From the NCBI RefSeq assembly GCF_000455245.1, contig NZ_HG005165.1, positions 651,828 through 689,642 on the forward strand: a stretch of DNA of 37,815 bases, given 5' to 3'. Both the position numbers and the translations under genes were made by a program. Positions within the stretch are counted from its first letter, which is position 1. Every line of letters begins with the position of its first letter. Below the pieces are notes generated by a model that saw nothing but the letters and a program-made list of their open reading frames with translations, did not search any database and was not told the origin of the DNA. Source of the DNA: Nesterenkonia massiliensis. GTDB lineage: Bacteria; Actinomycetota; Actinomycetes; Actinomycetales; Micrococcaceae. Shown in pieces: positions 1-37,815 of this stretch.

Positions 1-380
1 AACGCGCCGGTATACGCGCCGGCGGAGAAGCCGATGATGTCCGGGCTGCCCAGCGGGTTGCGGGTCTGGGATTGGAAGACTGCCCCGGCAAGGGCCAGGG
101 CGGCTCCGCCGAGAATTGTGAAGACCACCCGTGGGGCGCGCCATTCCAGAATGACCCTGGAGGTACCTTCATCAGCGGTGCCCAGCAGCGCAGCCAGGGC
201 GTCGGAGGCACCCAGCATGGCGGAACCGCTGATCAGGTTCCACCAGCCCACCATCAACGCCGCCGCCAGCAGCACCAAGGTCATGATCAGGCTGCGGCGT
301 TGGATGCGCAGGCTGAAGGTGCCGCGGCGCAGGGTCCGCGAACCTGGGCCGAAAAGTGGCGGCGCAGTCTGCACGTTCAC
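1..380 (-). CDS. FecCD-family iron-siderophore ABC permease, 3' part cut by window edge
   Basis: The reading frame starts at GTG (380-378), which overlaps the TGA stop of the upstream permease by four bases, and stays open to the left edge (126 codons visible). The visible part has a basic cytoplasmic N-terminus, a hydrophobic first membrane segment (LIMTLVLLAAALMVGWW) and the family sequence RAPRVVFTILGGAALALAG followed by QTRNPLGSPDIIGFSAGAYTG, typical of FepG/FecD permeases. It would pair with the upstream permease as a heterodimeric inner-membrane channel for ferric siderophores; an ATPase gene may follow beyond the edge. The four-base overlap points to translational coupling. The family call is firm; the substrate is inferred only from the family. 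Confidence 0.88.
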   Translation of the reverse strand, partial: MNVQTAPPLFGPGSRTLRRGTFSLRIQRRSLIMTLVLLAAALMVGWWNLISGSAMLGASDALAALLGTADEGTSRVILEWRAPRVVFTILGGAALALAGAVFQSQTRNPLGSPDIIGFSAGAYTGA

Positions 381-1450
381 AGGTTTTTCACCGCCTTCCG
401 GCGGGTCAGCCAGATCAGCACCGGAGCACCGAGGAATGCGGTGACCACTCCTGCAGGAAGTTCGGAGGCCACGACCAAGCGGGCCAGGATGTCAGCGGCC
501 AGCACCAGCACCGGTGCGGCCAGCAGGCTCAGTGGAACCAACCAGCGGTGGTCAGGGCCCAGCAGCATCCGCAGCGCATGGGGCACCATGAGCCCGATGA
601 AGCTCAGCGGCCCGGCTGCCGCCGTTGCTGCACCACAGAGCAGGGTCACCGCGGCCAGCCCCGCTACTTTAGTCAGTCCGGGCCGGGCTCCGAGGGCGAC
701 GGCGGCGTCATCGCCTAGCGAGATCGCATTCAGCGCCCGCGGCAGCAGTGCGGCGATGAGTGCGCCGATCATCATGAACGGCAGCACCGCGTTGAGCTCA
801 TCCCAGCTGCGTCCCTGCAGAGAGCCCGCGGACCAGAAACGTACTTGGTCAAAGACGGTGGGCATGGCCAGAGTGACGGCGTAGCTGAGTCCGCTCAGCA
901 GTGCGCCGATGGCCACACCGGTCAGTACCAGCTTCGCGGAGCTGGCCCCGGCGTAGCCGCTGGTCCCGATCAGGTAGACCGCTACGGCGGTGATGAAGGC
1001 ACCGGCGATGGCCAGCCAGACGTGGGCGAAACCGATGGTCACCCCCATCGTGGCGGAGCCGAAGACCACTGCGGCGTAGGCTCCGGCGTTGACGCCGAGC
1101 AGCCCGGGATCCGCCAGGGGGTTGCGGGTCAGAGCTTGCATCAGCACCCCGCCCAGTCCCAGGGCTGCGCCTACAACAATGGCCAGCACAGTGCGCGGGA
1201 CTCGCCGCTCGAGGATCAGCAGTTCTGTAGTGTCCCGGGCACCTGCGGGCAGATCGCCTGCGGCCCACCGGCTCAGGGTGTCGCTGACGGTGCCTGCAGA
1301 GATACTCCCCGAGCCCACGAAGAGACTGATCCAGCTCAGTCCCAGCAGCAGCAACAGACCGCAGCCGACGACGACGAGCCGCCGCGCACCGGCTGATGCC
1401 AGCGGCAGCGGCGCAGCATCGGCGCGCGTGGGGGCGGTCTGAGCGGTCAC
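377..1450 (-). CDS. FecCD-family iron-siderophore ABC permease
   Basis: A 357-residue, very hydrophobic protein of the size usual for FepD/FecC/BtuC permeases. Family signatures are visible: RRVPRTVLAIVVGAALGLGG near residue 85, LTRNPLADPGLLGVNAGAYA near 110, and the C-terminal GPLSFIGLMVPHALRMLLG around 280, which includes the loop contacting the ATPase. The start is GTG at 1450, with GAGGA four bases upstream; a GATAGT box lies a little further up. It is the first gene of an operon with the overlapping permease gene at 380. No convincing DtxR/IdeR box was found upstream, so iron control is not shown by the sequence here. Confidence 0.92.
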   Translation of the reverse strand: MTAQTAPTRADAAPLPLASAGARRLVVVGCGLLLLLGLSWISLFVGSGSISAGTVSDTLSRWAAGDLPAGARDTTELLILERRVPRTVLAIVVGAALGLGGVLMQALTRNPLADPGLLGVNAGAYAAVVFGSATMGVTIGFAHVWLAIAGAFITAVAVYLIGTSGYAGASSAKLVLTGVAIGALLSGLSYAVTLAMPTVFDQVRFWSAGSLQGRSWDELNAVLPFMMIGALIAALLPRALNAISLGDDAAVALGARPGLTKVAGLAAVTLLCGAATAAAGPLSFIGLMVPHALRMLLGPDHRWLVPLSLLAAPVLVLAADILARLVVASELPAGVVTAFLGAPVLIWLTRRKAVKNL

Positions 1451-1564
1451 GGTTCCTCGGGTACTATCGACGAATCACAGCCGGCCTGGATTACGCAACA
1501 TGAGTTTGCCGGAATTTTTGTGAACGTAATTAAGGTACTCCTGCGTTACCGAATGCGCAAACGT

Positions 1565-1720
1565 TCAGGTCGCGGCACCGTCCTCCTCCAGGAGGTCATA
1601 GGTCAGGGTGCCGCAGTGAGCAGAACCTCCTGCGGCGGTGCTGACCTGGGTGTCACGGGTGCCGCGCAGCCAGCCGTGGTGATTCTGCTGATGCGTCGCA
1701 GATAGGATCTTCGCTGCTCC
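1565..1720 (-). pseudogene. Possible C-terminal remnant of an unidentified gene
   Basis: On the minus strand a frame without any ATG/GTG start reads AAKILSATHQQNHHGW, then LRGTRDTQVSTAAGGSAHCG and TLTYDLLEEDGAAT before a TGA at 1567-1565. The composition (Trp, His, acidic end) and third-position GC look like real coding sequence, but the beginning is missing and it lies directly after the hairpin that closes the amidohydrolase gene. I do not recognise the family. It may be the tail of a deleted gene, or chance. Confidence 0.25.
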
Positions 1721-1730
1721 GCGAATGAAT

Positions 1731-1762
1731 GCCGACTGCCGGTGAATCCACCGGCGGTCGGC
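1731..1762 (-). terminator. Hairpin terminator of the amidohydrolase gene
   Basis: The arms 1731-1744 and 1749-1762 pair over 14 positions with one mismatch and a four-base loop. The hairpin begins 3 bases after the TAA stop of the amidohydrolase gene read on the minus strand. There is no T-run, so it may act as a 3'-end stabiliser rather than a classical intrinsic terminator. Confidence 0.6.
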
Positions 1763-1765
1763 GTC

Positions 1766-3256
1766 TTAGAGCGAGTAGTGAGTGAACCGTCCGCCTAATA
1801 GCGTGGCTGCCACCGGCATGTTCCGCAGCTGGTCCCCCGTGCAGCGGTAGGGGTCACGGTCCAACACAGCTAAATCAGCGGGTGCTCCCACGCGGACTTC
1901 AGCGGGACCGCCAGTGCTGGCAGAAAGAGCTGTACCCACGGCGATGCGCTGCTCCGGATGCCAGGGCTCGCGGCCATCACGACTGCGGCTGACGGCAGCA
2001 GCGATCGCCATCCACGGATCCAGCGGCGCCACCGGTGCATCAGAGCCGAAACGCAGGGTCACTCCCGCTTCCACAAGGCTGCGCAGGGGGAAGTTCCGGG
2101 CGGTACGTCCGGGCCAGTACGCCTCCGCGACGTCACGGTCATCCATGGCATGTTCGGGCTGCACGCTCGCCGTGACGCCAAGCCGGGCGAATCGTTCAAC
2201 GTCCTCCCAGCGAAGCAGCTGGGCATGTTCGATGCCGCCGCGCATTGCAAGTTCTTCAAAGATGGTCAGGATCTCCGTATTGGCACGGTCACCAATGGCG
2301 TGAATGGCTGCGGCAATGCCTGCACCTTGAGCGGTGCGCATCAGTTCGCGCACCTGCTGCGGCGGCACAGTAGGCCCGCCGCAGGCATGAGGATGTGTGG
2401 AATCCAGCCCCGCATAGGGTTCCCAGCACCACGCGGTTCGGGTGTTCAGCGAACCATCGGAGATCACCTTCAGCGGCCCCAACCGCACCAATCCGGATTC
2501 CTCGAGCAGATCTCCGGTCCGCAGGCCGGATTTCACAGTCTGCGCCAGGTAGTCGGGCCACACTGCGGCCTCCACACGCAGCTGGTTCACCCCCTGGGCC
2601 ACCCGCTTGGGCCACAGCGAGGCGTTATCGGCGTTCTCGAACTCCACCACGCCCACAGTTCCGCGGGCTGCGGCAGCTTGGGCCGCATCCTGGTAGTCCT
2701 GCGGGGTCAGGTCAGCGGGGTCACCGAAGCGGTCCATGACCGCGAAAGACTCTGCTTCCCGCAGGATTCCGGTGTCATCGGTACGGGCCCCCACCAGCTG
2801 CTGGGCAGCGGTGTTCAGCCACATGCAGTGCAGGTCGCCGGCGATCAGCGCCACTGGATGATCACCAGTGACCGCATCGAGGTCGCTGAGCCGAGCGGGC
2901 TCAGGCCAGAGCCCATCGCGGAATCCGAAACCGACCACCGTCTTACCGGCCGGCGCCTTCTGCACTGCCTGGCGTGTCAGTTCCAGGACTTCTGCGGCAC
3001 TGCTGGTGCGGGTCAGATCGATACGCTGCCGACGGATCACCCACTGCGTGAAATGCACATGGTGATCCCACAGCCCAGGAATCAGCCAGCGCCCATCGAG
3101 GTCCACCACTTCGGCAGCGCTGTCCAGCTGCTCACCTGAGGCAGTCAGTGCCACGACGACGCCACCGGAGATCAGCACATCCGCTGAGGGGGCCTCGACC
3201 CTCTTCGCCCCACCGGGGGAAGCGATCACAGCATTCTTCAGCAGCAGCTCAGACAC
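1766..3256 (-). CDS. Metal-dependent amidohydrolase, YtcJ-like (Amidohydro_3)
   Basis: A 496-residue protein with the amidohydrolase layout: an N-terminal beta-sandwich part (LLKNAVIASPGG...VLISGGVVVAL), a metal-binding HxH at WDHHVHFTQW near residue 65, and a C-terminal FGSDAPVAPLDPW near 415 with the conserved Asp. The end returns to the beta-sandwich (ADLAVLDRDPY). Length and the long insert between HxH and later metal ligands match YtcJ-like enzymes that hydrolyse C-N bonds of unknown, often N-acyl or cyclic, substrates. The start is GTG at 3256, with AAAGAGAG upstream. It follows putA on the same strand, but an inverted repeat lies between them, so it may be a separate unit. The true substrate cannot be read from the sequence. 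Confidence 0.88.
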   Translation of the reverse strand: MSELLLKNAVIASPGGAKRVEAPSADVLISGGVVVALTASGEQLDSAAEVVDLDGRWLIPGLWDHHVHFTQWVIRRQRIDLTRTSSAAEVLELTRQAVQKAPAGKTVVGFGFRDGLWPEPARLSDLDAVTGDHPVALIAGDLHCMWLNTAAQQLVGARTDDTGILREAESFAVMDRFGDPADLTPQDYQDAAQAAAARGTVGVVEFENADNASLWPKRVAQGVNQLRVEAAVWPDYLAQTVKSGLRTGDLLEESGLVRLGPLKVISDGSLNTRTAWCWEPYAGLDSTHPHACGGPTVPPQQVRELMRTAQGAGIAAAIHAIGDRANTEILTIFEELAMRGGIEHAQLLRWEDVERFARLGVTASVQPEHAMDDRDVAEAYWPGRTARNFPLRSLVEAGVTLRFGSDAPVAPLDPWMAIAAAVSRSRDGREPWHPEQRIAVGTALSASTGGPAEVRVGAPADLAVLDRDPYRCTGDQLRNMPVAATLLGGRFTHYSL

Positions 3257-3281
3257 TCACGAACTCTCTTTCAGACAGCGG

Positions 3282-3330
3282 CATAGGTGGTTCTCCATGC
3301 ACAGCGTACTGGCCTGAAGAACCACCTATG
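3282..3330. repeat. Perfect 13-bp inverted repeat between putA and the amidohydrolase gene
   Basis: CATAGGTGGTTCT at 3282-3294 is matched exactly by its reverse complement at 3318-3330, with 23 bases between. It lies 31 bases after the putA stop and 25 bases before the amidohydrolase start on the minus strand. It could be a putA terminator with a large loop, although no T-run follows, or a two-half-site operator for the downstream gene. Confidence 0.6.
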
Positions 3331-3361
3331 ACGCCCGTCCCTGCTGCGCGGAAACCCCGGA

Positions 3362-6300
3362 TTAAAGACCGGCCTTGAGCTGAGCTGCAAGCTCATGGAA
3401 GCGCGGGCTGGGGTTGCCGAAGCGGTGCAGAGTCATCGACACCGCCTGCTCCTTGACCCAATAGCGCAGCTCAACGCGACCAGAGGCGGTCACCACGTCA
3501 TCGAGCAGCGCCACCTCCGGACGGGACGCCACCGCCTGGTGCACCTGAGACCCGAGGGTCCCCAGCACGCGCACCCGGATGCCAACGCCGGCGTCGTGAG
3601 CACCAGAGGCCAACGCCTGGGCGAACTCTTGCTCCGACTCCTGAAGCGGCTTCTCGATACCCACCACCAGCTTCTGCACCAGTTTGGCCGCCTGCTTGGC
3701 TTTCTTCTGCGACTTGGGATCCACGCTGATGCGCACCTGGGCACCTGCGGTCCGGGCAGCCAGCAAGGCGCGCAGCACCGGCGCGGGTTCTGCATCAGCC
3801 TGGACTCGCAGCAGCACAGTCTCCGGCAGATAGCGGAAGATATTGGCTTCGGCATTCATCCCGGTGTGATCCTTGGGCGTGCCGAACTCCTGAGCCCACC
3901 AGCGTGCATCGTCGGCAGCGGCAGCCTTCAGCCAGGCGAACTCCTCCGGTCCGATGACCTTCTTGGATTCGGCCTCCTCAAGCACCACCGCAGCCGGGGT
4001 GCCTTCAGCAGGAGGAGCCAGCTGAGCCGCAGTGGCAATATCGACGTCGTCGCTCCACTGCCCGAAGAGCATCACGTAGTTGGGGCCACCGGCTTTGGAT
4101 CCCAGTCCCACAGAGGACTGCTTCCAGCCGCCGAAGGACTGCCGCTGCACAATCGCACCGGTGATTCCGCGGTTCACATAAGCATTGCCCACCTGGACCT
4201 GCTCCAACCACTGTTCCACCTCGGAAACCTCCAAGGAATGGATGCCGCCGGTGAGACCGAAGTCCACCTGGTTCTGATACGCGATTGCCTGATTCAGGTC
4301 CTTGGCTTCCATGAGTCCCAGCACTGGTCCGAAGACCTCCGTCAGATGGAAGAAGCTGCCAGGCTTGACGCCGGTCTTGATGCCGGGACTCCACAGCTTG
4401 CCGGTGTCATCTAGCTGCTCCGGCTTCAGCAGCCAGGCTTCTCCCGGCTCCAGCGTGGTCAGCGCCCGGTGCAGCTTCTCGCTGGGATCCTCGGTGAGCG
4501 GACCGACTGTGGCCGAGAGGTTCTGCGGCCAGTCCACCACCATGGACTTGGCAGCATCCACCAGCTGGCGGCGGAACCGCTCCGAGTTGTAGACGCTTCC
4601 CACCAGGATGCCCAGGGACGCGGCGGAGCATTTCTGTCCGGCGTGGCCGAAGGCGGAGTTCACCAGGTCAGCCACAGCGAGGTCGCGGTCTGCAGCCGGG
4701 GTGATGATCAGGGCGTTCTTGCCCGAGGTCTCAGCGTTGATGCGCATCTGCGGCTTCCAGGAGCGGAACAGTGCGGCGGTCTCTGAGGCTCCGGTGAGGA
4801 TCACCCGGTCCACGCCGTCGTGGCTGACCAGCCGCTTGCCGGCTTCGCCTTCGAAGGGATAGACACCGTGGAGCACATCACGTGGCACACCTGCTTCCCA
4901 CAGGGCTTCCAGCAGCGCCATGGAACAATGCGGAGTCGGTGAGGAGGGCTTGTGGATCACCGCAGATCCTGCTGCCAAGGCTGCCACGGTGCCGCCAAAG
5001 GGAATGGCCAGTGGGAAGTTCCACGGCGGTGTCACCAGAACCAGGGTATCCGGGGTGAAGTTGGCATATTCCACCTTCTCCAGTTCCAGAGCGTGATGGG
5101 CGTAGTAACGGGCGAAATCAATCGCCTCGGAGACCTCAGGGTCGCTCTGCGCCACGGACTTGCCCACCTCGGCTGCCGCCAAGGAGATCAGGTGCCCCCG
5201 GCGCCGGGCCAGAATATCGGCAGCCCGGTAGAGAATGCGCGCCCGGTCAATGGCCGGGCGGGCGGCCCACTCTGCGGCTGCTGATCGAGCTCGCTCCACC
5301 AGCGGGTCGATATCCTGAAGCCCGACTTCCTCCGGTACCGGCTGGGACTTCAGCCACTGAGGCGTTGCCCGCGCCACCACCTGCTCGGCCCAGCGCTGGT
5401 TGGCCTCAAGAGCCGGGTGAGTATCGGGCTCGTTGTGGAAGGGCGGCAGCTGATCGTAGTCAGGGAGCTCTGCCTGCTCTTCAGCGGTCCGGTCCTGAGT
5501 GTGTTTCGGCGCCGGCGCGGTGTGACCGTTCTCCTGCAGAATGCCCGCCAGGGTCTGCACCGAGCTGCGGAATCGGGTTTCCTCGCGGCGGAAGACCTCA
5601 CTGCCGTTGCCGGTCTCGTCCACGTCGAGATCGAAGATCCCGGACATGAAGTTCTCACTCGCGGCATTCTCCTCCAACCGACGCACCAGATATGAGATCG
5701 CGACGTCGAACTCGGCCGGGCGCACGGCCGGTACGTAGAGCAGCAGCTGCCCGACATCGCCGCTGACGACCTCGGCCTGCTCGGCGGCCATGCCCTGGAG
5801 CATCTCGAATTCCAGTCGGCCGGCCCCGCCGTCGTTGTGCACACCGCGTGCCAGCCCCAGCAGATGGGCGAAGGCGATATCGAAGAGGTTGTGGCCGGCC
5901 ACGCCGAGCCGCACGCCGCGCATGCGCTCAGGCTGCAGCAGCCAATGCAGCACCAGCTTGTAGTTGGCGTCGGTGGCTTCCTTGGAGTCACAGGTGACAA
6001 CAGGCCAGTCGTGAATCTCCGCATGAACCCGCTCCATGGCCAGGTTCGCGCCCTTGACCAGACGGATCTTGATACCGGCACCGCCGGCGTCCACCCGGGC
6101 GTTGGCGAACTCAGCCAGCTCCTGAACTGAGGCCAGGGCATCGGGCAGATAGGCCTGGATGACGATTCCGGCCTCATAGTTTTTCATCTGCTCCATGGAC
6201 AGCAGGCGCTTGAAGACCGCGATGGTCAGCCGCAGATCCTGGTACTCCTCCATGTCCAGGTTGATGAACTTGGATCCGGCCGGGGCCTTTGCGGCCTCGG

Positions 6301-6967
6301 TGTAGAGCGGGATGAGCCGCTGCACCACATAGTCCACAGTCTCCTGGAAACCCCACATGGAGATCTGGCTGGCCACTGAGGAAACCTTGATGGAGACATA
6401 GTCGACGTCGTCGCGGCGCAGCAGCCGTACGGTGTCTTCCAGGTGCTTATCGGCTTCTTCCTCACCCAGCACTGCTTCACCCAGAAGGTTGATATTGAGC
6501 CGGTGGCCGTCCTTCTTGATCCGTGCCACGGCTTTGCCGAACTGCTTATCGCGAGCGTCCACCACCATGTGGCCGACCATCGAGCGCATCCGCTTGCGGG
6601 CCGCGGGGACCACGACGTCGGGCAGCAGTTTGCCCAGCTTCGAGCCGGCCTGGATCTGAGCCAGATCCAGCTTCTCGAGGGTGTCTGGAGCCAATGCGCC
6701 GAGTTCAGACAGTGCGGAGGCGGCCGCTTTGGTGTCCTCAGTGCGGATCACCCGGTCCACGAATCCCACAGTGAAGTCCAGGCCGGTGGGGTGAGCCAGG
6801 ACTGCGGCCAGCCGCTGCGCGGAGGGATGCGGGGTCACGCCGCAGTGCTGAGTCTGACGCAGCCAGCTGGTGACCTTTTCCACTGCGGCATCGGTGATGC
6901 TGTTCAGCTCGTTCAGCGTCTCTGGGTTCAGGTCCTGCGAGTGGGCCGGTGAAGTCTGCTCAGCCAT
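3362..6967 (-). CDS. putA: Bifunctional proline dehydrogenase / L-glutamate-gamma-semialdehyde dehydrogenase
   Basis: A 1201-residue enzyme converting proline to glutamate in two steps: FAD-dependent oxidation to pyrroline-5-carboxylate, then NAD-dependent oxidation of the semialdehyde. The proline dehydrogenase barrel spans about 130-480 (YVSIKVSS, FINLDMEEYQDL, VRLVKGANLA-like IRLVKGANLAME, and the C-terminal YLVRRLEENA flavin/substrate motif). The aldehyde dehydrogenase part spans about 515-1010, with VTPPWNFPLAIP, LTGASETAALF, and the nucleophile Cys780 in GQKCSAAS. An extra 190-residue C-terminal segment follows, as in longer PutA forms. There is no N-terminal ribbon-helix-helix domain, so it should not repress itself. 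The start ATG at 6967 has AAGGAG eight bases upstream. A divergent regulator gene lies 157 bases away. Confidence 0.95.
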   Translation of the reverse strand: MAEQTSPAHSQDLNPETLNELNSITDAAVEKVTSWLRQTQHCGVTPHPSAQRLAAVLAHPTGLDFTVGFVDRVIRTEDTKAAASALSELGALAPDTLEKLDLAQIQAGSKLGKLLPDVVVPAARKRMRSMVGHMVVDARDKQFGKAVARIKKDGHRLNINLLGEAVLGEEEADKHLEDTVRLLRRDDVDYVSIKVSSVASQISMWGFQETVDYVVQRLIPLYTEAAKAPAGSKFINLDMEEYQDLRLTIAVFKRLLSMEQMKNYEAGIVIQAYLPDALASVQELAEFANARVDAGGAGIKIRLVKGANLAMERVHAEIHDWPVVTCDSKEATDANYKLVLHWLLQPERMRGVRLGVAGHNLFDIAFAHLLGLARGVHNDGGAGRLEFEMLQGMAAEQAEVVSGDVGQLLLYVPAVRPAEFDVAISYLVRRLEENAASENFMSGIFDLDVDETGNGSEVFRREETRFRSSVQTLAGILQENGHTAPAPKHTQDRTAEEQAELPDYDQLPPFHNEPDTHPALEANQRWAEQVVARATPQWLKSQPVPEEVGLQDIDPLVERARSAAAEWAARPAIDRARILYRAADILARRRGHLISLAAAEVGKSVAQSDPEVSEAIDFARYYAHHALELEKVEYANFTPDTLVLVTPPWNFPLAIPFGGTVAALAAGSAVIHKPSSPTPHCSMALLEALWEAGVPRDVLHGVYPFEGEAGKRLVSHDGVDRVILTGASETAALFRSWKPQMRINAETSGKNALIITPAADRDLAVADLVNSAFGHAGQKCSAASLGILVGSVYNSERFRRQLVDAAKSMVVDWPQNLSATVGPLTEDPSEKLHRALTTLEPGEAWLLKPEQLDDTGKLWSPGIKTGVKPGSFFHLTEVFGPVLGLMEAKDLNQAIAYQNQVDFGLTGGIHSLEVSEVEQWLEQVQVGNAYVNRGITGAIVQRQSFGGWKQSSVGLGSKAGGPNYVMLFGQWSDDVDIATAAQLAPPAEGTPAAVVLEEAESKKVIGPEEFAWLKAAAADDARWWAQEFGTPKDHTGMNAEANIFRYLPETVLLRVQADAEPAPVLRALLAARTAGAQVRISVDPKSQKKAKQAAKLVQKLVVGIEKPLQESEQEFAQALASGAHDAGVGIRVRVLGTLGSQVHQAVASRPEVALLDDVVTASGRVELRYWVKEQAVSMTLHRFGNPSPRFHELAAQLKAGL

Positions 6968-7088
6968 GTGCTCTGCTCCTTGAGTCGTTGCAATCCACTG
7001 CCTCCATGACAGGGGGCCGGTGGGATATCAGTCCTGCCTTCAGTGTCAGCAGGGCTGGGGCAGATGAGAAGAGATATGGACCACACGC

Positions 7089-7117
7089 TGAGATAATTTG
7101 AGTCAAAACTGATTCAA
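7089..7117 (+). promoter_or_regulatory. Extended -10 promoter and inverted-repeat operator of the divergent regulator gene
   Basis: TG at 7089-7090, one base, then GATAAT at 7092-7097 forms an extended -10 box. Immediately after it, TTGAGTCA (7098-7105), four bases and TGATTCAA (7110-7117) form an 8-bp inverted repeat with one mismatch. A protein bound there would cover the expected transcription start and block the regulator gene; it could also affect putA, which reads the other way. A GntR-type dimer would suit the spacing. This is inference from the sequence. Confidence 0.5.
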
Positions 7118-7124
7118 TAGCCTG

Positions 7125-8525
7125 ATGCAGACAATGGTGCGGGGTCGCCCCCGGGTACAGGACACCGCCGATGACATCGTCGCCAGTGTGTTGGCTACGG
7201 CCGGCCCCCGGGTAGGCGGCACCGAATTTTCCACCCGCCGTATCGCCGAGCTGACCGGATTGAGTCAGACCCTGGTGAGTCGCGCAGTGCGGCGGATTCG
7301 CCATCCAGGCCAGTCCACACAGCGGCACGCAGCCACTACCGCGGCATCCCCCGCTGCCCAACGGCTTCGTCTCATGGACTTCCGCGTGGAGTACCCCCGG
7401 ATCACGCTTCAGTTCGGCACCAGTGCCAGCGCCGCAGCACCGGCGCGACGACGCTTCGAACGTCGGGCGACTGCACTGATGGCCGCCCTGTGGGTCTCCG
7501 GAGCTGCCGCCTGGACCGACCCGCCCCGGAACTCGGCTGCTGAACCCCCCAGCGCAGAACCATCGTCCCTGCGCGCTCAGTGGTCACCGGGGGCAGACTG
7601 GGAGGAGTTTCTGGCTGTTGTGGCGGCGCTGCTGGACCGTTGCGAACCCTCGGAGGCCGCCCTTCCGGGTGCACTGCTTCGGCTTCTGGCAGCGCGGGCA
7701 GGCAGAGGACTGCTGGGGGTTCATTGGCGGGCCGAGACAGAATCATCCGAAACTGATCCTATTTCTGACTCAAATCTACTTGCCGTCATGGAGTACCCCG
7801 CCCCGGACCGCTCCCCCGCCAACCGCTGGCTACCCCGGATGGAGCTCTCTGCCACTGAGCAGTTGGCCATCGCCCTGCGCAAAGAGATGATCAACTCCGG
7901 ATTCCGGCCTGGTGACCGGCTTCGTCCAGCTCTCTTCGCTCAGCGGTTAGGTCTACCACCAGCCACAGTGCGAACCGCCATGCGCCAATTGGCTGATGAC
8001 GGTCTGCTCGTGCAGTCCTCCACAGGCGCAGCCAGCAGCACGTTCCGCATCCCACGGGTGACCGGTGCTGATGTCATTGACCTCTACGCCTCCCGGCTTC
8101 ATGTGGGCATGGTGCTGTTGCGGGCCTGCGCCGCCCAGCCGCGGCACCGGCTGCTTCCTACCAGGCTGGCGCTCGGAGCACTGGAAGCTGCCGCTGCCCA
8201 AGGCACCCGCACGGATGTGGGCGAGGCTGATCTGCGCTTCCAGCAGGAGCTGGCCGAGGCCTCCGGCTTGCGGCAGTCGGCACGCAGCTTCCACGCGCTC
8301 ACCCTGCGCGTCAGGATGTTCATCGCTGTGCTGCAGCTGGACTACACCCCCGCCGTCGACCGTCTCCTCCGAGATGACCGGCGGATCCTTACTGCAGTTA
8401 TGGAGGGACGGGGTGATGCAGCGGTCCGCCTCTGGCGTGGCAAACTCGATAACGCGGTACGGCATATGTCCGCACTGGCTCCGGAATCCTTCGATGCCGC
8501 TCTATGGGACCGCCTGGCCCGCTGA
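7125..8525 (+). CDS. GntR-type (FCD) regulator with an extra N-terminal helix-turn-helix; likely controls putA
   Basis: A 466-residue protein, almost twice the length of a normal FadR-type regulator. An N-terminal helix-turn-helix is visible at about 35-57 (STRRIAELTGLSQTLVSRAV), then a long Ala/Pro-rich region. A GntR winged helix follows at about 240-305 (LAIALRKEMINSGFRPGDRL, LPPATVRTAMRQLADDGLL), then an all-helical ligand-binding FCD-like part to 450. It is transcribed divergently from putA, with a 157-base gap, so it is probably a proline-responsive regulator of putA and of itself. The start is uncertain: ATG at 7125 or 7134, neither with a clear ribosome binding site. A copy of the TGACTCAA half-site lies inside the gene at 7766-7773. 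Confidence 0.8.
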   Translation: MQTMVRGRPRVQDTADDIVASVLATAGPRVGGTEFSTRRIAELTGLSQTLVSRAVRRIRHPGQSTQRHAATTAASPAAQRLRLMDFRVEYPRITLQFGTSASAAAPARRRFERRATALMAALWVSGAAAWTDPPRNSAAEPPSAEPSSLRAQWSPGADWEEFLAVVAALLDRCEPSEAALPGALLRLLAARAGRGLLGVHWRAETESSETDPISDSNLLAVMEYPAPDRSPANRWLPRMELSATEQLAIALRKEMINSGFRPGDRLRPALFAQRLGLPPATVRTAMRQLADDGLLVQSSTGAASSTFRIPRVTGADVIDLYASRLHVGMVLLRACAAQPRHRLLPTRLALGALEAAAAQGTRTDVGEADLRFQQELAEASGLRQSARSFHALTLRVRMFIAVLQLDYTPAVDRLLRDDRRILTAVMEGRGDAAVRLWRGKLDNAVRHMSALAPESFDAALWDRLAR

Positions 8526-8555
8526 GCTGTGGACCCGCTAACTTAGGGAGAAGCT

Positions 8556-9176
8556 TCAGCCCAGCAGCGGCTGCAATGAGGACCAGATCTCTTGGAAAGC
8601 GGGAATCAGCGAGATCACCAGCAGACCCGACATGACCAGATTGAAGATCCGCATATGCCGTGCCGAGGAGATGAATCGTCCCGCCCCTACTCCCAACAGG
8701 GCCCAGGCGATGGTGCACGGGGTGCTGAAGACCAGAGCGAATCCTGCAATCACCAGCACTTCGGCTAAGAAGGACTCCCAGAAACCGGTGAAGGTGGCCA
8801 GAGCCGCCACTGCCAGGGTCCAGGCCTTGGGATTGACGAACTGGAACAGCGCCATCTGAATGAACCCCGGCGGTCGGCCTTCGCGGCGAGACTCCACATC
8901 AGTGGGTCCGGTGGCGATCTTGAAGGCTAACCACAGCAGATACGCCACGCCGATGGGCCGTAGCACGTCCAGGACCACCGGCCACTGGTTCAGCACCTGG
9001 CCCAAACCGAGCCCTACCAGGATCATCATGACCGGGAATCCGATATTGATCCCGATGATGGCCGGCAGCGTCCGGCGGAAGCCGAAACCAGCACCTGAGG
9101 CCATCACAATGGTGTTATTGGGCCCGGGGGTTCCGGCACCGGCGATGACAAAGAGCATCAGAGACAGCAACTGCAC
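8556..9176 (-). CDS. LysE/RhtB-family amino acid exporter
   Basis: A 206-residue membrane protein of the usual LysE-family length with about six hydrophobic segments. The N-terminal family motif GAGTPGPNNTIVMASG is present at residues 14-29, and QMALFQFVNPKAWTLAVAA near 110 is the second signature. Such proteins export amino acids or similar compounds in exchange for protons. The GTG start at 9176 sits 6 bases after TAGGTT, fitting a leaderless transcript. It converges with the putA regulator gene (30-base gap) and is divergent from a MocR-like regulator remnant, a common partner for this family. The substrate is not known. Confidence 0.88.
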   Translation of the reverse strand: MQLLSLMLFVIAGAGTPGPNNTIVMASGAGFGFRRTLPAIIGINIGFPVMMILVGLGLGQVLNQWPVVLDVLRPIGVAYLLWLAFKIATGPTDVESRREGRPPGFIQMALFQFVNPKAWTLAVAALATFTGFWESFLAEVLVIAGFALVFSTPCTIAWALLGVGAGRFISSARHMRIFNLVMSGLLVISLIPAFQEIWSSLQPLLG

Positions 9177-9182
9177 TTCTTG

Positions 9183-9188
9183 AACCTA
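9183..9188 (-). promoter_or_regulatory. Leaderless -10 box of the LysE-family gene
   Basis: TAGGTT on the minus strand ends six bases before the GTG start at 9176. The TAnnnT sequence and spacing match five other genes in this window and place the transcription start at or next to the start codon. Confidence 0.5.
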
Positions 9189-9205
9189 CTTCGCTTCCTG
9201 AGCTG

Positions 9206-9574
9206 ATGAGGACTTGCCTCGGACTTTTCCATCATGCGGACTGCGTGCCGGGGCCATCCGCACCCTTATCGCAACCCCGGCGCAAAGCACGACGGCGACT
9301 CACGGCCGTGAACAACAGCAGATCTGCCCACTGCAGACTGGCCATGCCGCCCAGCCGCAGCCTGGTGACTGAATACGGGGCCAGTCCGGTCACCGTGCTG
9401 AAGGCGCTGCGATGCCTGGCAAGTCCGGGACTGGTGGAGACCCGCCCTGGGGTGGGCACATTCGTCCGCGGCTCCCGGGCTCCGCGACCCCATGATTACT
9501 CCTGGCAGACTGCCGCTCTGGGGCCGCGCAACGCCGCCTCGCCCCAGCTGGCGTCAGCGCTGCCGCTCATGTAG
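9206..9574 (+). pseudogene. Remnant of a MocR/GntR-type regulator (winged-helix part only)
   Basis: The frame contains MPPSRSLVTEYGASPVTVLK and then LRCLASPGLVETRPGVGTFV (residues about 47-87), the winged helix of GntR proteins of the MocR group. The stretch before it is basic and unlike a normal N-terminus (the typical helix ending in ...G.LPPSR lacks its first turn), and the frame ends soon after the wing, without the 350-residue aminotransferase-like domain that MocR regulators carry. No ribosome binding site precedes the ATG. Its position divergent from a LysE exporter fits the usual MocR-exporter pairing, so this is probably the debris of that regulator. A functional 122-residue protein cannot be excluded. 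Confidence 0.5.
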
Positions 9575-9674
9575 CCATGACCGGACGCGGCGTCGTCGGG
9601 AAGGGAAGTTTCCGCCGGGCCAATCTGGGATTCTGCTGCGCACATGGTGTCCTGCTGATTCAGCGCCTCATCCA

Positions 9675-9706
9675 GGGTATACACAAATACCCCATGGGGG
9701 TATATT
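9675..9706 (+). promoter_or_regulatory. CsoR-type copper operator overlapping the copZ promoter
   Basis: ATACCCC at 9687-9693 faces GGGGGTAT at 9696-9703, the near-palindromic C-rich/G-rich site known for CsoR copper repressors. A second inverted pairing is GGGTAT (9675-9680) with ATACCC (9687-9692). TATACA (9678-9683) and TATATT (9701-9706), 17 bases apart, can serve as -35 and -10 boxes, so the operator lies between and over them. Release of CsoR by Cu(I) would open the promoter of the copper chaperone gene starting at 9761. No csoR gene is in the window. Confidence 0.75.
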
Positions 9707-9760
9707 AAGCAGCATACGATCCACATCGGGATGCTTCCCGCCACTCTCCAGGAGGACACC

Positions 9761-9985
9761 ATGGCCGAAACACGCAGCTACACCGTGACCGGGATGTCCT
9801 GCGGCCACTGTGAATCGGCAGTCACCCAAGAACTGAGCCAACTCGCGGGCGTGGCCGATATCCAGGTCAGCTCCGCTGCAGGCTCCCTGACCATCACGGT
9901 GCAGGATGACGCCACAGTGACCGACGAGGCAGTGATCGCCGCAGTGGATGAGGCCGGCTACTCGGCCTCCCCAGCTCGCCTCTAG
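9761..9985 (+). CDS. copZ: Copper chaperone, heavy-metal-associated (HMA) domain
   Basis: A 74-residue single HMA domain. The metal site GMSCGHC is at residues 9-15, followed by the helix SAVTQELSQLAGV and the usual end VDEAGYSAS. It would carry Cu(I) in the cytoplasm to an exporting P-type ATPase. The start is the ATG at 9761, because AGGAGG lies six bases before it; an ATG 30 bases upstream lacks such a site. A CsoR-type operator lies upstream. Downstream only a short C-terminal scar of a copper ATPase remains, so the chaperone has lost its local partner gene. Confidence 0.9.
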   Translation: MAETRSYTVTGMSCGHCESAVTQELSQLAGVADIQVSSAAGSLTITVQDDATVTDEAVIAAVDEAGYSASPARL

Positions 9986-10025
9986 GGGACCTCGTCACCC
10001 CATCGCTGAACACTGACACAGCCCA

Positions 10026-10109
10026 ATGAATCCGATGCTCGCAGGCGCAGCCATGGTGCTGAGCTCGTTGAGCGTGGTGGGCAATTCGCTGCGGCTGCGG
10101 CGCTTCTGA
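10026..10109 (+). pseudogene. copA: C-terminal remnant of a copper-exporting P-type ATPase
   Basis: The plus-strand frame reads NPMLAGAAMVLSSLSVVGNS then LRLRRF and TGA (10107-10109). This matches the last membrane helix and the end of CopA-type ATPases (NPMIAGAAMALSSVxVVxNSLRL). An in-frame TGA lies five codons before it, and the space back to the copZ stop is 40 bases, so some 700 codons are missing. It is best read as a scar of a large deletion that removed copA but kept copZ and its operator. Confidence 0.6.
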
Positions 10110-10154
10110 ACGGTGTGACCGAGCTCAGACTCACGGGCAGGCTCGGAGTCAGAC

Positions 10155-11045
10155 TCAGCTCGGCCGGCGTCGTGGTGCAGTAGCAGCCCACCAGGCACCG
10201 GCGATGATGAGCGCACAGCCCAGCAGCTGCCAGAGGCTCGGGATCTCACTGAAGAGCAGAACCCCGAGCCCGACGGCGAAGATCGGCCCGGTGAGCATCA
10301 GTGCGCTGGCAACAGTCTCCGGCAGGGCGGTCATGGCGATGTTGAAGCACAGGTAGACCACCACCTGGCCGATAAAGGCCAGCGCCAGGAACCAGCCCCA
10401 GGAGATAACACTCTCGGGCACCTCGAGACGTCCGGTCGCAATGGCTCCAGTCAGCGTGGTCAATCCAGCGCAGAGGCACACAATGCTCAGCACGGTAAAC
10501 GGGGCTGGTCGCAGTGTCGGTGGTGCCGTGCGGCGGATGATCGCTAAGTAGATCGCGTAGCAGGCACCTGCCGCCAGGCCTGCCAGGACACCGGCCCAGC
10601 TGAGCACCGTCTCCCCGAAGGCCCCGGCAGTCAGCGCCACTCCCAGCATCATCAGCGGGACGATGACCGCCAGTCGAGCTGGGGGACGGACTCCTTCGAA
10701 GACCCAGCTGAAAAGCGGCAGCACGATGATCTGGATATTAATCAGCACCGTGGCGATGCCAGCACCGATCAGCAGGATGGAGACGTTGTAGAAGCTGTAG
10801 TCGATACCAATGGCGATCCCACCTAAGGCAGCACCGAGAAGAGTGCGCGCTGGCAAGGCTTGCACCCGGTCCACCCTCCGCAGCTCCCAGAGCATAAAGG
10901 GGGCAAGCATCGGCACTGCCAGCAGACAGCGCCAGGCCGCTGTACTCATCGGTTCAGCGTCCATGAAGGAGATCAGCGCCGCAGAGGAGGCCATGGCCAG
11001 GCTTCCCAGCAGCATCAGCGTCACTGCCCGGGATGAAGAGATCAC
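10155..11045 (-). CDS. EamA/DMT-family transporter (RhaT-like exporter)
   Basis: A 296-residue protein with about ten hydrophobic segments forming two EamA repeats (about 8-140 and 155-290). Typical features are SFMDAEPMSTAAWRCLLAVP in the first repeat and LMLTGPIFAVGLGVLLFSEI with QLLGCALIIAGAWW in the last two helices. Members export amino acids, metabolites or drugs; the substrate cannot be told. The GTG start at 11045 follows TAGAAT by six bases, which fits a leaderless transcript. It stands alone between the copA scar and the aztD remnant. Confidence 0.87.
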   Translation of the reverse strand: MISSSRAVTLMLLGSLAMASSAALISFMDAEPMSTAAWRCLLAVPMLAPFMLWELRRVDRVQALPARTLLGAALGGIAIGIDYSFYNVSILLIGAGIATVLINIQIIVLPLFSWVFEGVRPPARLAVIVPLMMLGVALTAGAFGETVLSWAGVLAGLAAGACYAIYLAIIRRTAPPTLRPAPFTVLSIVCLCAGLTTLTGAIATGRLEVPESVISWGWFLALAFIGQVVVYLCFNIAMTALPETVASALMLTGPIFAVGLGVLLFSEIPSLWQLLGCALIIAGAWWAATAPRRRPS

Positions 11046-11051
11046 TCGCCG

Positions 11052-11057
11052 ATTCTA
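11052..11057 (-). promoter_or_regulatory. Leaderless -10 box of the EamA transporter gene
   Basis: TAGAAT on the minus strand is separated by six bases from the GTG start at 11045, with no ribosome binding site between them. Confidence 0.5.
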
Positions 11058-11102
11058 GGCAGATGCGCCCAGAGCATGGGAAACTGCCCGACAGAACTCC
11101 AC

Positions 11103-11611
11103 AGATCCTCACAGCCGACGGCGATGATCGGGTCTGGTCCGGCGGCCTCTCCGTGGACGCCGGGTCAGTCTTCAGCGCGAGCGAGCTCTTCGCCTTCAGC
11201 ATTGAGTACGCGTGCTCCGCTGCGATCCCCCAGCGTTTCGAAGCGGGTGCCGTCCTCCATCACGACCGCAGCGGGTCGGTGCTGTAGTAGTGGTTGTGAT
11301 CGCCATGCGGCTCTCCCCATGTTCCAGCGTCCAGCAGCCGGAAACTGTCGCCTTCAGCGAGGAAAACATGGCGGCCATCCCCTGCGGGGTTGACGCGCAC
11401 AAAGTCCTGGGCTCTGAAGTCTCCCAGGACTTCGAGGGTAGCGCCGTCGATGACGCTCACGCCGCCGTCGTAGGTAACCGCCAGCCGCGGCGACGGACCG
11501 CCGGCCTCGTGAGTGGGTCGGTCTGAGGGCTCGACCTGCTCCTCATCTTCTCCGCCGTCTTCAGCGGCATCCGCGGCAGCGCCTTCAGCAGAGGCTTCCG
11601 CGTAGGTGCGA
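11103..11611 (-). pseudogene. aztD: Broken aztD-like zinc metallochaperone gene
   Basis: The upstream part, in one frame, reads PRLAVTYDGGVSVIDGATLE, then VRVNPAGDGRHVFLAEGDSF and a GTWGEPHGDHNHYY motif, the His-rich zinc-binding segment of AztD-like periplasmic/secreted metallochaperones. After YYSTDP the frame changes (TGA at 11262-11260). In the second frame follow AVVMEDGTRFETLGDRSGAR and VLNAEGEELARAED, then TGA (11167-11165) exactly where the family has Cys, then PGVHGEAAGPDPIIAVGCED. So it has at least an internal deletion of some tens of codons with frameshift, a Cys-to-stop change and a lost C-terminus. The lipoprotein signal is also missing, replaced by a RusA-like piece. No aztABC genes are nearby. 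The family call is from remembered motifs. Confidence 0.6.
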
Positions 11612-11709
11612 TTCCGTCCACGGGAGTCCTGGGCGACCCTGGGGCGGGCTTTCGGCACAGGCTTACCAGGGACAGTAAATTCGACAAGCAGGGGGAGCGG
11701 TGCGGTCAT
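11612..11709 (-). pseudogene. RusA-like resolvase N-terminal fragment fused in frame to the aztD remnant
   Basis: The residues MTAPLPLLVEFTVPGKPVPK followed by ARPRV resemble the start of RusA-type Holliday-junction resolvases, which are carried mainly by phages and mobile elements. After about 33 residues the sequence passes into the acidic linker of the aztD remnant (AEASAEGAAADAAEDGG). The fusion leaves a 159-codon open frame (11260-11739) that is a chimera rather than a real gene. It marks an old recombination junction next to the small island at 11754-13801. Identification rests on one short motif. Confidence 0.4.
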
Positions 11710-11753
11710 GGCCGACAGCGTCCCGGCTGCATACTCCATGCTGGGGGAGGCGG

Positions 11754-12641
11754 CTATTCCTGTTCGGTTGGTTCCGGCGTCGCGGATTGAGGTGTCTCCA
11801 CCACGAGAGCGTCCTCCGGCAAGAAGATGTAATCCTCAGGTAGATCGATCTCGGGCGCGCGATTCAACGCGATGAGGCTGAGCACGATGGAAGCAAGCCC
11901 CACAACCAGCGCTACGCCAACACCGATGCCGCCGACAATGAGGCTCTTATTGCTTGCATCGGTCGCGCGCTGGGCCTCAGTAAGCTGATCGGTCGCGATC
12001 CGGGACTGCGCGTCTCCAGATGCTTTGAACTCAGTTGCCAAGCTAGTCATGGCGGCCGCTTGACTATTCATCCCTTCGATAATGTCCAGCAGGTGATCCG
12101 TCTGCTTCGCAGCATGATCGCGAAGTCCAGCGTTTATGACTGCGACCTTCTCGAACACGTCCAGTAGCTGCTGCGCGATATCCGGGTCGTCGGCGATGAT
12201 TGCCCGAGATGTGGGCTCGTCATCACCTTCGGGTGGGTCGATCTGCGCCACATCGGGGTCTTCCCCTGGATCAGTAGACGGGTCGGCAGCTCTCATACCA
12301 TACGCGTGTCTGCGTATCAGGTCTTGCACGACCTCGCTCACGGGCCTGGTGTGTTCGAGAGAAAGCTGTCTTATTCGCTGCAGGGTCTCGGGATCGATCT
12401 GGACGGCGAAAGCTCGTGACATGGTTTCCGCGACATCTTTGAGGTCGTCGCGGATCTTGTCATTGAGAGCACCGGCAGCGAGGTCGCCGTACCTTTGAGC
12501 GGCCTTGCGGCTGATCGCCAGGCTGTCCCAGTCATGGTCCAGGGACAGGGTCTCCTGATCTTCTTCGTGCGGCGGATTCTCGTGGGGATCCTGGTCCTCT
12601 TCCATGACTTTGATGCTAGCTGTAAGCGTGGTGGCGGACAT
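11754..12641 (-). CDS. Ribbon-helix-helix protein with coiled coil and C-terminal membrane anchor, function unknown
   Basis: A 295-residue protein that I cannot assign to a named family. An acidic N-terminus (about 13-35) is followed by a CopG-like ribbon-helix-helix segment at about 78-115 (FAVQIDPETLQRIRQLSLEH, PVSEVVQDLIRRHA), a second acidic linker, a long helical, probably coiled-coil, stretch at 150-235, one strong membrane helix at about 236-262 (LIVGGIGVGVALVVGLASIV) and an acidic/proline-rich tail. A DNA-binding-type fold joined to a membrane anchor is unusual. The start is taken as ATG 12641, overlapping the upstream gene's stop (TGATG); GTG 12644 is possible. It forms an operon with the 102-residue gene and is divergent from the HEPN gene. 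Confidence 0.7.
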   Translation of the reverse strand: MSATTLTASIKVMEEDQDPHENPPHEEDQETLSLDHDWDSLAISRKAAQRYGDLAAGALNDKIRDDLKDVAETMSRAFAVQIDPETLQRIRQLSLEHTRPVSEVVQDLIRRHAYGMRAADPSTDPGEDPDVAQIDPPEGDDEPTSRAIIADDPDIAQQLLDVFEKVAVINAGLRDHAAKQTDHLLDIIEGMNSQAAAMTSLATEFKASGDAQSRIATDQLTEAQRATDASNKSLIVGGIGVGVALVVGLASIVLSLIALNRAPEIDLPEDYIFLPEDALVVETPQSATPEPTEQE

Positions 12642-12949
12642 CACCAGGCGGGTTCGGCGTGACGGGTCAGGTACTCCCTGACTGCGGTTGTCGGGTCGGT
12701 GTGCTCGCCGGTAGTGGTGCGCAGCGCGAGCCCTGTGAGGGGTTGGCCTTGGTGGTCGGCCGCGAGCAGCAGGGTGACTGGTTCCCCGTCCATGGGGTCG
12801 GTGCCGTGGGCGACGAGCAGGTCACGCACGATGAGGGGCCCAAGGACGGGGCCGCCGTCGGTTTTGATGGCGTCGCTCAGCCGGTAATGCGCCCAGTGGG
12901 GCGGGTAGGCATCCTCGTGGGTCACCGGGGTTGCGGTGATGGTGGTCAT
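12641..12949 (-). CDS. Small hypothetical protein, 102 aa
   Basis: The protein begins MTTITATPVTHEDAYPPHWA and contains a short alpha/beta-like body (VLGPLIVRDLLVAHG, EPVTLLLAADHQGQPLTGLA). No family is recognised. ATG 12949 is preferred over 12982, because AAGGA lies seven bases before it. The TGA stop overlaps the next start (TGATG), so the two proteins are probably made together. The gene is divergent from the HEPN protein gene, 87 bases away, and belongs to the same small island. Confidence 0.6.
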   Translation of the reverse strand: MTTITATPVTHEDAYPPHWAHYRLSDAIKTDGGPVLGPLIVRDLLVAHGTDPMDGEPVTLLLAADHQGQPLTGLALRTTTGEHTDPTTAVREYLTRHAEPAW

Positions 12950-13036
12950 TATGATCCTTAGAGTTAGGTCTATGAGAATCAAGACATGCTTCTAGGGTGT
13001 CCGGGAGAGAACTAAACAGAACCACTCAGGGAGGAC

Positions 13037-13801
13037 ATGATGGTGGACGCAGAAGAACCGCTTCGACCGGGGGATTTGATGGTTGCAGCTGAGCAGTACC
13101 GGTCCACGTTCTTGGCTATAACTCTTTCGGCCCCCATGATCCTGGATCCTTCGAAGCCCATCGTGGAGTGGAACAGATTTTATACGGGCATAACGCCACC
13201 CGATTCGATTCCGCTTACCCTGGGCGGGAGAGGGGACCTCGATCTAGTCCTTGACCTTAATTCCGTGATTGACGATGTGTTGCAGCATAATTCGTCGGAA
13301 TTGGTCCAGGACCTTCTAGCGATGGGCATGGTCCTTTCCGCTACGAAGATCGGTGAACTCATAGACCGTGGTGATTTTCGGAACAACGAATCCCCTTTGC
13401 TCCAGTTTGCGCGCCACTATCGTAATGCGTGTGCCCATAACCGCCGATGGTCGTTCAAATCCCACGAGCCAGCACACCCGGCTGCTCTCCGCGACCTCGA
13501 AATCGATAACAGTCTGCACGGACGCATTGCGCCGTACGGTACCGTCAGTCCAGCCGATCACCTTTACTTCCTCGATGACATCTCTGCATATTTTGCGACG
13601 ATGAGTCTCCGGAAGGCTTGTGATGAAGTTCAGGAATCTGCTGCGGGATCTCACGTAGACGAGATTGAAGCCATGCTGTGGATGGCCCTACAGAAGCAAG
13701 GGGTTCCGGAGAATAGTATCTCGCTGTCACCGGACCTATACGCGTCGCTCGCGGCAGGGTGGCGGTTGCAGCCGTCCGTCAGTTCTCGAACCTACAGCTA
13801 G
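13037..13801 (+). CDS. HEPN-motif protein, putative RNase of a defence or toxin system
   Basis: A 254-residue mainly helical protein. The central stretch LLQFARHYRNACAHNRRW carries R129-N-x-x-x-H134, the Rx4H signature of HEPN domains, whose members are often metal-independent RNases in abortive-infection and toxin-antitoxin systems. The surrounding helices (ELVQDLLAMGMVLSATKIGE before it, DISAYFATMSLRKACDEVQE after it) fit a HEPN helical bundle. The start ATG 13037 has GGGAGG upstream. The coding sequence is visibly poorer in GC and has more A/T-ending codons than the neighbours, suggesting transfer. It stands divergent from the RHH/membrane operon and next to a mobile-element-like junction. 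The exact HEPN subgroup and the target are unknown; some HEPN proteins are not nucleases. Confidence 0.72.
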   Translation: MMVDAEEPLRPGDLMVAAEQYRSTFLAITLSAPMILDPSKPIVEWNRFYTGITPPDSIPLTLGGRGDLDLVLDLNSVIDDVLQHNSSELVQDLLAMGMVLSATKIGELIDRGDFRNNESPLLQFARHYRNACAHNRRWSFKSHEPAHPAALRDLEIDNSLHGRIAPYGTVSPADHLYFLDDISAYFATMSLRKACDEVQESAAGSHVDEIEAMLWMALQKQGVPENSISLSPDLYASLAAGWRLQPSVSSRTYS

Positions 13802-13916
13802 CAGTGGGCTCATCAGTGGGTTCTTCCTGACCATCCCCATTCGCACAGGCTGAGAGGGCCAGCGCAGAAGGTTGCGTTTCATGTCGGCGCCCTGGGAGTG
13901 CAGTGACCAGCGCCCC

Positions 13917-13922
13917 TAGAAT
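13917..13922 (+). promoter_or_regulatory. Leaderless -10 box of the tam-like gene
   Basis: TAGAAT is followed by seven bases and then ATG at 13930. This spacing supports ATG 13930 as the start and a leaderless message. Confidence 0.5.
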
Positions 13923-13929
13923 CAAGCTC

Positions 13930-14727
13930 ATGCCCAGTACCCTTTCCAGTGCTCCGTGGAATCCGGAGCGTTACCTGAGATTTGCTTCAGAGCGCACCCA
14001 GCCCTTCATCGACCTGCTCACTCACGTCCGCGCATACAACCCGCGGCGCATTGTGGATCTGGGCTGCGGACCAGGCAACGGCATGCCGGTGCTGCGGGAG
14101 TTCTGGCCGGAAGCGGAGATTATCGGCATCGACTCCAGCCCGGAGATGCTCCAGCGGGCTCAGGAATCCACCTCCGCCGACCCTCGCATCAGCTACCGGC
14201 AAGCAGATATCAGGGATCTTAAGCTGGATGAGCCGGCAGATCTCATAGTCTCCAACGCTGCTCTGCAGTGGATCCCCGAGCACCGAGATCTGCTGCCGCA
14301 GATTCAGGCCAATGTGGCCCCCGGCGGCACACTGGCAGTACAGGTCCCCGGCAACTTCTCCGCCCCCAGCCACCGGCTGCTAGCTGAACTTGCCGCGTCC
14401 GAACCATACCGGCAGTTCATCGACCCACACACCATGCTGCAACCCACCGCAGAGGTCAGCGACTATATGCACGACGTCGCGGCAGAGGGCTGGGAGGTCG
14501 AAGGCTGGGAGACCCGGTACCACCACATACTCCATGGCGAAGATCCAGTCTTCACGTGGATTTCCTCTGCAGCTGCCCGCCCGGTGCTGGAGGCGCTTCC
14601 AGAAGGACCCCGGGAAGAGTTCACCCGCCAGTACAAAGCCGCACTGCGCAGGGCATATCCCAAGACGAAGCTAGGCACCATCCTGAGCTTCCGGCGCTTG
14701 TTCTTCATTGCCCGTCATCAGGGCTAA
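13930..14727 (+). CDS. tam: Trans-aconitate 2-methyltransferase-like SAM-dependent methyltransferase
   Basis: A 265-residue class I methyltransferase, the usual Tam length. It opens with WNPERYLRFASERTQPF, the Tam-type N-terminus. The SAM site VDLGCGPGNGMPVL lies near 40, the acidic ribose-binding IGIDSSPEML near 63, and the post-site IVSNAALQWIPEH near 100 contains the NAALQW sequence typical of the family. The product would methylate trans-aconitate, an inhibitor of aconitase, in the cytoplasm. ATG 13930 is chosen because of the TAGAAT box seven bases before it; GTG 13903 preceded by GGGAG would add nine residues. It stands alone between the HEPN island and a small winged-helix gene. Confidence 0.85.
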   Translation: MPSTLSSAPWNPERYLRFASERTQPFIDLLTHVRAYNPRRIVDLGCGPGNGMPVLREFWPEAEIIGIDSSPEMLQRAQESTSADPRISYRQADIRDLKLDEPADLIVSNAALQWIPEHRDLLPQIQANVAPGGTLAVQVPGNFSAPSHRLLAELAASEPYRQFIDPHTMLQPTAEVSDYMHDVAAEGWEVEGWETRYHHILHGEDPVFTWISSAAARPVLEALPEGPREEFTRQYKAALRRAYPKTKLGTILSFRRLFFIARHQG

Positions 14728-14813
14728 ATCAGTGATTTATTGCCGCTGATTCCGGTATGTGAGAGATAAGACATCCTCGGTTTACATTCCTGACAATAGG
14801 CAGAAACGCAACC

Positions 14814-14853
14814 GCCCTACCCTGAAGCTCAAGCATGACAGGGAGGGTAGGGC
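14814..14853 (+). promoter_or_regulatory. Perfect 10-bp hairpin enclosing the ribosome binding site of the winged-helix gene
   Basis: GCCCTACCCT (14814-14823) and AGGGTAGGGC (14844-14853) are exact reverse complements with a 20-base loop. The second arm ends at the base before the ATG at 14854 and, with the last loop bases, carries the only purine-rich ribosome binding sequence. If transcribed, the site would be paired and translation reduced until the stem opens. It may instead be a DNA operator for the encoded winged-helix protein. Confidence 0.55.
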
Positions 14854-15177
14854 ATGGCAGAACCTGTACCAGAGGTCATCGAGGATGACCAGTACCTGCG
14901 CGTCCCAATGCCCGCTGGCGAGGTGGAGATCATCGGCAACACCGTGCATCTGCCCGGCCACGGCCCCGTAGCGCTGGCACCGGGTCCGATGTCTGTCATG
15001 CGCGCCCTGACCAAAGCCCAGGGCGCGGTCATCTCACGGGAGGACCTGCTCTGGCTGCTGCCGCAATGCGGTTCTTCGCACGGCCTGGAAATGTGGGTTT
15101 CCCGACTGAGGCAGGCCCTGCCCGACTCAGCCGTAGTCCAAACCGTGGTCAAGCGGGGCTATCGGCTGGCCCTCTGA
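14854..15177 (+). CDS. Solitary winged-helix DNA-binding protein (OmpR/PhoB C-terminal type)
   Basis: A 107-residue protein made of a short N-terminal strand region (EVEIIGNTVHLPGHGPVALA) and a trans_reg_C winged helix at about 40-105: a MSVMRALTKAQGAVISREDL helix, a recognition helix near EMWVSRLRQAL, and the wing VVQTVVKRGYRLAL. No receiver domain is present. The sequence resembles the winged-helix tail that many actinobacteria fuse to uroporphyrinogen-III synthase, but here it stands free. GGGAGGG lies before the ATG. An exact 10-bp hairpin covers that site. Its target could be its own upstream repeat. Confidence 0.72.
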   Translation: MAEPVPEVIEDDQYLRVPMPAGEVEIIGNTVHLPGHGPVALAPGPMSVMRALTKAQGAVISREDLLWLLPQCGSSHGLEMWVSRLRQALPDSAVVQTVVKRGYRLAL

Positions 15178-15182
15178 GCCGA

Positions 15183-15317
15183 TTACCGGGCGCCGCCGTT
15201 GCTTGTCTTCGACTCCTCCTCGGTGAGCACTTGGGCATCCACCGTGGTGATCTCCTCGGTGACCGTGTGCTCGACCTGGATCCGGGGGTTCATCTCGATG
15301 AAGACATGCTGGGGAAG
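15183..15317 (-). pseudogene. pyc: Pyruvate carboxylase fragment (biotin carboxylase domain)
   Basis: On the minus strand a 44-codon open segment reads HVFIEMNPRIQVEHTVTEEI then TTVD, the highly conserved biotin carboxylase motif of pyruvate/acyl-CoA carboxylases (catalytic Glu in FIEMNPR, then RIQVEHTVTE). It is bounded by stops at 15318-15320 and 15183-15185 and loses similarity after TTVD. The remaining roughly 1100 residues are absent. It abuts the malate synthase remnant, so two unrelated central-metabolism genes have been joined by deletion. Confidence 0.65.
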
Positions 15318-15324
15318 TTACAGC

Positions 15325-15885
15325 TCAGCTACGGGAGACCAGAATCTCGGCACTGGAGGCCTCACCGTCTTCGTCGTCGTCCATATCCGGCTCACCTGGG
15401 CCGAGGTGAATCGCGCGGATTATGCCGTCGGGCAGTCCCAGCAGCTGCTCAGCGCGAATGAAGAGCTCCCGCCAGATCTGCAGCTCTTCCTCGGTCTCGG
15501 TGCCCGGCAGGGAGACGAAGGGGGCACGACCCTCAGCCAGCAGCCGGTGTGCATTGCGGTGGATATGCAGACCGAAGTCCACGATTCCGGCAGAGACCGG
15601 AGTCCCGTTGCTCATCACCTTGTCCTGGGTGCGGCAGAGCCGGCGGGGGCTGATGAAGCTGCTCGGCGGCTCCACCAGATGCTGGTCCACCATCAGCGAC
15701 CAGTTGCAGCTTGTGCTCTTGGACGCGGTGCCACCGCCCAGTGCCTGCACCCGGAGGCCGAACTCCCCGTGCAGTACTGCAAGGAACTCCAGAGTCTCAG
15801 GGGTGAAAAGCTCTGCCTGGCGTGGAACCTCCGGCCCGGCGAGCGTGACCGTCTGCTGTGAGGTCTCCTCAGTGGTGATAGTCAT
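15325..15885 (-). pseudogene. aceB: Internally deleted malate synthase gene
   Basis: The 186-codon frame begins like malate synthase A (LAGPEVPRQAELFTPETLEF, LAVLHGEF), then jumps to a segment matching the middle of the enzyme (GTPVSAGIVDFGLHIHRNAH, LLAEGRAPFVSLPGTETEEE, LGLPDGIIRAIHL) and ends without the C-terminal half. About 200 residues are missing inside and about 250 at the end, and conserved residues have drifted (the PYFYLPK segment has become PFVSLPG). AAGGAG still precedes the ATG and the frame is free of stops, so a product might still be made, but it cannot carry out the glyoxylate-cycle reaction. Family assignment is from motif memory. Confidence 0.65.
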
Positions 15886-15988
15886 GGCGAATCTCCTTTG
15901 ATTCCTGGTCCGCTATCGGTTGGTCCCTGTTCGGTGACAACCACCAGTTTTCGCCAGGCCACAACCCCGATTCCAGGGATACTGAGGG

Positions 15989-16025
15989 AAAGATCCGCGA
16001 TTCTTTGCGAATCTCAAAGATCCGC
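15989..16025. repeat. 10-bp direct repeat around a small palindrome, upstream of the malate synthase remnant
   Basis: AAAGATCCGC occurs at 15989-15998 and 16016-16025. Between the copies lies GATTC-TTTGC-GAATC. It sits about 100 bases before the start of the aceB remnant on the minus strand, so it could be a leftover operator. Direct repeats of this size can also come from deletion events. Confidence 0.45.
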
Positions 16026-16044
16026 CATAACCAGCACTTCTCTG

Positions 16045-16176
16045 GAAGGGCGCCCGCCCGGTGATCGCGGCGGCGGCCTTCTCACCGATCAGCACCGAAG
16101 GCGCGTTGGTGTTCCCGGAGATCACCTGCGGCATGATCGAGGCATCTGCCACCCGCAAACCGTTGAGGCCGCGCAC
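16045..16176 (-). pseudogene. C-terminal remnant of a GMC oxidoreductase (choline dehydrogenase-like)
   Basis: The minus-strand frame reads [20 protein letters not shown] then [17 protein letters not shown]. This is the C-terminal FAD-binding signature of GMC oxidoreductases such as BetA ([28 protein letters not shown]). Only about 40 of some 530 residues remain, and the frame then runs into unrelated sequence. It starts 19 bases after the trmB stop and so marks a deletion edge. Confidence 0.7.
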
Positions 16177-16195
16177 TAGCGCGTATCCCTATTGC

Positions 16196-17047
16196 CTATT
16201 CAGAACGCAGATAGGTGAGGTCGAAGATTTGTCGTCCGACGTTAAGGGCTTTGGCCTCGAAATCGGTAAGCACCCGGCCCTCGAACCGTGGCGCCCAGCC
16301 GCCTTCGTGATCCAGTGCTTCTTCCAGCGGCAGCGGGTGAGTTTCCTTGCCCAGGCTGCGTGCGTCCAGGTCATCCAGACGGACCCGGGTCAACGCAGAT
16401 TCCTCACCGGTCCGTTCGCCTGCGTGCGGATTGGTGAAGGACGACGACGCCGAAATCACCTCGCGCATCTGCACGGCGTAGTCAGACCAGTCAGTGGCCA
16501 GCCGCCAGCGTCCACCGGGGGCGATCACCCGGGCAGCCTTCTCCACAAAGGCCGGCTGCACCAGCCGGCGCTTATTGTGCTTCTTCTTATGCCAGGGGTC
16601 GGGGAAGAAGATCCATAGCTCAGCAACTGATGCTGCCGGCAGCAGGTGGTCCATCAGCTCCACTGCATCAATGCAGGCCACCCGGACATTGGTGAGTCCT
16701 TCGCGGCGGATCCGCGCAGCCAGCTGCGCAGCGCCGGGCCGGTAGACCTCGATGGCGAGGAAATTGGTCTCGGGATTGTTGGCGGCGGCCGCGGAGACTG
16801 CCTCACCAGAACCGGAGCCGATCTCTACGATCAGCGGAGCATCGCCGTGGCCGCCGAAGCGTGAGTATTCGGCTTCCCAGTCGATGCTGAAACCGGGAGC
16901 CACCGAGGTATCGCGGTCACCGTGCGGCACATCCAGCAGTTCCTGCCCCAGGGCGGCGTCCCAGGATCGTTGGTAGCTGGGCTTGAGCTTATTGCTGCGT
17001 CGGACGAAGGACAGCGGTTTGCGAAGGTGTGCGGAATCCTGGGGCAT
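16196..17047 (-). CDS. trmB: tRNA (guanine-N7-)-methyltransferase
   Basis: A 283-residue SAM-dependent enzyme that makes m7G46 in tRNA variable loops. The SAM site IVEIGSGSGEAVSAAA lies near 75, AIEVYRPGAAQLAARI near 97, and the signature FFPDPWHKKKHNKRRLV near 150 is nearly unchanged from the family. The C-terminal T-F/Y-E segment appears as VLTDFEAKALNVGRQIFDL. The ATG at 17047 shares its first base with the stop of the upstream penicillin-binding protein gene (TGATG), so translation is probably coupled. The protein has a longer N-terminus than enterobacterial TrmB, as is usual in actinobacteria. Confidence 0.93.
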   Translation of the reverse strand: MPQDSAHLRKPLSFVRRSNKLKPSYQRSWDAALGQELLDVPHGDRDTSVAPGFSIDWEAEYSRFGGHGDAPLIVEIGSGSGEAVSAAAANNPETNFLAIEVYRPGAAQLAARIRREGLTNVRVACIDAVELMDHLLPAASVAELWIFFPDPWHKKKHNKRRLVQPAFVEKAARVIAPGGRWRLATDWSDYAVQMREVISASSSFTNPHAGERTGEESALTRVRLDDLDARSLGKETHPLPLEEALDHEGGWAPRFEGRVLTDFEAKALNVGRQIFDLTYLRSE

Positions 17048-18984
17048 CAGTTTAGGATATCGCGGGCTCCGGTGAGGAATCGGTGCAGCAGCGGCCCATT
17101 GGTCGATCCACCGAACTCGCCTTCCTCTAAGAAGATCGCCACCGCCAGGTCCCCCTGGATGGCGATCACCCAGGTATGGGCGTAGGTATCGTCACCCTCG
17201 CCTGCCTCGGCGGTGCCGGTCTTGGCATAGACATGCTCCCCGGGCACCGGATCCATCGATGACAGGGTGCCGAAATTCACCGTGTCCGTCATCAGCGTCA
17301 TCAGCTGCTCGGCTTCTTCAGCACTGAGCTGACCTTCGGGCGCTCGGGGCTCCTGCGGGACCACCAGGTGAGGGTGGACAGTTTCACCTGCGGCGATGGA
17401 GGCCGCAACGGTAGCCATGCCCAGCGCCGAGGATTCCACCACACCCTGGCCGAAGAGATTGGCTGCGTGCAGATTCAGGTCGCTGTCATCGGGTACCGAG
17501 CCCATAATGGCTGGCACTCCGATGCGCGGTTCCTGCAGCAGGCCAAGGTCCACGGCTGCCTGGTGCAGATCAGCGCTGGTGACATCGTCGTAAGCGGCAG
17601 CAAAGAGGGTGTTGCAGGAGACTGCCAGCAGATCCCGGAAACGGTGGGTACCGATGTACTCACCGGGATAGCCTGGCACATTGCTGAAGACCTGGCCGTG
17701 GACCGTTGTCCTGGCAGGGCATGAGACTTGAGAATCAGGGCTCAGTCCATCGCGCAGCATCGCCAGGGCAGAGACCATCTTGAAGGTGGACCCGGGAGCG
17801 AAGGAGCTCTGCGTAGCCGTTTCCACGAAATTCTCCTCCGGGCTGTGGCTGGCCGCGGCCAGGATCCCGCCGTCGGAGGGTCGGATTGCCACCAGCGCGG
17901 AGGTGACATCCTGCTCGCCGGTGATCTGCTGAGCCAGCTCCTGCAGCCGCGGGTTCATAGTAGTAGGGATGTCCTGGCCGGTCTGCGGCTCAACTGACCA
18001 GAGGGTCTCGCCGTCCTTATGAATGCGCATCCCGGGAACACCGCGCAGCTGATCTTCGCGGCTGGCCTGAATACCGGAGGTCCCCACCATGTCACCCACC
18101 TGCAGCGTGGGGTCGTTCTCGATATGTTCGGCGGTCACCGGGTCCACGCGGCCCAGCAGCAGCGGGGCGAAGTCCCGGGTGGGCGCTAGGGACCGGGTGC
18201 CGGGAACGGCGACGGCCCCGGGGATCCCTTCAATATCCGCCACGGAGATATCGGTACTGTCTCGGCGGATGGTAATAGCATCAACAAAAGCCTGCTCGCC
18301 GTAGGCCATCACCTTTTCGGTGTAGGACTCCTCGTTGATCCCCACTGCGGCCGCCAGCTGCGCCGCTGCAGCCCGGTACGCGTCTTCTGAGTCTTCGGCT
18401 TCGCTGAGCTGAGTCTTATCCAACCCGAGGGTCACCACATCCCGGTTGTAGACCAGGGCCCTGCCGTTGTCGTCCATGATGCGACCGCGTTCGGCGCTGG
18501 TGGTGACCAGCCCGATGCCCTCATGGCCGGCATAGTCAGGAAGCAGGGTCTCGGCAGTAGCTTCTGCGTGCCACACATCAGCTTCAGCGTCATAGCTGAA
18601 TTCCGCTGTTGTGGTGTAGGTCCATTCCTCTCCGCTGATGCCCAGCTCGCCGAGGTCCCAGCGGTGTTCATAGGTGATCTCAGCGGTGGGAGCCCGAGGT
18701 GAGTCCTCCGGCGGTTCGAGCACATCGATCTGCGCCACGGTCACCTCGGGAGTCAGCTCCCCGAAGGGCTCATGCAGGTTCTCCGCTGCTTGGCTCAGCG
18801 TTTCCGCAGAGCCGGAAGCGAAGCTGACCTGGGAGAAGTCACCGCTGGAGAGCGCCCGTGCAAGGGACTGAGCAAAGGAGTCCACGGTAGCGGGAGGATC
18901 CTCCCCGCAAGAGGTGATGAGCACAGCCCCGGCGAGGGCAGCGGAAGCTACGAACAGACGACGACGGCGACGCAAGGAGAACAC
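17047..18984 (-). CDS. MecA-like penicillin-binding protein (lipoprotein D,D-transpeptidase)
   Basis: A 645-residue class B penicillin-binding protein that crosslinks peptidoglycan outside the membrane. A lipoprotein-type signal (basic start, hydrophobic stretch, LITSC at about 22-26) leads to an NTF2-like MecA_N domain at about 32-150, a dimerisation domain to about 330, and a transpeptidase domain to the end. The active-site motifs are S399-T-F-K402, S456-C-N458 and K588-T-G590. The GTG start at 18984 is preceded by CATACT at six bases, so it may be leaderless. The order with trmB is a short operon. PBPs of this build occur widely in actinobacteria and need not imply acquired resistance. 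Confidence 0.92.
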   Translation of the reverse strand: MFSLRRRRRLFVASAALAGAVLITSCGEDPPATVDSFAQSLARALSSGDFSQVSFASGSAETLSQAAENLHEPFGELTPEVTVAQIDVLEPPEDSPRAPTAEITYEHRWDLGELGISGEEWTYTTTAEFSYDAEADVWHAEATAETLLPDYAGHEGIGLVTTSAERGRIMDDNGRALVYNRDVVTLGLDKTQLSEAEDSEDAYRAAAAQLAAAVGINEESYTEKVMAYGEQAFVDAITIRRDSTDISVADIEGIPGAVAVPGTRSLAPTRDFAPLLLGRVDPVTAEHIENDPTLQVGDMVGTSGIQASREDQLRGVPGMRIHKDGETLWSVEPQTGQDIPTTMNPRLQELAQQITGEQDVTSALVAIRPSDGGILAAASHSPEENFVETATQSSFAPGSTFKMVSALAMLRDGLSPDSQVSCPARTTVHGQVFSNVPGYPGEYIGTHRFRDLLAVSCNTLFAAAYDDVTSADLHQAAVDLGLLQEPRIGVPAIMGSVPDDSDLNLHAANLFGQGVVESSALGMATVAASIAAGETVHPHLVVPQEPRAPEGQLSAEEAEQLMTLMTDTVNFGTLSSMDPVPGEHVYAKTGTAEAGEGDDTYAHTWVIAIQGDLAVAIFLEEGEFGGSTNGPLLHRFLTGARDILN

Positions 18985-19127
18985 TCATCAAGTATGGAGG
19001 TTTTCTTCAGGTCGTGGGGGACATCGTGTGAAAAATGTTCCCTCGTGCCGCTGACATGGATAAACTCCGCAAAGAATCACTGCACTGACGGGGTCAATAC
19101 TAAAAAGCACCTGCGAAAGGACACTTG

Positions 19128-20087
19128 ATGCCGAGCCACGACGACCCCCGTCCGCGAGCCCGAATCCACCTCAGAGCACGAACCGGAGCGCAGGGGCGTC
19201 ATCGTACGCTTCCTGGGCGGGATCGAGCGGATCGGTAAGCTGCTGCCGCATCTGATCATCACCGTCATGCTCGGGGTCGCCGTGGCCGAGGGATCCGGGC
19301 TGATCAGCGCAGCCATCCGGGTGGCGGTCTCGAGGGTCTCCCGCAGCTGGCTGACTTTCACTGTGGCTGTGGTGGGCGTGACCGGATCTGTGGCCTCCGA
19401 TGCTATCTACATCATCTTGATTCCCTTAGCGGCGGCGGCGTTCAAAGCGGTGGGACGTTCGGCAGTCCTCGGCGCCATCGTTGCCTTCGGCTCGGCATCG
19501 GCCAGATATAACGCCTCATTGCTGATTACCGCTTCAGATCCACTGTTCGCTGGCATCTCCACCGCTGCCGCCGAGCTGATCGAGGAAGACTACGTGGTCT
19601 CCCCCATCGCCAACTACTTCTTCGCTGCTGCCTCCGCGGTAGTACTGGTTGCGGTGGTGACTCTGGTGACGGAGCTCCTGCTGGTGAAGATGACCGAGCG
19701 GATGCGCAAAGAAGAGGACGCCGCTGGGGGCGCGGCCACTGCTGTACTCGCTGCAGGTCGGCCGGCGCAGGTTGCCGATGCGCAGGACTCGGTGCACAAG
19801 ACCGGGACCGCTACTGGCGGAACCGCCGAAGGCACCGCTGGCGAGGGCGGAGCAACAAGCGCCGACCAGCGAGGAGGAGCTGCTGAGCTATTCCGCGCAG
19901 GAGGTGCGCGCCCTACTTCGCCCTGGCGCTGGGATATCTCCAGCGTTATTACCCGAAAGCCGGTGTGGGAACCCTGCTCTCGCTAACGCTACCCATTTCA
20001 GTGGCGCTGCTGGTGTCCTGGTTCCTGTTCTTCATGCTTTGGTACGCCATCTGTTTGCCACTGGGCCCGGGAGTGCCGATTCGCTAG
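19128..20087 (+). pseudogene. abgT: Broken AbgT-family transporter gene
   Basis: Pieces of an AbgT (p-aminobenzoyl-glutamate/antimetabolite) transporter lie in order but in different frames. The first is ERRGVIVRFLGGIERIGKLL in frame with a later ATG, preceded by a frame change just after the probable start at 19128, which has GAAAGGA upstream. It jumps straight to MLGVAVAEGSGLISAAIR, missing the second and third membrane regions. Then come TGSVASDAIYIILIPLAAAA, ASARYNASLLITASDPLFAG and SPIANYFFAAASAVVLV. After about 19770 the frame shifts, and the C-terminus LGYLQRYYPKAGVGTLLSLT, WYAICLPLGPGVPIR ends at TAG 20087. At least two deletions and two frameshifts are needed to explain this. Confidence 0.75.
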
Positions 20088-20108
20088 AGCATCGTCTGGG
20101 GACAGCGG

Positions 20109-20588
20109 CTACCGGTCCTGCCAGAGGACAATCTCTCTGGTGGCAGGCCGGGGCCGCTGTCCGCGGCTGAGACTGACCACATCGCCGTGGGGGCCCACCG
20201 CGAAGATCCTGGCCTGCCCAGGATTGCGCTGTGCCTGACGCAGCTGCTGACGCAACTGAGCGACCGTGTCCTCCAGTTCATCCACGCGGTTCTGCAACTG
20301 CAAGATGCGTCGGATTCCCTCCAGGGAGACGCCCTCCTGGGAGAGCTGCTGAATCTGTCGCAGCTGCTCAATGTCATAGGGAGAGTAACGCCGGTGCTTG
20401 CCGCGCTGGCGACGAGGGGTCACCAAGCCCATTCGGTCGTACTGACGCAGCGTCTGAGGGTGCATATCGGCTAGCTCTGCTGCCACGGAGGTGAAGAACA
20501 GGGGGGCGTGACGGTTCTCCGCATCGACTATTCGCGGATCCTCCGCGAACTCTGCGATATTCGCTCGCACCGTGTACCGCATGACCAT
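20109..20588 (-). CDS. hspR: Heat-shock repressor HspR (MerR family)
   Basis: A 159-residue MerR-type regulator. The DNA-binding domain at about 30-100 contains FFTSVAAELADMHPQTLRQY, DRMGLVTPRRQRGKHRRYS and the helix YDIEQLRQIQQLSQEGVSLE, followed by a coiled-coil (RVDELEDTVAQLRQQLRQAQ). HspR binds HAIR inverted repeats together with DnaK and represses the dnaK operon; two such repeats lie before dnaK in this window. AGGAGG stands six bases before the ATG at 20588. It is the last gene of the operon, 87 bases after dnaJ, and closes a negative feedback loop. Confidence 0.95.
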   Translation of the reverse strand: MVMRYTVRANIAEFAEDPRIVDAENRHAPLFFTSVAAELADMHPQTLRQYDRMGLVTPRRQRGKHRRYSPYDIEQLRQIQQLSQEGVSLEGIRRILQLQNRVDELEDTVAQLRQQLRQAQRNPGQARIFAVGPHGDVVSLSRGQRPRPATREIVLWQDR

Positions 20589-20675
20589 CGTTCACCTCCT
20601 GTGCTTGCTGTCTTCAGCCCCAGGTGCCTCCTGGCAATGGGACTGGAAGACCACTGGGCCTAGCCGACTTGTTCT

Positions 20676-21647
20676 TTACAACGCAGCCTTGGAATCTAAA
20701 TCTTTCCGAGGGTCAGTGCCTGCGGTGGCCTCCGCATAGGCCTTCACCGCGGCCAGAGCATCATCATTGAGCTCCTTGGGCACATGAACGTTGATGACGA
20801 CCAGCATGTCACCCTGACTGTTCTTGCGGCGGATCCCGTGGCCCTTCAGCCGCAGCACTCGCCCAGAGCTGGTACCTGCGGGCACCTTGATGCGGACTTT
20901 TTCGCCGTGCACCGTAGGAACTTCCACAGTGGCTCCGAGGGCCGCTTCATCGAAGGTCACCGGCAAGTGGATGCGGATATTGTCTCCGTCGCGCTCAAAG
21001 AATGGGTGCGACTGGATCGAGACCTCCACGAGCAGATCGCCGGTGCCGCCTGGACCCTGCTGGCCCTTGCCCTTGACGCGGACCTTCTGGCCTTCTTTGA
21101 TGCCCGGTGGGATGCGCACATCAATGACATTGCCATTGGGCTCGCGCAGCCCCACGGTGGTGCCGCGGACGGCGCCTTTGAAGGAGATCGTGGTCTTGGC
21201 GGTACGGTCAGCCCCCTTGGGCGAGCCGCCGAAACGGGATCCGAATCGGTCCCCCACTCCCCCGAAGAGATCGGAGAAGTCCGGGCCCCCGCCAAAACGG
21301 TCGCCGCCGGTTCCAGGTGCCCCTGAGAAACGGTCTCCGAAGAGTCCGCCAAAGATATCCTCGAATCCGGCGGTGCCAGAGCCCGGGGCACCCGCGGAGA
21401 AGCGGGCGCCCGAGCCCATGGCACGGATCGCGTCATACTGCTGACGCTGTTCAGGATCGGAGAGCACCGAATGTGCCTCGGAGATGTCCTTGAAGCGCTG
21501 TTCGGCCGCCTCGTCACCCGGGTTCTTATCCGGGTGGTACTGACGCGCCAATTTGCGGTAGGACTTCTTGATCTCCTCGGCGGTGGCCTCCTTGGAGACG
21601 CCGAGAATCGCGTAGAAGTCCTTCTCTACCCAGTCCTGTGAAGCCAT
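20676..21647 (-). CDS. dnaJ: DnaJ-type co-chaperone without zinc finger
   Basis: A 323-residue Hsp40 protein that delivers substrates to DnaK and stimulates its ATPase. The J domain (about 8-72) carries the HPD motif in YHPDKNPG. A Gly/Phe-rich part follows (about 90-165, with repeated DRFGG/SDLFGG units), then the two C-terminal substrate-binding domains (GLREPNGNVIDVRIPPGIKE; VPTVHGEKVRIKVPAGTSSG). The four CxxCxGxG zinc-finger repeats are absent, so it resembles CbpA/DnaJ2 types rather than classical DnaJ. The start is ATG 21647 with AAAGGAG; the longer frame upstream only runs through a palindromic element. Confidence 0.93.
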   Translation of the reverse strand: MASQDWVEKDFYAILGVSKEATAEEIKKSYRKLARQYHPDKNPGDEAAEQRFKDISEAHSVLSDPEQRQQYDAIRAMGSGARFSAGAPGSGTAGFEDIFGGLFGDRFSGAPGTGGDRFGGGPDFSDLFGGVGDRFGSRFGGSPKGADRTAKTTISFKGAVRGTTVGLREPNGNVIDVRIPPGIKEGQKVRVKGKGQQGPGGTGDLLVEVSIQSHPFFERDGDNIRIHLPVTFDEAALGATVEVPTVHGEKVRIKVPAGTSSGRVLRLKGHGIRRKNSQGDMLVVINVHVPKELNDDALAAVKAYAEATAGTDPRKDLDSKAAL

Positions 21648-21662
21648 AGCGTCTCCTTTCTC

Positions 21663-21730
21663 GTTCCGCGGGCGGGGGAACCCGCCACGCTTTCGGTCTG
21701 CTGCAGTGGCGCGGACCAACACGCCTGAAG
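21663..21730 (+). repeat. REP-like palindromic element, copy A, between grpE and dnaJ
   Basis: The core GTTCCGCGGGCGGGGGAA plus CCCGCCACGCTTTCGG (21663-21696) is found again in reverse orientation at 28582-28616 with one substitution and one inserted base. A second shared block CACGCCTGAAG lies at 21720-21730. A GGCGGG/CCCGCC stem with a four-base loop is at 21671-21686. It sits inside the heat-shock operon and could act as a partial terminator or processing site. Confidence 0.6.
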
Positions 21731-21743
21731 GCGATTGTTGATA

Positions 21744-22547
21744 TTACTGCTGAGCTCCGCTGGAGACGATCACCTGTGCTGCACGCAGCAGGCGGTCGCC
21801 GTAGCGGTAGCCCGAACGGATCACGACGGCGATGTGGTCCGCCTCCACCTCGTCATGGGGCTGCTGCATGATGGCCTCATGCTCAGTGGGATCAAAGGCC
21901 TCACCCACCGCACCCACGGTTTCCAGACCCTGCGCGGTCAGCGCAGATTCCAGTCGGGCAGCAATATGCGCGAAGGGACCATCCTCGAGGTCACCGGCCT
22001 GACGGGCAGCGGCGATGTCATCGAGTACCGGCATCAGTTCGGCGATCAGCTGACCCTTGGTGCGGTCCTTCTCCAAGGCCCGGTCACGCTCTACGCGGCG
22101 CCGGTAGTTGACGTATTCGGCCTGCACTCGGCGCAGATCGTTCTCCAGCTCCGCTTCCCGGTCGTAACCCTGGGCAGCGAGCTCCTCCTCGGCAGCCTCG
22201 ATACGTGACTCCGGTTCGGTTTCACTGCCGCCGATCGCTTCATCAAGAGGCACCTCGCGCAGCTCAGGCTCTTCGCTCAGTTCAGGATCCTCACCCGGCA
22301 GCGGCTCGTGGAGATCGCCTTCTTCTCCAGCCGGAGCCGCGTGGGCCTGCTGGACCTCGATGGACTCCTCGGGGGCATCTGCCAGTATCCGCTCGGCTTC
22401 TGCCAGTGGGTCTGCAGCAGGATCGGTGCCTGCGGCTTCACGGTCTTCGGCGGTGGCCTCGCCGGTAGCTTTGTCATCCCGTGCCGGGGTCGGATCGGGG
22501 ATGCCGTCCTGGGGGGATTTCTCCGGGTTGTACTTGTCCTCTGCCAT
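21744..22547 (-). CDS. grpE: Nucleotide exchange factor GrpE
   Basis: A 267-residue co-chaperone that releases ADP from DnaK. The first 130 residues are strongly acidic and low in complexity, longer than in most GrpE proteins (about 180-220 residues in total). The coiled-coil begins at LENDLRRVQAEYVNYRRRVE and leads to the beta-domain signature (GVGEAFDPTEHEAIMQQP-like VGEAFDPTEHEAIMQQP, VVIRSGYRYGDRLLRAAQV). GGGAGGG precedes the ATG at 22547. It is the second gene of the operon, separated from dnaK by a hairpin of 13 pairs. Confidence 0.95.
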   Translation of the reverse strand: MAEDKYNPEKSPQDGIPDPTPARDDKATGEATAEDREAAGTDPAADPLAEAERILADAPEESIEVQQAHAAPAGEEGDLHEPLPGEDPELSEEPELREVPLDEAIGGSETEPESRIEAAEEELAAQGYDREAELENDLRRVQAEYVNYRRRVERDRALEKDRTKGQLIAELMPVLDDIAAARQAGDLEDGPFAHIAARLESALTAQGLETVGAVGEAFDPTEHEAIMQQPHDEVEADHIAVVIRSGYRYGDRLLRAAQVIVSSGAQQ

Positions 22548-22572
22548 GAGCTAAGGCCCTCCCTTCGGTCTG

Positions 22573-22609
22573 AGGATGCGCCCGCCCCTAAATGGAGCGG
22601 GCGCATCCT
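22573..22609 (-). terminator. Hairpin between dnaK and grpE
   Basis: AGGATGCGCCCGC (22573-22585) pairs exactly with 22597-22609 over 13 bases, with an 11-base loop. No T-run follows on the minus strand. It probably acts as an attenuator or a processing/stability element that lets dnaK be made in excess over grpE and dnaJ. Confidence 0.65.
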
Positions 22610-22649
22610 GCTGGTCTTCGAGAAGCGGGTCAGACGGTAATCGCCGTGA

Positions 22650-24509
<1,860 letters not shown>

Positions 24510-24554
24510 GGGGACTCCTTTCGTCAGAGCTTTTGAAGCCTGTCACTTTCGCTT

Positions 24555-24575
24555 ATTGAGTGAACTGGACTCAAG
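24555..24575. promoter_or_regulatory. HAIR (HspR operator) proximal to dnaK
   Basis: ATTGAGT, seven bases, ACTCAAG matches the HspR inverted repeat CTTGAGT-N7-ACTCAAG in 12 of 14 positions. It overlaps the -10 box and the expected transcription start of dnaK. Confidence 0.85.
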
Positions 24576-24602
24576 TCTTCAACGAACACTCTCAGCTGTC
24601 AA
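24574..24602 (-). promoter_or_regulatory. dnaK operon promoter
   Basis: On the minus strand TTGACA (24602-24597) is followed after 17 bases by AAGACT (24579-24574). The -35 box is perfect; the -10 box is weak, as expected for a promoter under repression. The two HspR sites lie on either side. Confidence 0.6.
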
Positions 24603-24607
24603 ACTGA

Positions 24608-24628
24608 CTTGAGTGAGTTCGACTCAAC
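24608..24628. promoter_or_regulatory. HAIR (HspR operator) distal to dnaK
   Basis: CTTGAGT, seven bases, ACTCAAC matches the HspR consensus in 13 of 14 positions. It lies just upstream of the -35 box, 53 bases centre to centre (about five helical turns) from the proximal site, so the two could be bound on one face of the DNA. Confidence 0.88.
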
Positions 24629-24691
24629 TTTGCGTCGATGATTATAACGACGCCGCCCCTCGCTTCATTCCCGCCGCACCCACTTGTGCAT

Positions 24692-24729
24692 GAAAAAGCT
24701 CGCGCACCCGGGGTACGGATGCGCGAGCT
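24692..24729 (-). terminator. Intrinsic terminator of gabD
   Basis: AGCTCGCGCA (24697-24706) pairs exactly with 24720-24729, with a 13-base loop. Read on the minus strand the stem is followed by TTTTTCA. It stands 28 bases after the gabD stop. Confidence 0.85.
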
Positions 24730-24757
24730 GGGGTGTGATGGCAGCCTGGGCCGGGAC

Positions 24758-26233
24758 CTACATGGCGATACCGATGTACTTGGTCTCCAGGAACTCATCG
24801 ATGCCGATGTCGCCGCCCTCGCGGCCCACCCCGGATTCCTTCACGCCGCCGAAGGGCGCGGCAGGGTTGGAGACCACACCTTGATTGATGCCGACCATGC
24901 CGGACTCCACGGCTTCGGCCACCCGCAGCGCCCGGGTGAGGTCATTGGTGAAGACATAGTTGGACAGCCCGTACTCGGTGCTGTTGACCGCCGCGACAGC
25001 TTCTTCTTCGGTGTCGAACGGGGTTACCGGTGCCACCGGACCGAAGATCTCCTCGCTGCGCACGCGTGCACCCTCAGGGATGTCGAAGAGCACGGTGGGC
25101 GGATAGAAGTAGCCCTCACCGGCAATCGGCTCGCCACCGAGCAGCACTTCGGCCCCGGAACGCACGGCGTCCTCCACCAACTCCTGAACTTTGTCCCGCT
25201 GCTTGGCATTGATCAGCGGACCAACCTTGACGTCGTCGTCGACACCACGACCCACTCGGAATTCAGCCATCCGCTGAGCCAGTCGGTCGGCGAAATCCTT
25301 CGCCACGGAACGCTGAACGAAGAGCCGGTTAGCAGCGGTGCACGCTTCTCCGGAGTTGCGCATCTTAGCCAGCAGCGCACCTTCCACGGCCTTGTCCAGA
25401 TCTGCATCTTCAAAGACCACCAGGGCCGCATTGCCGCCGAGCTCCATGGAAGTGCGCAGGACGTGGTCGGCACACTGCTCCAGCAGTTTTTTACCCACAG
25501 CGGTTGATCCGGTGAAGGAGAGCTTGCGCGCAATACCAGAGCGGATCAGCGGCTCCATAGTGCCTCCGGCATTGGAGGTCACCACAATATTGACCACTCC
25601 TGCTGGCAGGCCGGCGTCCTGAAGGATCTGCGCAAGAGCCAGCATGGACAGCGGAGTCAATTCAGAGGGCTTGAGCACCGAAGTGCATCCGGCTGCCACA
25701 GCGGGGCCGATCTTCCGGGTGCCCATAGCCAACGGAAAGTTCCACGGAGTAATGAGAATAGAAGGACCAACGGGCTGCTTGGTCACCAGGAACCTGGCAT
25801 TGCCGGCTGGTGCAGTCTGATAGTTTCCGCTGATCCGGGTCGCTTCCTCGGCGAAGTGCCGGAAAAACTCCGCGGCGTAGGTGACCTCCCCGTAGGCCTC
25901 GGCCAGCGGCTTGCCCATCTCCAGGGTCATCAGCAGAGCCAGATCATCTTTGCGCTCATGCATCAGCTCAAAGGCGCGCATCAGGATGTCAGCCCGCTGC
26001 CGCGGCGGCATCGCCGCGAAGTCCGGCTGAGCCCGCTGGGCAGCATGCAGCGCATCCCAGCCGTCCTGCTCGCCGGCGTCGGCCACCTCGCACAGCACCT
26101 TTCCGGTGGAAGGATCCTGGACCTCCAGCCGGGCACCGCTGTGAGACTCGCGCCATTGACCGTCGATATAGAGGGACTTCGGTACGGAGCTGATCAAGGC
26201 GGCCTCGCGGTCAGCAGTAATGGCCTGTGACAT
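24758..26233 (-). CDS. gabD: NAD(P)-dependent succinate-semialdehyde dehydrogenase
   Basis: A 491-residue aldehyde dehydrogenase. The cofactor region ILITPWNFPLAMGTRKIGPA, the Glu general base in MELGGNAALVVFEDAD, the catalytic Cys298 in NSGEACTAANR and the EEIFGPVAPV motif are all present. The pattern (GRE-type end GGVKESGVGREGG, KYIGIAM) matches GabD. The step completes 4-aminobutyrate breakdown by making succinate. ATG 26233 is chosen because AAGGAG lies five bases before it; an upstream Met at 26272 has no such site. The partner transaminase gene is divergent, with a palindromic site between. Confidence 0.9.
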   Translation of the reverse strand: MSQAITADREAALISSVPKSLYIDGQWRESHSGARLEVQDPSTGKVLCEVADAGEQDGWDALHAAQRAQPDFAAMPPRQRADILMRAFELMHERKDDLALLMTLEMGKPLAEAYGEVTYAAEFFRHFAEEATRISGNYQTAPAGNARFLVTKQPVGPSILITPWNFPLAMGTRKIGPAVAAGCTSVLKPSELTPLSMLALAQILQDAGLPAGVVNIVVTSNAGGTMEPLIRSGIARKLSFTGSTAVGKKLLEQCADHVLRTSMELGGNAALVVFEDADLDKAVEGALLAKMRNSGEACTAANRLFVQRSVAKDFADRLAQRMAEFRVGRGVDDDVKVGPLINAKQRDKVQELVEDAVRSGAEVLLGGEPIAGEGYFYPPTVLFDIPEGARVRSEEIFGPVAPVTPFDTEEEAVAAVNSTEYGLSNYVFTNDLTRALRVAEAVESGMVGINQGVVSNPAAPFGGVKESGVGREGGDIGIDEFLETKYIGIAM

Positions 26234-26303
26234 GACTTCTCCTTGTAAGGATGTGATGGCGGTGACATTCATGCTCTCACTCTGTAGTCTAGGCGCCAGC
26301 GCC

Positions 26304-26317
26304 GATTGTCAACAATC
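26304..26317. promoter_or_regulatory. Palindromic operator between gabD and gabT
   Basis: GATTGT (26304-26309), two bases, ACAATC (26312-26317) is a perfect palindrome of the TTGTcaACAA type seen for GntR/FCD regulators. On the minus strand it contains TTGACA (26311-26306), a consensus -35 box for gabD, and it lies 19 bases before the gabT start. One bound dimer could control both genes. No regulator gene is adjacent. Confidence 0.6.
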
Positions 26318-26335
26318 AGACACAAAGGATGAATG

Positions 26336-27598
26336 ATGACTCAGCTCTCCCCCCTCCTGAAGCAGGCGACTCCCGTGGTGGCGTCCCGCGGAGAAGGCGT
26401 CTATCTCTATGACGACGACGGGACGCGGTATCTGGACTTCACCGCCGGGATCGGTGTGACCAGCACCGGGCACTGCCACCCCAAAGTTGTTGCCGCGGCC
26501 CAGCAACAGGTGGGCACCCTGATTCACGGCCAGTACACCACCGTCATGCACCGCCCCTTGCAGCAGCTGACCCAGCGACTCAGTGAAGTGCTGCCGGCGG
26601 GCCTGGATTCGGTGTTCTTCTCCAACTCCGGTTCGGAAGCCGCCGAGGCCGCACTGCGACTGGCGCGGCAGGCGACGGGCAGACCGAACATTGTGGTCTT
26701 CCAAGGCGGGTTCCACGGACGAACAGTGGCAGCGGCATCGATGACTACCTCCGGCACCAAGTTCCGTGCTGGATTCAGTCCGCTCATGGGCGGCGTCGTC
26801 GTCTCCCCCTTTCCGAACCCTTCGCATTACCGGCGCTACGGCTGGGATCAGGACCAGGCCACCGACTTTGCCCTGCGCGAGCTGGATCTGCTGCTGAACA
26901 CCCAGTCAGCGCCGGCGGATACTGCAGCGTTCCTGGTGGAACCGGTGCTCGGCGAAGGCGGATACGTGCCCGGTCATGAAAGGTTCTTCGCCGGGCTGAG
27001 GGAGCGCGCCGATGCCCACGGGATTCTGCTGATCGTTGATGAGGTGCAGACCGGTTTCGGGCGCACCGGACGGTTCTGGGGCCAGGACCATTTCGGGCTG
27101 GTGCCCGATATCCAGATGTTCGCCAAGGGCATCGCCTCCGGCTTCCCGATCTCCGGGATCGCAGCCTCAGAGCAACTCATGGCCAAAGCCTGGCCGGGGT
27201 CACAGGGCGGGACCTATGGCGCAAACGCGGTAGCCTGCGCCGCAGCCCTTGCCACCCTCGAGGTCATTGCCGAGGAACACCTGGTGGAGAACTCTCAAGC
27301 CCGTGGTGAGCAGCTTCGCAGCCGGCTACGGGAGGCCGCGCAGGGGTACACCCAGGTAGCCGAAGTACGCGGTCTGGGACTGATGGTGGGCGTGGAGTTC
27401 ATCAACGACGACGGCACCCCCGGCACTGCACTGGCAGCGGCCGTACAGCAGGAGGCGGCCCGCCGCGGACTGCTGCTACTGACCTGCGGGCCGTGGACTG
27501 AGGTGGTCCGGTTCATTCCAGCGCTGGTGGTCAGTCAGCAGCAGGTGGAGGACGCCGCGGGGATCTTCAGTGCGGCCCTGAAGGCAGTGCTGGGGTGA
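26336..27598 (+). CDS. gabT: 4-aminobutyrate aminotransferase-like class III aminotransferase
   Basis: A 420-residue PLP enzyme. Class III features are FFSNSGSEAAEAALRLAR near 95, GGFHGRT near 135, EPVLGEGGY near 200, IVDEVQTGFGRTG near 230 and the PLP lysine K264 in MFAKGIASGFP. Together with the divergent gabD it would convert 4-aminobutyrate to succinate semialdehyde and on to succinate. Two ATG codons follow each other; the second (26336) has better spacing from AAAGGA. The close family members include ornithine and acetylornithine aminotransferases, so the substrate comes mostly from context. The stop lies three bases from the convergent SGNH gene. Confidence 0.87.
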   Translation: MTQLSPLLKQATPVVASRGEGVYLYDDDGTRYLDFTAGIGVTSTGHCHPKVVAAAQQQVGTLIHGQYTTVMHRPLQQLTQRLSEVLPAGLDSVFFSNSGSEAAEAALRLARQATGRPNIVVFQGGFHGRTVAAASMTTSGTKFRAGFSPLMGGVVVSPFPNPSHYRRYGWDQDQATDFALRELDLLLNTQSAPADTAAFLVEPVLGEGGYVPGHERFFAGLRERADAHGILLIVDEVQTGFGRTGRFWGQDHFGLVPDIQMFAKGIASGFPISGIAASEQLMAKAWPGSQGGTYGANAVACAAALATLEVIAEEHLVENSQARGEQLRSRLREAAQGYTQVAEVRGLGLMVGVEFINDDGTPGTALAAAVQQEAARRGLLLLTCGPWTEVVRFIPALVVSQQQVEDAAGIFSAALKAVLG

Positions 27599-27601
27599 GG
27601 T

Positions 27602-28393
27602 CTACCAGATCCGGGATGTCAGCGCCGGATACTTCGGGTTCATCGCATCACCGGAAGAGACCCGGGTCACGCGACGCTTCACCCACGGGTAAAGATAGTC
27701 CTTGCTCCAGGTCACCTCGGCGGCGATCTTCTCCGGCAGTGAGACCACCGGGGACTCGTCCAACTCCGGCTCGTCGATCTCGTCCTGCTCCCCCAGCACT
27801 TTCAGGACTTCTTTGGCCATGGTGATGTGACCTGCGATGCCCAGATGCATTCGGTCCACATCCCAGTAGCGCCAGTCCTGGAAAACGCGCATATGCCAGA
27901 AGTCCACCAGATCCAGCTCAAGATCAGCGGCGATCTTACGCACGTACTCGTTGTAGATGGCGGTACGGCCACGGGTGAGCCGGAACATGGGAGCCTTCCC
28001 GGAGTCGAAACCGGTGAAGAGCACCACGCGGGCTCCTGATTCCGCGAGCTTCTCCACACCGGCGCGATAGCGCTCCATCAGCCCGTCGATATTGACCACC
28101 GGGCGCAGAATGTCATTGCCTCCGGCGTACAGCGTCACCAGCGTGGGCTTCAGCGCCAAGGCGGCATCGAGCTGTTCATCCAGCACCTGCTGCAGCTTCT
28201 TCCCGCGGATGGCGAGATTCGCATAACCCCAGGATGAGTCGTTGGAGATCAGCTGGGCGGCGACCCGGTCGGCCCAACCTCGCACGTCATTGGGGCTCGA
28301 AGGGTCAATATCCCCGACTCCTTCGGTGAAGGAGTCCCCCAGCGCGACATACCGCTTGGTGAATGATCCTTGGGCTGTACCAGCTGCAGGCAT
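27602..28393 (-). CDS. SGNH/GDSL-family esterase or lipase
   Basis: A 263-residue hydrolase with all SGNH blocks: YVALGDSFTEGVGD (Ser21 nucleophile), a Gly block near DRVAAQLISN, TLYAGGNDILRP with the oxyanion Asn near 85, and DVDRMHLGIAGHITMA with the catalytic Asp-x-x-His near 195. No signal peptide is seen, so it is probably cytoplasmic. GGGGAGG precedes the ATG. It converges on gabT with a gap of three bases and no terminator. The substrate is not known. Confidence 0.88.
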   Translation of the reverse strand: MPAAGTAQGSFTKRYVALGDSFTEGVGDIDPSSPNDVRGWADRVAAQLISNDSSWGYANLAIRGKKLQQVLDEQLDAALALKPTLVTLYAGGNDILRPVVNIDGLMERYRAGVEKLAESGARVVLFTGFDSGKAPMFRLTRGRTAIYNEYVRKIAADLELDLVDFWHMRVFQDWRYWDVDRMHLGIAGHITMAKEVLKVLGEQDEIDEPELDESPVVSLPEKIAAEVTWSKDYLYPWVKRRVTRVSSGDAMNPKYPALTSRIW

Positions 28394-28552
28394 CTCGGCC
28401 TCCCCTGTTGCGAGTGCGGGTTTTCCTCTTCAGCCACCCTACCCGCGGGGCACCCAGGACTGAACCTACCGTCAGGTAATAACATGTGGCCCAGTTGCTT
28501 AAGGTGAGCTTCGGTCCCTTTCGCACGAGTGGAGACGCCCGGACATCGAGCA

Positions 28553-28616
28553 CTTCAGGCGTGAAGGCGGGCGTGAGCCCGCCGAGAGCGTGGCGGGGTT
28601 CCCCCGCCCGCGGAAC
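28553..28616 (-). repeat. REP-like palindromic element, copy B, with two adjacent hairpins
   Basis: This is the reverse-oriented counterpart of the element at 21663-21730. The core lies at 28582-28616 and the shared block at 28553-28563. Here it forms two clean stems: GGCGGGG/CCCCGCC with a three-base loop (28592-28608) and GGCGGGC/GCCCGCC with a four-base loop (28566-28583). It begins 4 bases after the stop of the hydroquinone-reductase-like gene and probably ends its transcript. Confidence 0.65.
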
Positions 28617-28620
28617 TAAA

Positions 28621-29751
28621 TCAGTACAGCGGGTTGGCTCCGGGAGGCTGTTCTTCGGCAGCGATCGGACCAGGAGCCGTGCCCGCACCGAATGGTGAGC
28701 CGCCGAGCTCCTCGCGACCGTGCTCACTCAGCCAGTTCTGCAGGTCCGGCCCCGCTGGGACCACCTGGGTGGGGTTGATGTCCTCATGCACCACGTAATA
28801 GTGGGCCTTGATCTGGTCGAAGTCCACGGTGTCCCCGAATCCGGGTGTCTGGAACAGGTCCCGGGCATAGCCCCACAGGTTCGGCATCTCGGTGAGCTTG
28901 TTCCGGTTGCACTTGAAGTGCCCGTGGTACACCGCATCGAAGCGGACCAGAGTGGTGAACAGTCGCACATCAGCCTCGGTGATGTGCTCGCCCATGAGGT
29001 ATCGCCGGTCGGCGAGCCGTTCCTCCAGCCAGTCCAGTGCGGTGAAGAGCCGGTCGTAGGCCTCCTCATAGGCACGCTGCGATCCGGCGAACCCGGCGCG
29101 GTAGACCCCGTTGTTGACCTCGGTGAAGACGCGTTTGATCACCGGAAGCATCTCATCGATCAGCTCATCGGGCAGCAGATCCGGCGCACCCTCCCGGTGA
29201 TATGCCTTCCATTGCGTCGAGAAGTCCAGGGTCAGCTGGGGGTAGTTATTTGTCACCACCGCCCCGGAGGGCACATCCACCAATGCCGGTACTGTGATTC
29301 CGCGCGGATAGTCCGGGAATCGCTTGAAGTAGTTCTCCTGCAGCCGCTCAGTGCCCAGTACCGGATCCCGGCCGTCCTGTGTCAGATCGAAGGTCCAGGA
29401 CCGCACATCGTGTACCGGGCCGGGAGTGGCCAGCGAGATCACACTCTCAAGGCCCAGTAGGCGTCGCACAATAATCGATCGGTGCGCCCACGGGCAGGCT
29501 CTTGCCGCCACTAGGCGATACCGTCCCGGCTCCACCGGCCAGGCTTGGGCATCAGCGGTCAATCCCGCAGCACGCGGGTCCCCGATGCTGGAGGGCTCCT
29601 CCTGGGGTGCGGCGGTGACCGCGTCGACGTCGGCCACCACTCGGTCCTCGATGTAATTGGTGTCCCGGGTGAACTCCTCCCCGGTCACGTAGGCGCCTTT
29701 AGTGGAGTGCTCGGTTTCGTATGTCTTCTGCGGACCCTGTGACTCAGCCAT
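28621..29751 (-). CDS. Glutathionyl-hydroquinone reductase-like (Xi-class GST fold)
   Basis: A 376-residue thioredoxin-fold/GST-helical protein. The active cysteine is Cys86 in VAARACPWAHRSIIVRRLLG, the CPWA motif of S-glutathionyl-hydroquinone reductases (YqjG/EcgA/PcpF). The C-terminal half has the conserved LMGEHITEADVRLFTTLVRF and VYHGHFKCNRN. Family members remove a thiol from quinone adducts. Actinobacteria mostly use mycothiol instead of glutathione, so the natural thiol here is probably different; this is inference. The ATG at 29751 follows TAACCT by six bases, fitting a leaderless message, and it shares a 68-base promoter region with the divergent hydrolase gene. Confidence 0.88.
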   Translation of the reverse strand: MAESQGPQKTYETEHSTKGAYVTGEEFTRDTNYIEDRVVADVDAVTAAPQEEPSSIGDPRAAGLTADAQAWPVEPGRYRLVAARACPWAHRSIIVRRLLGLESVISLATPGPVHDVRSWTFDLTQDGRDPVLGTERLQENYFKRFPDYPRGITVPALVDVPSGAVVTNNYPQLTLDFSTQWKAYHREGAPDLLPDELIDEMLPVIKRVFTEVNNGVYRAGFAGSQRAYEEAYDRLFTALDWLEERLADRRYLMGEHITEADVRLFTTLVRFDAVYHGHFKCNRNKLTEMPNLWGYARDLFQTPGFGDTVDFDQIKAHYYVVHEDINPTQVVPAGPDLQNWLSEHGREELGGSPFGAGTAPGPIAAEEQPPGANPLY

Positions 29752-29757
29752 ACCGCA

Positions 29758-29763
29758 AGGTTA
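29758..29763 (-). promoter_or_regulatory. Leaderless -10 box of the hydroquinone-reductase-like gene
   Basis: TAACCT on the minus strand is followed by six bases and the ATG at 29751. No ribosome binding site is present. Confidence 0.5.
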
Positions 29764-29806
29764 CGTTTCCGCGCTGAACAACTCCAGGGGGGCTCCAGGT
29801 GGTGAC

Positions 29807-29812
29807 TAGTCT
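29807..29812 (+). promoter_or_regulatory. Leaderless -10 box of the metallo-hydrolase gene
   Basis: TAGTCT is followed by seven bases and the ATG at 29820. This supports the ATG over GTG codons at 29799 and 29802, which have a G-run upstream. Confidence 0.5.
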
Positions 29813-29819
29813 GGATCCC

Positions 29820-30623
29820 ATGAGCACGACGGCGCCCTGGCAGGTCCTGACCTGTAACAACCCCTCGCCCATGACGCTGGAGGGCACTAATACCTATCTG
29901 TTGGGAGCAGCGGGATCCGACGCCGTGGTGGTCGTGGACCCCGGTCCTGCAGATCATCCCGAGCATCTTGAGGCGATTCTGGACGCGGCTTCTCACCGCT
30001 CAGTGCAGCAGATCCTGATCACCCATCGTCACGCCGACCATCTGGGCGCAGCCGCGGCTCTGGCGGATCTCAGCGGTGCTCCGGTGCGGTCCTTTGACCC
30101 CGAGTTGTGTCGGCCCCCAGGGCCGGGCGGGGGTGAAGCGAGAAACAGCTCACCGGCGCCGCTGCGCGATGGTGAGCGAATCAGTGTCGGTGGAGTGGAC
30201 ATCGAGGTCCTGCATACTCCCGGACATACCGCGGATTCAGTGTGCTTCTGGCTCCCCCAGCACAGGGTCATGCTCACGGGAGATACCATCCTTGGCCGTG
30301 GCACCTCCATGGTGGATTATCCCGATGGCACCCTGGCCGACTATTTCGCCACACTGGCCCGATTACAGTCCTATGGAGATGTGCCCCTACTTCCCGGTCA
30401 CGGATCCCAGCAGCCCGACCTGGCAGCCGCTGCCGCTCGGTATGAAGCTCAGCGCCGGCAACGTCTGGACCAGCTTCACCAGCTGCGAAGGAAGCACCCC
30501 GATCACAGTCCTGCCCAGTTGGCGGAGCTGATCTACGGTCCGCGCCCAGGGGTGCAGCAACCTGTGATCCTTCAGCTGATCAACGCGCAGCTGGACTATC
30601 TGAACAGCAGCGAACCGAACTGA
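29820..30623 (+). CDS. Metallo-beta-lactamase-fold hydrolase (LACTB2/glyoxalase II-like)
   Basis: A 267-residue MBL-fold protein. The zinc-binding ILITHRHADHLGAAA motif lies near 63, the second ligand His in VLHTPGHTADSVCFWL near 135, the bridging Asp in MLTGDTILGRGTSMVDYPDG near 155, and the last His in PLLPGHGSQQ near 195. The start PSPMTLEGTNTYLL and a C-terminal helical domain (RRKHPDHSPAQLAELIYG) match LACTB2-like endoribonuclease/hydrolase relatives. Start choice between ATG 29820 and GTG 29799 depends on whether the message is leaderless. The physiological substrate is unknown. Confidence 0.87.
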   Translation: MSTTAPWQVLTCNNPSPMTLEGTNTYLLGAAGSDAVVVVDPGPADHPEHLEAILDAASHRSVQQILITHRHADHLGAAAALADLSGAPVRSFDPELCRPPGPGGGEARNSSPAPLRDGERISVGGVDIEVLHTPGHTADSVCFWLPQHRVMLTGDTILGRGTSMVDYPDGTLADYFATLARLQSYGDVPLLPGHGSQQPDLAAAAARYEAQRRQRLDQLHQLRRKHPDHSPAQLAELIYGPRPGVQQPVILQLINAQLDYLNSSEPN

Positions 30624-30667
30624 ACAGCTGAGAATCGGACTACGCTTCAGGTCCGGACCCGCAAGTT

Positions 30668-31075
30668 CTAGAACGGCCGCTTGATATAGGGCAGCTGAGA
30701 CCAGCGGATCTCTTCTACGCGCACGCCTTCAGACTGCAGCTGATCAACCAGTGCGTTGGCCGCTTTCGCCAGCCTCTCGAAGGCGTCGGGCGAGCTCTCT
30801 CCCACCACCCCGGAGGCGTAGCAGGTCACCACAAGCACAGGCCGACCCCACGAGTCCCGGTCGCGGTGCTGCACCACAGCCAGTTGCCCGTCGGTGACAC
30901 CGGTGAGTGGACCTTCGGGTAAGTCTTCGCGGAAGTAGTCCATGAAGCCGGTGAGTTCTTCCACCACCTGGTCCACGGCATCGAGGTCAGCAGCGGCAAT
31001 ACGTGCTTGCAAGGGCGCCCACTCATCACCGGCTAAACGGGACGGTCCCCATTCACTCTGTTTGTTCCACCGCAC
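30668..31075 (-). CDS. Small hypothetical cytoplasmic protein, 135 aa
   Basis: The protein starts VRWNKQSEWGPSRLAGDEWA and shows an alpha-beta pattern (DLDAVDQVVEELTGFMDYF, LAVVQHRDRDSWGRPVLVVT, VRVEEIRWSQLPYIKRPF). No family is recognised. GTG 31075 is chosen because GGAGGAGG stands five bases before it; the longer frame to 31174 has a Trp/His-rich, unlikely N-terminus. It has no signal peptide or membrane helix and is divergent from the SDR gene. Confidence 0.6.
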   Translation of the reverse strand: MRWNKQSEWGPSRLAGDEWAPLQARIAAADLDAVDQVVEELTGFMDYFREDLPEGPLTGVTDGQLAVVQHRDRDSWGRPVLVVTCYASGVVGESSPDAFERLAKAANALVDQLQSEGVRVEEIRWSQLPYIKRPF

Positions 31076-31184
31076 AGGCTCCTCCTCCGCCTCACCAGGG
31101 TTAGCTACCCCGGAATCTCTGTGATGCCACCACAGCCTGAACGCGGGCTGTAAGGATCTGACGCCGACGTCCATTTGGGCACTC

Positions 31185-31190
31185 TACGAT
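31185..31190 (+). promoter_or_regulatory. Leaderless -10 box of the SDR gene
   Basis: TACGAT is followed by seven bases and the ATG at 31198. There is no purine-rich ribosome binding site between them. Confidence 0.5.
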
Positions 31191-31197
31191 ATCCCCC

Positions 31198-32046
31198 ATG
31201 GGCACCCATACAGCAGTCATTACAGGTTCCACCGCAGGCCTCGGAGCCGCCTTCGCGAGGCAGCTGGCAGCCCAGGGATTTAACCTGGTGCTGGTGTCCC
31301 GTAGCGGCGAGCGGCTCGAAGCTCAGGCCGAATCCCTCTCCGCGCAGTATAAAGTCCGTGCCGATGTCATCATCGCTGACCTGACCACCTCTGACGGTGT
31401 AGACGCGGTAGCCGAGCGCTTGGCTGATGAAGCCAATCCGGTCCACCTGCTGATCAACAACGCTGGCCACGGCTTAGCGGGCGACTTCCTAGATAATGAT
31501 CTGCAGGATGAGCGGGATCTGCTGCGTCTGCACGTGCAGACCACCATGGAGCTCACGCATACCGCTGCCCGCGGCATGGTCCGGCGCCGCGGTGGGCGCA
31601 TCATCAACGTTGCCTCGGTAGCTGGATTCACGCCCACCGGCACCTACTCCGCTGCCAAGTCCTGGGTCATCAACTTCTCCAAGGCTCTGCACCAGCAGCT
31701 GAAGACCGACGGCGTCACCGTCACCGCTCTGTGCCCGGGTCTGGTCCGCACCGAGTTCCACTCGCGTTCAAAGATCACCGTGGCCGGAGCCAAGAAGTGG
31801 ATGTGGCTCGATGCCGAGGATGTGGTGCGCGCAGGCTTGACTGCCAATGCTCAGGGCGCTGCTGTCAGCGTCCCGTCGCGCACCTACCAGGCGCTGACGG
31901 CTTCTCTGCGGTTCATCCCCGACCCCGTGGTGCAGTGGGCCACCGGACGCGGGATGGGTGTACCGGGCCAGGATCAGGACCAGGACCAGAGCACCTCAGC
32001 TCCGCAGCAACTGACATCCGGGGAGACAAAGGGCAAGTCCGCATAG
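31198..32046 (+). CDS. Short-chain dehydrogenase/reductase
   Basis: A 282-residue classical-type SDR. The cofactor site TGSTAGLGAAFARQLAAQG lies at about 8-26, LINNAGHGLAG near 85, the catalytic Ser in IINVASVAGFTPTG near 140 and the Tyr-x-x-x-Lys in GTYSAAKSWVINFSKALH near 153-157. PGLVRTEFHS follows. The fold binds NADP(H), and the protein resembles the DltE/YqjQ-type group acting on unknown alcohols or ketones. The C-terminal tail (DQDQDQSTSAPQQL) is polar and probably disordered. Confidence 0.9.
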   Translation: MGTHTAVITGSTAGLGAAFARQLAAQGFNLVLVSRSGERLEAQAESLSAQYKVRADVIIADLTTSDGVDAVAERLADEANPVHLLINNAGHGLAGDFLDNDLQDERDLLRLHVQTTMELTHTAARGMVRRRGGRIINVASVAGFTPTGTYSAAKSWVINFSKALHQQLKTDGVTVTALCPGLVRTEFHSRSKITVAGAKKWMWLDAEDVVRAGLTANAQGAAVSVPSRTYQALTASLRFIPDPVVQWATGRGMGVPGQDQDQDQSTSAPQQLTSGETKGKSA

Positions 32047-32128
32047 GGCAGCATCTCCTCTTCTGCGCCGCTGACCTGACGGCATCGTGCACCCTGGCCG
32101 TTGTCCGCCTGGGAAAATCATCCCGACC

Positions 32129-33556
32129 TTAGTCTTCGTCCTGCCGCTCGCGACGCTCCCGGTAGGCGTCCTCCCCGGGTCCCGCGAAGTCCCGATTACG
32201 TTCAAAAGCCTGGATCGAGCCGGTGAACAGCGAAGCATCCTGTGAGGATTCGGTGCGGATCTCTGTGGCCGCGGCTGGGCTGGCCGGGGCGTCGTCGTCT
32301 TTGTCTACGGCCCCGAATTGGCCGGTAGCCACCGGTTCCGGCTTCTGCCCGAGGGCTTCTTCATTGGTGATCAGCATCCTCTGGGTCATCACCGCATAGG
32401 GGTGCTCGGTGCGCAGGTAGTTGACCAGATCCTCACGGATCAAACAGCGCAGATCCCACAGCTCGCCAGAATTGCGCGCAGAAACCACCACCCGAGTCTT
32501 GATGTGCCCCTCTACAGCTTCAATCACCTGCACGCTGTATGTATCCCCGTCCCACAACGGGGTGGAGTCCAGTAGGCGCTTCAGGCGCGCACGCAGCGCG
32601 TCCATAGGCACCCGCCAGTCGACGTCGAGCTCCACGGTGCCCAGCAGCTCAGTTCCGACTCGAGTCCAGTTCTCAAATGGTGTGGCCACAAAATGGGCGC
32701 TGGGGTAGATGAAGCGACGTCCATCCCAAGATTTGATGACCACTGTGGAGAGGGTGATCTCCTCCACTGTGCCGAAGTTCTCCTCGATGACCACGACGTC
32801 GCCCACCCGGATGGAGTCGGCGAAGGCCAACTGGATGCCGGCAAAGACATTGGCCAGGGTGGACTGCATGGCAAGACCAGCCACCACAGACACCACACCG
32901 GCGGAGGCCAGCAGTCCGGCCCCGAGCCCGCGCACATCCTCGTTCAGCAACAGCACAGCGGCCACTGCGAGAGTGATGATGGCTGCCGCCAAGATTCGCC
33001 CGATCAGGTCCACCTGGGTCTGCACACGCCGGCCCCGGCGGTCTTCGGCTTCAAGCTCGCCTTCCCCGATGTAGCGAGAGAGAATCACCGCCTCAATGAT
33101 TCTGACCACTCGCAGCGCCCACCAGGCTACAGAGACGATGACCGCAATGTTCAGCACCACAAAAAGCGGCTGGCGCCACCATAGGTCAGTGCCTGTGGCG
33201 TAGTTGACGCTCAGCGCAGACCCGGCAAAGAACAGCACGCTGAACAGCGGTGCCTGCGTGCGGCCGATGGCGCGTTTGACCTGAGCGGAGCGGCGGAAGA
33301 TCTGCTTCATCACGGTGGAGATCACCAGAGTGATGACCAGGGCGACCACCACCGTCAAGCCCACGCCGATCAGCAGCCCCATGAATGGTCCTGCGTTGGA
33401 GACCAGCTGCTCGAACTCTTCTGGGATGTGGTCCTCTACCTCGCTGGTGATTCCATTGGTCGGATTCTGCGTGGCGGCATCCTCATCAAAGAGCGGCTCC
33501 TGGGTGCCGCTGAGGAGGAGGGCAGTAGGTGATGAGACGGCGGGGAAGAAAACCAT
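32129..33556 (-). CDS. Small-conductance mechanosensitive channel (MscS family)
   Basis: A 475-residue membrane protein. Hydrophobic helices lie near 55-80 ([20 protein letters not shown]), 115-165 and 195-255; the pore-lining helix is [20 protein letters not shown], followed by the MscS beta-domain signature [40 protein letters not shown] and FIYPSAHF. The C-terminal part is acidic and charged. It would release solutes on hypo-osmotic shock. The start at ATG 33556 is preferred; the frame is open further upstream but enters the hisD promoter region. The gene is divergent from hisD. Confidence 0.87.
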
Positions 33557-33665
33557 GTGGGGAATGATGGCACGCGTAGGGTGGAGAATGAAACCGTCAC
33601 GCGCTGCTTTCGGGAGTCCTTTGGCAGGGTGTGACGCATATCTACACGCATCTTCGAGGAGGACC

Positions 33666-34973
33666 ATGCTCACGTTCAGGGATCTGCGCGGAAGTTCTGT
33701 GGACCCGCTGTCTGTTCTGCCCAGGGCTGAGCAGGATATCTCTGCCACCGCCGCTACGGTGACCCCCATTCTGGAGCAGGTCCGCACCGGCGGGGCAGAG
33801 GCTCTGCTTGACCTCTCCGAACGGTTCGACGGCGTGCGGCCCCCTGCTCTGCGGGTGCCCGCCGAACAGCTGAATCAGGCTCTGGCAACTTTGGACCCGG
33901 CAGTACGTGCTGCCCTGGAGACGCTGATTGTGCGTGCACGCGAAGTGCATTCGGCCCAGCTTCCTCCTGGCTCGGTGGTCTCTCCAGCTCCCGACGCTCG
34001 GGTGACCAACCGCTGGATCCCCGTGCAGCGGGTGGGCCTCTACGTACCTGGGGGCCAGGCAGTGTATCCCTCATCTGTGGTGATGAACGTAGTTCCGGCC
34101 CAGGTGGCGGGGGTGCGCTCTCTGGCGATCGCCTCTCCCCCGCAGCGCGAGTTCGGAGGGTGGCCGCATCCTACTGTGCTGGCGGCTGCGGCTCTGCTGG
34201 GTGTTGAGGAGGTCTACGCCGTCGGCGGTGCCCAGGCTGTGGGTATGTTCGCCTACGGTGCTCTGGGGGCTGATGGGCAGCAGCTGTGCCCGCCGGTCTC
34301 GCTGATCACCGGTCCTGGCAATATTTACGTAGCGACCGCCAAGCGGGCGGTGCAGGGCGTAGTGGGCATTGATGCTGAGGCCGGACCCACAGAAATCATG
34401 GTGCTCGCCGATGAGACCGCTCCGGCGAACCTCGTGGCCGCCGATCTGATCTCGCAGGCCGAACATGATGAGCTGGCCGCGGCAGTGCTGGTGACACCTT
34501 CGGCAAAGCTGGCCGAAGCGGTGCGTTCCCAGGTGGAGGAGCAGGTAGACGCTACTGAGCACAAGGACCGTGTCAAACAGTCCCTCTCCGGGACCCAGTC
34601 TGCAGTGCTGCTGGTGGACTCGATGGATGATGCAGTGGAGATCGCCAATGCCTATGGGGCTGAGCACCTGGAGATCATGGCCGGCAACGATGAGAACCTG
34701 GTGGATCGCATTCACAATGCCGGGGCGATCTTTGTCGGCTCATACTCACCGGTGTCGTTGGGGGATTACTGCGCTGGTTCCAACCATGTGCTGCCCACCG
34801 GCGGGGCATCGGCGTACTCCTCGGGGCTGAATGTCACCAGCTTCCTGCGTTCCCAGCAGGTCATTCACTACGGGCGTGAGGGCTTAGGCCATGTGGCTGA
34901 GCATGTCACCGCTCTTGCCGCCGCCGAAGGGCTTCCGGCCCACGGGGATGCAGTGACTGCCCGCTTCCGCTGA
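33666..34973 (+). CDS. hisD: Histidinol dehydrogenase
   Basis: A 435-residue enzyme doing the last two steps of histidine synthesis (histidinol to histidine, NAD and Zn dependent). Signatures are [20 protein letters not shown] near 120, [20 protein letters not shown] with [17 protein letters not shown] near 215-255, the Zn/catalytic [14 protein letters not shown] near 265, and [20 protein letters not shown] near 355 with NHVLPTGG. The ATG at 33666 has AGGAGG three bases before it; the frame is open upstream but without any role. Other his genes probably lie elsewhere, as the next gene is convergent. Confidence 0.97.
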
Positions 34974-34997
34974 TTCGCTGTCCGCCTGAGGTAGACA

Positions 34998-35054
34998 CAG
35001 CAGGGGTCCTGTTCCTCCTTCGGAGTATTCCGGAAGGGAACAGGACCCCTGCTG
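34998..35054. terminator. Bidirectional terminator between hisD and the Rpf-like gene
   Basis: CAGCAGGGGTCCTGTTCC (34998-35015) and its exact complement (35037-35054) form an 18-bp stem. A further short inner pairing (CTTC/GAAG) closes the 21-base loop. It lies between two convergent genes, 25 and 20 bases from their stops, and can serve both strands. Confidence 0.85.
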
Positions 35055-35074
35055 CGTGTGGCTGTGGTTGGCCC

Positions 35075-37815
35075 TTAGGCCTGGGTGATGTAGCCGGTGC
35101 TGACCCAGCCGGTGTAGCTGTCCCCGGCATGGGTGTATTCCACGCGGATCCAGTCACCGCGGCGTTCCAGTGCCGAGAGCGTGGTGCCACGCGGGATCTG
35201 GACCAGTTTCTCCGCGGAGGTGCTGGGCTCTTCGCGCAGCGGCACGGAGAAGCTGGCGGTCCACTGGTCCGTCGAGCTCACGCTGGAGACGGTGCTGGCG
35301 CTGGGGTGTACGGCGTAGTAGCTGTCTCCCCATCCGCCCGGATCGCCCTGCAGGTTCAGCTGGGTCTTGCAGGATGGCCAAGCGCCCCAGCCCTGGTGCT
35401 TCCAGAGCTCATAGGCGCGAGTGATCTGCTCCTGCTTGGAGGCCTGGTGTGGAAGGCCGCTGCCGCCCACCCATTCCCAGGAGCCCTTGGAGAACTGCAG
35501 GCCGCCGTAGTAACCGTTACCGGTATTGATGGACCAGTTTCCGCTGGACTCGCACTGGGCCAGTTTGTCCCAGGCGGAGCTGTAAGGCCCGTGCGGGCTC
35601 TTGGCATGCATACCGCTGGTGGCAGGCGTTGACCCGGAGTTTGAGCCTGAGCCCGAATTCGAACCAGAGCCGGAGGTAGAACCCGAACCTGAGTTGGAGC
35701 CAGAGCTCGAGCTAGAGCCGGAGTTCGAACCACTACTGGACCCGGATCCGGAACCGGTGTTGGAACCGGCCGCACTCGGCGCAGCCACCGTGGGGGCTGA
35801 TGCCGAGGATGGCACCTCGAGGTACTCCCCCCACATCCAGCCGGTACTGCCAGCAATGCGCACCTGGTACCAGCCGTTGCGCTGGCCCAACAGCTCAACC
35901 CGCTGGCTGGGGCGGGTCGAGGCAATCACCCGATCACTGGTGCTGGGACCGGAGCGCACGTTCTGCCACATCGTGGTGACAGCGCTGTTGCCGGCCGACG
36001 ACGGAGTCGTGGGCCGGGCCGGAGCAGGGCTCGGCGAGGGGCTCGGCGTAGCTGAGGGCGCCGGGGCAGGCTGCGTGCTAGGCCGTTCAGAGGGGGTCGG
36101 CTGAGCACTAGGCGTCGGCTGAGCCGTGGGGCTCGGGCTCGACGACTCACTCGGGGCAGCCGGTGCGCTCGGGGTAGCCGGTGCACTCGGTGTGGGCTGT
36201 GCTGAAGGAGTTGGCCGGGGTGTGCTCGGTGCGGCTGAAGATGCCGAGCCGGAGTTGCCGGAGGAGCCGGAAGCCGAAGACCCGGTAGTGGACGAGTCAG
36301 TAGTGGACGACCCAGCGCTAGACGATCCGCTAGCCGAGGAACCTGCGCTGGAGGAGCCTGAGGTGGAAGAACCGCTGCTCGAGGATCCGGTGTTCGGCGC
36401 CTGGGCGGCTGCGGAGGCGGGTAGGTCTAGATAGTCGCCCCACATCCAGCCAGTTCCTGCGGTGGTACGCACCTGGAACCACCCGTTGCGCTGATCCAGC
36501 ACCTCCATTCGCTGACCCGGTGCCACAGTGCGAGTCACGCCGTGGGAGAGCCCGGGGCCCGAACGCATGTTCTGCCACATAGTGGTGGTGGCGTGGTCGC
36601 TGCGCGAGGCCGATGATGAGCTGTTAGCGCCAGAAGACGACGATCTGGAACCTGAAGTGTCTGAACCCGAGGTGTTCGAGCCAGTCGATGCGCTGCTGGA
36701 GCCCGATGACTGACGCTCGCTGGGGGCCGCAGGGGCCGGTGCACTCAGGTAACCAGAGTGCACCCATAGGGTCCGTGATCCCCGCGCGAAGCTCACCCAC
36801 TCCCCGCTGCGACCGGTCACCTGAACGCGCTCCCCCGGAGCCAGCACAGTGACCACGCTGGAGCTCATACCGGGACCGCTTCGGGCGTTGAGGTACACGC
36901 CGTTGACGGTATGGGCACCGGCCGACTGTGCGGAGTCGGTGGAGCCAGTATTCGAGGAGCTTGAACCCGCGGAGCCGGAGCTGGAGGACCCGGAGGAAGC
37001 AGACTCTGAGGACGATCCGGAAGAGGACGAACCCGTGCCAGTTGAGGTACTGTCGGCTACCGGCTCCAGATACGCACCATGGGACCACACCTGGCGACCA
37101 TTACGGGTGAACTGCACCCACTGGCCGCTACTGCCGGTGACGGTGATGCGTTCACCGGCGGGCATGCCCTGCACTACAGGGTGCTGAGCACCCGGGCCGC
37201 TGCGCGCGTTCAGCGGAGTCGTCACGCGGAAGGTGCCTGCAGCGGCGGTGGGCTGCGTGGCAGGCTGCCCACCTGATGCGCCCTCGGCACCAGGAATGTT
37301 AGTTGCCGGAGTAGGCGCCGATGGGGCGCTTCCACCCTGGGAAGCGCCGCTGACTGGCTGGATGTAGGCGCTATGTGACCAGACCTGCTGGCCGTTTCTG
37401 GTGAACTGGACCCATGAGCCCTGAGCCGCCGTCACAGTGATCTCCTCACCGGTAGGCATTCCTTGGACAACTGGATGATGAGTGCCGGGACCGCTGCGTG
37501 CATTCAGCGGCGTGGTCACGCGGTAGACGCGCCCAGCCTGAGGCGCGGTGTTTCCGCTGGAGGCTGGATTCACCGCTGCTCCCGAGGGCCGGGTAGGGGT
37601 CAAGTGACCTAGCTGCACCCAGCCGGTCTGGCCCGCGGCAGTCACGCGGACAAAGCCATTGGAGGAGTCCCCCGGCTCCGAAGTGACCGCAGTACCGCGT
37701 CCCAGCTGACGCAGTACCGGTGCGGTGCTGCTGGCTTGTGAGCGCAGTGCAGTGGATTCGGCAGTGGAATAGTCGCAGGTCTGCGGCGTGCTCTGCTGCT
37801 GGACGCGGGCAGCCC
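35075..37815 (-). CDS. Secreted Rpf-like transglycosylase with seven SH3b modules, 5' end outside window
   Basis: At least 913 codons are open up to the right edge, so the start and signal peptide lie outside. Seven SH3b-like modules can be seen: about 37608-37775, 37355-37530, 37060-37235, 36745-36925, 36425-36592, 35815-35990 and 35078-35270. The core motif is LNARSGPG or WQNxRSGP. Between the sixth and seventh is an Rpf-type transglycosylase domain (35345-35605: [20 protein letters not shown], then [12 protein letters not shown]) with the catalytic Glu in CES. Modules are joined by long Ser/Gly and Pro/Ser/Thr linkers. Rpf proteins cleave peptidoglycan and stimulate resuscitation from dormancy; SH3b modules bind the wall. 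Modules two/three and five/six are close duplicates. Confidence 0.87.

Follow-up and report, generated by a model that had tools for sequence, protein, structure and literature searches.

A perfect inverted repeat that abuts the start codon of a small, apparently free-standing DNA-binding protein gene could be an RNA switch, a self-operator or neither. We address this question for a gene of Nesterenkonia massiliensis that lies in a 37,815-nucleotide stretch of DNA, referred to here as the window. The reading that we favor, with moderate confidence, is that the gene encodes a GlnR-controlled, sensor-less copy of the DNA-binding domain of NnaR with a feedback role, and that the hairpin is not regulatory. 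This reading builds on a computed promoter array and -10 element, their sharing with nirB, the presence of GlnR, the monophyly of the solitary proteins and purifying selection, to which it adds putative GlnR binding, a predicted start site and a presumed feedback.

The solitary gene and its relatives

The 107-residue open reading frame (14854-15177, + strand) matches PF00486 (Trans_reg_C) at 35.4 bits against a cut-off of 26.2, and neither the Pfam search nor the predicted structure revealed a receiver domain. On the NCBIfam model for uroporphyrinogen-III synthase fusions it covers the C-terminal positions 276-373 of 381 with 89 bits, below the cut-off of 273, and the N-terminal HemD domain is absent. 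AlphaFold2 (five models, 25 aligned sequences as input) gave a best model with a mean pLDDT of 84.9 (60.8-72.6 in the other four), which consists of three strands, three helices and a C-terminal hairpin; the last helix (residues 75-88) is the recognition helix. Foldseek searches of the PDB with this model returned the PhoB effector domain 1gxq as best match (E 1.7e-5), comparison with the GlnR DNA-binding domain 8hig gave E 5e-4, and no PDB sequence matched the protein at E 0.01. In alignments, the recognition helix H-A/G-LEMW-V/I-SRLR is common to the Nesterenkonia fusions and the solitary proteins, and a HemD fusion encoded on contig C2 of this genome ends in a paralogous domain. The original prediction was therefore right to describe a receiver-less winged helix resembling the tail of a HemD fusion (the Pfam and NCBIfam matches and the missing receiver agree); its statement that this domain stands alone holds for the gene, which is separate, but not for the domain, which has that paralogue. 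The best reading, on balance and as judged from sequence, is that the product is the NnaR DNA-binding domain as a protein in its own right; no description of a solitary NnaR domain was found among the titles and abstract openings listed by the literature searches.

The gene is present in 21 of 30 Nesterenkonia genomes, and its eight closest named orthologues (71-76% identity) all belong to this genus. In a tree of 56 domains, which omits L034, L120 and L013 and has 109 columns and many unresolved forks, the 20 solitary sequences of Nesterenkonia that it includes fall into one group with support of 100/94, adjoining fusions of Nesterenkonia and two other genera. Two pairs from genomes without detected nirB have dN/dS values of 0.06 and 0.08, and the other six pairs examined range from 0.02 to 0.30; purifying selection in genomes without detected nirB or fusion suggests that the solitary gene has a role of its own, perhaps self-control. 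Two of the 21 copies look broken, that of G004 by an in-frame TAG and that of G011 by a split of about 1.6 kb, so the gene is dispensable somewhere. In G011 (L121 5098-7064; G011:C1:2081097-2083063) the split falls after about residue 66 and the promoter array is intact; the insert is perhaps a mobile element. Downstream of the gene in the window, the minus strand at 15181-15885 carries a pyruvate-carboxylase-like peptide, FIEMNPRIQVEHTVTEE, between stop codons (PDB matches E 1e-7), and a 186-residue malate synthase fragment (MS_TIM-barrel positions 12-84 of 248); these remnants, which separate the solitary gene from trmB, look like decayed genes.

The promoter array and its candidate binders

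Merging 7 duplicate pairs among 27 orthologue loci and the window left 21 distinct upstream sequences. Their alignment shows, upstream of the hairpin, a conserved block of five GNNAN units spaced 11 bp apart (14759-14807). On the + strand of the window these are GTGAG (repeat 1, 14759-14763), the least conserved; GACAT (repeat 2, 14770-14774), in which the G and A of GNNA are invariant in 21/21; TTTAC (repeat 3, 14781-14785), in which the first base is T or G and the A is invariant; GACAA (repeat 4, 14792-14796); and GAAAC (repeat 5, 14803-14807), which ends 10 nt ahead of a -10 element. The array columns invariant in all 21 promoters are G at 3, 14, 36 and 47 and A at 17, 28, 39 and 50, in steps of 11. 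The -10 element, TACCCT (TAnnnT; 14818-14823, + strand), makes up the last six bases of the repeat's left arm; its T, A and final T are found in 21/21 promoters, with a G next. The gap between array and -10 is 10 nt in 20 of the 21 solitary promoters and 9 nt in L010, where the start is uncertain, the frame looks shifted near the start and the genome is 62% complete. Sites were located with a pattern that demands the hexamer and units 4-5; every one of the 21 promoters satisfied it and none was dropped, and a MAFFT alignment of the 21 promoters shows the array and -10 without that pattern. A consensus sigma-70 promoter with a spacer of 16-18 was not found in 14600-15330. The promoter would accordingly be made up of four to five head-to-tail 11-bp GNNAN units, 10 nt and TAnnnT, with no consensus -35. 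Of the 11 promoters in the window's clade, 7 (the window's own, at 14750-14754, and those of L005-L009 and L011) have the pentamer TTCCG 4 nt ahead of repeat 1.

A sequence-only model of the array (53 positions), built from the 21 sites, was run over the 30 genomes, scoring 150 of about 770-1270 first-look candidates in each. Every one of the 21 genomes that have the gene gave its best match at the solitary promoter, which was a training site in 20 of them but not in G011. Twelve further matches covering at least 39 of the 53 positions all lie just upstream of nirB, and none was a training site; they represent 12 of the 19 nirB genomes, at 12-21 bits. In the window's genome the model matches the solitary promoter and, weakly, the nirB promoter (12.2 bits, E 0.44). 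The model search gave no nirB match in the other 7 of 19 nirB genomes (G007, G015, G016, G017, G020, G021, and G027), and a matrix scan finds the nirB site in six of these seven, all but G015. That scan covers 13 of the 19 nirB promoters, all but those of G004, G011, G015, G022, G023, and G024, five of which have a model match; the nirB site is its top match in all 13 nirB regions, with scores of 12.5-32.7 in 12 and 5.4 in L136, and second-best sites score at most 4.8 in 125.9 kb. In 12 of the 13 nirB promoters, exactly 10 nt separate the fifth unit from TAnnnT; L085 has none. Genomes with neither the solitary gene nor nirB (G002, G010, G013, G025, and G028) gave no model match.

Beyond the 21 solitary promoters, the model has 34 matches at E≤1, including the 12 at nirB. 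Of the others, three that span 36-37 positions lie in coding sequence (in G014 and G023 within listed open reading frames, in G017 at the end of an atpC-like frame by reading, below the cut-off for listing), ten of about 20 positions fall in ribosomal-protein-like coding sequence by reading, and nine short matches complete the set. The genome-wide model found no full-length target besides the solitary and nirB promoters, and a role beyond the gene's own promoter and nirB is hypothetical. Over four array units, the two amtB loci of the window's genome score at most 11.1 and 8.9, versus 19.8 at the solitary promoter; a search with a one-mismatch pattern returned the solitary site and one other, and the control also gave one.

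In the window's genome, nirB, the first gene of the nitrite reductase operon, is followed by a cobA-type methylase (PF00590) and the HemD-winged helix gene, with a PF01226 formate/nitrite transporter beyond; the relative L083 has divergent genes for a Rieske protein and a CbiX protein. The same 19 of 30 genomes that have nirB have a long-frame paralogue, which we take as the fusion from the size of its frame, 387-554 aa in all of the 19 but G027 (198 aa); for the window's genome alone, a family search showed the HemD part as well. A second, weaker five-unit array points away from nirB and toward the divergent genes in L084 (4300, -), L082 (13819, +), and L140 (1848, -), with matrix scores of 2.6-4.8.

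Passages of PMC6277429 and PMC11162112 describe a HemD fusion of the NnaR type as controlling nitrite assimilation and give its motif as a palindrome, CTCAC and GTGAG separated by about 15-18 nt. Repeat 1 of the nirB array doubles as the right half of this palindrome, and the exact left half CTCAC is found in 7 of 13 nirB promoters versus none of the 21 solitary promoters. Parts of PMC10704036 give the GlnR box as gTnAc-n6-GaAAc, with an irreplaceable A at position 4 of the unit, and report that GlnR of Streptomyces coelicolor activates nnaR and acts together with NnaR at nirB. The solitary promoter has the GlnR-box layout of 5-base units and 6-base spacers. A GlnR gene was found in 30/30 genomes, and that of the window's genome is 58% identical to S. 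coelicolor GlnR over positions 2-219 of 220; a literature search for Nesterenkonia with GlnR found nothing. Because the array is of the nirB kind and matches tandem GlnR boxes, we infer that GlnR would occupy it and tie the solitary gene to nitrogen supply. As the recognition helix is common to the fusion, the solitary protein should read similar units, and it probably binds them at its own promoter, as feedback, and at nirB where present; GlnR would be at least as likely a binder of the array as the solitary protein. In six genomes (G003, G006, G009, G014, G018, and G026) the solitary gene is accompanied by strong arrays, and searches for nirB (E≤1e-100) and for the fusion (E≤1e-10) gave no match. 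It is therefore unlikely that NnaR is a required binder there, or that growth on nitrate or nitrite is the solitary gene's sole role; the candidate binders remaining in these six genomes are GlnR and the solitary protein, with MtrA as an outsider.

A more specific history is tentative: the DNA-binding half may have been duplicated or split off once in Nesterenkonia and kept the nirB-type array, and may now serve as a small modulator in a feedback loop, either competing with GlnR and NnaR or binding alongside them; in species without nirB it would persist as a self-regulated module with further targets. Somewhat doubtful, too, is a pure self-operator, in which the solitary protein alone would bind the five repeats and repress its own promoter without GlnR. 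Direct repeats are bound head-to-tail by OmpR-type domains, the array extends to about -23, where a repressor would fit as well as an activator, it is strongest at the gene's own promoter in 21/21 genomes with the gene, and it persists in the six genomes without detected nirB and fusion. However, the units resemble GlnR boxes, GlnR is present in every genome, and four genomes without the solitary gene have the array at nirB (G001, G008, and G029 by the model and the matrix scan, G021 by the matrix scan). The self-operator that had been proposed for the hairpin thus keeps a conserved operator-like array, but one of five 11-bp direct repeats upstream of the hairpin rather than the hairpin itself. 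That MtrA rather than GlnR is the main protein on the array is unlikely: MtrA is encoded in this genome (NF040689, 385 bits against a cut-off of 300), and in Streptomyces it binds GlnR boxes according to parts of PMC6988585, but it is a general regulator and nothing ties it to the solitary promoter more than GlnR.

The inverted repeat at the start codon

The repeat consists of a left arm, GCCCTACCCT (14814-14823, + strand), and a right arm, AGGGTAGGGC (14844-14853, + strand), which abuts the ATG at 14854. It is, exactly as had been claimed, perfect over 10 bp and ends at the start codon, and its loop is 20 nt long. The ribosome-binding sequence AGGGAGG, as read from the sequence (14840-14846, + strand), had been placed inside the repeat; three of its bases are in the right arm, but the first four lie in the loop. 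None of 300 dinucleotide shuffles of the 40-nt stretch that begins 4 nt ahead of the -10 and runs to the ATG contained a 10-bp repeat. Across the whole 37.8-kb window there are 21 10-mer pairs of this type, with loops of 3-40, in 7 places, and in 20 shuffled versions the number of pairs was 0 to 11 (mean about 3.6); since shuffled windows also yield such pairs, a 10-bp repeat somewhere in 37.8 kb is expected, and its placement at the start codon is an after-the-fact observation.

Pairing conserved through compensating changes was not seen in relatives, as both arms are absent from all 20 other distinct Nesterenkonia orthologues. With the conserved -10 in the left arm, we infer a transcription start between the arms, at about 14831 (14829-14833, + strand) given the usual -10 spacing; the left arm, as the -10 region, would then lie outside the mRNA from this promoter. 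A transcript that includes both arms has a predicted fold of -26.9 kcal/mol (z -2.2; equalled or bettered by 6 of 200 shuffles), the leader from the predicted start folds no better than shuffles (z -0.2), nor do the leaders of other species (z -1.8 to 1.5), and Rfam gave no match up to E 1.

Inverted repeats with sequences unlike the window's are found in L028 (11 bp, shuffle p 0.01), L033 (14 bp, 0/300), L034 (8 bp, p 0.047), and L037 (11 bp, p 0.007), beginning at the first base of the -10 or at most 9 nt after it. Near-loopless palindromes (loops 0-1 nt) occur in L006 (p 0.03) and L011 (p 0.037); the palindromes of L005 and L009 have p 0.07 and 0.06, and the remaining 12 of 20 leaders range from 0.07 (L010) to 1. 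The matching test over two lengths gave p≤0.05 in 1 of 12 nirB promoters and in 2.7 and 4% of random window segments (150 per length, two lengths). Because the sequences are related, the excess of repeats near the -10 is suggestive only; it could reflect repeated template-switch mutation. In the clade with the longest other repeats, 78.6% of cells pair, a two-sided change is seen in 1 of 16 pairs and broken pairs are the sole departure in 11, and the covariation score was equalled by 41 of 500 shuffles.

The action of the repeat might be confined to RNA that reads through from the methyltransferase gene upstream: it would mask the ribosome-binding sequence in such transcripts and leave those from the gene's own promoter open. 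The left arm lies upstream of the predicted start and the right arm over part of the ribosome-binding sequence, no terminator-like site was found on the + strand in 14600-15330, and repeats of other sequence recur near the -10 in other species; however, the right arms of the long repeats in those species end short of the ribosome-binding sequence, the palindromes have loops of 0-1 nt, and support comes from a single species, which makes this explanation very improbable. An RNA switch, whose hairpin would hide the ribosome-binding sequence until a signal opened it, is rejected as the least credible explanation: the perfect pairing, the fold of a transcript with both arms, the repeats and palindromes elsewhere and the paired cells with one two-sided change in the longest-repeat clade are outweighed by arms that are not conserved and overlap the -10, an unremarkable leader, the lack of an Rfam match and changes that mostly break pairs. 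Most likely, the hairpin reflects a chance pairing of promoter with ribosome-binding sequence in a single species, and the 10-bp repeat is probably promoter sequence and not a regulatory hairpin or switch; a striking species-specific hairpin can be disguised promoter sequence.

Comparison with known systems

The solitary protein differs from a two-component response regulator in having no receiver domain. Short frames in other genera of the family (L117, L118, L119, and L120; 119, 121, 159, and 202 aa) likewise encode a receiver-less, related winged helix and are too short for a full fusion; unlike the solitary gene, they have different neighbors by eye and no array (best scores -2.9 or lower), and L117-L119 group with other fusions in the tree (L120 left out). 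The solitary promoter is like actinobacterial GlnR-box promoters, as passages of PMC10704036 describe them, in its five-base units spaced 11 bp apart with a fixed A at position 4, and unlike them in the four to five strictly phased units found at the solitary gene and nirB, where GlnR binding is putative. A further likeness is to NnaR (for example MSMEG_0432 and SCO2958), an orphan regulator with HemD and winged-helix domains: the solitary protein has the winged helix and recognition helix of the fusion, and its promoter array is common to the nirB operon, which here encodes an NnaR-like fusion after nirB and cobA. Unlike NnaR, the solitary protein lacks the HemD domain and is encoded by a separate gene beside trmB (PF02390), and its promoter lacks the left CTCAC half of the palindrome. 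According to part of PMC11162112, what the HemD half does is still an open question; a natural HemD-less NnaR domain, retained without detected nirB, offers a direct comparison with and without the putative sensor. The solitary gene can be placed as a variant within the known GlnR/NnaR nitrogen-control family, with a probable feedback role.
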